A stretch of 48,375 nt of DNA from a virus. Positions 1 through 48,375 of this stretch are shown one piece after another. Every line of letters starts with the position of its first letter. The stretch's first letter is position 1. The DNA is taken from positions 1 through 48,375 of IMG/VR virus record IMGVR_UViG_3300033984_000057. The stretch is one strand, 5' to 3'. The notes beneath the pieces were generated by a model. That model worked only from the letters and a program-made list of their open reading frames with translations, was not told the DNA's origin and did no database searches. Position numbers and translations under genes: made by a program.

Positions 1-2
1 TG

Positions 3-383
3 CAATCTGTAGTGAACAAATTTGTAGACAGATCTGATGTTGGCTTTGCAAAGTACGGTAAAACATTACGTGATGATCAATCTGATGTATTTGTTTGGCT
101 TAATCATTTACAAGAAGAATTAATGGATGCTACATTGTATCTTCAACGTTTAAAAGAAGAAATATCTACATTGCGTGAAGAAAAAGCATTGCTAAAAGAA
201 TTAAATGACATAGATGTTATAGATGCATTTGAAGTTCGTGTAAAAAAAAAGAAGCCTTTGAAGAATGGCAGTGGGCCTGGGCGTAGTGATATTTATTCTT
301 TTACTATAGATGAGCCAATAAGATTTATATCTGATACAACTAATAGCCATTTAAATCTTAGAGATATTCTATGCGGAAAGTAA
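3..383 (+). CDS. MazG-like phage protein, 5' end outside window
   Basis: The first in-window start is a GTG at 12, but the frame stays open to the window edge and reads naturally upstream, so the gene probably begins before the window. Near the N-terminus is a YGKTL segment followed by a helical stretch with WLNHLQEELMDATLYLQRLK, a pattern seen in phage MazG-like nucleotide pyrophosphohydrolase proteins (EELxDA helix). After that comes a heptad-like, charged helix and a basic KKKKP patch. By family, such proteins are thought to hydrolyse NTPs or dNTPs and so act on nucleotide pools; this is inferred from a short motif only. It overlaps the endonuclease gene by 13 bp and sits in the same plus-strand operon as the ribonucleotide reductase, which fits a nucleotide-metabolism role. 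The coding call is firm and the function is tentative. Confidence 0.72.
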   Translation, partial: QSVVNKFVDRSDVGFAKYGKTLRDDQSDVFVWLNHLQEELMDATLYLQRLKEEISTLREEKALLKELNDIDVIDAFEVRVKKKKPLKNGSGPGRSDIYSFTIDEPIRFISDTTNSHLNLRDILCGK

Positions 384-817
384 AAAGAAAGAAAGGTCCA
401 GTTGTAGCTAAGAAAGTAACATACGATGGAATCTCATTTGCATCAGGGCTTGAGAAGTATATGTACAAAGCATTGAAAGATGCAGATATAGACTTTGAAT
501 ATGAAGGTAGAACATTTGAACTTCTACCTTCATTTACTTTTGAGAATGCTTCAATAGAAAAACAATCGAACGGTAAAGGTGATTTTATAAACAGAGGCAA
601 CAAAAAAGTTTTAAACTTAAAGTATACACCAGATTTTATTGGTAAAGATTTTATAATAGAAACTAAGGGACGTGCAAATGAATCATTCCCATTACGTTGG
701 AAACTTTTTAAAAAGTGGATGATGGATAACAATGATGTAAGAACATTGTATAAACCCCAAAAACAATCAGAGTGCGATATTACAATTGAATTAATTTTAA
801 AAACCAAAAACAAATGA
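371..817 (+). CDS. T7 endonuclease I-like Holliday junction resolvase
   Basis: A 148-residue protein with the PD-(D/E)XK nuclease signature arranged as in T7 endonuclease I: Glu28 in the SGLEKYMYKAL helix, Asp88 in YTPDF, then Glu97 and Lys99 in IIETKGR. T7 endonuclease I is 149 residues, so the length matches. The family resolves branched DNA and debranches replication and recombination intermediates before packaging, and in T7 it also degrades host DNA. The N-terminus is very basic (RKVKRKKG), suitable for DNA contact. The gene overlaps its neighbours on both sides (13 bp upstream, 4-bp ATGA downstream), showing tight operon organisation. All expected catalytic residues are present. An alternative would be another PD-(D/E)XK phage nuclease such as a VRR-NUC-type enzyme, but spacing and size favour endonuclease I. 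Confidence 0.85.
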   Translation: MRKVKRKKGPVVAKKVTYDGISFASGLEKYMYKALKDADIDFEYEGRTFELLPSFTFENASIEKQSNGKGDFINRGNKKVLNLKYTPDFIGKDFIIETKGRANESFPLRWKLFKKWMMDNNDVRTLYKPQKQSECDITIELILKTKNK

Positions 818-1002
818 CAAAGAAAAAACAAGTATTAGATCCAACGCCAGAGCCAGAATTTCCAAGAGATAGATATTGGAGTATATCTATAGGATTATAT
901 CCCGGTATATTATTCGGAATTAGAACGTACATAGAACCATCATTTAAAACACATGTATTGTATTTGCCATTTATAGACTTTGCAGTAGAAATAGATAACT
1001 AA
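814..1002 (+). CDS. small hypothetical protein
   Basis: A 62-residue protein of unknown function. It starts with a basic stretch and a proline/glutamate-rich segment, followed by alternating hydrophobic and aromatic residues (ISIGLYPGILFGIRTY) that look like short beta strands and not a membrane helix. Its ATG overlaps the stop of the endonuclease gene (ATGA) and it lies 16 bp before the ribonucleotide reductase, so it is translated as part of the operon. I do not recognise a family. Confidence 0.62.
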   Translation: MTKKKQVLDPTPEPEFPRDRYWSISIGLYPGILFGIRTYIEPSFKTHVLYLPFIDFAVEIDN

Positions 1003-1018
1003 AAACCAAAAAACAATT

Positions 1019-2887
1019 ATGAGTTTAAGCTTAGACAAGCAAATTTTAAGTGACATTACAGTATATACTAAATACGCGAAGTATTTACCGGCTAAAGAAA
1101 GAAGAGAAACGTGGCAAGAATTAGTCACAAGAAATAGGGACATGCACGTGGCAAAGTTTCCTACAATGAAAGAATCAATAGAAGCTATTTATGAAAATTT
1201 TGTATTCAATAAAAAGGTTTTACCTTCGATGCGAAGCTTACAGTTTGGTGGTAAAGCTATTGAGCTTAATAATGCTCGCATTTATAACTGCGCTTTCTTA
1301 CCTGTTGATAGTATTCATAGTTTTTCTGAGACTATGTTTCTATTGCTTGGAGGTACTGGCGTTGGCTATTCGGTCCAACAACATCAAATTGAGAAATTGC
1401 CTGAAATTAGAAAACCTAATTATGATCGCAAGAAAAAGTATGTAGTTCAGGATTCTATTATTGGCTGGGCAGATGCGGTTAAAACTTTATTCAAATCTTA
1501 TACAGGCGCAATGACTTCTCATATAGAATTTGATCTTTCTGATATTAGACAAAAAGGAGCATTGCTTGTTACAGCAGGTGGCAAAGCACCAGGCCCGGAA
1601 CCATTGCGAATTGCATTAGTTAAAGTTGAAGCTATCTTAAGAACAAAAGAAGATAGATCTAAGCTTACAGATATTGAGTGTCACGATATTCAGTGTCATA
1701 TTGCCGATGCCGTTTTAGCTGGAGGCATTCGTAGAGCAGCAATGATCTCGTTGTTTGACTTAGATAGCAATGCAATGCTAAATTGCAAAGCTGGGAATTG
1801 GTGGGAAGACAATCCGCAAAGAGGTAGATCAAATAATTCAGTAGTACTTTTAAGACATAAAATTGATAAGAAAACATTTGACAAAGTTTGGGAGCGTATT
1901 GAAGCTTCTGGATCGGGCGAGCCAGGCATTTACCTTACTAATGATAAAGATTGGGGTACTAATCCTTGTTGTGAGATTGCTTTACGTCCTTATCAGTTCT
2001 GTAATTTAACAGAGATTAATATGGCTGATATTGAAAGTCAAGAAGATTTTAATGCAAGATCATCGGCCGCTTCATTTTTAGGCACATTGCAAGCATCGTA
2101 TTCAGACTTCCATTATCTACGAGATATATGGAGAAAAAACACAGAAAAAGACGCGTTACTTGGAGTATCAATGACAGGTATTGCATCAGAATATAACTTA
2201 AAATTGGATTATGAAGAAGCTGCTCAAGTGGTTAAAGATACAAATAATGTCATTTCTGCCGCCCTTAACATCAACAGGGCAGCTAGAACGACGGCCGTCA
2301 AGCCTGCTGGAACTACTTCTTTGGTTTTGGGTACTAGCAGCGGCATTCATGCTTGGCATAACGATTATTATATCCGTCGTATGCGCTTAGGTAAGAATGA
2401 AGCAATCTATTCTTATCTTGCAATAAATCATCCAGAACTGTTAGAAGATGAATATTTTAATCCAACATTACAGTCAGTTATATCTGTGCCACAGAAAGCT
2501 CCTAATGGCGCTATAACACGATATGAATCTACATTAGATCTATTAGAACGTGTTAAATTGATTTCTAAAGATTGGGTTAAGGTTGGTCATAATAAAGGCA
2601 ACAATACTCATAATGTTTCTTGTACAGTTTCAGTTAGAGATGATGAATGGAAGATCATTGGTGAGTGGATGTGGGCAAATAAAGATTACTACAATGGATT
2701 ATCTGTATTGCCTTACCACGGCGGAACATATAAGCAAACACCATTTGAAGATTGTACTAAAGAAGTATACGAAGAGATGATGTTAAAACTTAAAGATATT
2801 GATTTGTCTAAAGTAATTGAAATACAGGATAATACTAATTTTAGCGAGTCTGTTGCATGTGGGCCCGCTGGTTGTGAAATAACTTAA
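1019..2887 (+). CDS. adenosylcobalamin-dependent ribonucleoside-triphosphate reductase (class II)
   Basis: A 622-residue enzyme that reduces ribonucleotides to deoxyribonucleotides for phage DNA synthesis. Visible signatures are: Cys91 in NARIYNCAF (first redox cysteine), GGTGVGYSV at about 111-119, AGGIRRAAMISL at about 234-245, the finger loop N315-P-C-C-E319 (thiyl-radical Cys317 and Glu319), Cys328 in FCNL (partner redox cysteine), and a KPAGTTSLVLGTSSGIH phosphate-binding loop. The C-terminus carries Cys614 and Cys619 with four residues between, as in the Lactobacillus leichmannii enzyme (C731/C736), where this pair re-reduces the active site. There is no N-terminal ATP cone and no small-subunit gene nearby, as expected for a monomeric B12-dependent class II enzyme. 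It is shorter than the roughly 740-residue cellular reductase. An unusual second cysteine follows the radical cysteine (NPCCE where most enzymes have NPCGE). Confidence 0.93.
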   Translation: MSLSLDKQILSDITVYTKYAKYLPAKERRETWQELVTRNRDMHVAKFPTMKESIEAIYENFVFNKKVLPSMRSLQFGGKAIELNNARIYNCAFLPVDSIHSFSETMFLLLGGTGVGYSVQQHQIEKLPEIRKPNYDRKKKYVVQDSIIGWADAVKTLFKSYTGAMTSHIEFDLSDIRQKGALLVTAGGKAPGPEPLRIALVKVEAILRTKEDRSKLTDIECHDIQCHIADAVLAGGIRRAAMISLFDLDSNAMLNCKAGNWWEDNPQRGRSNNSVVLLRHKIDKKTFDKVWERIEASGSGEPGIYLTNDKDWGTNPCCEIALRPYQFCNLTEINMADIESQEDFNARSSAASFLGTLQASYSDFHYLRDIWRKNTEKDALLGVSMTGIASEYNLKLDYEEAAQVVKDTNNVISAALNINRAARTTAVKPAGTTSLVLGTSSGIHAWHNDYYIRRMRLGKNEAIYSYLAINHPELLEDEYFNPTLQSVISVPQKAPNGAITRYESTLDLLERVKLISKDWVKVGHNKGNNTHNVSCTVSVRDDEWKIIGEWMWANKDYYNGLSVLPYHGGTYKQTPFEDCTKEVYEEMMLKLKDIDLSKVIEIQDNTNFSESVACGPAGCEIT

Positions 2888-2896
2888 TAAATAAAT

Positions 2897-3106
2897 ATGA
2901 AAGAACAAACTTTATTAGAAATGAAAAACAAAGTAGAAGCTATGACAAGAGTTCTACAACAGGTTATTAATGAGCAACAATTTATTACAACACTTGCTTC
3001 AGGAACACTTGAAGCAGTTAAGTTGTTGCCAGGTTATGACGATGCTATTAAGCAATTAACCGAAAAAGCAAAAGTTCCATTAGAGGAACCTAAATTAGAA
3101 ATTTAA
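2897..3106 (+). CDS. small helical hypothetical protein
   Basis: A 69-residue protein predicted to be almost all helix, with an amphipathic N-terminal half (MKNKVEAMTRVLQQVINE) that could form a coiled coil. It starts 9 bp after the reductase stop and is the last gene of the plus-strand operon before the terminator at 3113-3149. No family is recognised. Its position suggests a role alongside nucleotide metabolism, but nothing in the sequence proves it. Confidence 0.65.
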   Translation: MKEQTLLEMKNKVEAMTRVLQQVINEQQFITTLASGTLEAVKLLPGYDDAIKQLTEKAKVPLEEPKLEI

Positions 3107-3112
3107 TTAAAT

Positions 3113-3149
3113 AAAAAAAAGGGGCACTAATTAAAGTGTCCCTTTTTTA
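3113..3149. terminator. bidirectional intrinsic terminator between convergent operons
   Basis: An eight-pair stem (GGGGCACT at 3121-3128 against AGTGTCCC at 3135-3142, one G-U pair) has a six-base loop and is flanked by an A-run on the left and a T-run on the right, so it can act on both strands. It lies just between the end of the plus-strand reductase operon and the end of the minus-strand giant gene. Confidence 0.85.
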
Positions 3150-3182
3150 TTTATGGATTGTTAGGTATGGTGCCTATTCTTA

Positions 3183-6100
3183 TTAACCCATTTTTCTTTT
3201 TCTTTTCTTAATTTTTGCTTCTCTGCGTTTTATAGCGGCTTCTCTTTTTATTCTCATTCTTTCGACCATTGGCAAAGCTCTGATAGAATCTTTTGTACGT
3301 TCTCTTGTTTCAGCTCCTTTAATTTTACCTTCTTCTTTACGAACTTCTTTTGCTTTAGCTTCTATAGCAACGTCACCTCCTGTTTCTTCAATTCCAACAC
3401 TTCTAGGGTTCCATCCTAATCCAACCATTACACGTTGCCATGCTTGATTTTGTGAGTTAAACATTTGAGAAGTATTTTCTACTTTATTAACAAGCCTTTC
3501 CATAGGGAAATTAACAGTTGCCTCAACTCCTTTACCAACTATAGAATACATTGGGCCTAAGTGAACTCTTCCATCTTGCATAACACCCCAACCTCTTTCT
3601 TTTATAAGGTCTTTATCAAACTTTGTTTGTTGTAGTCCACTGTATATTTTTCTTACTTTAGATCCAATTGGTGGAGATATATTTGTAGCTTCCAATACTA
3701 CTTTTGTATAATCCGCTTTATACCCTTTTGGTTCCTCTTCCATGTATTTCTTAATTACATTTTTCAATGTAACCAATACACCACCAAGCAATCCAGTACC
3801 TCTTACAACGGAGTCAACAACACCGCTTGCTACTTCTATTATTTTTTTATCTTTTTCTTTTAATCTTTTCTTTTTAACCTCGTCTTCTTCGTCTTCATCA
3901 TGGAATAATACTGCGAACAATCCTTGTTGTAATACAGAAAACATTAAGTTTTGTATTGCAAGATAATAAGTTATTTTTGCAATATGTGTTTTAGCATCAC
4001 CTCTACCGTTTTTAAGATCTAAGAAAGATTTCTTAACTATCCTTGATTGTTGCATTGCCGTATTCTGGAATGTTAATAACAATCTACCAGCACCGCTTGC
4101 TTGTTGTTTAGATATGTCTCTAGGATCACCTGATTGTTGTGTTTCATCAGATACTTTAGTAAAATCACTCCATGCTGCAGCTTCTGCTTCTTGCTCTGTT
4201 AACCCTTCTTTTAAGTAAGATTTAATTCTATTTCTATAAAATGGAGCCCCCCCTGATGCAATAGCAAAACTATCTGCTAATTGCGTTGGCGTATATCCAA
4301 TCTTTAATAAGTATGATATTACAGCTGTTGGTTTATTACGGCTAGTAGCTGCAGCATTAGCAATTTCAGCAGCAGCAACATCTTCTTTAAGACCACCGCG
4401 TCTTTCTTTCATTTTATCTGAATTCCAAATGCGTGCAAAATCTGCCCAATATTGTGGTTGATTAGCAAAAGCCGCTCCAGCTGCTATAGGATTGTTATCT
4501 CTTAAGTTTAAGAAATTGACTGCTCCTATTAGTTGCAATGCAGCAGATCTTGTATTTAAGAACATTATAGTTCCTGTAGATCCGCTAACCCAATCAAGCC
4601 ACTTATTAGTTATCTTATCTTTACCTTGACTTCTATTTTTACCAGTGGTCATTCTATATAAAACATCTTCTATAGACTCTCTAACATCAGTTCCGTATAT
4701 AGCTTCAACCTTATTAATGTTAGGTCCAACTAATTTACCATTATCCCATTTACCAAACATCTCTTGAGCATTGTCAATAAACTCTGCTAAGAATTGTTTT
4801 CTACCATCGCCTTCTGTTAAGTTGTGAAGATCAGATATAATTGTACTCGCGTCCCAGTTTTCGCCAGGTTTAACCCAACCATTTCCTTGTCTACCAAGCA
4901 CAACTAATCCAGACATAAAGTCATATAATTCTGTATCATTATTAACTAAAGAAGTTAGCTCGCTTGTATCGCGTTTGGATAGCCCTGGGATCTCCACATC
5001 TGATCCATTCCACATTGCAACACGCAAAGCTTGATCGTATGTAAAGTTTCCATCTGGGGTCAATTTTTCAAGCTTCTTTGCAATACCTGGAAATGCTTTT
5101 ATTAACTCCTTATAATTGTTTTTAATAGATTGTCTCGCAGCATCCATCAAATCATTACCATTAGCATAAGGTTTTAACAATGCATCCGAAAAGAATTTCA
5201 TTTGCGCTTCACCTTCAATACCTTTACCTAAGAAATTATATAATAATAATTCAAAATCCGCTGCTGATGCTGGAACATATAGATCAAATAAGTTTTTATT
5301 TGCTCCTTTTCTTTTTGCTACAATGTCAGAGTATTCAATTGCAGGGCCAATGCCTGTATTCTTAGATATTATCTTATTGAATTCTGAAGATATAGTTTTA
5401 CTAAATTTAATCTTTGCTTGTTGTATAGGTGATTTTATGTCAACAACATTTAAAACATTTTTAACTTGGTTGTTTTGATTATTAAATGTTTCTATATTTC
5501 CAGCAGTGCCTTTTTTTGAAATTATATATACTCCATTATCGTAAAAAGAATTCCACCCAATTTTATTAGCAATAACATTTGCCATTGCATTATATAGTTT
5601 TCTTCTACTTGGCTCTTTTGCTGCAAAAACAAATGTTTCAATATTTTTATTTTTTGCATATTCTATTACCCCATTTATAACAACTCCAAATACTTCTGCG
5701 GCATTTCCAGTTCCTGTTATTTCTGTACCACCTTTATATCCTTCAAATATTAATTGATAAGTTTTACCTGTTCTTTCTTGTAATATATCGTCTTTATTAA
5801 GATTATATTTTTCTATTAATGTATTTATAGTAGGAATTAATAATTCAGGATAATCAATATAAGCGGAATCCGCTAATTCTATTTTGTATGATTTGCCTTT
5901 AACTTCAAAATCAGCAAAACTTGAATCTTCATAATAAGTCCACTTTAAATCTTGTTTAGAAGTTAAAGAAAACTTAACCATTGCTTGTTGCACTTTTGAA
6001 TCTACTCCCGAAATATTTAAAGCTTTCTTAACTGCCTCAACGTTTTGTATCGCATCATCAGCAAAGTAAAAGTCATTATATCCTTCTGCCGCTTTTGCAG

Positions 6101-9100
6101 TCATCCAATCCGCTTTTGATTGTGCTAAACTGCTTCCTAAACCAGTTATATTTTCCAAAGGTATATCAATACCAATAGAAGATAAAAACTCATGAATTGG
6201 ACCCGCGGCATTAGCAGGACGAGCCGTAAGTATAAAAAAGTTTTCAGGACCAAACTTGCCAATCATTTTCTTCATCTTTTCAACCATTGGGCCTGGTTTT
6301 CCATCAACAACTTTACTAAATTCAGAGAAGTCAAATACCGCTCCAGCATCTAACATATCCCCGCCTTCTTTAGCAAACTCTTCCGCATTCAATTTACCAG
6401 TCGACCCATCAGACATTGTGTATAGCACACTCCCTGAAGTTAAACCAACAGTATCATCAAAGTCAAAAACAGAAATACCCTTTAACGTTTTAGACGGCTG
6501 AATAGATTTAACTACTGCAGATATTGTTTCATTATTAAGGCGAGTTTGCCTTGCTCCAATTCCAGCAGTAGCCTCTTTAACTAATCTATCAAATCTTGCT
6601 TTTGACTTGTACATGCTAGTAATATCATGCAAATACTTCTTAAACGGCACTAAAGCTTCTACAAACTCTAAGTTTTCATTTCTATTTTTGCCTGTATATT
6701 TTAATTTAACATCAGTCAAAGCTTGATCAGCTTGCTTTGGAATAAGATTAATTTTTAATGTATTTATATAATTTTTTAGTTGAGGTAATGTAATTTCTTT
6801 ATTTAAATATTTACGTAATTCACTTTTTAAATCATTTATTGTAGTATTATGTTCTAATATTACATCTTTAGCTTTTAAATTACTAGTATAAAACCCCATT
6901 TTATACATTTTTCTTAAAGACCCTTGCATATCAGTCCCTAACAATGTTATATGGTTTAATCCTTTTTCTATGTTTTTAGCACCACCTAAATCTCTATAAT
7001 AAGTAAGTGTTTTTAATACATGATTTGAAGCTAAATCTGCCTCAGAATTTATAATATCTATTAATTTTACAACGTCTGTAGAATTTTTAGATAAAACAGT
7101 TTTTATGTTTGTAATCGGCATATAAGAATCAATTCTTTTGCTATCTACAAATATATAAGATCTAGGTTCACCATTAACTATTTTTTCTTCAATACTAATT
7201 ATATTGTCATTGAATAATTGATTTGTTTTTTCTATCCCTAGTATTTTGTCAAGAGCTGGCTGTAGTACGTATGTAAGGTATTCCTTATTAGTCGTTATAA
7301 AATTACCGCTATTTGTTTTGTAGGATTTAACTTCAGCTCTTAAAAAAGTTGTTAATTCTTCTATTAATTTTTTATCATTACTTTTATTTGCTTTTATCAA
7401 TCTTTCTAAAGCTTCTTCAGATTCAATAGACCCAAGTCTATTAGCTAAAGATCCTAGATTTTCTTGTTTAGCAGCCTCTAACCTTCTAGCGTAAATTAAA
7501 TATTGACTTAATACAGGCGATTTAGTTTTAAAATTTATATCTCTTTTATCATAACCTAAATAAGTCTTTATTGTACTATATTCATTAGGTGTTAATGTTT
7601 TAATCCAATCAAATAAATCAGTCTTTGCTTCAGAGATAGCTAGTTTTTCTTTTGCGCTTTTTGAATATTTTACATTACCTCTTTCCGCTTGTCTTATAAC
7701 CTCTATAGCAAACGTGCCTGTAATTTCTACACCTTGGCGCTCTTGATTTGCTTTGAAAGCTTCTGATATTGGACCATCATTTTCAATGTCCTCATTAATA
7801 ATGTCAAAGGCGGTTTCCTCTGCAACAGCTTTTGCTAAAGATTCTTTTCTACCTCTTAATGGATTGCCATCTGGCCCAATTATTTGATCAAGAAATTGCG
7901 AGTCTGATATATTATTATTAACATTAGGTAATCTTCTAACTAATTCCGCCCCTGAAGTTCTTCCTGCTTGATCTGTTGTCGTTTTCTCTCTATCAATCTT
8001 TTTTCCAACCCAATCTGGAAAGTTAGTCCATTTGCCATCAATTTGTTTTTGAATAGCAATAGGCATTCCTCCTTGACCATCTTTACCCATTAACCACGTA
8101 GTAGTCATATTCTCTAGAACATACTGTTTGTTATCTATTAACCAATTTTGAAGTTGATTATCTTTTTTACCACCCATTGCGGTTTTAACATCAATATCTA
8201 ATTGTTTTCCAACTTCGTCTCTAATTTCAGAAATTAAAGGCGTTACTGTTTTGTTTAATGATATTGGTGCATCAATCCTAGATTTTATTGTTCTAATTAT
8301 AGTTACAATCTTCTTTGTGACTGTTTCTAAGACTTCTGGCGCAAAAACTTTTGATTCTAATGCATTCTTATACTTTGGCTTTTCTTTTGCCGCCTCAGTA
8401 AATCCTTGATCGGCCGTTTCAGTCGCCATTAAACCTTTTTCTTCAGTCGCGTCTTTACTAAATTGTTTATCTAATATTCTTCTTGATGTGGCAATTGCTC
8501 TAAATGGCAAATACTTGTTTATCCAAGCTGCCAAAGGAATAGACTTATTATAACTTTTAATAAGATCCAAAATTCCACCTACTCCGGTTTCTATTTCATC
8601 TGTGAATAAGACTCTGTCAAATCCAGGAGCGTTTTTACGTTTATCTACTATTTTATTTGTAATAGGTTTGAATAGCTTTATGATATCGTACGCTCCGCTT
8701 TCTCCTTTTGTTTCGTATATTTTTTGAACTTTATCAGAAGATATTGACCCACTTTCGTTCTTAATTATTTCTTTAACAACATCTTCTTCGCTTACTTCTT
8801 TTTTAATTGTAGGCTGCGCAGTTGCCTCTTTTGCAATTGCTCTTTTAAGTTCGCCTTCTAATTTTCTAACTTCTTGATCGTATTCATCTGGATCATAATC
8901 CCCCTCATTTTCCTCTAAGTCTACAAGTTTTTGCTTAACTAATTCAACAGGTGATTTAGATAAAGCAATTTTTTCCGGGTCTCCTCCAAAAGCTTTTCCG
9001 GCAAATTTAATTAAATTAGAAGGTTCCTTTTTGCCAAAATGAGCCTCCTTATTATAATCTTTTATAAACTGGTATACATTTGCACCTTCATTTTCTTTGA

Positions 9101-12100
9101 ATTTTGGAGCCCAATTTGGTAACAAATTATTTACAAAATTACGCGTTGCATTTAAAGAATCTTTTGGCAATTCAACACCGTCTGAGCTTAAATCCGATAA
9201 TGCATTTAATGCTTCCTCGTAGTAGTCAGTGTCTTTTATTAATTCACCTTTTTCGTCTCTTAACCGTAACCCTTTTTTATCTTTCTTAGAATAACTAGCA
9301 TCAATACGAGCGGTTACTAAAGCATGCAAGTTAGCGTCATATTTTTCTAAGTAATTTAGTAGGTCTGCCCCCGCTTTGTCTACACCTTTTTGATCTATAA
9401 AAGCTTTTTTTACAGCTGAATGTAAAACTTCATGAGAACCAACTCCTGTTCTACCATTTAAAGCAGAATTTTTTATATGCACTAAAGCCACATCTTTAGT
9501 TACTTCAATGCCATTTGAATCTATCTCTGTAACGGTGGCATTAGCCCCTTCAATAGTTCCGTCTTCAATTCCTTTTTTAAATTCTGAAATTGACTTTGGA
9601 TTTGACTTAGCTTTGTCTGTTTTTTTATATGCTTCAACTATAGAGGCGTTTGCATCAGCTCCTTCAAAAGATAATAAGTCAATATTAACATCATTGTTTT
9701 TTGCAAATTCTTGAGCATTATTAATACCATCTTTTATAGCGGAGGTATAATGGTTTTCAGCATAATTTTCAAAAGCTTTTTGCTTAATTACCTTTTCTGA
9801 AACATTTTTTTCATTAGATAATTCTAACTCTTGTTTTGCTTCACTTAATAATTCTTGAGATTTAACCGCATCTAAATTATTAAAATTAGTGGCGATTTGA
9901 TTAATGCTAGTTTGTTGCATTTTTTTATTATACATACCATAGCCATTTGTAAGATCAAAATGGAATCTAGCTTCATTATTGCTTTTAATATTTTCCGCCT
10001 TAATATTTGGGTCTGTTAATAATGTTTCTCTTTGACTTATTAATTCATTAAATTTTCCTCTATAATGCCCTTCTAATACCTTTAATTGTGCAGGTTGTAA
10101 ACTGCCATCATTGACAGCTTCTAAAAAATCTTTATTTACGCTTCTAATTTGTCTATTAACATCCCCTATTTGAGTAGCTTGTTCTAATGTTAAATCAACT
10201 CCAAGCCTGTTTATAATATTGCTTTCAATACTTTCGCTTTCGTCTATTAATTCAGTTACTAATTTTTGTACCGCAGGAGTTTGCTCCGGCAAAGGTATAC
10301 CTTGATTTAAAGTATATCCAGATACACCTGTTAATTCACTTATTTGTTTAGCAATTTCTTGTATTCTTTTACTTTGTTTTTTTTCAGCTAATTCGCTAAC
10401 AACTGCTCTTTTTAATACCTTTACAGTATCTACTCCTCCAAACCCAGTACCCATTATACCACCTTGAGCAAACGATTCTAACGATTCAGTGGCAACATCA
10501 AAGAAGTTTTTATCTTCACCAAGGATTGCATAGTCAATAAAATTATTTGACAAAGTTGTTCCTAATTCAGATAACCCTTCAGTCTTAAAGTTTTTAATAT
10601 TAGTTTTCCCAGCCCAAATTAAACCTTCTTGTAACGTTTTTTTAGGCAATAATTTTGTAGCATCCCCTAAGCCCTTTAAAATTTTTAATGTTCCTAATAT
10701 TTCAAAAGTTACTTCCGATGCCCCATATAATGCTTTTGCCCCGAATTTTTTATATTCAGGTAAGCTTAATAATGCTTCATCTTTTGCTATCTGCTGTTCT
10801 AACCCCGCTTGTTCAAATGGATTAGTTGTATTTTTTAAATTATAATAATTTTCGCTTAGCCTTGTTTTAGCGTCTTCCGCTTCAATAGCCATTTGAGTAG
10901 ATTTACCGCCATAACCACTAGCAAAGAATAAAGGCATTGCTGCTGGCCCAGTAAAAGCCATGCCTATTGATGGCACATTATTTACTATTCCACTCATTAA
11001 CCAATTACCAGCGTCATCAAAACTTGTTATTTTGTTAATACCTACGGCTTTTTGATATTCTTTTTGTTTTTTATTCATCTCACCGGCTAAATAAACAAAG
11101 CCAGAGGTATCTCTTTTCATTACTTCTTCATGAGTAGAACCTGTTAAAATAGCACTGCCATAAGCAGATAAATCTTTTAATCCCACGCCCACATTAGCTA
11201 CGGTTGATTTTGTTGCTGTTACAAGTTGACTAAATCGATTATAATTTGCTCCAAAACTTTCAATAGCAGGTAACATAACCTCATTTGTAGTATTAGTTTC
11301 TGTTTCTAATTGCTTTTGTCTATCACCTAAATTATTTTGTTCTGCTTGTAAACTTAAAAATTCATCTTGCAATAATTTTCCTTCTTCAATTGTTTTAGAA
11401 GGGGCTAATTTATAGTCTTTAAATTTAGTTTCAAATTCTTTTGCTCTAACATTATAGCCGGCAATGGCTTGATCAAAGGCTTTTACGGCATGTTTATTTT
11501 CGTTTATTGCTTCTTGACCTATTATTTGTAGATCTTTTCTTTCTGATGGTAAAAGTGTCCTAGAATATTCTGTAGAAGCTCTTTCTATAAAATCAGATTT
11601 TCTATTTTTATCCCAAGCAATAATTTTTTCTTCATTCAGTTCGGGTAATATACCTGTTTTTTTCCAAGTTTTATATAAATTATAATCATCTGGATTTTCA
11701 AAATCTTGTTTTGTTATACCCGTATAAGCCGCTCCAAAACTTCCTCCAATTCCTAATGATGAAGTGTTAGATTGTAGGTCTTGCTCTAAATCTTTAAATT
11801 TAGCGACCATTGCGTTTCTAGCTTGTTTTGTTTTTTCTTCAGGGGCTAAAGAAGGAGGAGTTATTTTTGATAAATAATTTGGGTTTGTTTTACTTACTCT
11901 TTGCTTTGCTTTACTAATATAATTTATATCTTTTATCTCAGAAATATATTCGTTCATTCCCTTTTGATCTTTTGGATCAAAATCTCTACCAACTACTAAT
12001 TTTGCCTCTTCTCCACCCGTAGTAGGGCCTGGTTTTGCATCTATAAGTTTAAAATTAAAGGTATCTGAAAAATTATTTTGCGATACTTCAATTCCTAACC

Positions 12101-12671
12101 TATTTAATTTTTTGTTTAGTTTTGAAACCGTATTTACTTCGCTTTCGTCCTCTAAATCATACTTTAAAACAGTATCTGGATTATCAAAACTTATTTCGTC
12201 TTTTGCTACTTTAGTTCTATATTCAGCTGTTTTATTTAATTCTAATTGTTTTTTTGCTTGAGAATCTTGCTCAGCTACTTTTTTGGTAATTATTTTTTTA
12301 TTAGCGTCTTTCCACATAATAGAAGAACTGCCAATACCTGTTTTTATTTGGTTTTTGTCTTCAACTAAACTAGACGCAAAGTCATCAACACCGCTAGTTT
12401 TTAGTAAATTAACTTTTGTAGATACCGATGAAGGTTTTGCCGATTTGGATACCGTACTTTTTACAGTTGCACCCGCATCCTCCCTTGCAACTGACTTTCG
12501 CTTTCCCGGCACTTTAGTTGTTACTTCCTCAGTTGCCTTTTCTTTTTTCTTTTTTGGTTTAATTCCTCTATTACTAATAAATTCGTCTAAAGTCATATTC
12601 TCTTTCTTTGCAGATGAAGCTAATTCGTCTTCCGTATACGTATACCCATTTGGGTGAATATATTCATTCAT
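3183..12671 (-). CDS. giant 3162-residue multidomain virion/ejection protein
   Basis: The largest gene, about a fifth of the window and last in the late block. Seen in order: a Lys/Ser/Thr-rich N-terminus; long coiled regions with small hydrophobic Gly/Ala segments near residues 480-600; a zincin motif HEVLH at 1080-1084; a complete HAD-phosphatase signature (DFDDT at 2070-2074, LTARP at 2148-2152, later Lys, and FADD ending at 2206); a segment near 2275-2385 with KEPSRRKLYNAM resembling phage GNAT-type acetyltransferases; two hydrophobic stretches near 2899-2925 and 2945-2970; and a very basic C-terminus. It follows the putative ejection proteins and the muzzle genes. In podoviruses this slot holds proteins injected with the DNA, and such 'polyvalent' giant proteins can carry several enzymatic domains. 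I infer an injected virion protein that may cross the envelope and act on host targets. It shows no T7 gp16-like lysozyme motif and no DxDGD motif of YonO-like RNA polymerases. Confidence 0.85.
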   Translation of the reverse strand: MNEYIHPNGYTYTEDELASSAKKENMTLDEFISNRGIKPKKKKEKATEEVTTKVPGKRKSVAREDAGATVKSTVSKSAKPSSVSTKVNLLKTSGVDDFASSLVEDKNQIKTGIGSSSIMWKDANKKIITKKVAEQDSQAKKQLELNKTAEYRTKVAKDEISFDNPDTVLKYDLEDESEVNTVSKLNKKLNRLGIEVSQNNFSDTFNFKLIDAKPGPTTGGEEAKLVVGRDFDPKDQKGMNEYISEIKDINYISKAKQRVSKTNPNYLSKITPPSLAPEEKTKQARNAMVAKFKDLEQDLQSNTSSLGIGGSFGAAYTGITKQDFENPDDYNLYKTWKKTGILPELNEEKIIAWDKNRKSDFIERASTEYSRTLLPSERKDLQIIGQEAINENKHAVKAFDQAIAGYNVRAKEFETKFKDYKLAPSKTIEEGKLLQDEFLSLQAEQNNLGDRQKQLETETNTTNEVMLPAIESFGANYNRFSQLVTATKSTVANVGVGLKDLSAYGSAILTGSTHEEVMKRDTSGFVYLAGEMNKKQKEYQKAVGINKITSFDDAGNWLMSGIVNNVPSIGMAFTGPAAMPLFFASGYGGKSTQMAIEAEDAKTRLSENYYNLKNTTNPFEQAGLEQQIAKDEALLSLPEYKKFGAKALYGASEVTFEILGTLKILKGLGDATKLLPKKTLQEGLIWAGKTNIKNFKTEGLSELGTTLSNNFIDYAILGEDKNFFDVATESLESFAQGGIMGTGFGGVDTVKVLKRAVVSELAEKKQSKRIQEIAKQISELTGVSGYTLNQGIPLPEQTPAVQKLVTELIDESESIESNIINRLGVDLTLEQATQIGDVNRQIRSVNKDFLEAVNDGSLQPAQLKVLEGHYRGKFNELISQRETLLTDPNIKAENIKSNNEARFHFDLTNGYGMYNKKMQQTSINQIATNFNNLDAVKSQELLSEAKQELELSNEKNVSEKVIKQKAFENYAENHYTSAIKDGINNAQEFAKNNDVNIDLLSFEGADANASIVEAYKKTDKAKSNPKSISEFKKGIEDGTIEGANATVTEIDSNGIEVTKDVALVHIKNSALNGRTGVGSHEVLHSAVKKAFIDQKGVDKAGADLLNYLEKYDANLHALVTARIDASYSKKDKKGLRLRDEKGELIKDTDYYEEALNALSDLSSDGVELPKDSLNATRNFVNNLLPNWAPKFKENEGANVYQFIKDYNKEAHFGKKEPSNLIKFAGKAFGGDPEKIALSKSPVELVKQKLVDLEENEGDYDPDEYDQEVRKLEGELKRAIAKEATAQPTIKKEVSEEDVVKEIIKNESGSISSDKVQKIYETKGESGAYDIIKLFKPITNKIVDKRKNAPGFDRVLFTDEIETGVGGILDLIKSYNKSIPLAAWINKYLPFRAIATSRRILDKQFSKDATEEKGLMATETADQGFTEAAKEKPKYKNALESKVFAPEVLETVTKKIVTIIRTIKSRIDAPISLNKTVTPLISEIRDEVGKQLDIDVKTAMGGKKDNQLQNWLIDNKQYVLENMTTTWLMGKDGQGGMPIAIQKQIDGKWTNFPDWVGKKIDREKTTTDQAGRTSGAELVRRLPNVNNNISDSQFLDQIIGPDGNPLRGRKESLAKAVAEETAFDIINEDIENDGPISEAFKANQERQGVEITGTFAIEVIRQAERGNVKYSKSAKEKLAISEAKTDLFDWIKTLTPNEYSTIKTYLGYDKRDINFKTKSPVLSQYLIYARRLEAAKQENLGSLANRLGSIESEEALERLIKANKSNDKKLIEELTTFLRAEVKSYKTNSGNFITTNKEYLTYVLQPALDKILGIEKTNQLFNDNIISIEEKIVNGEPRSYIFVDSKRIDSYMPITNIKTVLSKNSTDVVKLIDIINSEADLASNHVLKTLTYYRDLGGAKNIEKGLNHITLLGTDMQGSLRKMYKMGFYTSNLKAKDVILEHNTTINDLKSELRKYLNKEITLPQLKNYINTLKINLIPKQADQALTDVKLKYTGKNRNENLEFVEALVPFKKYLHDITSMYKSKARFDRLVKEATAGIGARQTRLNNETISAVVKSIQPSKTLKGISVFDFDDTVGLTSGSVLYTMSDGSTGKLNAEEFAKEGGDMLDAGAVFDFSEFSKVVDGKPGPMVEKMKKMIGKFGPENFFILTARPANAAGPIHEFLSSIGIDIPLENITGLGSSLAQSKADWMTAKAAEGYNDFYFADDAIQNVEAVKKALNISGVDSKVQQAMVKFSLTSKQDLKWTYYEDSSFADFEVKGKSYKIELADSAYIDYPELLIPTINTLIEKYNLNKDDILQERTGKTYQLIFEGYKGGTEITGTGNAAEVFGVVINGVIEYAKNKNIETFVFAAKEPSRRKLYNAMANVIANKIGWNSFYDNGVYIISKKGTAGNIETFNNQNNQVKNVLNVVDIKSPIQQAKIKFSKTISSEFNKIISKNTGIGPAIEYSDIVAKRKGANKNLFDLYVPASAADFELLLYNFLGKGIEGEAQMKFFSDALLKPYANGNDLMDAARQSIKNNYKELIKAFPGIAKKLEKLTPDGNFTYDQALRVAMWNGSDVEIPGLSKRDTSELTSLVNNDTELYDFMSGLVVLGRQGNGWVKPGENWDASTIISDLHNLTEGDGRKQFLAEFIDNAQEMFGKWDNGKLVGPNINKVEAIYGTDVRESIEDVLYRMTTGKNRSQGKDKITNKWLDWVSGSTGTIMFLNTRSAALQLIGAVNFLNLRDNNPIAAGAAFANQPQYWADFARIWNSDKMKERRGGLKEDVAAAEIANAAATSRNKPTAVISYLLKIGYTPTQLADSFAIASGGAPFYRNRIKSYLKEGLTEQEAEAAAWSDFTKVSDETQQSGDPRDISKQQASGAGRLLLTFQNTAMQQSRIVKKSFLDLKNGRGDAKTHIAKITYYLAIQNLMFSVLQQGLFAVLFHDEDEEDEVKKKRLKEKDKKIIEVASGVVDSVVRGTGLLGGVLVTLKNVIKKYMEEEPKGYKADYTKVVLEATNISPPIGSKVRKIYSGLQQTKFDKDLIKERGWGVMQDGRVHLGPMYSIVGKGVEATVNFPMERLVNKVENTSQMFNSQNQAWQRVMVGLGWNPRSVGIEETGGDVAIEAKAKEVRKEEGKIKGAETRERTKDSIRALPMVERMRIKREAAIKRREAKIKKRKRKMG

Positions 12672-12693
12672 AAAATATTAATTTAATTTATTA

Positions 12694-14148
12694 TTATGGT
12701 TTTGGTTTAGCTGGAATGCCTAAAATAGTTTCTCTAAAATATTCGCCAGTTACTTTATCGTTACGTATTTCTGAAAGGTCAGGAGAAACCTCTTGTACTA
12801 CTCCTTTTTCTTTATCAAATATAAATGTTTTTTGCCCGCCCTTTGATGGCACAACTAGTTCCGTAGTTTTTCCAGCAACTAATAGCGCATATTTATTTTT
12901 ATAGTCGTCAAGTTGAGATTCGCTAAAATAAGGTTGATTTGCTTTAGTTTCTGCTTTAGATGTAGCTACTTTAGGATCTTGAAAAGTTTCAACGCTACTA
13001 TCCTCCTTTAATAAATCTTGCGTGTGTTTAACTTGTGTATTCCAAAAATGTTCTTTATAATTTTTTAAAAAATTAGCTTTATCTTCTTCTGTTAAAGCTT
13101 TAGTTGGATCAAAAGTAGGAGCGTCCTTTATAGTTTTATCTAAAATATTATTATTATATATTACAATTTCGCTATCTGACATTCCAGCAATACGAGATTT
13201 TAATAATACATTAAGATTAGTATCGCCCATAACTTTAGTTTTATCAACTTTTGCAACTAATTTATAAGCGCCTGTTTGACCCCCAATATATTCTTTTTGG
13301 TAGTCGATTTTGCCAAGTTTATTTGTAAGCAGCATAGGTTCAGTTAAACGTCCCGTGGCTTCTTTTATCTCTTCGCCTTTAACTGTTTGGGTTTTAGTTT
13401 CAAAAACAGTGTTTACTGTATTTTTAAGTTTTTCATTTGAAACAGACATATCTGGCACGGATCTAATAAAATCTCCATCTCCATAATAATCTAACTCCTT
13501 CATTTTATTAGCATAGTATCTTTTAATAGGGGTCGTACTTCCTTTTTCATAGATTTCCCATACTAATTTATCAGGGTCATTATCTTCATATACAGCTTTT
13601 TTAGAACCTGGTAATCTGCCTTCCATAATGTTAATAGCCCTAACATCTCCAACAGGCATATCTGTACTAAGTCCGCCTTCTGTTCCAGTGGGCTTTAACA
13701 TTACAGTTTGTAATTTATTAGAATAAGAATCAAATTCTCCTAAACTGCCTGTAAATCCTGATACAGTATTGTTTATTTTAGCAAGTTTAGCAATAGCGCC
13801 TTGTCTATCCTGTATAGTACCGCCTAATAGTCCTGATTTAAGTTTAACAGCTTCTTGAATCAGCGGCTCAAATGTAGCAGATAAATCTAATTCCTTGTTT
13901 CCTTGTTGAGACTCGCCCATTTTCGTCCGCAAAGCTAAGGCATAGTCTTCTACTTCTTTTTGGTTAATTTGCAGTTCTTTAGCATTTATCTCCTGTTGCT
14001 TCTTTAACTCTTTTTGAGCTTCGGCTTCTCTAGCAGCATAGGTTTGCGCATATCCGGAAAAAGCTCCAGCTATAGTTGTTTGTAAGTTTCTTATATGCTG
14101 CCCTGATTGTGTATCTACTATTTGTTCTGGATTTTCGTATGCTCCCAT
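12694..14148 (-). CDS. putative internal virion (ejection/cargo) protein
   Basis: A 484-residue protein beginning MGAYENPEQIVDTQSGQHI, a start I associate with structural proteins of marine podoviruses. Residues about 40-75 are a charged, Gln/Glu/Lys-rich coiled coil; the rest is mixed and soluble with no membrane helix. It lies between the 249-residue gp14-like protein and the giant protein, so the three together look like the ejection-protein trio of short-tailed phages. Expected location is inside the capsid, on or near the portal, from which it would leave with the DNA. The function rests on position and composition, not on a catalytic motif. Confidence 0.72.
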   Translation of the reverse strand: MGAYENPEQIVDTQSGQHIRNLQTTIAGAFSGYAQTYAAREAEAQKELKKQQEINAKELQINQKEVEDYALALRTKMGESQQGNKELDLSATFEPLIQEAVKLKSGLLGGTIQDRQGAIAKLAKINNTVSGFTGSLGEFDSYSNKLQTVMLKPTGTEGGLSTDMPVGDVRAINIMEGRLPGSKKAVYEDNDPDKLVWEIYEKGSTTPIKRYYANKMKELDYYGDGDFIRSVPDMSVSNEKLKNTVNTVFETKTQTVKGEEIKEATGRLTEPMLLTNKLGKIDYQKEYIGGQTGAYKLVAKVDKTKVMGDTNLNVLLKSRIAGMSDSEIVIYNNNILDKTIKDAPTFDPTKALTEEDKANFLKNYKEHFWNTQVKHTQDLLKEDSSVETFQDPKVATSKAETKANQPYFSESQLDDYKNKYALLVAGKTTELVVPSKGGQKTFIFDKEKGVVQEVSPDLSEIRNDKVTGEYFRETILGIPAKPKP

Positions 14149-14209
14149 TTATTACATTTTATTTATTAATAATCAACACCTTCTTCTAATATCCCCTGTC
14201 CCGGGGTAT

Positions 14210-14959
14210 CTACTTTTTTGGCGTTCCGGGCCCAGCGGCGCTCATATATGATCCCGCGGTTGATGCCAATCCGCCAATCATGCCTGTTATTGCCCCTGTT
14301 TGATCTGCTCTAGCCTGCATTTCTTGCGCTTGAGATTGGCCTAATTGACCGGCAACTCTATTCATTTTAGCTACCTCTCTACCTTCTCTCGTTTCAAACA
14401 TAAATGATTTACCTCTAGCCTCAGCCTCTTGTACTCTTTGGGCTTCTGACATTTGCACACCTTGAAGTCTTTGGCCTTCCGCCATTTTAATTTGTTGCAA
14501 TTGCTGTTCGCCTTGAGCTCTTAATTTTTCATTACCAGCTTCTTGTTGTTCAATATTTGCGGAGATTCCTTGTTTAGATTTTAAAGCAGCTTGAGCCAAA
14601 GCAGTTGCTCCACCGGCACTTGCACCAGTTTCTTTTAATGTATCTAAAGTATTCGCTAGAGACATATCAACTTGTTCTGCTTCAAATTTAGCGGCTTGTG
14701 TGGCTACTCCTAAGTTAGCAAATGGATTAGAAAGAGAGCCAGACAAATCTTTAGCGATGCCACTAACGTCTTTAACCCCTTCGTATGGGTTTATAATCGC
14801 TTGTCTGCTTGATTCTAAACTATTTAATTCTTTTTGCAATCTATCTTTTTCTCTAGCTGCTCTTTTAGCCGCTTTACCGGCTCCAATGGAACCAAATATC
14901 CCGCCTAAAATTTGAGCACCTCCGGATATTGCAGCCGCGGCTATTAATGGAAATGGCAT
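14210..14959 (-). CDS. putative T7 gp14-like internal virion protein
   Basis: A 249-residue protein with an N-terminal Gly/Ala-rich hydrophobic segment (AAAAISGGAQILGGIFGSIG), then a basic turn and a long Gln/Ala/Glu-rich coiled coil (about 110-215), and a Gly-rich tail with another hydrophobic stretch (TGAITGMIGGLASTAGSYM). This layout is typical of small ejection proteins of podoviruses, such as T7 gp14, which inserts into the outer membrane after injection. It is followed by two larger ejection-type genes. The start at 14959 is preceded by an A/T-rich stretch with no Shine-Dalgarno sequence. Alternative: a minor tail protein. Confidence 0.72.
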   Translation of the reverse strand: MPFPLIAAAAISGGAQILGGIFGSIGAGKAAKRAAREKDRLQKELNSLESSRQAIINPYEGVKDVSGIAKDLSGSLSNPFANLGVATQAAKFEAEQVDMSLANTLDTLKETGASAGGATALAQAALKSKQGISANIEQQEAGNEKLRAQGEQQLQQIKMAEGQRLQGVQMSEAQRVQEAEARGKSFMFETREGREVAKMNRVAGQLGQSQAQEMQARADQTGAITGMIGGLASTAGSYMSAAGPGTPKK

Positions 14960-14992
14960 AATTTATTTATTTAAAGTTTATATTTTTTTTAT

Positions 14993-16546
14993 CTAATATG
15001 ATGATTCAACATATTCTGCTGAAACAGCAAACAATTCTGCAGCGGTTGGGGTAGAATCATTAACAAATGTTATTTTGGCTGTTGTATAGAATCCTTTAAT
15101 GCCATTTATAGAATTTCCATAAATTACTTCTCCGTAAGACGCCCCGGTATTATTTATTATAGTTCCAAAATATTTGTTTTCTTTCCTTTTAAAGTTATTA
15201 ACAAATAATTGATTTTCCAATGCGGCTAAATTACTTGCATTTACTGTTTTAGCAATCGGCAAAGCTATATCTGAATTAGAATATAAACTTTCTAAATACC
15301 ATCCTCCGGAACCTTCATAATTAAACGTATTAAAGTTTTTTGAAACGGATACATTTGGGTTAAAAATAACAGTAACGTTAGCATCGTATTGAGTTTCATA
15401 AAAATTACAATAATTCGTTAAGGTAGTTATAGGGTTTGCGTAATGCAACCATATGTCACCTTGTTTAAATGTGTAATAATTATTTCTTAAACTACCAATA
15501 AGATTTGGTTTATAAGAAAATCTACTGGTCCACCCGTTTGAATCTTCATCGAAAGATAACGTTTGGAAGCTTTCAGTATCTGGTGGTTGGAGAGAGACTA
15601 TATATTGTTTATTATACATATCCCATCCACCAATAATTTTTCCTTTATCTCCAATTAAAGCAAGATTATCTCTAAAATAATCAACCATTCCATATGCAGA
15701 TATTTCAGTTATTCCATCTTGGGATAACCTTAAAACAACATTTTGATTTTTATCTACAAAATACTTTCTATAACCGTAAACAGCAAAACTTTCTGGGTTT
15801 GTACTTATTCCATAATTACCAGCATATGCTTGTATTTGGCCTATCACCTGGACTCCAGACGTAGTCATTGGCTGACCTTCTGCTGAATAAATAGCATCTT
15901 TATCAATTAAAGCTCTACTTACTTTTTGTTCTTGAAAGACTACTAAGTTTGTATCTTCAGCATATAATTTTTGTATAGATCCATTTGCAGGATCTATACT
16001 TCTTGTTATATCCTCACCAACAGAAAATTGATTTGTATTGTTTATACCTGTTCTAGAGTTAAATACCCCGGAATATATCATTGAGTTAAATCTATGTTGT
16101 TGGGAAATAGAGTCTTCAACCAGGTATGCTTTCACTCCAAAATCTACAGATGTATTATTATACCCCCCTCGTATCCTAGCTTCTTCAATATACCAATCTG
16201 ATATTATTGTTTTAGAATATGCTGCTGGGATATGATCAAAATCCTGTATAGGGCCAAATATAACTTCTGTATCTGTAGGTATTTCTATAGTAACAGGGTT
16301 TAGCAAGGTTATTGTATCAGTATCATTAACGTACAAAATTATATTACTTTGTAACTCTCCATCCACGTAATATTCAACACTTTGACCAACGCCTAAGTAT
16401 ACATCAGAGCTTGCCAATGTCATGGTAACGCTATCTTCACTAATAACTCCTAATGTGTTATTAGATGTATTTATAACATTTACAATGGTATCCATTTTTT
16501 TTAACCAAAATGAATTAAAATATTTTAATTCTAATGTTGCTGCCAT
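14993..16546 (-). CDS. muzzle/tail-tip protein, C-terminal partner (beta-propeller-like)
   Basis: A 517-residue, beta-rich protein. The central part has the repeated beta-hairpin pattern of a propeller (SIQKLYAEDTNLVVFQEQK, then KYFVDKNQNVVLRLSQDG), with an IEEARIRGGYNNTSVDFG segment before it. I associate these with the tail stabilisation or muzzle protein of crAss-like and marine podoviruses. It follows the 1705-residue muzzle-like gene after a 40-bp gap. Together the two would form the lower neck that gates the DNA channel. I cannot tell from one genome whether relatives carry these as one fused gene. No signal peptide or membrane helix is visible. Confidence 0.72.
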   Translation of the reverse strand: MAATLELKYFNSFWLKKMDTIVNVINTSNNTLGVISEDSVTMTLASSDVYLGVGQSVEYYVDGELQSNIILYVNDTDTITLLNPVTIEIPTDTEVIFGPIQDFDHIPAAYSKTIISDWYIEEARIRGGYNNTSVDFGVKAYLVEDSISQQHRFNSMIYSGVFNSRTGINNTNQFSVGEDITRSIDPANGSIQKLYAEDTNLVVFQEQKVSRALIDKDAIYSAEGQPMTTSGVQVIGQIQAYAGNYGISTNPESFAVYGYRKYFVDKNQNVVLRLSQDGITEISAYGMVDYFRDNLALIGDKGKIIGGWDMYNKQYIVSLQPPDTESFQTLSFDEDSNGWTSRFSYKPNLIGSLRNNYYTFKQGDIWLHYANPITTLTNYCNFYETQYDANVTVIFNPNVSVSKNFNTFNYEGSGGWYLESLYSNSDIALPIAKTVNASNLAALENQLFVNNFKRKENKYFGTIINNTGASYGEVIYGNSINGIKGFYTTAKITFVNDSTPTAAELFAVSAEYVESSY

Positions 16547-16586
16547 ATTTAATAATTACTTGTTTTTTATATTTTTAACTAATTCC

Positions 16587-19500
16587 TTAAGGCGTTTCAA
16601 CAAATTGATATAGGTTTCTTCCTAAATTAATTAATGGATCTCCATCTTCTGCCCAAGCAGTTTGATTTGTGTTTTCTGGCAAAGGCAAATTAACAACTCT
16701 ACCCAAACTATCAAATTTAGCGGAGAATAATGGATTATTAGTTACAGGTGGATCGGAACTATAAAAGTCGCCTACATTATAATTCCTATTTGTATTTTGG
16801 AATAAATAAAATTTATTTGCCAATGGAGGTGTCCATATTTCTGCAAATAAGTTATCTTTATAAAATTGATTTACATGAATTCCATTATTAGTCGTTGCCC
16901 ATACGGTGCCTCTTGCGTCATTTGTAGCATAACTAAATGTAATTATTTCTCCGCTTGGTATATCCGCAACGAGATTTAGCGCTAATATAATTGTTGTGCC
17001 AACAACACTTGTTATTTGACAATATGGTATAATTGAACCAGGTAAAGTTACAAATAAACCCTCCACCAATTGCGGGTCTATAGTTGTTAAAACCAATATG
17101 TTACTTCCATTGGTAGCTATAGCGGCCAATGTATTAGTAGTTGAAAAATTAAACCCCACAGAAGCATCTTGTACTACATAAGGAACTCCATTAGGTTCCC
17201 CAAAAAAGTCTTTTATTTGTATATTATACTCATAAGCTGTTGTTATAGCCGGTGGGTTAACATAATCAGGATAAGGCGGAGGCACCGGAACAGGAGGTAA
17301 GCCAAGATAGCTATAGTTAGCGTCTTTAATATTTACCGCTGTATAAAAATCAGGGGCACACGAGCCTATCCATCCAGGATCCTGTGTAGTTTCATAATTA
17401 TGCCATACTACCAAACAATACTCGCCAGGCGCGGATGTTACAAATGAAGTTGATCTTTCTATGTATGTACCTATTTCTAGTCCTAACCCTATAGTTTTTA
17501 TACCTAACTTATCCGCTACTCCGTCTGTCCATTCCGTTGGAATAACTTGAGGTGGACCTACATTATTATCATCTACAACCGCTTCCCATATATTGTTAGG
17601 AGCTAAATGAGATTCCCTGTAATATAATATAAATTTAGCGTTACTTTCTCTTCCTTCATTAGCCGCGCTTATTCCTATAGTTCGCACCTCCCATTCTAAA
17701 GACCCTTGCTTAAGTCCAAAAATTGAGGCGGGATCATACCCTATGATAGCTCCATTTGCCTCTTGAACATTCACATAACTTTGGTATGCGGCGGATGTTG
17801 GAGATGGATTTGTTTGTAATAAATCTGGTAAATTTGTATTAATTCCTGTTATTGGATTTAAACTATAATCTCCTGCCCCAATATATACCGCTCCATAGCC
17901 TTGCCCAGGTACCGGGGCACAAGTTATCCCAGACCCAGTATAATATTGCCAAACAAAACTACTAGTATCATAATATTGTAAATAATTATTAACTGGCTTC
18001 GGGCCAATAGTAATATTAACAATAATAGTATTAGATAGTGTTGCATATGGATTTGTGCCTATTAATTCTGTAGGCGGAACCGCTAAAAATGCGTCTTGTA
18101 TTTTGACCGTTAAAGAATAAGTTCCTAAAGGAATAGTTGCGTTAATTAAATCTATTATTCCGTTTGTTGGATTAGGTATAGAAAAATAATTATTATCATT
18201 ACCACTAATTATACTCCAATACAAATCTACTTGATTTAATCCAGTATTATAAGATCCGTTTTGAGCTGTTACAGTAACAACAGGCCCTGCCGTTTGGTCA
18301 ATAGTCGTATTATAGTATGGAAAATTATTAATAAATGAAGGTATTATATTACCTAATCTATTTTTATAAATCACCGTAGAAAATACGTCTTCCTGCCATT
18401 CAACATTTATAGTAAAGGTAAAAGAACTATCTAGGGGCGCATTGTGATCAAAAACAAAACTATCTTTTATTATAAACCTATAAATACCAGATCCCAAAAA
18501 GGTTTCCTCTATACCAAATTTTGGGGTTACCACAAGTCCGGAATTTGTTTTAACTTCCAAAAATGTAGGTACACTAAATAAAGTTAATGGAAACCCTGTA
18601 TTATTTAAAATTATAAACTCTTCAGTTATATATTTAGAATCTGAATCTCCAGTAATTGTACTGGAGCCATTTGGATTTTGATCTTCAAAGAACAAAAATC
18701 CTGGAGAACTTAAAGAAGCAGGTCCATCGTACCCGTTAAGGACATCGTAGTTTAAATCAGATATATATCCAGTTGATGCTGTTTCCCAAAACAATGCTAA
18801 TAAAGAATCTACCGGAGTTGTCTCATATACACTTAAGAAAGGAATCATTAAATTACTAGTAACCCCTATTTTTTTAGTTGTTGTAACTCTGCCTATTAAG
18901 GGTTTTGTTTGTAATTGATAAAAATTAATACTAGCAGATCCTTTGATATTGTCAACTGTATTTTCTAAGAAATTAAAATCCAATGCAGTAGCAATAGAAG
19001 ATACCACATCTGCTTTTCTAGAAGGAAAATATTGTACATTTTCTGCTTTTGTAATAGTAAAATTAATAAAATCAGGGTCTCTTGTCCAGTTTGGTGGTGA
19101 AAATGTAATAATCCCTAACAATGGATCGCTGGGGTCTACTACATTTGAAACAACCACTGTATTTGCATACCATGCCAATGGGTTTGGTATTGTTGGAGGG
19201 GCTAATGGGTCTGGATCTGGGTTTGGGATGGGAGCGTTTGATTCATCACATTGTATGCCGTCTCCAGGTCTTATATTATTTAACGCTCCAGCATTAGTTG
19301 CTAAAGTATATTTTATAGTCGTTGCATATCTATTATTATATGGTGTATTACCTATCAACGATAGGGGCACATGAGTATTCTCAACCCTACCAAACAATTG
19401 AACACTACTCCTATATTGTTTTTGGTCAGGGCCTACCTCTGTAAGATCTCTTGGTATTTTATTTATATTATCATTGATTAATACAATATGGCTTGTTTTA

Positions 19501-21704
19501 CCTTCTTCACCAACCGGGAAAGTGGTAGTATTTATTCCATTTTGTAATACTGGATCTACGCCTGTATATGTAACTTGGGAACCAAATGTTTGCCCAGAAG
19601 GGTAGCCATTTAATACGCCAGGTAAATACGCATTGTAGTATTCTTGTTGTTGTTGTTTTACTACCACTTTATACGAATACCACCCAATTTCATTTATAGT
19701 ATAAACAAACTTAGTATCAATAGCAGGTGTTGATGGATATGCCGGTAAGTATAACTCGTTTATTTGTCCGTTAGTAGTTATAATGTAATCTCCGCTTGGC
19801 GGAATTGGGAATAAACTAGGGTTATTAGTCGTATATGGTGGATCTATAGGAGTTGGATAAAATATCCATTCTACATTAGTTATTTCAACATAATCGGTAA
19901 ATGCTCCTCTCATAAATTGGCCTATTACAGGTATTGTATTTGAAAGAGCGTCTGTGTCTAAAGTAAAATTATAAGTATTGCTAGTTATTGATCCCGCGGT
20001 TATAGAAAAGCCATTAGGGGATGTTTGCTCAGCGTATAACCCCGGAGTACCTAAAGGTATATTCCTATCCGATGCAATTGGATCATTCACTAATACCAAT
20101 AATGCATTACCAAACCAACATTTTACATCCGGGAATGGAGTAGTATCAGATTGATATGGGGCAAATACTGTAGAACCCCCGAACTTTACGGCATCGCCCG
20201 TTGTTTTTAAATCTACTGTAGATAGTATAACAGAAGACTGCCTTCCAAACTTATCGGCCAATACAAATCCAACTTGATAATTTCTATTTTGTTTTAAAGT
20301 ATGATTTGGATACTCTATAAAATTAGTGAATTTATCTGATTTTGGTTGTACCGCTGTATTATAATTTATAGTAGACGGAGGAGAATATACATTATAAAAA
20401 TTACCATATATAATTCTATTGCCAGCAATATCTTGTGCTAACGCTCTAGTAGGTACAATGTCATATACTCTAATAGTTTGGCTTTCTGACAAAGTTTTAT
20501 AAGGTTTTTGCGACTGATATGGGTAATTATATATATTTGTATTAGGAATAATATTACTTATGGCCACCCATGAAATACTATCTAATACTTTTACCGCAGC
20601 GGAATCAGATTCTTTATAAAGAATATCCACGTTAGTTATTTTATAATCAGAATTAATATTTAATCCTGTACTAGGCAATGGAACTAATAATTCAATATTA
20701 TTAATATTGTTTTCCATCCATTTTAATACAGTACTTCTATACGCAGCTGTTTCATCCCCATTAATAAAGTATCCTTTTTGTCTAGGTATATATGCTATTT
20801 GAGTAAATGGGGCCATTAAAGAGTACTCATTGTCGTCAAATTTAAATCTATAACTAAATCTAACATATTTATCTTCTAAAAAAGACGGATCACCAGGCCA
20901 AGTAGGGTCTTCATCCTTATTCGTCATGGTGGATGTCAAGAAAGTTAATTGAATTCCAATGGGCGTTATAGAGGGCATCGAAGAATAAGTTGTAATTCTA
21001 TTAGTAATATAATCAACACTCATAACATATGGGTAATCACAGGAATCAATTTCCGTGGCTACAATAGTCATACCTTCAACAATCCCAACAGTAGATTCTA
21101 ATTCAAACGTACTGGAATTTATTATATCAGTTACTGTTGTAGTTACTTTACGTATTAGAGAGATTGCTTCTACCGGAGCATATTTAGCCACTGAAATTTG
21201 AGTTTCGGTAGTATAATAATTAGGCGTAGTAAAGGCATTATTATAGTTTATTTTTCTTGGTTGGTTTCTATTATCTGTCCAAAATAATAATCCTTCTATA
21301 AGATTTACCCCTAATATTAAGTTTGTTTTTGAGAAGTTTAAGAATGTTCCGCTAACTAATGTTGTTGATATTAATGTATTTAAATCATATACCGTAATCT
21401 TCATTTCAGCGGCGTCTGGGGGTAATATTATCTGTTCCGGAGTATTATCTTCATAATCAGTTAAAAATTGATATATACGATTATTTTGATTATCCATGAA
21501 CATACCAATACATTCTAAATTTGCATTAGTTTCATTAACTACCTTATAATTTCCTAATACATTTTGCAATACACCAATATTATTAGTTTCAGATTTACCT
21601 ACTTCTATATTTAATGCATCTCTATACTGATCATTAGGGATAAGTCTATCGTCCAAATCCTTATTCATTTTAGACGATATAAAACTATTTTTTATTTCTG
21701 CCAT
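16587..21704 (-). CDS. large muzzle / tail stabilisation-type structural protein
   Basis: A 1705-residue beta-rich protein whose start (KNSFISSKMNKDLDDRLIPN, then QYRDALNIEVGKSE) is characteristic of the big tail-hub or muzzle protein of crAss-like and related marine podoviruses, in the role of P22 gp10. Then come propeller-like repeats (IYQFLTDYED, GLLFWTDNRNQPRKINYNNAF). The middle and C-terminal parts hold Ig- or cadherin-like beta segments rich in Pro, Asn and Thr. It is encoded directly after the two ring proteins and before a 517-residue partner, which places it below the neck at the tail end. Its length suggests that extra surface domains are inserted in the propeller core. There is no catalytic motif that I can see. 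Confidence 0.8.
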   Translation of the reverse strand: MAEIKNSFISSKMNKDLDDRLIPNDQYRDALNIEVGKSETNNIGVLQNVLGNYKVVNETNANLECIGMFMDNQNNRIYQFLTDYEDNTPEQIILPPDAAEMKITVYDLNTLISTTLVSGTFLNFSKTNLILGVNLIEGLLFWTDNRNQPRKINYNNAFTTPNYYTTETQISVAKYAPVEAISLIRKVTTTVTDIINSSTFELESTVGIVEGMTIVATEIDSCDYPYVMSVDYITNRITTYSSMPSITPIGIQLTFLTSTMTNKDEDPTWPGDPSFLEDKYVRFSYRFKFDDNEYSLMAPFTQIAYIPRQKGYFINGDETAAYRSTVLKWMENNINNIELLVPLPSTGLNINSDYKITNVDILYKESDSAAVKVLDSISWVAISNIIPNTNIYNYPYQSQKPYKTLSESQTIRVYDIVPTRALAQDIAGNRIIYGNFYNVYSPPSTINYNTAVQPKSDKFTNFIEYPNHTLKQNRNYQVGFVLADKFGRQSSVILSTVDLKTTGDAVKFGGSTVFAPYQSDTTPFPDVKCWFGNALLVLVNDPIASDRNIPLGTPGLYAEQTSPNGFSITAGSITSNTYNFTLDTDALSNTIPVIGQFMRGAFTDYVEITNVEWIFYPTPIDPPYTTNNPSLFPIPPSGDYIITTNGQINELYLPAYPSTPAIDTKFVYTINEIGWYSYKVVVKQQQQEYYNAYLPGVLNGYPSGQTFGSQVTYTGVDPVLQNGINTTTFPVGEEGKTSHIVLINDNINKIPRDLTEVGPDQKQYRSSVQLFGRVENTHVPLSLIGNTPYNNRYATTIKYTLATNAGALNNIRPGDGIQCDESNAPIPNPDPDPLAPPTIPNPLAWYANTVVVSNVVDPSDPLLGIITFSPPNWTRDPDFINFTITKAENVQYFPSRKADVVSSIATALDFNFLENTVDNIKGSASINFYQLQTKPLIGRVTTTKKIGVTSNLMIPFLSVYETTPVDSLLALFWETASTGYISDLNYDVLNGYDGPASLSSPGFLFFEDQNPNGSSTITGDSDSKYITEEFIILNNTGFPLTLFSVPTFLEVKTNSGLVVTPKFGIEETFLGSGIYRFIIKDSFVFDHNAPLDSSFTFTINVEWQEDVFSTVIYKNRLGNIIPSFINNFPYYNTTIDQTAGPVVTVTAQNGSYNTGLNQVDLYWSIISGNDNNYFSIPNPTNGIIDLINATIPLGTYSLTVKIQDAFLAVPPTELIGTNPYATLSNTIIVNITIGPKPVNNYLQYYDTSSFVWQYYTGSGITCAPVPGQGYGAVYIGAGDYSLNPITGINTNLPDLLQTNPSPTSAAYQSYVNVQEANGAIIGYDPASIFGLKQGSLEWEVRTIGISAANEGRESNAKFILYYRESHLAPNNIWEAVVDDNNVGPPQVIPTEWTDGVADKLGIKTIGLGLEIGTYIERSTSFVTSAPGEYCLVVWHNYETTQDPGWIGSCAPDFYTAVNIKDANYSYLGLPPVPVPPPYPDYVNPPAITTAYEYNIQIKDFFGEPNGVPYVVQDASVGFNFSTTNTLAAIATNGSNILVLTTIDPQLVEGLFVTLPGSIIPYCQITSVVGTTIILALNLVADIPSGEIITFSYATNDARGTVWATTNNGIHVNQFYKDNLFAEIWTPPLANKFYLFQNTNRNYNVGDFYSSDPPVTNNPLFSAKFDSLGRVVNLPLPENTNQTAWAEDGDPLINLGRNLYQFVETP

Positions 21705-21710
21705 TTAATT

Positions 21711-23000
21711 TTAGTGTTTAATCCATTTAGATTTTCCTCTCATAACTTGAGTGATTTCCTCTAACTTGATATTAGATAATCTTATCTTTGCATTTCTTAA
21801 TTTAGCATTCTTTTCTTGCTTAAGTCTATTGACTATATATTCGGGTTGACCGGATCTTAGGGATAAGATAGCGTGTAATATATGTGCATACATCGCTTCT
21901 TCTGCCATTTTAGGAACCCTAGTATCTAAATCATACGCTAATCCATCGGATATATATTCTAGCACAATTAATCTATCAACTAATCCACTACTAAATGACA
22001 TTTTACCTTCACGGTCATTTATATTAAAATATCCATTTATATTTGCATATTGTGGATCTAATCCATATCTTTCCCCAAACGGACCATATCCAGTTATGTT
22101 ATCATAATTATAATTATAATTATTTAATGCCTGTGTTGTGTCGTTACTAACATACATTCCGTTAGATTTCCAACGTTCCTCAGTTATAGAGGTACCATCA
22201 ATATTGTCTCCGAAATTGTCTTGTATTGGAACGCCTCTGGTATCTTGTATTGGGTTTTCATAAGGCGAGATAGTTAAATTATTGGTAGGATACATTGGGT
22301 GTTTTACACCAGATTGATCAATCCAGGATACTTTTACATAGTTAACATAGTCTTGAGGTAATACGATGCTTAAACTTGGTGGAATATTAAGTTCAACTGA
22401 CTTGATACTTTTTAATGTATCATAACTAAATTCTTGCATGCTTCTCTTAGCGTGGAATATAACATCCGTTCTTTTCACAGCAGATATTAATTTTCCATCA
22501 CCAACATAAGCTACCATAAAGTTATTTATAACATCGTTTAAAGTTAAGTATGAATATCCCCCATAATTCTCTTCAACAGTATCGCCATAAGCATAACTGC
22601 CAGGGGTTAAAGGGTTGCCATAATTACCACCGTCTAAAGTCTTTAATTGTACAACAACATAAGTTCCTATGCTCCAATAAACGGGATTAATATTATATAT
22701 CGTATTACCAATCACATTATATTCAACGGTTGGAATACCACTTGAACCAAGCACCTCGTTAAAGTCACCGGGTAAACCAGTAGAACTTATATAAAGCTTG
22801 AAGTTATTTAAAGCGTAATTAGGATTGTTTGGATCATCGCTTCCAAATATTAAATCTGTATTAAATGTTGTTGTAAAGCTATTAGTTGGCTGCGGAGGTC
22901 CTATTCCAGAAGTATTTTCATTTACTACTTGAAATCCCTGCGCTCCTTCGTAATATTGTCTATTTGTTTCGGTAATTAAACCATTATTAGGTATAGGCAT
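21711..23000 (-). CDS. neck ring / tail tubular protein
   Basis: A 429-residue structural protein starting MPIPNNGLITETNRQYYEGA. It has beta-rich N-terminal segments (ALNNFKLYISSTGLPGDF, VVVQLKTLDGGNYG). After these comes a conserved core with FHAKRSMQEFSYDTL and a strand rich in LPQDYVNYVKVSW, and it ends in a basic helix. This architecture matches the ring proteins that connect the portal to the muzzle in crAss-like podoviruses, analogous to T7 gp11 or P22 gp4 functions. It lies 6 bp from each neighbouring neck gene. Assigned from remembered family features and gene order; no enzymatic role is expected. Confidence 0.78.
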   Translation of the reverse strand: MPIPNNGLITETNRQYYEGAQGFQVVNENTSGIGPPQPTNSFTTTFNTDLIFGSDDPNNPNYALNNFKLYISSTGLPGDFNEVLGSSGIPTVEYNVIGNTIYNINPVYWSIGTYVVVQLKTLDGGNYGNPLTPGSYAYGDTVEENYGGYSYLTLNDVINNFMVAYVGDGKLISAVKRTDVIFHAKRSMQEFSYDTLKSIKSVELNIPPSLSIVLPQDYVNYVKVSWIDQSGVKHPMYPTNNLTISPYENPIQDTRGVPIQDNFGDNIDGTSITEERWKSNGMYVSNDTTQALNNYNYNYDNITGYGPFGERYGLDPQYANINGYFNINDREGKMSFSSGLVDRLIVLEYISDGLAYDLDTRVPKMAEEAMYAHILHAILSLRSGQPEYIVNRLKQEKNAKLRNAKIRLSNIKLEEITQVMRGKSKWIKH

Positions 23001-23006
23001 TTTTTA

Positions 23007-23702
23007 TTAGCTTTTTGAGTTAATGGTTTCTGCTTGCGCTTGTTGCGCCGCGATTTGTATAATCTGTGGATCTTTTATAATAATACCAGAATAAAGTAAT
23101 ATTTTAGTTATTATATTAGTTTGTTCTGTAGGGTGTAAATCAAATTGTACTGAAGTAGTTGGAGCATATACATATTGGTAATTTGCGCCTAAAGCAAAAT
23201 CCCATATAGGATTAGCCGGTTTCCTAATATATGTACAAGTAATTCCAGTAGTTATTGTTGTTGGGTATACTTTAATTATAAAGTCTTTATAAGTGTATAC
23301 TGGCCAATACTGTGAAGGTTTAGTAATTGGAGATAAGTTTAATTCTAATAGTTCATTTGGTTGAACATATTGAATTTCTTTGTCATCATTATATATTACA
23401 GTACCTAATTTATAAAAATCAGTTACTGCTGGAATATTAAATCCACCTATTGTAGGTAGACAAGCTCCATCTGTTTGGAAGATTGCAATTTTTTGTTGTA
23501 AGTTTTTTACTCTATCACTATATTCACTGTCATTCCTAGGTACTCTTATTTGTTGTGTAAGGTCCTCAAAATATTCATTAAATATTTCTAATTGAACTTG
23601 AGCCGCGGTTTTATTAAATTCGTCAGGGGTTAAATAACCTCTTTGTTCTTTATTAAGAATTAATAAAACAGTTCTATAAACTATATCTACATTTACTACC
23701 AT
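23007..23702 (-). CDS. head-to-tail connector ring protein
   Basis: A 231-residue protein with the N-terminal pattern VYRTVLLILNKEQRGYLTPDEFN followed by AAQVQLEIFNEYFEDLTQQ (helical), then a short beta domain ending in an Ala/Gln-rich tail. The same order is found in the first ring or adaptor protein after the capsid genes of marine Bacteroidota podoviruses. It would sit on the portal and connect it to the next ring. It is the first of the neck genes and follows a hairpin at 23727-23748, which may separate its expression from the capsid genes. The start at 23702 (ATGGTAGTAAATG) is the first in frame; a second ATG lies downstream in the reading frame only much later, so the start is reasonably secure. 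Confidence 0.77.
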   Translation of the reverse strand: MVVNVDIVYRTVLLILNKEQRGYLTPDEFNKTAAQVQLEIFNEYFEDLTQQIRVPRNDSEYSDRVKNLQQKIAIFQTDGACLPTIGGFNIPAVTDFYKLGTVIYNDDKEIQYVQPNELLELNLSPITKPSQYWPVYTYKDFIIKVYPTTITTGITCTYIRKPANPIWDFALGANYQYVYAPTTSVQFDLHPTEQTNIITKILLYSGIIIKDPQIIQIAAQQAQAETINSKS

Positions 23703-23726
23703 TTGCTATCTTTATTATAATATTAA

Positions 23727-23748
23727 GGCGGTAACCGTAGCTACCGCC
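23727..23748 (-). terminator. intergenic hairpin, weak terminator or processing site
   Basis: A perfect seven-pair stem (GGCGGTA at 23727-23733, TACCGCC at 23742-23748) with an eight-base loop in the 65-bp gap between two late genes. On the minus strand it is followed only by TTAATATT, so termination would be weak; it could instead protect or process the upstream capsid mRNA. Confidence 0.55.
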
Positions 23749-23767
23749 TATATATTAGTATTACGTA

Positions 23768-24628
23768 TTATTTAAGTTTTTTCTCTATAGACTGGTAAAT
23801 TTGAATACCTTCATCAGTCTTAAAAAATGCAGCCATTGCAGAATATGGATTCTCATCAAATGGCACTGTCATTAATTTTCTATCATTTTCACCCCACATA
23901 AATGTTCTGTGATCTTGTGATAGTTTTATAATATTCATTTCAGTTGCTCTAATCGCAATGTTTCTAAGTTGAACATTATCGTCATTAGCCAATTCTAAGA
24001 ACAAAGCAGGATTGTTTCTAGCAAATAGTAACAAATCTCTTTTTATCTCCTTAGAACTCATCTTATTGACTCTAGAACCAACTTCTACTCTTACAATCGC
24101 TTCTGCTTCATCAACATCCATACTAAATGCTGCGTTCATTGCTTCAACCTCTAATTCTAAATAATCTAAATCATCTCCAGCTTCTTCAACCGCATTGAAT
24201 TCGGTATACTTAATATTTAAACCTGGGTGATATATAGATAATAATTTTTGTAAATTTTGTTTTTCTTTTGGGACAAACAAAGTTCCATTTTCAAATATAA
24301 TATGTCCTAATGTAGCCTGCCCTTTTTGGTCTTTAACCAAAGGAGAGTTTTGATTTGTGGCATATCTTATTTCTTCTTGTTCGCCTGTTACTTTATCAAA
24401 CCATAACAATGGGTATCTAAGAGTGTGTTTACCTTGCAAAGTATATGTTAACGATGCATGACTATCCGCAATTAAATACGTTCTATCTTTGATTTCCCAG
24501 TTATTTTTTGGAGACTCTTTTGTTGTCTCAACCTTAACAGTTTCTTTAACTGTTTCAATATAATCTTGTACTTCAACCTCAGTAACTACTTTTGGTTGGG
24601 TTTGTTTTTGTTTTTGAGCAATTGCCAT
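23768..24628 (-). CDS. capsid-associated structural protein
   Basis: A 286-residue protein directly after the major capsid gene. The N-terminal 45 residues are Lys/Glu/Thr-rich and likely disordered. A beta-rich part follows (SLTYTLQGKHTLRYPLLWFD). The helical C-terminal half has acidic runs (LDYLELEVEAMNAAF), a KEIKRDLLLFARNNPALFLELAN segment, and ends KTDEGIQIYQSIEKKLK. I recognise this combination from proteins found beside the capsid gene in crAss-like phages, but the exact function is not known to me; an auxiliary capsid or head-completion protein is the best guess. Hairpins before and after it suggest separate mRNA levels from the neighbours. Confidence 0.7.
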   Translation of the reverse strand: MAIAQKQKQTQPKVVTEVEVQDYIETVKETVKVETTKESPKNNWEIKDRTYLIADSHASLTYTLQGKHTLRYPLLWFDKVTGEQEEIRYATNQNSPLVKDQKGQATLGHIIFENGTLFVPKEKQNLQKLLSIYHPGLNIKYTEFNAVEEAGDDLDYLELEVEAMNAAFSMDVDEAEAIVRVEVGSRVNKMSSKEIKRDLLLFARNNPALFLELANDDNVQLRNIAIRATEMNIIKLSQDHRTFMWGENDRKLMTVPFDENPYSAMAAFFKTDEGIQIYQSIEKKLK

Positions 24629-24656
24629 AATATAATATAATTTAATAATTTAATAG

Positions 24657-24700
24657 AAAAGTAATATTTGCCCCCACTATAATAGCAGGGGCAATATTAC
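24657..24700 (-). terminator. strong intrinsic terminator after the major capsid gene
   Basis: Stem arms GTAATATT at 24661-24668 plus GCCCC at 24670-24674 pair with GGGGC at 24688-24692 plus AATATTAC at 24693-24700, thirteen pairs with one bulged T. On the minus strand the stem starts 7 bp after the capsid stop codon and is followed by TTTTCTATT. It would end or attenuate transcription after the most highly needed gene. Confidence 0.78.
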
Positions 24701-24707
24701 CAATTTG

Positions 24708-26177
24708 TTATACAGAAGCTGTGAACAACACGAAGTTGTTAGCCCCTTGAGTAACTAAACATCTTTCAGACAAGAAGTGTACTTGCATTGCATCAAGATC
24801 AGAAGTATAAGCGCCTCCAACAGACCCAGTGATCCAAGATTTCATTCTTCTATCGTCAGCTTGAGAAGCTCTATAACGAACGTGTAAGAAAGGTCTACGG
24901 ATATTAGTGCCTAATTGTTGATCGTATACAGTAGAAGTTCCGGCAGGAACCAAAACCCCATCAATTGAAGTGTTAGCCATACCTCCACGAGTAGAAGCGT
25001 CATTTAAGTATTTCCAGTCAGTTTTATAGAAATCATAAGATCCTCTTCTAAATCCAGAGAAACCTAAGTTTAACGCCATTTGCTCAGAGTTTTCAAATAA
25101 ACCGTAAGCAACACCTCCAGCAGCACCAGAAGATAAAGAAGCTAACATATCATCAAAGTCAAGAGAAGTAGCTCTGTTCAAGAAGAACATGTTTTCCTCA
25201 ATAGCTCCTTGAGTATCTAAACCTTTTAAGATTGAATCAAAATCACTTAAACCACTTGCAGCAGTAAAGTTGTTTACGATATTACCTCTTTCTTTGATAG
25301 CAGCAAAAAGACCTTGAGTTCCTTTATAAGTTACGCCTGTAGCCGGAGTTAAAGTTGAAACCCCTGAACTAGCGGCTGATAATTCGCCTTCAATAACAGA
25401 CATTTCTAAATAATCTTCAAAACGCAATCTTGTTTCAGATTCAGCTTTTAAATACCATAAGAATCCACTAGTTCCATCTTCAGTAGCAACTTCAACCCAT
25501 CCGATTTGTGCGGTATCAGATCCAGAAATTTGGTATCTTTCTTTGATAATGATAGGAGAATTATTGTACTGAGTAAATGACGGAGTTACAGCGTTAATAG
25601 ACGCATCAGTAGTTCCTTTTACAAATTCAGAACCATAAACAAAGATCTTAAGACCTGATGCTCCAGTAAGATTCACAGTACCAGAAGTTAAACTTGCTTG
25701 AGTATAAGGATAAACAGTAAGAGTAGCTGTTCCACCTGTAGTAGATGAAGCATTAACAAGTACTTTAAGTTCAGCACCAGTTGCAGGATTCATAACTACT
25801 AAAGTTTGACCTGGAGAAACAACGTTTTGAACGAAGTTAATACCAGTACTACCAACAGCAAATGTTAAAGTAGTTGCAGAACCACAAGATACACTGTTGT
25901 AAGCGATATGTAATCTGTTTTGTTCAGACCAGATAACCTGATCAGAAGACATTGGCATTTCAGCTCCTACCATACGTAAGAATCCAGAAAGAGTTCTGTT
26001 TCCGTAACGTTCTACTTCAGCTTCATAGATTTCAGGTAAATATTGTTGAGCAAAAGTATTAGCATCACTACCTTGAGTAGTAAAGTTTAAGTAATTTGTC
26101 TCTAACGCTTGTTGTTTTTGAGACGGTTTAATAGAACCATAATTAGTTCCAGTAACCGAGTTAATCATGTTTGACAT
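24708..26177 (-). CDS. major capsid protein
   Basis: A 489-residue protein with the usual HK97-fold layout for crAss-like phages: a helical N-terminal arm (LPEIYEAEVERYGNRTLSGF), an inserted Gly/Thr-rich beta domain at about 95-190, and a core with IIIKERYQISGSDTAQIGW and the helix LKAESETRLRFEDYLEM. The C-terminal part is rich in aromatic and Arg residues (RRPFLHVRYRASQADDRRMKSW). It lies between the putative scaffold and neck genes, as expected. The gene is followed at once by a strong hairpin terminator, which fits the need for high and separate expression. The start has an A-rich leader and no Shine-Dalgarno sequence. A few other in-frame Met codons (residue 4) exist, but Met1 is the natural start. 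Confidence 0.88.
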   Translation of the reverse strand: MSNMINSVTGTNYGSIKPSQKQQALETNYLNFTTQGSDANTFAQQYLPEIYEAEVERYGNRTLSGFLRMVGAEMPMSSDQVIWSEQNRLHIAYNSVSCGSATTLTFAVGSTGINFVQNVVSPGQTLVVMNPATGAELKVLVNASSTTGGTATLTVYPYTQASLTSGTVNLTGASGLKIFVYGSEFVKGTTDASINAVTPSFTQYNNSPIIIKERYQISGSDTAQIGWVEVATEDGTSGFLWYLKAESETRLRFEDYLEMSVIEGELSAASSGVSTLTPATGVTYKGTQGLFAAIKERGNIVNNFTAASGLSDFDSILKGLDTQGAIEENMFFLNRATSLDFDDMLASLSSGAAGGVAYGLFENSEQMALNLGFSGFRRGSYDFYKTDWKYLNDASTRGGMANTSIDGVLVPAGTSTVYDQQLGTNIRRPFLHVRYRASQADDRRMKSWITGSVGGAYTSDLDAMQVHFLSERCLVTQGANNFVLFTASV

Positions 26178-26195
26178 AATTGTGTGTTTTTAATG

Positions 26196-27371
26196 TTAAA
26201 ATTTTTTTGTTTGTATTCTTAGTTTAGAAGTATCAACACCATTTATTGCTTTAACCTTAAAACCATTTATAAACCCCTCCCCGGCGGAAGTTACTCTAGG
26301 AGCATTCCCGATGTTATTGGATTTAGCAATCACATCTTTAATCGCATCGGCTTTACCTTGCTCATAAAAATGATTTGCAATAGTGTCAACGTTTTCAGCA
26401 GCATACATTGCTTTATGATAACCTTTCAAATCTGTTACTTCCCCTTTTTCATTCAAGAACTTCTTGATTAGGTTTGTAATATTTGATTGCTTATCAGCCA
26501 CAACTTCAGAATTTTGAATTCCGTACCTAAAGTTTTTTTCTCCCATTTTAAAATCAAAACCTTTGAATTCTTGAGAGAAGAAACTTTTAGTATCATCCTT
26601 AAACTTTGAATGTTGTGTTTCAACTGATTGTTGTTCTTCTTTGTATCGATTGAAAAAGTCTGTTGCTTTTTGTTGTTCTTGGGTAACACCTGGACGTAAT
26701 TTAATTTCGTCATAGTATCTACCTTTAAGTTCTTCCAAAAAGCCTTTAGCTTTTGCAACCTCTTCTTTAAACGCGAGTTTTTTCTTTCTGATGTCTCGCT
26801 CATCATCTTCGTCTTCATCGTAACTAAATTTATCCTCCATTAGAAATTCAATCTCTTCGGCGTCTAAATGTGGTCTTGACTTTTTGTAATATTCTTTTAA
26901 TAAAGCTTCTCCATTTACAGAAGAATAGTCAGCATTTAATCTAACATAGTCTTCTACAGTTCCACCAGTTTCTTCCATAAAGTTAACTAGCTTTTCAATG
27001 TTTTCCGGTAATGGCTTACTTGTTTTTTCTTCGTTATAACTCCTAACTGTTTCCTCTATTTTAGCTACCTCACGGCTAACCTCTTCATCAGTTATTTCGT
27101 TAATTACGACTACTTCTTCTTCGTGATCAATTTTAGCGGTAGCATTTTCGTTGACGGTGTTTCCTTTGCCCACTTCTTGCAATCCCACTTCGGGTCCTTG
27201 ATTGACCAACACGCTTTCATTTGTGCTTTGCTCTTGAACGGCATCGGTATTTGTTGGTTTAATTGTTAAATCTACCTTTGAAATTGTGCTCGGAGCATCT
27301 AATTTCTTCATTTGCGGAGCCTTTTTCTTAGGCATTTTAAATGAACCTTCTTGTTGTACTTGTTCTGACAT
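26196..27371 (-). CDS. putative capsid scaffolding protein
   Basis: A 391-residue, highly charged and largely helical protein with acidic stretches (HEEEVVVINEITDEEVSREV and DEDEDDERDIRKKK) and Glu/Lys coiled-coil segments in the middle. It also has a basic N-terminal patch, MPKKKAPQMKK. It sits between portal and major capsid genes, where scaffolds are encoded, and its composition is scaffold-like. No protease signature is visible, so if the scaffold is processed the enzyme lies elsewhere. Assignment rests on context and composition. A 116-residue reading frame inside it in another frame is a shadow. Confidence 0.75.
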   Translation of the reverse strand: MSEQVQQEGSFKMPKKKAPQMKKLDAPSTISKVDLTIKPTNTDAVQEQSTNESVLVNQGPEVGLQEVGKGNTVNENATAKIDHEEEVVVINEITDEEVSREVAKIEETVRSYNEEKTSKPLPENIEKLVNFMEETGGTVEDYVRLNADYSSVNGEALLKEYYKKSRPHLDAEEIEFLMEDKFSYDEDEDDERDIRKKKLAFKEEVAKAKGFLEELKGRYYDEIKLRPGVTQEQQKATDFFNRYKEEQQSVETQHSKFKDDTKSFFSQEFKGFDFKMGEKNFRYGIQNSEVVADKQSNITNLIKKFLNEKGEVTDLKGYHKAMYAAENVDTIANHFYEQGKADAIKDVIAKSNNIGNAPRVTSAGEGFINGFKVKAINGVDTSKLRIQTKKF

Positions 27372-27405
27372 GATATAATATTATAAAATTGGTTAATAAA
27401 ATTCC

Positions 27406-29817
27406 TTACATTCCGAATCCTGCTAAATCATCATAAGAGGATTCAAAATCCTTAGGCATAGAATTATTTTTTCTTTGATCTATTAATTCAGATTGTTGCG
27501 TTGCCTGAATTTTAGTTCTTTGATCTTTACGATCTTCTGCTTGTGTTTGTTTTTGTTGAGCAACTTGTAATTGCGTTTGAGCTAATTGTAAATCATAATT
27601 AAATTGCTCTGCCATTAATTGTTTCTTAATCAACATCTCTTGTTGCATTCTTTGGATTTCAAATTGAGATTTAGATTGTAAAATTTGTATCTCTGTTTGA
27701 GCCAAAGCTTGTTGTTTTTGTACCTCCGCTAATGCGGCTGCTTCTGTATTTTGAGCATTTGCTTGCGCCTGTGCTTGTATATTTGCTTGTTGATTTGATT
27801 GATCTCTTTCTAACTTTTTCTTTCTTTTATACTTTAAAGACTGATTAGCTAGTTTAAGGTTTTTAATTTCACGTAAATCAATTGCATCTTCTAGGTCTAT
27901 ACTACCTGTCTGTAATGACATTTGTATATTTTGTTCTAACTGTGCTTTTTCTTCATCCTCTGGTTCTAACTCTAAGTATATACCGAAGTCATGTAAATTA
28001 AGGTTTTCAATTTCTTTTAATGTTTCAACACTTGATATAGATATACTATTAATAAGGGCTTCTTTTGTTAATGGGAAATTTAATGAATCACTAACTCTAA
28101 GGGATATATTTTCACATATTCTTAATGTTAAATATAAACTTGATTGTAATATATGTTTTGTAGCCGTATTTGAACTCGCTGCAGCCATCTTTTGTAAACC
28201 TACTAATGAATCTCTGTCTGGTTGACTACCATCTCTCGCCTCGTTTAACCCGGTTACATCGCGAATCATTTGCAAGTAATATTGATAAGTAGATATTAAA
28301 GAACTTATTTTAGCGTTACCTGACGATGTTTGTAATTCCTGGATTGGTACTTTACCTGGGTTTTGTCCTCCATCTTGCGATTGAGATCTACCAACAATAC
28401 TACCTGTTTGGAAGTACATATTTAATGCTTCTGCAGCATTGTAATTTGTACCATTACCTAAATCAACTTCTGCTAATCCATCAACATCAATAAAAACTCC
28501 ATCTGGTACCATTCTAGATAGTACTTGTTGTAATTTTAAATGCGTTAATTGGATCATATCCGCAAACGAAGTAGCTCTACTTACTAAAGATTCAATTCTA
28601 CCTTTGTACATTCTTGGAGCACAAATAGTATAGTTCATTTCAACTTTAGTGGTATCAGCGTAAGGTCTTGTCATGTTCTCAGCCAATTCCCATTGTAGCA
28701 TTTTTTCAAATCCTAAGATCTTTGCTCCTGAATACAAAACCTCTATTGAACGAGATACTCTATTAAAGTTATCACTTTCAGGCGGATTAAATGTATCAGG
28801 TTTCTCTAATGCTTTTTCTAATCCTTGTTCTGTTTGCTTTATTTTAAATACTTGGTTTGCATAAGTTTTATATTCAAAATATAATACTTGTACCGTATTA
28901 TTCGCTTGGTCCTGTCCATAATAATTACGAGTGTAATTAACATCTCCAGGGTATTTTTCTATTTCTTTTAAATCACTATCTGATAAATGCGGAAATTGTT
29001 TTTTTAATTCTTCTAAACTAATTGCTTTAACTTCTCCAACATAATATATATCTTCAAAGTTAGGGTCTTCTGTATACGAGTACACCAGGTTAGCCGGATC
29101 AACGTAATCGATTGTAACGCCTTCTGATTTATTCCATCCTGTTTTAGCTGAAGCAATACCTAATACTGTTAAATCATAATTTAATCTTTTTGCAATAAGT
29201 GAATATCTATTGCGATCTAATATCTGATTAACTACTTCTTCTTCAGCAATTTCAATAGATTGTTTATAATCTAATTGTAATCTTATTTCTAATTCTTCTT
29301 TTGTTTCAGGTAAATTTGATGGATCGGCTGAGTTGTATAAATTAGTTCCTAATTGTGCTTGTATTTCATTCAACAATTCTTTAGCCATCATATCCCTTAG
29401 GATACTTTCAGCATACTCCGTTTTTGCTTTTACAGATTCTGGATCTTGAGCATAAGCCTTTAATTCATAATTCTTATTTGATATTCCATTTACAACAATA
29501 TCAACAAACTTAGGCAAAATAGGTACGGGTTTCCAATCTAAATTCAAATAGGATAAGTCACCATTTATTGACAATTCATCTTTATACTTTTGAACAGATT
29601 GTTCTCCTCTAGCGTATAATCTTAATCTATGAAAGTTCTGCCAATTAGACCCCCATCTCCCGCCGATATTATTACCAGAATTACCGTTAACTCTATCACC
29701 ACGAAACCATTCGCCTTCTATTGCTTTACCTACTGCATGACCATATTCTAGACTTCTTTTTTCTTCGTCAGATACTACCTGGCTTGGGAAAGAACTGTTA
29801 CTGTTAGTATAAATCAT
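27406..29817 (-). CDS. portal protein
   Basis: An 803-residue protein next to the terminase, overlapping it by four bases (ATGA). The core resembles podoviral portal proteins: an N-terminal region with an aromatic/Arg segment (WQNFHRLRLYARGEQSVQKY), LPKFVDIVVNGISNKNYE, the crown region, then TSFADMIQLTHLKLQQVLSR and VTGLNEARDGSQPD. The last 170 residues form a long Gln-rich coiled coil (QQANIQAQAQANAQ and similar), as in portal barrels that reach into the capsid. Twelve copies would form the DNA channel at one vertex and bind the terminase and the ring proteins. Its length is in the range of crAss-like portals. Confidence 0.87.
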   Translation of the reverse strand: MIYTNSNSSFPSQVVSDEEKRSLEYGHAVGKAIEGEWFRGDRVNGNSGNNIGGRWGSNWQNFHRLRLYARGEQSVQKYKDELSINGDLSYLNLDWKPVPILPKFVDIVVNGISNKNYELKAYAQDPESVKAKTEYAESILRDMMAKELLNEIQAQLGTNLYNSADPSNLPETKEELEIRLQLDYKQSIEIAEEEVVNQILDRNRYSLIAKRLNYDLTVLGIASAKTGWNKSEGVTIDYVDPANLVYSYTEDPNFEDIYYVGEVKAISLEELKKQFPHLSDSDLKEIEKYPGDVNYTRNYYGQDQANNTVQVLYFEYKTYANQVFKIKQTEQGLEKALEKPDTFNPPESDNFNRVSRSIEVLYSGAKILGFEKMLQWELAENMTRPYADTTKVEMNYTICAPRMYKGRIESLVSRATSFADMIQLTHLKLQQVLSRMVPDGVFIDVDGLAEVDLGNGTNYNAAEALNMYFQTGSIVGRSQSQDGGQNPGKVPIQELQTSSGNAKISSLISTYQYYLQMIRDVTGLNEARDGSQPDRDSLVGLQKMAAASSNTATKHILQSSLYLTLRICENISLRVSDSLNFPLTKEALINSISISSVETLKEIENLNLHDFGIYLELEPEDEEKAQLEQNIQMSLQTGSIDLEDAIDLREIKNLKLANQSLKYKRKKKLERDQSNQQANIQAQAQANAQNTEAAALAEVQKQQALAQTEIQILQSKSQFEIQRMQQEMLIKKQLMAEQFNYDLQLAQTQLQVAQQKQTQAEDRKDQRTKIQATQQSELIDQRKNNSMPKDFESSYDDLAGFGM

Positions 29818-32042
29818 TTATTAATTATTTTTGAACTATTATTTTCATTATTGTACTTCTTAAAGTTTAAAGAAACTTTATCTTTCTGATAATTTGCAAC
29901 TGGTGTATACATATGTTTGTTACACGCCATTATCGCTAATCCAGAACTAATAGAAGCATCATGCTTTGTTCTATCATTTATATTAAACCTTGCCCAATCT
30001 TCTAATGTTCTTTGGAAATACATTGTTCCATAAGAATCATTATTAAAACCTATATTGCTTTCTATATAAGTCTCTATAGCTGATGCATGAGCTTGCATTA
30101 TATCTTGTGAGGAGTTTGGTATACCACCAATTTCTTTTTCTGCTGGGGATAATTTATTCCAAATTCTATCAGGTCTATTCATAGAGTACCCTCTATATCC
30201 TCTTCTTTTTAAATAATATAATAACCTAGGTTTATTATTCTCCGCAAGTATTGGCATACCATAAAATACTAATGCCATTAATACATCTTCAAAAAATATC
30301 TCCGCTGTTTGTGGTCTAGCTACATATTCTAAGAAGAAATGGTTAGGCGGAATATCTTCCATTGAGAACTTAGTTAATCCATGTAAAGCTCCATTAGAAC
30401 CCCTGCTCGCGTCAACTGTTCCTGATATATCGTAACTATCGCAACCAAATGCTCCAGTATGTTCGTTGCCTGGATATTTCAACCCATTTTTTATTATTAC
30501 GCGGTTTTGCAAATGTTTAGGCGGTACCCAAGAAATTAAAAACCTACCATCCTTATTAGGATAGAATACAACATTAGTATCTTGTATTCCGTATTCCCAT
30601 TGGAAACTGCCTTTAGTTATAATATTTGTATTTCTTAAATCATCATTATAATCAATCTGCTCGTATATTTTAGTAAGATTAAATAGTGATTGTTTTGCTT
30701 CGTCTCTAAATGCGTGTTGTTCTGTTTTTGGAAACTGACGGTAATATTCATTTAAACTGTCTTGATCGTCTTTTAAACCATCAACTTCGTTTTGCCAATG
30801 CTCAATTACCCCACATTCAATATAATTATTATCTACACCTTTAATTGGCGCTTTTGGAGTATCGAATACAGGTAGGCCATAAGTATCAATGAATCCCTCG
30901 TACGACCATTCCATAGGTATGAACAAACTATATAGTCCTGAACTAGTCTGTCCATTGCGGTTTCTTTTTGCAACATCTGAGTTATAATAAAGTTTTTTAT
31001 AATTGGATCCCCCTTTATCTAAAGCATTTGAGGTTGAACCCATCATACACTTACCAATAATCTTGCTACCTAATCTTAAACAAGTTTTAGTAACACGCCA
31101 GTTATTTAAGATATTATCTGGTTTTAACCATTTAGCAGACTCATCATGAGCTAATAGTTTTAATTTTTCACCATCATAACTATTATCTCCGGTATTCTTC
31201 CAATCAATTGTGGTATCTAATCCAGTAAGTTCCTCTGCTGTTTCACTGTTATCTAATTTTCTCCTTGTAAATTTAGACGCAGGAATTCTATAAGCAAGTT
31301 CTGTTTTAGGTCTATCCATACCATCTTGGATAGGTTTAAAAAAGAAAGGATAGTTAATTGATATTGGCACAACTTTGTCGGTAAACATTGTTTTAGCATC
31401 TGCTCCTGACTTTGATAATATACCAAACCGGGAATCGCTTGACATAGTGGCCAAGTTAACTAATTCCGCAGAAGCCATAAATGAAAATCCAGAACGTCTA
31501 TTCTTTAAATAACACATTCCGTAACACCTAGAATCTGCTTTACAAGCTTCCCAAAATATAAAAAATAATCTGTTTGACTCTCTAAAGTCCGGGGCACCAA
31601 TATCTATCTTGCTCCATTGCAAGTACATATAATGTGTACCTGTTATATAAGCCGGAGTACCGTTGTTATAAAATGAAAAACCTTCATCCCTATAACCAAA
31701 TTCATTGTCAATGTAATTGTACCATCTCTCTTTGAAAGCATCCGGATATTTATTCCAGTCAAATACATTCTTAATCTTTTCGAGCTCTTTAGGTACTTGT
31801 AAACGTTCCCAGTATTGCTCTTCTTTTTTATCTTTTCTTTTGTATGCTGATTCTATTAATGGCAGTGCTATTTTTAAACCTTGGATTTCATATATTTCAC
31901 CAATCTTTCCAGTCTTACTAATAACAACCATATCATGGTCTTTATTATATCCATACTTCCAATTGTTATAGCGATTTGTTTTCTTTATTACTGCAGATTT
32001 TACATGATCCGGTAATATTTTATATAAAGTTTGCTCGTACAT
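29814..32042 (-). CDS. terminase large subunit (DNA packaging ATPase and nuclease)
   Basis: A 742-residue protein. The ATPase half shows a divergent Walker A (LKNRRSGFS, residues 179-187) and a Walker B at LLAHDE with Asp300 and catalytic Glu301. The C-terminal nuclease half shows RNase H-like acidic residues at Asp535 (GAFGCDSYD) and Asp695 (KHDASISSG). It powers DNA translocation into the capsid and cuts the concatemer. The start overlaps the stop of the putative small subunit by one base (TAATG), and the end overlaps the portal gene (ATGA), so three packaging genes are translationally coupled. The length and motif spacing fit the terminases of crAss-like and marine Bacteroidota phages. Confidence 0.9.
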   Translation of the reverse strand: MYEQTLYKILPDHVKSAVIKKTNRYNNWKYGYNKDHDMVVISKTGKIGEIYEIQGLKIALPLIESAYKRKDKKEEQYWERLQVPKELEKIKNVFDWNKYPDAFKERWYNYIDNEFGYRDEGFSFYNNGTPAYITGTHYMYLQWSKIDIGAPDFRESNRLFFIFWEACKADSRCYGMCYLKNRRSGFSFMASAELVNLATMSSDSRFGILSKSGADAKTMFTDKVVPISINYPFFFKPIQDGMDRPKTELAYRIPASKFTRRKLDNSETAEELTGLDTTIDWKNTGDNSYDGEKLKLLAHDESAKWLKPDNILNNWRVTKTCLRLGSKIIGKCMMGSTSNALDKGGSNYKKLYYNSDVAKRNRNGQTSSGLYSLFIPMEWSYEGFIDTYGLPVFDTPKAPIKGVDNNYIECGVIEHWQNEVDGLKDDQDSLNEYYRQFPKTEQHAFRDEAKQSLFNLTKIYEQIDYNDDLRNTNIITKGSFQWEYGIQDTNVVFYPNKDGRFLISWVPPKHLQNRVIIKNGLKYPGNEHTGAFGCDSYDISGTVDASRGSNGALHGLTKFSMEDIPPNHFFLEYVARPQTAEIFFEDVLMALVFYGMPILAENNKPRLLYYLKRRGYRGYSMNRPDRIWNKLSPAEKEIGGIPNSSQDIMQAHASAIETYIESNIGFNNDSYGTMYFQRTLEDWARFNINDRTKHDASISSGLAIMACNKHMYTPVANYQKDKVSLNFKKYNNENNSSKIINK

Positions 32043-32317
32043 TACTTAGATCTCCCTTCTGCAAAACCTTTAAACGCTATAATAGATGGTCCTTTTTCAA
32101 TATCATCCAGCATTCTAGTTTCTTCTTCAATTCTATTAAGTATCTCGAAAGCATCAAAAATAGCTAACTTTTTAGTAGCAGCGGCATTCTTTAATTTGTC
32201 CGCTGATAAATCATCTTCTCCATTATCTAAAATAGCCTCCTCAGCCACTTTAATTAATTCAAGAACCGCTTTGTGCCCAGCTAGGATTATATTCCTCTTC
32301 GTTTCCTTTATATTCAT
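32042..32317 (-). CDS. putative terminase small subunit
   Basis: A 91-residue helical protein directly before the terminase large subunit, overlapping its start by one base (TAATG). It has AGHKAVLELIKVAEEAI followed by an acidic loop, then SADKLKNAAATKKLAIFDAF and a basic C-terminus. Small terminase subunits of this size recognise the packaging site and regulate the ATPase; the call here is by position and helical make-up. No clear helix-turn-helix can be seen. It overlaps the preceding GroES-like gene by 59 bases in another frame. The start at 32317 is the only plausible in-frame ATG, so the long overlap looks real. Confidence 0.65.
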   Translation of the reverse strand: MNIKETKRNIILAGHKAVLELIKVAEEAILDNGEDDLSADKLKNAAATKKLAIFDAFEILNRIEEETRMLDDIEKGPSIIAFKGFAEGRSK

Positions 32318-32867
32318 ATTTAATTACAATATCATTAGATTTCATACAATAAAGTCTTTGCCCATCAACGACAAATTCAAATTCTCCATTAGGAGTATAA
32401 CCTACAAGGTTTCCCTCGTCTATTTTAAGCGCTTTTAAAGAACTATTACCGTATTTTAATATACCAATAAGTCTTTGCTCTTTATCTAGCTTTAAATAGT
32501 CTATATTTTTTAATGGTTTTATAAAACACCTGTCTCCAAATGCCAACCATTTTTTATCATTTTTATATAAGTAGATTTGATCTATATCACAAAAATATAA
32601 TTCATCCATAAAATATGCGCGACTATTTTTTTGATTACCACGTATATCGTAGAAACGTCTAAATACATTGTGATGTATAATAACTAAATCACCAACCTTA
32701 ATACTTGTTGAATAAGCTAGCGGGATTGCAACAACCTCCGCTAAATTATTCACAGATTTAAAACTTTCTATTTTTGTATTCAGTATTAGTTCTTTTCCAT
32801 CTACTTTAACTTTGTTATCGTACCTATCTCCGACAGGTTTTACGATAAAGTTAAATACGCTAGTCAT
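32259..32867 (-). CDS. tandem GroES-like domain protein
   Basis: A 202-residue protein that seems to contain two GroES-like beta-barrels. The first (about 1-110) has FNFIVKPVGDRY, then EVVAIPLAYSTSIKVGDLV and VIIHHNVFRR, equivalent to the GroES strands and the roof loop. The second begins at AFGDRCFIKPLKN and ends with LYCMKSNDIVIKYEY, like the closing strand of a co-chaperonin. The C-terminus (YNPSWAQSG) looks specific to this phage family. It lies directly upstream of the terminase genes and is joined by a one-base overlap to the preceding gene. The function is unknown; it could be a structural or chaperone partner and is distinct from the real GroES at 38643-38903. Confidence 0.65.
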   Translation of the reverse strand: MTSVFNFIVKPVGDRYDNKVKVDGKELILNTKIESFKSVNNLAEVVAIPLAYSTSIKVGDLVIIHHNVFRRFYDIRGNQKNSRAYFMDELYFCDIDQIYLYKNDKKWLAFGDRCFIKPLKNIDYLKLDKEQRLIGILKYGNSSLKALKIDEGNLVGYTPNGEFEFVVDGQRLYCMKSNDIVIKYEYKGNEEEYNPSWAQSGS

Positions 32868-33094
32868 TAGTATTCTAAATCATATTCTATGCTAATAGCC
32901 ATATTGGAATTAAAATTCTTCCACGGCATTACCTCGTCTCCTTTTTTTATATATATAGTATACGAACAGTCTTTATTGTCTAACCAAATATGCATTATCT
33001 CATGACCTCCATATACTGATTGGCCTATAGAATAGTGCATTGCCTCATTCTTATAGTCTGCTCCTATACTTATTTTTCTAATTACAGAATCCAT
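32867..33094 (-). CDS. small conserved phage hypothetical
   Basis: A 75-residue protein starting MDSVIRKISIGADYKNEAMHY and ending with WKNFNSNMAISIEYDLEY. It resembles small proteins commonly found just before the terminase in marine phages, but no activity is known to me. It is mostly beta, soluble, with no signal peptide. Both its start and its stop are one-base TAATG overlaps with neighbours, so it is translated in chain with the next gene. Confidence 0.65.
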   Translation of the reverse strand: MDSVIRKISIGADYKNEAMHYSIGQSVYGGHEIMHIWLDNKDCSYTIYIKKGDEVMPWKNFNSNMAISIEYDLEY

Positions 33095-33339
33095 TATTCC
33101 TTGGTTTCTTCAACCTCGGTATAAGAACCATCAGCTAAGTTAATATTGATTGCCCCGTATTCTTGTTGCAATTCTTCTTTAAACTCTTCAATAGCTTTAT
33201 TAATATCTGCAATTTGGTGTAAGAACCCATGTTTTTGAGATTCTAATATTCCAATGTTTGTTAATAATGCACTCAAATCTTTTTGTTGATTTGTAATTTT
33301 TTCCAATTGCTCTTCTGTAATCTGTTTTGTAATTTCCAT
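33094..33339 (-). CDS. small coiled-coil phage protein
   Basis: An 81-residue protein, nearly all helix. The segment TEEQLEKITNQQKDLSALLT has heptad spacing, and LESQKHGFLHQIADINKAIE follows; a short acidic beta tail closes it (INLADGSYTEVEE). The pattern recurs in Bacteroidota phages near the terminase. It could act as a coiled-coil adaptor or oligomerisation partner. The upstream gap of 27 bp contains only A/T-rich sequence. Confidence 0.65.
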   Translation of the reverse strand: MEITKQITEEQLEKITNQQKDLSALLTNIGILESQKHGFLHQIADINKAIEEFKEELQQEYGAININLADGSYTEVEETKE

Positions 33340-33366
33340 TTTTATTTAATTTAATTGATTATTTAT

Positions 33367-33717
33367 TTATTTTGTTATTAAATTCTCTGGTATATATCCA
33401 TCTGCGTTTTGCGCATATCCCATAAAACTATGCTTACAATCTACCGGGAATATTTCGCTTTCAAAAACAATTTTTTGCTCACACATAACGTCGTAAGCAT
33501 ATCCATCATAATAAATAGGCTCTGTAATTACATTACCTTCTTCATCATAAGTACCTGGTATTTCAACTATCTTACCAATTTCAACAACTGCTTGTATTCC
33601 TTGCCCGTAACTCAATGAAGTAATACCATCAAATGTTGTTTCTATGTAAACTCCTTTTGCTAATAAATCAGCTATTGCAGTTTCTTTGTCTAAATAATTT
33701 AATTTGTATATTTCCAT
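33367..33717 (-). CDS. hypothetical protein
   Basis: A 116-residue protein when started at the ATG at 33715-33717, which forms a TAATG one-base overlap with the upstream fibre gene. A longer version from an ATG at 33741 would add eight residues and overlap the fibre gene by 25 bases. I prefer the shorter start because of the coupling pattern repeated in this genome and because MEIYKLNYLDKETAIADLLAKGVY is a natural beginning. The middle is beta-rich with an acidic loop (GTYDEEGNVITEP). It is often located beside fibre genes in such phages. The function is unknown. Confidence 0.6.
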   Translation of the reverse strand: MEIYKLNYLDKETAIADLLAKGVYIETTFDGITSLSYGQGIQAVVEIGKIVEIPGTYDEEGNVITEPIYYDGYAYDVMCEQKIVFESEIFPVDCKHSFMGYAQNADGYIPENLITK

Positions 33718-35549
33718 TATAGTGTTGTTAATGCGATACATTCAGTATCTGTTAAAGCTGTTTTAAAAATTGATGCGTTTTTTAAACTTTTTGCATTATC
33801 TCCATAAAAGATAGCTCCAACCCTATTTAAAGTTAAATCACTTAATAAAGTTGTGAAATTTAATGTTGATGTATCTGTAGCAATCAAAATTCCGTTTATA
33901 AATAATTTATTTGCACCACTTTTATATTTAACCGCTATTTTATAATTTCCTAAAGTTGATATAGTAGCCGAACTTAATGTAGTTACAATAGAATTAGAAA
34001 ATATAAGACATCTAAATTTAAAAGTACCATCTGTTAAAAATCCTAAAGCTATTGAATTTGTATAAACACTATTTATAAATACTTCTTGATTTGAAAAATT
34101 AGTTAAATTATAATCTAAAAATATTGTTCCCTCTGTTTGCCCTATTAAACTACTTATTCCTGTTTTAGAAATAACATCAGCGTTACGAGTTACTGAAGAT
34201 GCAACTGTTGGAATGTATGACGTAGCGTATGAGCCTACTTCTAATTGTGCGCCCCATATGTAAATAGTACCTTGTGTCCCTGGAGTTACAGTACCTGAAG
34301 AATCTACTTGAGCCGCAAAAATATTGAAATTATTACTACCACCTAAAGAAACTAATAAGCTATATCTAACCCATAATGTTGTTAAGTCAAAAGTTTGGTA
34401 TTCTCTATTACTAATACCTATTGTCATTTTTTGAGCTACATCTGCTTTTGCCCATATACTCACGACAGCTGCCCCACTTGTACCAGCAGAAGATACGTCT
34501 CTAAAAACCCTACAATCATAAATGCCTGTATTAGTTCCTACAAGTCTATCAGCTGTTAAATTACCATTAGGCGAAATTGTATTATTAGCCGTTACAGTAG
34601 CATTGTCTGTAGTCCAAGCAGCATTGTCAAACTGCTCTGAATATAACACATAATTAGTCCTCTGCGGTTCTACCAATAAACTCGGACAGCTCCCGTTTGT
34701 GTAATCAATACGAGGTATATTTAAACGTGTTGTTGTAGGAAAATATTCTGTTGCTGTTGGACCTACTTCTAATTGAGCAGCCCATATATAACTAAATCCA
34801 CTTGAAATTGGAGTATTAGAATTATTAGCATCTGAAAGTCCTATTTGAAAATAACTATTACTTATATTGTTTGTATCTGAATAAACGCATCGATACCAAC
34901 CATCACCAACGTCTGTAATAGATGCAGTTCCATTTGTAACTGTTCCTAAAGTTCCATTTGATATATTAAACCAAGCTACAACAGAACTACCGCTTAAATT
35001 AACAAAATATAACCAATCTTTATTCCCTTTTTTAGCGTATAAAGACATTGTATATTTATTTGATTGAGAATTTCCAATCTGATATAGTCCTGAATAAATA
35101 ACTGCTAAAACATTTAATTTACTTGCATTTAAAGTTCCATCAGGGCTTATAATTGAATTAGCTTCAATAGTTGAGTTAGTTTTAACCCAAGCTGCATTTG
35201 TAAACGTATTACTATAAGTAACTAAATTTCTTGGCACTACTTCAATCAATCCCGCACTATTTACTCTCGTTGCTGTTGTAGCACGAACTACAGTCATGTC
35301 GCCTAATGTAGTATTAGGAATAACATCGTATAATATACCTTCGTTATAAGCGTTTGGCGTAACAATAAGAGAAGCATTGTCTAATAATCCAATCGCATTT
35401 AATTCCTCTAACGTTGCATCTAGACAAGGACCTGCTTCAAATATACTATTTGGATATGACAGTACTCTAGCTTTAAAATTAGCAATAACATTATTTGCTA
35501 CGCTATATAAAGCTTTTGCCCATCCTATACCAATACCTATATTTATCAT
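33717..35549 (-). CDS. tail fibre / receptor-binding protein with two carbohydrate-binding modules and a LamG-like domain
   Basis: A 610-residue protein that probably recognises surface glycans. Residues 1-105 form an attachment region (EAGPCLDATLEELNAIGLLD). Two similar jelly-roll modules follow at about 108-272 and 298-449. Both have a YSxxFxNAAW start and the same exit motif, YIWAAQLEVGPTATEYFPT in the first and YIWGAQLEVGSYATSYIPT in the second, as in CBM4/9-type modules of phage adhesins. The last part (about 465-610) is a concanavalin-A/LamG-like lectin fold. The gene is followed by a TAATG-coupled small gene. The internal duplication suggests a multivalent sugar contact. Confidence 0.78.
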   Translation of the reverse strand: MINIGIGIGWAKALYSVANNVIANFKARVLSYPNSIFEAGPCLDATLEELNAIGLLDNASLIVTPNAYNEGILYDVIPNTTLGDMTVVRATTATRVNSAGLIEVVPRNLVTYSNTFTNAAWVKTNSTIEANSIISPDGTLNASKLNVLAVIYSGLYQIGNSQSNKYTMSLYAKKGNKDWLYFVNLSGSSVVAWFNISNGTLGTVTNGTASITDVGDGWYRCVYSDTNNISNSYFQIGLSDANNSNTPISSGFSYIWAAQLEVGPTATEYFPTTTRLNIPRIDYTNGSCPSLLVEPQRTNYVLYSEQFDNAAWTTDNATVTANNTISPNGNLTADRLVGTNTGIYDCRVFRDVSSAGTSGAAVVSIWAKADVAQKMTIGISNREYQTFDLTTLWVRYSLLVSLGGSNNFNIFAAQVDSSGTVTPGTQGTIYIWGAQLEVGSYATSYIPTVASSVTRNADVISKTGISSLIGQTEGTIFLDYNLTNFSNQEVFINSVYTNSIALGFLTDGTFKFRCLIFSNSIVTTLSSATISTLGNYKIAVKYKSGANKLFINGILIATDTSTLNFTTLLSDLTLNRVGAIFYGDNAKSLKNASIFKTALTDTECIALTTL

Positions 35550-35550
35550 A

Positions 35551-35817
35551 TTAGTATACTAATAAAATATTCGATACAGAAATGTTAGTTGCTGATGTGA
35601 TTGCAGAAACAATAACTGGTAAAAAAGTACCGCTAGTTAACCCAGAGAATGTTACATCCGCAGAATTACCAACAGGTCTTACTGTTATTGTAGTATTAAG
35701 CAATGGATCAACTACCGCTCCAATATATATAGCCGCAGATTTAATGTTTGTTAATGGCAAAGCACTAACTGTACCTACTGTTGTAGCAAAATCTGGTTGA
35801 TTTCCGTATTGTCCCAT
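35551..35817 (-). CDS. small conserved virion-associated protein
   Basis: An 88-residue protein with the start MGQYGNQPDFATTVGTV, which I associate with small conserved proteins of marine phages, often beside structural genes. The rest is beta-rich with AIYIGAVVD, VTFSGLTSGTFLPVIV and a hydrophobic tail. It could be a small decoration or fibre-associated protein. It lies one base upstream of the fibre gene on the minus strand and would be co-expressed with it. Confidence 0.68.
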   Translation of the reverse strand: MGQYGNQPDFATTVGTVSALPLTNIKSAAIYIGAVVDPLLNTTITVRPVGNSADVTFSGLTSGTFLPVIVSAITSATNISVSNILLVY

Positions 35818-35820
35818 AAT

Positions 35821-36072
35821 TTATTTTTTAAATATTCTATTGTATATTTTGTTTTTATTCTTTGTTCCAGGTTTAAACTCTAATACAGCACTCCCTGGAA
35901 AGTTAATTTCTTCTTCTCCCGGTTGCATTAGTTTAGAATTACCTAAATTATCAATACCTAAAACGGGTTCATCAACGTTTTTCATTGTGATGTTCCCGCT
36001 TGGTATTAGATTATAAGGTCTATCTTTATCAGGACTATTTTTTTTATAACCTGCTGTTGATAGATTTTTCAT
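35821..36072 (-). CDS. small conserved phage protein (NLIPSGNITM type)
   Basis: An 83-residue protein carrying NLIPSGNITMKNVDEPVLGI, DNLGNSKLMQPGEEEINFPG and ends in a basic KNKNK stretch. This core is common in small proteins of phages of aquatic Bacteroidota and is usually placed among virion-associated genes. It has no signal peptide, membrane helix or catalytic motif. It is separated by no gap from the upstream gene at 36073 and so is probably translated in chain. The exact role is unknown. Confidence 0.7.
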   Translation of the reverse strand: MKNLSTAGYKKNSPDKDRPYNLIPSGNITMKNVDEPVLGIDNLGNSKLMQPGEEEINFPGSAVLEFKPGTKNKNKIYNRIFKK

Positions 36073-36510
36073 TTAGCATTTTTTCATTTTAGCAACTGGT
36101 TTCTTAACCACTGTAGCTTTTTTGTTTTTTGCGCTACCGGTATTTTTTTGTCTCGCTGTTTCATCGCCACCTGAATAATTAGCAGTTCCTTTTTTACCCT
36201 CGGCCGCATCAGCTAGCCACTTCCCGCCTTCTGCAATCTTAGATCCAATTTTTTTAATTGTTTCCATTTGTTTAACAGGGGATGTTTTTTTAACTACTTT
36301 TTTATCTTCTTTCTTAACTTCTTTGGTTTTAGGGTTATTTCTAACAATATTTTTTTGTCTCATAGTTTCATCACTCTCGGAGTAATTAGCAGTCCCTTTT
36401 TTACCTTCAGCTGCATCAGCTAACCATTTTCCACCTGCTGCGATCTTAGATCCAATTTTTTTGATTGTCTCCATTTGTTTGATAGGAGAATGTTTTTGTA
36501 CGTATGCCAT
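36073..36510 (-). CDS. basic protein with an internal 47-residue duplication
   Basis: A 145-residue, Lys-rich protein made of two nearly identical 47-residue units, residues 8-54 and 77-123, joined by a Lys/Glu linker and followed by a Lys-rich tail ending in Cys. Each unit begins SPxKQMETIKKIGSKIA and has GGKWLADAAEGKKG and a DETxRQKN end. Only 5 of 47 positions differ, while about two dozen bases differ and most of those are silent, so protein sequence has been selected. A basic repeat protein in the late block could bind DNA inside the head or be a small injected protein. No family is recognised. The SPxKQ start resembles the SPLYQ motif of the two genes at 45303 and 46066. Confidence 0.7.
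   Translation of the reverse strand: MAYVQKHSPIKQMETIKKIGSKIAAGGKWLADAAEGKKGTANYSESDETMRQKNIVRNNPKTKEVKKEDKKVVKKTSPVKQMETIKKIGSKIAEGGKWLADAAEGKKGTANYSGGDETARQKNTGSAKNKKATVVKKPVAKMKKC
36142..36489 (-). repeat. tandem-type coding duplication (2 x 141 bp)
   Basis: Units at 36349-36489 (first in the protein) and 36142-36282, separated by 66 bp. They encode the same 47-residue block with 42 of 47 identities by eye. Confidence 0.85.
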
Positions 36511-36541
36511 TTTGTTGTTTTTTTTTGTTGTTATTTGTTAG

Positions 36542-36916
36542 TTATTTAATCTTTGTATATATTAATTCTGTACTACCTGTACTTGTTTCAACAATACAAC
36601 TTAATGTTGTTTTATTAATAAAAGTATATTTACTATTAGCAACCCAATTTGTTGGTTTAAAAATTGTTTTTACTAAAAAATATTTATTATAGATTTTAAA
36701 ATCTAAAACGTCAATAGGTTCCCCGCTTGTGCCGCTTATTTCTTGCACTTGGATTTCTCCATTATCGTTTTCCCAAAAGAATAATTGAGAGGATTCTTCA
36801 TCAGGTTCCCAATAGCCAATTAAATCGCCCGAGTTAATATCTTGCGTATTCGTTAAATTAAATACTGCAAACGCCATTGCCAATAGAATAGCTACAATTA
36901 AAAATGCTTTTTTCAT
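36542..36916 (-). CDS. secreted or membrane-anchored small protein
   Basis: A 124-residue protein with a clear N-terminal hydrophobic helix (KKAFLIVAILLAMAFAVFN), either a signal peptide or an anchor, with no lipobox cysteine. The rest is beta-rich (LIGYWEPDEESSQLFFWEND, FLVKTIFKP, SCIVETSTGSTELIYTK) and looks like a small barrel or lipocalin-like domain. Such a protein would end in the periplasm or the outer envelope. It could be an accessory host-modifying protein such as an exclusion factor, but no family is recognised. The neighbouring genes are small late proteins. Confidence 0.65.
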   Translation of the reverse strand: MKKAFLIVAILLAMAFAVFNLTNTQDINSGDLIGYWEPDEESSQLFFWENDNGEIQVQEISGTSGEPIDVLDFKIYNKYFLVKTIFKPTNWVANSKYTFINKTTLSCIVETSTGSTELIYTKIK

Positions 36917-36960
36917 AATTAAATAATATTAGATTTATATAGTATTATTATTACGCGCAT

Positions 36961-37275
36961 TTATTGGTTTTTATACGCTTCTACCTCCCAAGGCAGTTTT
37001 TTATTACCCTCATCCATAGTCGCTCTAGAATACTCTTTGCCTTTCCACATAACATGAGTATCCGTATAGTCTAAATCACCACGTTTCATTTGATCTATAT
37101 GAACCATTTCATGGGATATAGTTTTATTCTTTTGTAATTCTAAAGGAGATACATTTTTGTTTACTAAGATGCTCCCGTTTGATTGCGCCATACCTAATAC
37201 GTTATCATCCATGTCCATACTATAGATTGGAGTATTATCAACATTATACGGCGGGCCAGTCATTTTAAATGCCAT
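36961..37275 (-). CDS. small zincin-type metallopeptidase
   Basis: A 104-residue protein with the zinc-binding motif HEMVH at residues 55-59, preceded by LQKNKTIS, and a later Glu pair (WEVEAY, residues 96-101) that could be the third zinc ligand. The N-terminus (MAFKMTGPPYNVDNTPIYSM) is a motif-type start shared by small proteins in these phages. Small phage zincins are candidates for virion maturation, cell-wall attack or host-protein cleavage; which of these applies cannot be seen here. The gene lies between two small genes of the late block, downstream of a hairpin at 37303-37326. The catalytic Glu of HExxH is intact. Confidence 0.72.
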   Translation of the reverse strand: MAFKMTGPPYNVDNTPIYSMDMDDNVLGMAQSNGSILVNKNVSPLELQKNKTISHEMVHIDQMKRGDLDYTDTHVMWKGKEYSRATMDEGNKKLPWEVEAYKNQ

Positions 37276-37302
37276 ATGTATACTGTTTTAAATTTATTAA
37301 TT

Positions 37303-37326
37303 CCCCTATAAAATAATCTATAGGGG
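37303..37326 (-). terminator. intergenic hairpin
   Basis: A perfect eight-pair stem (CCCCTATA at 37303-37310, TATAGGGG at 37319-37326) with an eight-base loop, just after the 85-residue gene at 37341-37598. The minus-strand exit is AATTAATAAATTTAAAA, a weak terminator, so attenuation or mRNA protection is as likely as termination. Confidence 0.55.
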
Positions 37327-37340
37327 TTTTATATTAATTA

Positions 37341-37598
37341 TTAGGAAATTACAATAGCAGTACAGGTTTGCCCATTAGGCAAGCTCACAGGAACCAAAGT
37401 TGGTCCATTAATTGCTAAAGCAGCATTATTAATAGCATCTGTAAAAGCAGTTGTTGCCCCCACTGTTGTTAAAGCTAGTAATCTTCCACCTGCCGCTAAT
37501 TTAACGCTAGTAGCACTAAGATATTGCGTGATTAAACCTTCTGTAGGTATAAGAGTTGTTCCTAATCCTGTAACTGGAATTGAGATAAATTTTGCCAT
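37341..37598 (-). CDS. small structural-type protein
   Basis: An 85-residue, beta-rich and Thr/Ala/Gly-rich protein (MAKFISIPVTGLGTTLIPTE) that resembles small decoration-like proteins in marine phages. It has no charged clusters or membrane helix. It is followed by a strong hairpin, as are the capsid gene and its neighbour, which hints at high expression or mRNA stabilisation. The role is inferred from composition only; a minor capsid or fibre-tip protein is possible. Confidence 0.66.
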   Translation of the reverse strand: MAKFISIPVTGLGTTLIPTEGLITQYLSATSVKLAAGGRLLALTTVGATTAFTDAINNAALAINGPTLVPVSLPNGQTCTAIVIS

Positions 37599-37648
37599 TT
37601 TGTTTTGTTTTTTGTTTTAGTTGTTGTTTATTGTTTATTGTTTGTTAT

Positions 37649-37867
37649 TTAAAATCTTCCTTTTGCTTTTTGTGTAATAGGTCCTGCGGAATATGTTGGT
37701 TTTGCATTATTAAGGATAATACCGTTTATTCCACTGCTTGATCCTTTTCCTTTCGGAAGACCGGTTGAATCATAAGGGCCTGCCCATAATGCGTTTGCTC
37801 CTACTCCAGAAGTCTTAGCTTCTTTGTCGTGGATACTTCTTGGATGTTTTTTCAAATCTAAATTCAT
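37649..37867 (-). CDS. small hypothetical protein
   Basis: A 72-residue Gly/Ser/Lys-rich protein (SSSGINGIILNNAKPTYSAG) with little hydrophobic core and a basic end (KAKGRF). It is probably mostly unstructured and may be an internal or DNA-associated virion protein. It belongs to the late cluster of small genes. No family is recognised. Confidence 0.58.
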   Translation of the reverse strand: MNLDLKKHPRSIHDKEAKTSGVGANALWAGPYDSTGLPKGKGSSSGINGIILNNAKPTYSAGPITQKAKGRF

Positions 37868-37877
37868 AGCTGTTATT

Positions 37878-38198
37878 TTAGTACCCTAAATCAGGCGTTA
37901 TATTTGTTTGTACTCCTACCGGAGGAGGAGGGGGGGATTGTACTGTTCTTGTAAATGTATCTGGGTTTTGCTCTCCATACACACCTGCAATAGTACCTTG
38001 GTTTGACAATGCTGTCGGACTAATTGGCGTTGGCGTTATTTGATTTGGGTTCTGAGCAGTATTTGGCGCTAGTTGCCCAATGGTATTAACCATAGTACCA
38101 GTATTTGGCGCCCCTTGTTTTGGAGCCCTACTAGCCAGAATACCTTTAGCCGTTTGCTTGGCCCTTGCGTTCATCGCATAAACCTGATTATTCATCAT
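37878..38198 (-). CDS. low-complexity Pro/Gln/Thr/Asn-rich protein
   Basis: A 106-residue protein with a basic N-terminal helix (NARAKQTAKGILASR) and then a long stretch rich in Pro, Thr, Asn and Gln, including a run of five prolines near the C-terminus. It ends in ITPDLGY. It is likely flexible, such as a linker or small virion component. It overlaps the preceding gene by 11 bp. Two adjacent ATGs (38198 and 38195) could start it. The function is unknown. Confidence 0.58.
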   Translation of the reverse strand: MMNNQVYAMNARAKQTAKGILASRAPKQGAPNTGTMVNTIGQLAPNTAQNPNQITPTPISPTALSNQGTIAGVYGEQNPDTFTRTVQSPPPPPVGVQTNITPDLGY

Positions 38199-38646
38199 AA
38201 TTATTTCTTGTTTTATCTTTATTAACGTTTTCTATTGCTGTTATAGCTACAGTATCCATATATGTTTTACCATTCATAATAGTATTTCTATGACTCGTTG
38301 GTATATCTTCTTTGCCTAACATTATACGGTACATCCTACTTATTAGTTGTTTACACTTAAATGAAACTTTATATATATTATATTTTTGGGTTGTGTGGTT
38401 CCGGTTTCTCCATACCACAATCCAACCTTCTTTTAATAAATTGTTCCAGCGCTTATTGTCCCAACTATATGCGTAAGTACCTATCTTATAATCTTGTTTA
38501 CTGAAGAATTCCATGCAATCAAAATAGATCAGTAGTTCTAGATCGGCATCGGTTAACCCGTTATTTCTACAAGCCCATCTTCTTATTATCCTATAATGTT
38601 TTAATAATCCAATTGCCTTAATATCTGATGCCTCTAAACGGATCAT
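38188..38646 (-). CDS. putative winged-helix DNA-binding protein
   Basis: A 152-residue basic protein with helices IKAIGLLKHYRIIRRWACR and TDADLELLIYFDCMEFFSKQ, followed by a strand-turn with WNNLLKEGWIVVWR. It then has YNIYKVSFKCKQLISRMYRI. The pattern resembles a winged helix-turn-helix of the MarR type, and a similar arrangement appears in small proteins of Bacteroidota phages. It is coupled to groES by ATGA. It might regulate late transcription or have a structural job; neither is proven. The C-terminal tail is rich in Asn/Asp/Lys. Confidence 0.6.
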   Translation of the reverse strand: MIRLEASDIKAIGLLKHYRIIRRWACRNNGLTDADLELLIYFDCMEFFSKQDYKIGTYAYSWDNKRWNNLLKEGWIVVWRNRNHTTQKYNIYKVSFKCKQLISRMYRIMLGKEDIPTSHRNTIMNGKTYMDTVAITAIENVNKDKTRNNYDE

Positions 38647-38903
38647 AATATAACGACTACATCTGATAATTTTATAACAAGATATGTCTCTTTGTCTATT
38701 TCAATTTTGTGTCCCGCATGTCTATCAAAAAATATTTGATCATTAACTTTAACACCCACAACTTCGTCACCAATCGATAATACATTTGCTTCAACATATC
38801 TAATATCTTCTCTTTGATTTTCAGCTAATAGAAGGCCTCCTTTTGTTGCCGTAGTGCCTTCTTTTACTTTCTGTATAATTAAACATTTACCTATTGCTTT
38901 CAT
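38643..38903 (-). CDS. groES: GroES-type co-chaperonin
   Basis: An 86-residue protein with the GroES fold signature: start KAIGKCLIIQKVKE, a mobile loop (GTTATKGGLLLAENQ) like the loop that docks into GroEL, strands VEANVLSIGDEVVGVKVNDQ, a roof turn FFDRHAGHKIEID and the closing strand YLVIKLSDVVVIL. It is about ten residues shorter than bacterial GroES. It starts with a TAATG one-base overlap on the groEL gene, which gives a fixed ratio of the two chaperonin parts. It should cap the GroEL ring and enclose folding substrates, probably phage capsid proteins. Unlike T4 gp31 and similar phage co-chaperonins that use host GroEL, it sits with its own GroEL. Confidence 0.85.
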   Translation of the reverse strand: MKAIGKCLIIQKVKEGTTATKGGLLLAENQREDIRYVEANVLSIGDEVVGVKVNDQIFFDRHAGHKIEIDKETYLVIKLSDVVVIL

Positions 38904-40447
38904 TATGCTCTCAGGTTATTAATTACACAATCAGTTGACAATATTGTAACAGCAACGGATGCCGCGTTTCTTAAAGCGCTTTTAGTAACCAATAAAGGAT
39001 CAATAATACCAGCTTCAATCATATTAACAGTCTCACCTGTTATTACATTTAAACCATACCCAGTTTTAGATATAGATTCTAATGATGCAAACTCAATTCC
39101 TGCATTCCTAAGTATTGTATGGAACGGAGCCCGTATGGCTTTAATAAGTATTTCTTCTCCAACTGAAAATGTATCTATTTTATGAGATGCATTTAATAAA
39201 GCAATTCCTCCGCCAGGCACAATGCCTTCTTTAATAGCTGCTTTAGTTGCACAAATAGCGTCTTCAATTCTATCTGCTTTTTCTTTTAATTCTATTTCTG
39301 AATTAGCACCAACTTTTACAACCGCAATCTTTGCGGTTAGTCTAGCTAATCTTTTTTCTAACTTAATAACTGTATGCGCAGGATTACTTTCTAATAAAGA
39401 TTTTTTAATATCTTCTATAATCACTAATACATCTTCTGGAGATTCTCCCACGTGTAGGATAGTTTCCTCGTAACTAGTAATACTTTTAAGACATGTTCCT
39501 AAATGGTCTGGTTGGATTAAATCTAAATCATCCCCAAGATCCTCATTTATTAATGTTGCATTAGTCAATAAAGCAAGATCCTCAAAGATCTCTTTTCTAT
39601 TAACACCAAATGTTGGTGCATTAATAACATTAATTTTTATATTGCCTTTTGATTTATTCATTGCTAAAGCCGCTAATGGAACTGGATCCATATCTGCAAC
39701 TATCAATAAAGACTTCTTATTTGTTATTACATATTCTAATACTGATTGTATTTGTCGTATACTATCAACAGGGCTTTCAATTAATAATACCAAAGGATTA
39801 TCTAGTTCCACTGTTTTGTTTTTATGATTTGTTATGAAATTGGCATTTGTTAATCCCATATCACATTGAACACCTTCAACTAATTGTAGACTACATTCTG
39901 GATCAGAGGATGTTTCCATCATAACAATTCCGGTGTTACCTACAGATCTAAAAGCATTACCAACAAGTGCTCCTAATTCAGGGTCATTATTAGTTGATAT
40001 AGTTGCAATCTGGTCAAGCATTGTATCGTCAACTAATAAAGCAATAGAATCTAAATAGTTAATTACTTTTTCAGTTGCTGAATTAATACCGTCTTTTATC
40101 TGTCTAGTATTGGTTTCTTCTGAACTATAAGCAATATCTAAAATAGCGTGCGCTAATACTGTGGCTGTTGTTGTTCCATCGCCGGCTTCCCTAACAGTTT
40201 TTCTAGCTGCTTCTTTTAATAATGTAGCACCCATGTTTTCAACAGGGTCTAAAAGAATAATTGAATCTGCTACTGTAACACCGTCTTTAGTAATAACCGG
40301 TCTACCAAAAGAATCTTCTAATAGAACACATTTACCACTTGCTCCGAGTGTTGAACTAACAGCTGATGTTAATTTCTTTATACCATTAAATACTTTTTCA
40401 CTAGCTTCTTTACCGAAACTTAGATTTTTGACTATAGCGTCTGACAT
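38903..40447 (-). CDS. groEL: phage-encoded GroEL chaperonin
   Basis: A 514-residue protein with all three GroEL domains. The N-terminal equatorial part has TKDGVTVADSI (Asp55) and GDGTTTATVLA (residues 89-99; Asp90 matches the catalytic Asp87 of E. coli). An intermediate and an apical domain follow. The second equatorial part has ELKEKADRIEDA with Asp396 (Asp398 of E. coli) and GIVPGGGIALLNA. It ends LSTDCVINNLRA, without the Gly-Gly-Met tail of bacterial GroEL. The ATPase residues are all intact, so it should be an active folding machine. It forms an operon with groES downstream and lies after the lysis cassette. I infer that it folds the phage structural proteins. The upstream gap holds palindromes (40541-40565). 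Confidence 0.93.
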   Translation of the reverse strand: MSDAIVKNLSFGKEASEKVFNGIKKLTSAVSSTLGASGKCVLLEDSFGRPVITKDGVTVADSIILLDPVENMGATLLKEAARKTVREAGDGTTTATVLAHAILDIAYSSEETNTRQIKDGINSATEKVINYLDSIALLVDDTMLDQIATISTNNDPELGALVGNAFRSVGNTGIVMMETSSDPECSLQLVEGVQCDMGLTNANFITNHKNKTVELDNPLVLLIESPVDSIRQIQSVLEYVITNKKSLLIVADMDPVPLAALAMNKSKGNIKINVINAPTFGVNRKEIFEDLALLTNATLINEDLGDDLDLIQPDHLGTCLKSITSYEETILHVGESPEDVLVIIEDIKKSLLESNPAHTVIKLEKRLARLTAKIAVVKVGANSEIELKEKADRIEDAICATKAAIKEGIVPGGGIALLNASHKIDTFSVGEEILIKAIRAPFHTILRNAGIEFASLESISKTGYGLNVITGETVNMIEAGIIDPLLVTKSALRNAASVAVTILSTDCVINNLRA

Positions 40448-40540
40448 AATTTTATTTGATTAGATTTAAATATATTTTATATATTACTTATTTTTTTCGG
40501 TTTTCACTTAACCTTGCCCTTTATATTTTTTACTATAAAG

Positions 40541-40565
40541 TTTTGAAGTCTTCAATTTTGAAGTT
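40541..40565 (-). promoter_or_regulatory. palindromic operator-like cluster upstream of groEL
   Basis: Two overlapping palindromes: TTGAAGTCTTCAA at 40543-40555 (six-base arms, one central base) and CTTCAATTTTGAAG at 40550-40563 (six-base arms, two central bases), so three half-sites alternate. They lie within the 155-bp gap between groEL and the spanin gene, the largest gap in the late block. This could be a repressor or activator site for the chaperonin genes, or a weak transcript hairpin. No CIRCE-type element and no clear host promoter are seen. Confidence 0.45.
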
Positions 40566-40602
40566 TTTGTTTTGCTGTGAACTCCCGGTCGTGATATTTT
40601 TG

Positions 40603-41091
40603 TTACAACACGTTGAATACTCGCTGTCTGTTTCGCCATAATAAATATAAAATTAATATTAAAATTAACCAATAAAATAAAACCCAGTAATTTGCTTTTT
40701 TATCTATTGTTTTTGTTTTTGTAGTTGATTGCTCTTTTACTTCTATCTTAGTAGTCGCTGTGGAGTCTTTATGCTTTGTTTCTGACTCTTTTTTATTATT
40801 TATATATAAAGTATTAGCTTTAGTTTTTTTAATCTTTAAAACAACGTTTTTATAATTCTTACCATCAACAACAATTACTTTACTTGAGTCAATTGGGGTT
40901 ATAGTAATTTCACTGCTATCGATGTTTGTAGTTATGTTTGTAGAATCCGTTTTTATTTTATTTTCTATAGTTATAACTTTAACTTCCGTATTTACAATAC
41001 TGTCTTTTTTAATATCTGTTTTATTTATATCTACCTTCCTGCTTGCACAAGAGGTTAACAATATAAGTAGTATTAATATAATTCTTTTCAT
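40603..41091 (-). CDS. unimolecular spanin
   Basis: A 162-residue protein with both ends of the unimolecular spanin design. The N-terminus (IILILLILLTSC) is a lipoprotein signal with the lipobox LTSC and Cys15, directing it to the outer membrane. The centre is a periplasmic Lys/Thr/Asp/Ser-rich stretch of about 115 residues that should form beta structure. The C-terminus (YWVLFYWLILILILYLLW, about 135-152) is an inner-membrane helix followed by a short basic tail. Such proteins (T1 gp11 type) connect both membranes and fuse them in the last step of Gram-negative lysis. It lies in a cassette with the DUF5675 protein and two holin candidates. It is an i-spanin/o-spanin pair alternative only if another gene encodes the partner, and none is seen. 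Confidence 0.75.
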   Translation of the reverse strand: MKRIILILLILLTSCASRKVDINKTDIKKDSIVNTEVKVITIENKIKTDSTNITTNIDSSEITITPIDSSKVIVVDGKNYKNVVLKIKKTKANTLYINNKKESETKHKDSTATTKIEVKEQSTTKTKTIDKKANYWVLFYWLILILILYLLWRNRQRVFNVL

Positions 41092-41477
41092 TATGATATA
41101 ATTGTTAATGTTATATTCTTAGCGGCTTGCATCTTTTTGAATAGTTTATCAAAAGCTTTTCTAGATTGTCCAATATAGTTTTTATTCCTCGTTTGTCCAA
41201 CTAATATGCAACCTTCAGTATCGTGGTTAGAATTTCCACTATGGATTCGTACCCCCTCAAAATTGGGGACATCGATTAATAAAGGTAGTAATCTTTTAAA
41301 CCTATTGGATTCATTTATAATCACTCTGTAGGTTCCTTTAGGTATCGCTGTTTCTCCTTTAATTTTAACCGGTCTTTCTGCATCTTCTAAAGTAAAGCAT
41401 TCGAATATCCCATCAATAAGCATTTCCCCTATTACAGAGTTATCAGTCTTGTATAGTCTCTTTACTGTTATTACCAT
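41091..41477 (-). CDS. DUF5675 family protein, candidate lysis enzyme
   Basis: A 128-residue protein of the DUF5675 type: TVKRLYKTDNSVIGEMLIDG, ERPVKIKGETAIPKGTYRV, then a region with PNFEGVRIHSGNSNHDTEGC. The His79 and Cys90 order (H-S-G-N then D-T-E-G-C) resembles the His/Cys pair of L,D-transpeptidase-type (YkuD) active sites, so a peptidoglycan-related activity is plausible; I do not know of a proven one. It ends with a one-base overlap on the spanin gene (TAATG), and overlaps the preceding small membrane protein by 35 bases. As no lysozyme or amidase is visible in the window, this is the best candidate cell-wall enzyme of the lysis cassette. Confidence 0.78.
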   Translation of the reverse strand: MVITVKRLYKTDNSVIGEMLIDGIFECFTLEDAERPVKIKGETAIPKGTYRVIINESNRFKRLLPLLIDVPNFEGVRIHSGNSNHDTEGCILVGQTRNKNYIGQSRKAFDKLFKKMQAAKNITLTIIS

Positions 41478-41640
41478 CTTTTTTGTTTAATTTAATTAAT
41501 AACCAATCATATATTTTCATACTAGTATATACTATTGATATTAATAGTAATAGTATTTTTAGTGTAGTTTCCAAATTTGTAAAGCTTAAGTAAATAGTTA
41601 AAGCATTTAATATGTACAGTCTTATTGATCCTTGGTCCAT
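41443..41640 (-). CDS. small membrane protein, holin candidate
   Basis: A 65-residue protein with an N-terminal and a central hydrophobic segment (YILNALTIYLSF and LKILLLLISIVYTSMKIYDW), followed by a charged tail (KLNKKDGNNSKE). Its position immediately before the DUF5675 protein and the spanin, joined by TAATG to the preceding small membrane gene, suggests a pinholin or holin. A holin pair or a holin with an antiholin is possible. No known holin family is recognised. Confidence 0.65.
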   Translation of the reverse strand: MDQGSIRLYILNALTIYLSFTNLETTLKILLLLISIVYTSMKIYDWLLIKLNKKDGNNSKETIQD

Positions 41641-41822
41641 TATCTTTTTAATTTATTAACAATGTCCGTAAATCCTTGGATGCCTATATAAGCAGTGGCT
41701 ATTATAACCCAATCAGACGAGGTTAAGTATCCCGAAAATAATCCAGCGCATGCCACTATAAAAACAGATAGTTTTCTACTAACCCATTTATTTAATAATA
41801 TATCTAATTGTTCTTTACTCAT
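41640..41822 (-). CDS. small membrane protein, holin candidate
   Basis: A 60-residue protein with a short charged start (SKEQLDILLNKWVSRK) and two hydrophobic stretches (LSVFIVACAGLFSGYL and WVIIATAYIGIQGF), then a basic end (VNKLKR), the usual topology of small class II holins. It is encoded in the lysis cassette and coupled by TAATG to the next membrane gene. No family name can be assigned. Confidence 0.68.
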   Translation of the reverse strand: MSKEQLDILLNKWVSRKLSVFIVACAGLFSGYLTSSDWVIIATAYIGIQGFTDIVNKLKR

Positions 41823-41825
41823 CTT

Positions 41826-42041
41826 TTAAATATTAGATAGTTCTGCCTTTTGATCTTCAGTCAAGGCATTGAAAAACCATTCTTTTGCTAACATAATCTC
41901 AATATGCTCTTTATTTCTATTTAAAGTACTTTCCTCCTCGTTAGATAATTCTTTAATTAAATTTAATTCATTAATTAATTTTACTGAATTATAAGCAGCG
42001 TTCACGGATGTTTTAATTTCTTCTTGTGTTAAATTTTCCAT
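41826..42041 (-). CDS. small helical phage protein
   Basis: A 71-residue, mostly helical, acidic protein (MENLTQEEIKTSVNAAYNSV, LSNEEESTLNRNKEHIEIML, AKEWFFNALTEDQ). Its length and a C-terminal AKEWFFNAL segment are familiar from small proteins placed between fibre and lysis genes in Bacteroidota phages. It may be a tail-fibre assembly or lysis-timing protein; nothing in the sequence decides it. Gaps of three bases on each side indicate shared translation. Confidence 0.64.
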   Translation of the reverse strand: MENLTQEEIKTSVNAAYNSVKLINELNLIKELSNEEESTLNRNKEHIEIMLAKEWFFNALTEDQKAELSNI

Positions 42042-42044
42042 AAT

Positions 42045-43757
42045 TTATGATTTTTCTATTTGAAATGATGATATGCAGGCCCTATCAGTTGATGTTGTTG
42101 TAACTTGGGCGATTATATAAAATTGGGTTGCTGGAATTGCAACACTATTGATTGCGAAAGTTGAATTAGATGTTGATGTTGACGCACTAGCTGTAAAATC
42201 CCTTCCATAGATAGTTGTGCCGGATACCCAAAAGAATCTATCTATAGGAATATATTGATTACCAATAGGGCCATTGTATCTACCTATTAAAGTTGCTCCA
42301 ACTGTTGTTGCCGCAGAATTTATGTAAAATTCTATTGTTGCAATTGCAACGCTCGCCGCTGTAGTAGTTATAGCGGCATTTAATTTCAATAAATTACCGT
42401 TTGTAAATATACCACTTGGTATTGCAGATGATATACTTTGCAAGGCGCCTGCTGCAACTTGATATGTTGTTGAAACAGCAGAAAATAAAGTTCCATTTGT
42501 AGACACCGTCCCGTTTGCCCTTAAATATTCAAATACTGTTCCGGCGTCTTTTACAAACGATCCGCCTTGTACTGCTCCTCTTAATCTTGTTGTAGTTATA
42601 GATGTATTACCTAAAGTAGCGGTATTAGAACCTGCTCCAACGGCAGTGTCCCCTATTACAATTTGATTTGTTTCATTGTCATTAAGAGCCCTAGTGTTTG
42701 CCCCTATAAATATACTTTGATTGCTTACGGTATTAGTAGTGCCTGATCCAATCAAATTCGCAGCAAAACCGCCAATGGCTACATTGTTAGATCCAGTTGT
42801 GTTATTCAGCAGTGCTCTAACTCCAAGTGTTGTATTTACAATTCCGGTAGTTGCATATTGCATGCATGATTCTCCTATTCCTGTATTCCAGTTTCCAGTA
42901 GTATTATTTACCGCAGCATTGGCCCCTATAAAAGTACAATTATATGCGCTTGTAGTATTTCTACCAGCGCCCCAACCTATATATACTGAACCGCTACCAA
43001 TTGACGAAGTGTGGTTTTCTCCTGCAGCCCATCCAATTGCTGTAATTCTAGTAAAACTAATCCCGTTTGTTAAAGCATTATGTCCAATAGCTACATTTTC
43101 GTACCCAGTTGTTACGCTTTTTAAAGTTCCACTACCAAATGCCGTATTGGTAAACCCAGTGGTAGCTGAAGATAACGCCAAATTTCCAACCGCAGTGTTA
43201 GCAGCGCCTGATCCACTTCCTTTACCAACGGATATACTATTAACTATTAAATTAAAAGCGCCTAAGTTTACAGCTTGAGTAGCTCCAGTATAAGGAACAT
43301 AAGCAGATAAATTACTTGTTAAAGCGAATGTCCCGGTGACATCAGGTAGAAAGTAATTTCTATTTGCTGTTAAATTTGTGTAATCTATATATCCTGAAAA
43401 GTAATTTGAATTTTTTACGGAGAACCTATCAAGTTCAACATTAAAACTTGTTATTCCATCGGGGTCAGTTACAGAGAAATTAGCATTGTCAAACTTAATA
43501 AAACCATAACCGTCATACGGAATATCATATAAATATAATTCACCTATTTTAGCATTTAATAAAGAACTATTTCCATTAGTCAACACTTGATTTAAATTGT
43601 TGGTAGAGCTAGTATTTATATACGATGTTAGATTTTGTATTGATATACTTTTAGTTTGATTTTTAGGTTTACCACTAACCAAAACAGTACTTGTACATAT
43701 TAGTATATCTGTTGGTAGTATATTACTATTTGGGGGGTAACTATATATTATTGCCAT
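42045..43757 (-). CDS. tail fibre with YadA-head-like beta-roll repeats
   Basis: A 570-residue protein. The N-terminus MAIIYSYPPNSNILPTDIL is shared with the next-upstream fibre gene and probably attaches both to the virion. The centre (about 180-395) is a series of short repeats with the pattern NTAxGxxAL or NVAIGxxAxxN/T, for instance NTAVGNLALSSATTGFTNTA and GYENVAIGHNALTNG. These form the left-handed beta-roll of YadA-type heads. A C-terminal beta-rich domain (FYINSAATTVGATLIGRYNG) should be the receptor-binding tip. Ser/Thr/Asn content is high. The repeats give a rigid trimer shaft. The tip has no enzymatic motif that I can see. Confidence 0.78.
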   Translation of the reverse strand: MAIIYSYPPNSNILPTDILICTSTVLVSGKPKNQTKSISIQNLTSYINTSSTNNLNQVLTNGNSSLLNAKIGELYLYDIPYDGYGFIKFDNANFSVTDPDGITSFNVELDRFSVKNSNYFSGYIDYTNLTANRNYFLPDVTGTFALTSNLSAYVPYTGATQAVNLGAFNLIVNSISVGKGSGSGAANTAVGNLALSSATTGFTNTAFGSGTLKSVTTGYENVAIGHNALTNGISFTRITAIGWAAGENHTSSIGSGSVYIGWGAGRNTTSAYNCTFIGANAAVNNTTGNWNTGIGESCMQYATTGIVNTTLGVRALLNNTTGSNNVAIGGFAANLIGSGTTNTVSNQSIFIGANTRALNDNETNQIVIGDTAVGAGSNTATLGNTSITTTRLRGAVQGGSFVKDAGTVFEYLRANGTVSTNGTLFSAVSTTYQVAAGALQSISSAIPSGIFTNGNLLKLNAAITTTAASVAIATIEFYINSAATTVGATLIGRYNGPIGNQYIPIDRFFWVSGTTIYGRDFTASASTSTSNSTFAINSVAIPATQFYIIAQVTTTSTDRACISSFQIEKS

Positions 43758-43768
43758 ATTTTTTATTG

Positions 43769-44782
43769 TTAATATATTCTTGTAAGTGTAAAATTTCTTG
43801 ATAATATAGAGTTGCCAACGTTAGACGTGTTCCATTCTACAGTAATATTAAGTGTGTTATTAATCGTTGTATCAAAGGTTGTGGTGTTAAGGGTGCTTAA
43901 CACATATCCTTCAAATTGAGTTCCGCCATTCCTAATATAAGAAAATAAACCACCTGAAGAAATAGAAGCTGTGCCAGGGCCGCCAAGTGTCCTAATTGTA
44001 AAGTATAAAGTTAGTATCCAGGATTTGTCTGTAGCTGCTGCTAAATCGATTATACCTGTATCAGCAAGCAAAGTGCCGGACAACGTTTTTATCCGAACAC
44101 GTATTTCAGAAGAACTTATACAAGAAATTACACCGTCTAAAGTCGCTTGAAATGAGTCTCCTATTTGAAATCCATTTGCAGGTACAGTTAGCGTACCCGC
44201 CCCAGAGCCTATTATTGTTGTTTCTACTGTTGTAGCAGTCACAGGACCTCCGTCAGCAGTTTGAGCAAACAAGCCAGGAAGCCCAGCTGGACCTTGTATT
44301 CCTTGAACACCTTGTACTCCCTGCTCTCCTTGAATCCCTTGGGAACCTGCTGGCCCTTGATCCCCTTGAGGTCCTTTTATATCACCAGCATCAAACCACG
44401 CTGTACCATTCCAACTCATTAAGGAACCATCAGACAAAAGAATCCATGAATCGCCAATAGCAGCTCCAGGGCTTCCACCAGCACCAGCTAAGAAAGCTGC
44501 GTAATCTGCATAACTTCCTAATATAGTTACAGAGTTACCGGCAGTTCCTTGAGGCCCTTGATCTCCTTGCGTTCCTTGTTCCCCTTGTGCTCCTTGTATG
44601 CCTTGCTCTCCTTGAACGCCTTGTGCGCCTTGTGGCCCTGGTGCGCCTGGTACACTAGCTAAAGTTATGATGTCTTCTACTGAAAACAGTTTGGTAGCGT
44701 TATTATCTTCTTCATATCTAACCCCAAGTAAATAGTCGTTAGTGTTTACTTGTGTAGCTGGGTAACTATATATTATTGCCAT
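43769..44782 (-). CDS. collagen-like tail fibre
   Basis: A 337-residue protein with the same MAIIYSYP start as its downstream partner. Two Gly-X-Y collagen-like blocks (residues about 46-82, then 137-170) rich in Gln, Glu and Pro are separated by a small beta domain (SWILLSDGSLMSWNGTAWFD). The C-terminal domain (about 171-337) is beta-rich and is probably the trimerising receptor tip. Collagen-like segments are common in flexible phage fibres. The stop of the 47-residue gene overlaps its ATG by one base. Two fibre genes with the same N-terminus suggest either paralogous fibres or a two-part fibre. Confidence 0.8.
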   Translation of the reverse strand: MAIIYSYPATQVNTNDYLLGVRYEEDNNATKLFSVEDIITLASVPGAPGPQGAQGVQGEQGIQGAQGEQGTQGDQGPQGTAGNSVTILGSYADYAAFLAGAGGSPGAAIGDSWILLSDGSLMSWNGTAWFDAGDIKGPQGDQGPAGSQGIQGEQGVQGVQGIQGPAGLPGLFAQTADGGPVTATTVETTIIGSGAGTLTVPANGFQIGDSFQATLDGVISCISSSEIRVRIKTLSGTLLADTGIIDLAAATDKSWILTLYFTIRTLGGPGTASISSGGLFSYIRNGGTQFEGYVLSTLNTTTFDTTINNTLNITVEWNTSNVGNSILSRNFTLTRIY

Positions 44783-44925
44783 TATTTTTTTGTTTTAGCT
44801 TTTATTTTTTTTGTCTCTGAAAGCATTGCTTTAGTAGGCTTCTTGCCACTACCTTTATTCTCTCTAATGTTATCCCATAGTCCTCTAGGCGACTTAGACC
44901 CATCTTTTCTTTTTAACAGTTCCAT
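44782..44925 (-). CDS. 47-residue conserved basic phage protein
   Basis: A short gene not longer than 47 codons, read from ATG at 44923-44925 to TAA at 44782-44784. The sequence has KSPRGLWDNIRENKGSGKKP and a Lys-rich tail, a pattern known from small conserved proteins of T4-like and other marine phages. It overlaps the DUF6321-like gene by 13 bases and the collagen-like fibre by one base (TAATG), which supports it as a real gene in the translation chain. It is highly basic, so it could bind DNA or RNA. The function is unknown. Confidence 0.75.
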   Translation of the reverse strand: MELLKRKDGSKSPRGLWDNIRENKGSGKKPTKAMLSETKKIKAKTKK

Positions 44926-45296
44926 TTGTCTAATGCTAGTTTTTTTCTTGTTGGTTCACCATTTGGTTTTTTCATAGGCCCTGGCATACCAGACATTCTA
45001 GCGCAGAAAGATTTTCTACGTTTAGCGTCTTTACTACCAGCTTTTAATTCCGATGGTTTTTTAGTTACAGCTGTTTGTAATTTACTACCAGGGTTAGCCG
45101 CTCTATAACTTGCAACACCTTTAGCATTCAATCCTCCTTTAGGATCTTTACCTTCCTTACGCGTCCAAGCCGCAGTCTTCTTTAATGGACTACAACCGCA
45201 ATTGTCATTGCAACCACATCCTCTGGCTTCACCAATAGTATATCCGTTATTTTTGCTTGTACCCAATCCTTGAGGGCCTATACCTTTCATTTTCAT
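44913..45296 (-). CDS. DUF6321-like small basic protein
   Basis: A 127-residue basic protein with a Cys-rich segment (ARGCGCNDNCGCS), AWTRKEGKDPKGGLNAKGV, then KRRKSFCARMSGMPGPMKKP and the end TRKKLALDKWNC. The core is a widespread phage family seen near structural genes in marine phages; I recall it as DUF6321. The Cys cluster could bind a metal. It may be a small internal or DNA-associated virion protein. It is followed by the 47-residue gene with a 13-base overlap. Confidence 0.75.
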   Translation of the reverse strand: MKMKGIGPQGLGTSKNNGYTIGEARGCGCNDNCGCSPLKKTAAWTRKEGKDPKGGLNAKGVASYRAANPGSKLQTAVTKKPSELKAGSKDAKRRKSFCARMSGMPGPMKKPNGEPTRKKLALDKWNC

Positions 45297-45302
45297 AATA
45301 TC

Positions 45303-46064
45303 TTATTTTGTACTGTATTTCTTTCCGCTTTCACTCTTAGTACCGTTCCCGTCATTACCCCTGTTCCTTTTAGCAGTCTCCCACTGTTGGTCTTCATGGT
45401 CCCAATCTTTACCTTTACCACTAGGATCCGCACGATGCTTTCTTTGAGCATGTGCTTTCTTAGCTCTTCTATCATCTGTTTTAGCAAATGCCAAATCTCT
45501 TACCGCTTTAGCCTTGGCTGCCTTAGGGGATAACTTTTGTTTTAATAATGGGGGTGCTTTACGCTTAAGCATGTCTTTCTTTGTTTTATCACCAATCCCA
45601 CTAGTGCCGTACTTTTCAATATTCGATACTACATTCTTCTTCTTAGAAATACTCCCAATAGCGTTATTAGTCATATCCATTGCCATTTCCTGTAATCCAT
45701 TTATAATACCATTCTCGCTATTAAACGAAGCAACCTCATGGGCTGCCCCTAAAACATTAGCTCCTATGCCTCCAGCAATATTGCCAAGGATTCCCCCACC
45801 TAACTTTTTAGATATAGCTTGGCGCGTATACATACTAGCAGCCGCGTGTCTAACCTTATCAGCCTTCATATCGTCTCCTTTATTCTTTGCCGTGTAATCA
45901 GATGCAATATCCTGCGCTTTGCTTTCTGGGTATCCTAAAGCCTTATCAATGCTTTCTTCAAATCCATATACCTTCTTGTATGTTTTATCAGAAGCCCGTT
46001 CGTAAAGTGTAGGTTTCTTTTTATCCTGATATAGAGGTGATTGACTTCGTAATTGAAATGCCAT
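45303..46064 (-). CDS. late-block protein with RSQSPLYQ N-terminal motif
   Basis: A 253-residue protein whose first residues (MAFQLRSQSPLYQDKK) are nearly identical to those of the next-upstream gene. Residues about 70-110 hold ADKVRHAAASMYTRQAIS and a Gly-rich hydrophobic segment (GGGILGNIAGGIGANVLGAA), and the C-terminal third is very basic and histidine-rich. It is a virion or internal protein candidate: the Gly-rich segment may interact with membranes, and the basic tail with DNA. No catalytic motif is visible. It lies two bases after the first gene of the block. Confidence 0.7.
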   Translation of the reverse strand: MAFQLRSQSPLYQDKKKPTLYERASDKTYKKVYGFEESIDKALGYPESKAQDIASDYTAKNKGDDMKADKVRHAAASMYTRQAISKKLGGGILGNIAGGIGANVLGAAHEVASFNSENGIINGLQEMAMDMTNNAIGSISKKKNVVSNIEKYGTSGIGDKTKKDMLKRKAPPLLKQKLSPKAAKAKAVRDLAFAKTDDRRAKKAHAQRKHRADPSGKGKDWDHEDQQWETAKRNRGNDGNGTKSESGKKYSTK

Positions 46065-46065
46065 T

Positions 46066-46614
46066 TTATTTTTTTTTACTTTTTAATTTAGAGCCTACAA
46101 TAGCTTTTTGATTTAACGGGGTAACAACTGCATCCCCAAATTTTGCAGCATTCGAAGCCTTACTTGCTGTATTAACTTTTGAAGTAACCTTATTAACCTT
46201 ATCGGCTACTTTAGCAACTCTTTCAACAGCACTAAGTGATTTAGCTATTCTAAACCCACCCTTTAATAACTTAGGTATCTTACCGATTACAGGTAATGCG
46301 CCCAGAGGCTCAGTGACATCGTCCCAATTAGTTTTATTATCACTCCACGCTTTCTTTACATCAGGGTAAGATGAAAAACCCGTAGGGTCCATTAACTGTG
46401 TCGCTGCTTTTTCAACTTTCCCTTGTCTATCCCAATCTTGGGATACTTTACTACCAATATCAATCTGCTTTTTATTTGCTTTAGCATTAGACACGGTTTT
46501 ATTAGATTCATTCAATGAACTCTGTATATTTTTTTTCTGACTACCAGGTTTGAATTGATCCATAGGATCTTTCTCTTGATATAAAGGTGATTGCGATCTT
46601 AGTTTAAATGCCAT
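46066..46614 (-). CDS. first gene of the late block, RSQSPLYQ N-terminal motif
   Basis: A 182-residue basic protein starting MAFKLRSQSPLYQEKDPM, almost the same leader as the following gene. A Lys/Gln/Asn-rich stretch leads to LMDPTGFSSYPDVKKAW and a region (EPLGALPVIGKIPKLLKGG) that resembles the pre-domain found before toxins or pore-forming segments in polymorphic-toxin and phage virion proteins. The C-terminal half is an amphipathic helical stretch (VERVAKVADKVNKVTSKVN). It is the most upstream gene of the minus-strand block, so its promoter should lie in the 46615-46860 gap. The function is unknown. Confidence 0.68.
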   Translation of the reverse strand: MAFKLRSQSPLYQEKDPMDQFKPGSQKKNIQSSLNESNKTVSNAKANKKQIDIGSKVSQDWDRQGKVEKAATQLMDPTGFSSYPDVKKAWSDNKTNWDDVTEPLGALPVIGKIPKLLKGGFRIAKSLSAVERVAKVADKVNKVTSKVNTASKASNAAKFGDAVVTPLNQKAIVGSKLKSKKK

Positions 46615-46919
46615 AATTCTTTTTGATTATAGTATATACAATTACGCATTGTAATCAATTCTCACAGTGTGACATTAGCCTACTATTTTTATATATAACT
46701 ACCTTACGTCACTCTTTTCGTTCATTTATTATAACCAACCGACGTATGTTTATTATAATAAGATACAAAAAAAAATATTATAAAAAATTTTTATCAGTGT
46801 TGAAAAAATGTTGTTACAAATATATATATAAGGGGTTACACCCTACGTTTCACATTGGAATTTGGAAAGGAAAACGATTTGGGTTTACCCCACCCCCCGG
46901 CCGTTTTTCGACTTTGTAC
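46615..46919. other. divergent intergenic region, left part
   Basis: No convincing gene. An A/T-rich stretch with short dyads upstream of the late block: ATTAC at 46641-46645 with GTAAT at 46651-46655, and TCACAGTGTGA at 46662-46672. The latter is an 11-base palindrome with one central base. Also an A-run and a T/A-rich tract near 46764-46793, and a 10-bp direct repeat AAACGATTTG at 46872-46881 and 46921-46930. It should hold the promoter(s) of the minus-strand block, but I cannot identify a consensus. Confidence 0.5.
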
Positions 46920-47260
46920 GAAACGATTTGCCTTTTTCTGTGCGCGTGTGATACGATCTGGTTATTCTATGTACGATATGCATGGCAGTGTGATACGTTG
47001 CGTATGGTGTGATTGTATGTGTGCTGTGGTGCGCGCGTGTGATGTGTACGATATGTTATACGATGCGTATGGTATGCTGGCTAGCAGTGTTACCTCATCG
47101 CGCTGCATCATGTCTGGTGTTGTGTGCCGTGCCGTGTGCTAGTGCTGGTCTCCTGTGCGTTGCCGTTACCGTGTGCCGATACGTGTATGTATGTATTACG
47201 ATACGATACGATACGGGTTACGTATGTATACGTATTACGATACGATACGTGGAGCGCAGC
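46920..47260. repeat. G+T-rich non-coding region with dispersed short repeats
   Basis: The base make-up changes abruptly. In 46981-47160, by hand count, G and T make up about 69 percent and A only about 13 percent of the plus strand, unlike the A/T-rich remainder. Short words recur: GTGTGATACG at 46946 and 46988, GTACGATATG at 46971 and 47046, GCGCGTGTGAT at 46942 and 47033, GCGTATGGT at 47000 and 47065. At the right an 18-bp direct repeat GTATTACGATACGATACG lies at 47193-47210 and 47232-47249, and a palindrome ACGTATGTATACGT at 47220-47233 is between them. The open frames here give Cys/Val/Arg-rich peptides unlike real proteins. Function unknown: an origin, packaging site or RNA are candidates. 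Confidence 0.6.
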
Positions 47261-47267
47261 GTAGCGT

Positions 47268-47331
47268 GTATAGCAACGCGTATAGCACTTCCCTACAGTC
47301 TTAGTACGGGGTGATTGTGATAATATATATG
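47268..47331 (+). promoter_or_regulatory. leader module copy A
   Basis: Two GTATAGCA words (47268-47275, 47280-47287) are followed six bases on by the conserved 38-bp block at 47294-47331: TACAGTCTTAGTACGGG, a variable stretch, then TGATAATATATATG. It lies 20 bases before the ATG of the first small plus-strand gene. See the findings for the comparison of three copies. It is most likely a promoter with an upstream operator. Confidence 0.65.
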
Positions 47332-47351
47332 TAACAAATAAATAATAAGAC

Positions 47352-47507
47352 ATGAACAGAGTAGAAGAATTAATAGTACAAAAGTATCCATATCAATTGG
47401 AAGAGATATTAACACAGATAGAGGTTATGAAACAAGACTACGATCAAGACATGTTCTTGGAAGAAGACATCATCGAATCAATACTAATAGAATTAAATAT
47501 AATATAA
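47352..47507 (+). CDS. 51-residue hypothetical protein (early)
   Basis: A short gene from ATG at 47352 to TAA at 47505-47507, too small for a routine length cut-off. The protein is helical and acidic (NRVEELIVQKYPYQLEEILT, then DYDQDMFLEEDIIESILIEL), likely a small soluble protein. It follows leader copy A by 20 bases and has the A-rich AATAATAAGAC stretch before the start. The next small gene begins one base after its stop. Small acidic early proteins often inhibit host factors, but that is a guess here. Confidence 0.62.
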   Translation: MNRVEELIVQKYPYQLEEILTQIEVMKQDYDQDMFLEEDIIESILIELNII

Positions 47508-47508
47508 C

Positions 47509-47670
47509 ATGAGAAAGTTCACACACAATGAGAAAGTAACAATTATTAAACGTGTAATTGTCGGTTATCAAATCGTACTCACAAGTATGTTCGTTGTTGG
47601 ATTTACGAGAGTAGTGATCGGACTAATCATGGGAGAGTTCTCGAATGTAACGTTCGGGATTTATTACTAA
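47509..47670 (+). CDS. 53-residue single-pass membrane protein (early)
   Basis: A gene from ATG at 47509 to TAA at 47668-47670, one base after the preceding stop. The protein has a basic N-terminus (RKFTHNEKVTIIKR) and a hydrophobic stretch from about residue 17 to 41 (VIVGYQIVLTSMFVVGF) and a short tail. Probably an inner-membrane protein with the N-terminus in the cytoplasm. It could be an early host-interacting protein. Its stop is followed by the hairpin and leader copy B. Confidence 0.6.
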   Translation: MRKFTHNEKVTIIKRVIVGYQIVLTSMFVVGFTRVVIGLIMGEFSNVTFGIYY

Positions 47671-47681
47671 TACAAACCGGA

Positions 47682-47695
47682 GGTGTGTAAACACC
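47682..47695 (+). terminator. short hairpin before leader copy B
   Basis: GGTGT (47682-47686) and ACACC (47691-47695) form a five-pair stem with a GTAA tetraloop, twelve bases after the stop of the membrane protein. It has no T-run, so it may be a weak terminator or an RNA processing or stabilising element. Confidence 0.45.
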
Positions 47696-47701
47696 GAAGG
47701 T

Positions 47702-47894
47702 GTATAGCATTTGCGTATAGCAACTATAGATATTATTTATAATAATTTATATTTTAATAAATTTTATTTATTATAGATATTATTTATAATAATTTATATT
47801 TCTATAAATTTTATTTATAATTATATTTTTATATTATATTATATTAATTAATTTCTTACAGTCTTAGCACGGGCAGTAAATGATAATATATATG
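47702..47894 (+). promoter_or_regulatory. leader module copy B
   Basis: GTATAGCA words at 47702-47709 and 47715-47722, then 134 bases of A/T-rich insert, then the conserved block at 47857-47894 with TACAGTCTTAGCACGGG and TGATAATATATATG. The ATG of the next gene is 38 bases after the block. The insert holds a 47-bp tandem repeat and separates two elements that are adjacent in the other copies. Confidence 0.65.
47725..47818 (+). repeat. A/T-rich 47-bp tandem repeat, two copies
   Basis: Units at 47725-47771 and 47772-47818 differ at only two positions. They begin TATAGATATTATTTATAATA. They contain almost only A and T, and lie between the two parts of leader copy B. Probably arose by slippage or duplication; a bending or unwinding element is possible. 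Confidence 0.85.
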
Positions 47895-47932
47895 AATCAA
47901 ATAAATAATAATAATTAAATAAATTAAATCAA

Positions 47933-48163
47933 ATGAAAGAATTTAAAAGCTTGCAAGAAACAGTAGAAGCATTAATAGCAGAAAGCAATTATGGATCAGA
48001 TGCTAATTTTAAAATAGCAGAAGATACAGAAGATTATATAGCTGATGAATCAGGTCTGTTAAGAGACTGGGATCATATAACAGAAAAATATACTGAAACC
48101 CAATCAGATTATTTATTCAGAATCTATGATTTCTTTGAATATAATATATTTGAAACTGAATAA
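47933..48163 (+). CDS. 76-residue acidic hypothetical protein (early)
   Basis: A 76-residue protein (KEFKSLQETVEALIAESNYG) that is strongly acidic (Asp/Glu about one in four) and has several aromatic residues at the C-terminus (YLFRIYDFFEYNIFETE). It follows leader copy B and ends before the hairpin of copy C. Small acidic proteins can mimic DNA or bind basic host proteins, but there is no direct evidence. The start has an A-rich stretch before it. Confidence 0.68.
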   Translation: MKEFKSLQETVEALIAESNYGSDANFKIAEDTEDYIADESGLLRDWDHITEKYTETQSDYLFRIYDFFEYNIFETE

Positions 48164-48179
48164 ATAAAATAAACCTAAA

Positions 48180-48192
48180 GGGGGAAACCCCC
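48180..48192 (+). terminator. GC hairpin before leader copy C
   Basis: GGGGG (48180-48184), AAA loop, CCCCC (48188-48192), 16 bases after the stop of the 76-residue gene. There is no T-run. It has the same place in the module as the hairpin before copy B. Confidence 0.5.
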
Positions 48193-48198
48193 AAGGGT

Positions 48199-48266
48199 GT
48201 ATAGCATTTGCGTATAGCAAAAAATCCTTACAGTCTAGGCACGAGGTCAAAATGATAATATATATG
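48199..48266 (+). promoter_or_regulatory. leader module copy C
   Basis: GTATAGCA at 48199-48206 and 48212-48219, then nine bases, then the conserved block at 48229-48266 with TACAGTCTAGGCACGAG and TGATAATATATATG. The ATG of the last partial gene lies 37 bases downstream. This copy is the compact form with no insert. Confidence 0.65.
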
Positions 48267-48303
48267 AATAAAGAAATTAATATAAATAAATAAATTAAAT
48301 AAA

Positions 48304-48375
48304 ATGACTTTAAAAATCAATCAAAATTTCAAATCAATTATTAATAATCAATTAATAAATTCTAACAAATTAAGT
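48304..48375 (+). CDS. start of a further early gene, truncated by the window end
   Basis: ATG at 48304 opens a frame that continues to the window edge (24 codons). The peptide begins MTLKINQNFKSIINNQLINS. It is Asn/Ile-rich, preceded by an A/T-rich stretch and leader copy C at the usual distance. The function cannot be judged. Confidence 0.5.
   Translation, partial: MTLKINQNFKSIINNQLINSNKLS

Follow-up and report, generated by a model that had tools for sequence, protein, structure and literature searches.

Bacillus phage SPO1 is an example of a phage-encoded sigma-factor cascade, and the promoter of phage T7 has the form TAATACGA-N9-G(+1). Early transcription in Bacteroidota phages is poorly described. 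The sigma motifs of F. psychrophilum include TAnnTTTG, TAnnTTGY, a CGT box and a sigma-54 motif (PMC9723704). For short words that are repeated along a phage genome, the closest precedents appear to be the stoperators of cluster A mycobacteriophages (PMC9283540) and the site-specific nicks of phage tf, in which 14 nicks fall in a 9-bp word confined to a single strand, with 11 nicks in the same genome half (PMC3517423).

Here we analyze a 48,375-nt stretch (the window) that is part of the genome of a Bacteroidota phage and in which repeated leader modules precede small early genes. The promoter motif in these modules resembles SPO1-type cascades in the presence of a sigma-70-family phage sigma factor and of a phage-specific promoter class lacking the host consensus, but it is 39 bp long with three conserved sub-blocks and an invariant spacer, and recognition by sigma is something that we infer. 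Like flavobacterial sigma-A promoters (PMC9723704), the leaders are AT-rich and place the promoter a short distance before the start codon, and some relatives carry TTGCA at the upstream element. Unlike those promoters, they have no TAnnTTTG box, and their central ACGA and GATAATATAAATG are foreign to the flavobacterial class.

Leader modules at the start of the early region

The minus strand of the window carries the structural genes, among them those for terminase and portal. The early region begins near 47.3 kb and is truncated where the record ends; the part of the genome missing from this 48 kb record can be seen in relatives of 62–68 kb. The closest record with an accession is MW202828 (terminase identity 64%), followed at greater distance by Elemovirus, Maribacter phage Panino and Cellulophaga phages including phi18:3 (Pachyviridae) and phi38:1 (Pervagoviridae). 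Elemovirus, Pachyviridae and Pervagoviridae are the best-known named neighbours of the clade. Features of the leader modules are listed in Table 1.

Table 1. Positions of leader-module features, adjoining early genes and the isolated word in the window
Feature	Position	Strand	Remarks
GTATAGCA word pair, copy A	47268..47287	+	as 10-mers 47266-47275, 47278-47287
Early promoter motif, copy A	47293..47331	+	37.6 bits
Small early gene, 51 aa	47352..47507	+	ATG 20 nt past motif; similar ORF in relative G001
Small early gene, 53 aa	47509..47670	+	similar ORF in G001
Short hairpin GGTGTGTAAACACC before word pair B	47682..47695		
GTATAGCA word pair, copy B	47702..47722	+	
AT-rich tandem repeat between pair B and block B	47725..47818		
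Early promoter motif, copy B	47856..47894	+	44.8 bits
Small early gene, 76 aa	47933..48163	+	ATG 38 nt past motif
Short hairpin GGGGGAAACCCCC before word pair C	48180..48192		
GTATAGCA word pair, copy C	48199..48219	+	
Early promoter motif, copy C	48228..48266	+	46.1 bits
Next early gene, start (MTLKINQNF...)	48304..48375	+	runs off window; similar 58-aa ORF in G001
Isolated TGCTATACAC in 3162-aa virion-region gene	6418..6427	-	

The initial annotation described three copies of a module, each with two GTATAGCA words followed by a 38-bp block of invariant spacing and variable middle. The three blocks are real (47294-47331, 47857-47894 and 48229-48266) and share one ungapped motif, with exactly 24 bases from TACAGTC to TGATAATATATATG in 3/3 blocks. 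Exact matches to the right-hand half of the block occur in the window at these three sites only, and a reversed-pattern control returned 0. The spacing is indeed invariant, but the middle is not freely variable, as it contains a conserved A-n-Y-A-C-G-A at a fixed distance. We also confirmed the GTATAGCA pairs, which start at 47268/47280 (A), 47702/47715 (B) and 48199/48212 (C) with start-to-start distances of 12, 13 and 13. A seventh GTATAGCA is found at 6420; the count of 7 in the window compares with 1.97 ± 1.34 in shuffled sequence, and no shuffle reached 7.

Hairpins are present in copies B and C, each 3' of the preceding stop codon, and fold modestly better than shuffles (z -2.6 for 47682-47695 and z -2.0 for 48180-48192). 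The components of the proposed repeated unit are present, but copy B is less compact: its pair lies 134 bases upstream of the block. Because these 134 bases, with an AT-rich tandem repeat, separate the two elements, pair and block do not form a rigid unit. Positions 46900-47260 of the window are GT-rich and non-coding, a possible replication or packaging site, and GATACG occurs in eight copies in 46600-47290 and once in the rest of the window.

An early promoter conserved across the clade

The block recurs in related phages, with 10–14 copies of the motif per genome in the 62–68 kb relatives. An exact scan for the motif gave 24 stretches in IMG/VR, and with a looser search 13/13 records proved to contain it, on a single strand in each. 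Scored with a profile at a cut-off of 18 bits, five relatives and the window contained 68 sites, each of them on the early strand, compared to 0 in reversed genomes; six further genomes added 48 sites, with 0 above threshold on the other strand. When spacing was left free, the gap from ACGR to GATAATA was 9 in 109 cases and no other gap was seen more than 3 times, except for a gap of 15 (11 cases), which we ascribe to an additional ACG that the motif itself contains. The gap from TACA to ACGR was 8 in 104 cases. The resulting consensus is cTTrCArnC-N2-AnYACGA-N9-GATAATATAaATGwAA. The motif often begins 0–5 nt from the previous stop codon, and the median distance from motif to start codon is 22 nt.

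We also searched with the tandem GTATAGCA pair alone, leaving out the promoter sequence. This yielded 44 stretches, 33 of them new, and at the new loci the promoter core was present within 160 nt after 42/43 word pairs. Across 293 kb of new loci there were 191 forward copies of the core vs 1 reverse copy. Including loci found by the word pair, the broader consensus reads TTrCArAC-N2-AnYACGa-N9-GATAATATanrTG. The module of pair plus promoter is therefore clade-wide, retained by related phages in differing gene contexts.

These data bear out the proposal of a phage-specific promoter with invariant spacing: across the clade the motif lies on one strand, upstream of early-gene starts, where -10/-35-like elements are conserved. 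The block was also correctly described as unlike the flavobacterial TTG/TAnnTTTG consensus, and the corresponding arrangement (TTG, 17–23 bp, TAnnTTTG) is absent from the blocks. We rejected host sigma-A promoters as an explanation because matches to host-type -33/-7 elements are not enriched in the early sense strands of the relatives. The interpretation of the blocks as early promoters of this phage clade is strongly supported by sequence comparison. At up to 3 mismatches the motif is absent from MW202828 and elemo, and the word is absent from MW202828, elemo, phi18:3 and phi38:1. Repeated early leaders of other kinds occur in MW202828 and phi38:1.

A phage sigma factor as candidate reader of the promoter

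Relatives encode a sigma-70-family protein (~255 aa, regions 2 and 4, phrog_351) in their early region, in the part of the genome that lies outside the window. It was detected in 14/17 module-bearing records vs 0/4 relatives without the motif, and the three module-bearing records without a match possibly lack one because they are fragments. In ten genomes the sigma gene is preceded, at a distance of 0.9–2.8 kb, by a motif variant, and the sigma operon itself would thus be headed by a variant of the promoter. Similarity to the G001 promoter rises with sigma identity (rho 0.88, n = 20), a correlation that is confounded by phylogeny. In one lineage with ~55% sigma identity, GATAATATAA is kept and the upstream part of the promoter has changed.

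The absence of a polymerase motif, the co-occurrence of sigma and module, and the co-divergence of promoter and sigma lead us to favour host core RNA polymerase carrying the phage sigma-70-family factor as the reader of the motif, by a slight lean. GATAAT would then be the -10-like element and TTrCA the -35/-33-like element. Taken as a whole, the account in which host polymerase and phage sigma read the early promoters of the clade, and the words form a separate element, is probable. The promoter is sharply defined and clade-wide, and together with the candidate phage sigma it makes a directly testable pair.

Sigma-70 promoters normally tolerate changes in spacer length, and rigid spacing is more typical of single-subunit polymerases or sigma-54. 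The main difficulties for recognition by the phage sigma are that this motif tolerates no spacer change and that sigma, if it reads the earliest promoters, must be supplied beforehand. The same sigma could instead serve late genes, for which a weak candidate motif, CGTAATA-N-TATATA, exists. Such a division is part of an alternative that we consider rather unlikely, in which host RNA polymerase with a host sigma factor would be assisted by an injected or early phage activator on the ACGA part of the motif, leaving the phage sigma for late genes. The sigma gene is located downstream within the early cascade, an order known from classical sigma cascades, and this is consistent with the alternative, as is the gene for a conserved HTH protein that adjoins the sigma gene. 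However, the motif matches none of the sigma motifs that the text of PMC9723704 describes for F. psychrophilum, and the lack of enrichment of host-type sites in early sense strands also argues against a host sigma factor.

The initial annotation suggested a different reader, namely a virion-carried phage RNA polymerase, as in crAss-like or N4-like phages. The absolutely rigid spacing across 39 bp points in this direction, as do the location of the promoters ahead of the earliest genes, their mismatch to every known host sigma motif, and an ACGA-N9-G geometry that resembles the T7 promoter; a giant virion-region protein also exists. However, among proteins of 120 aa or more from the relatives and the window, none has a conserved polymerase motif, whether DxDxD or the T7-type motifs B and C. 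The giant protein, which is encoded inside the window, has no conserved DxDxD and no Pfam or PHROG polymerase match, and two of its conserved regions are predicted, with low confidence, to be almost all helix. A search for PF00940 was empty, as were its controls, which gave no signal either. Motif scans, Pfam, PHROGs, a PDB profile search and two structure predictions yielded nothing usable for a virion or T7-like polymerase. Although a strongly diverged polymerase could escape motif and family searches of this kind, a virion-carried reader is quite improbable, and we retain host polymerase with phage sigma.

A polar array of words in the early half

The 10-mer TGCTATACAC is the reverse complement of the extended GTATAGCA word. 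It is the top or near-top over-represented word of the early half in every relative, with 10–21 copies per genome on the early strand, where its 8-mer core would be expected ~0.5 times; the late half of the relatives has none on that strand. The words form an array of about 1 per kb that is limited to the early half and flips orientation at the first promoters. Reversed words are concentrated where the early region begins, which is also the position of the leaders in the window, and most relatives have one reverse-oriented word in the giant gene. The flanks of the words are not conserved. Gaps between words average 1.07–1.2 kb in 4/5 genomes and 1.4 kb in the fifth; even spacing reaches significance in G001, G003 and G006, is less marked in G002 and is non-significant in G005, and these tests are not independent because homologous sites are common to the genomes. 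All of the further records checked contain words (14/14, 5–18 each), with zero in the controls. The array is a strong signal in viruses from many samples.

Most words (80/105) lie inside coding sequences and 25 are intergenic. A protein-level origin was rejected, as the words occupy two reading frames and 34 distinct peptide contexts in addition to the 25 intergenic sites; use of two reading frames together with intergenic positions indicates that they are nucleotide-level signals. We also rejected a host-derived word such as Chi or KOPS, since Bacteroidota MAGs of 2.5–3 Mb contain 0–3 copies of TGCTATACAC each.

The words of the leader modules had been read as an operator of the adjacent promoter. 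They are conserved beside promoters, and some directly abut them, but the distance from word to promoter varies from -5 to +54 nt, and most promoters, notably those further downstream, have no word within 120 nt. This variable distance also makes an activator of fixed geometry bound at the words unlikely. The words at the leaders are the start of an array on the scale of the genome, and a simple operator reading gives way to this larger and more interesting feature. The GTATAGCA pairs at copies A–C would be a separate conserved element, the outward-pointing start of the polar TGCTATACAC array, which is presumably bound by a phage protein.

Candidate functions of the words

Stoperators of a phage repressor, which would block both initiation and elongation, are a possible but doubtful function for the words. 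As is reported for L5-type phages, the words are asymmetric sites located at promoters and dispersed downstream, co-oriented with early transcription except for the flipped pairs at the first promoters, and certain words abut promoters directly. In cluster A mycobacteriophages (PMC9283540), the sites are likewise short, asymmetric and transcription-oriented, and occur both at promoters and dispersed. Those stoperators are 13 bp, whereas the words here are 10 bp, mostly intragenic and roughly regular in spacing, with flipped pairs at the first promoters. The scarcity of words near most promoters, the opposite direction of the pairs, the variable word–promoter distance and the mainly intragenic location all argue against stoperators, and a non-exhaustive search identified no repressor or integrase.

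The words could also mark positions at which one strand of virion DNA is nicked in a programmed manner, as happens in phages tf and T5, a role that we judge unlikely. Polarity, half-genome bias and mismatch intolerance of the words all match tf. As with the interruptions of tf, phiKMV-like phages and T5 (PMC3517423), a short word lies on one strand and is concentrated in one half of the genome, the exception being the reversed words near the first promoters. However, the word itself is different and unlike known nick words, the flipped copies close to where the early region begins would mean nicks on both strands beside promoters, and no nickase was identified.

Known primase sites are ~3 nt. 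The words are far longer, which weighs against a role as replication elements, with initiator sites at an origin by the first promoters and lagging-strand starts along the early half. Their polarity points outward from one region, their gaps are roughly regular at 1.0–1.2 kb in 3/5 genomes, and a primase-helicase is conserved at 75–91% in most word-carrying genomes, all of which are consistent with replication. The late half must be replicated too, yet it has no array, and we give this role little credence, on a par with nicking. As a further tentative possibility, ranked with stoperators, a phage protein may read the TGCTATACAC array for a new genome-scale purpose, such as control of elongation that depends on orientation, a programme of strand nicks or replication starts in a set order, with the three leaders of the window as the origin of the array.

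Additional features of the window and its relatives

The virion-region protein of 3162 aa (window 3183-12671, minus strand) has no Pfam or PHROG match; a HAD-type motif, FDFDDT, is conserved in it. The weak candidate late-gene promoter occurs at 36955 and 23765 of the window, on the minus strand before late genes, and also precedes the corresponding genes in several relatives.

A conserved non-coding element of the early region, GRCCTGnYnTTGAAATAnnGTCGGAAGAGTAGACTCCGTCCTAC, is found in L033 (G001) at ~36000-36060 of the contig and also in G002, G003, G005, G006, G014, G015 and G017. It is not among the Rfam matches at gathering threshold for the loci searched. In several genomes it starts 1–3 nt after an early promoter, and it is possibly a small RNA. 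The early region of G003 encodes a tmRNA (Rfam gathering threshold, L036:18464-18819).

Among the relatives without the motif, MW202828.1 has a perfect 16-bp palindrome, GTGTCGTTAACGACAC, in 13 copies at 44264-55154, mostly just upstream of early genes, where it may act as an operator. The early region of phi38:1 (KC821614.1) has 11 copies of a AACACTATCAAA-like leader word, all on one strand and usually located after a stop codon and before the following ATG.
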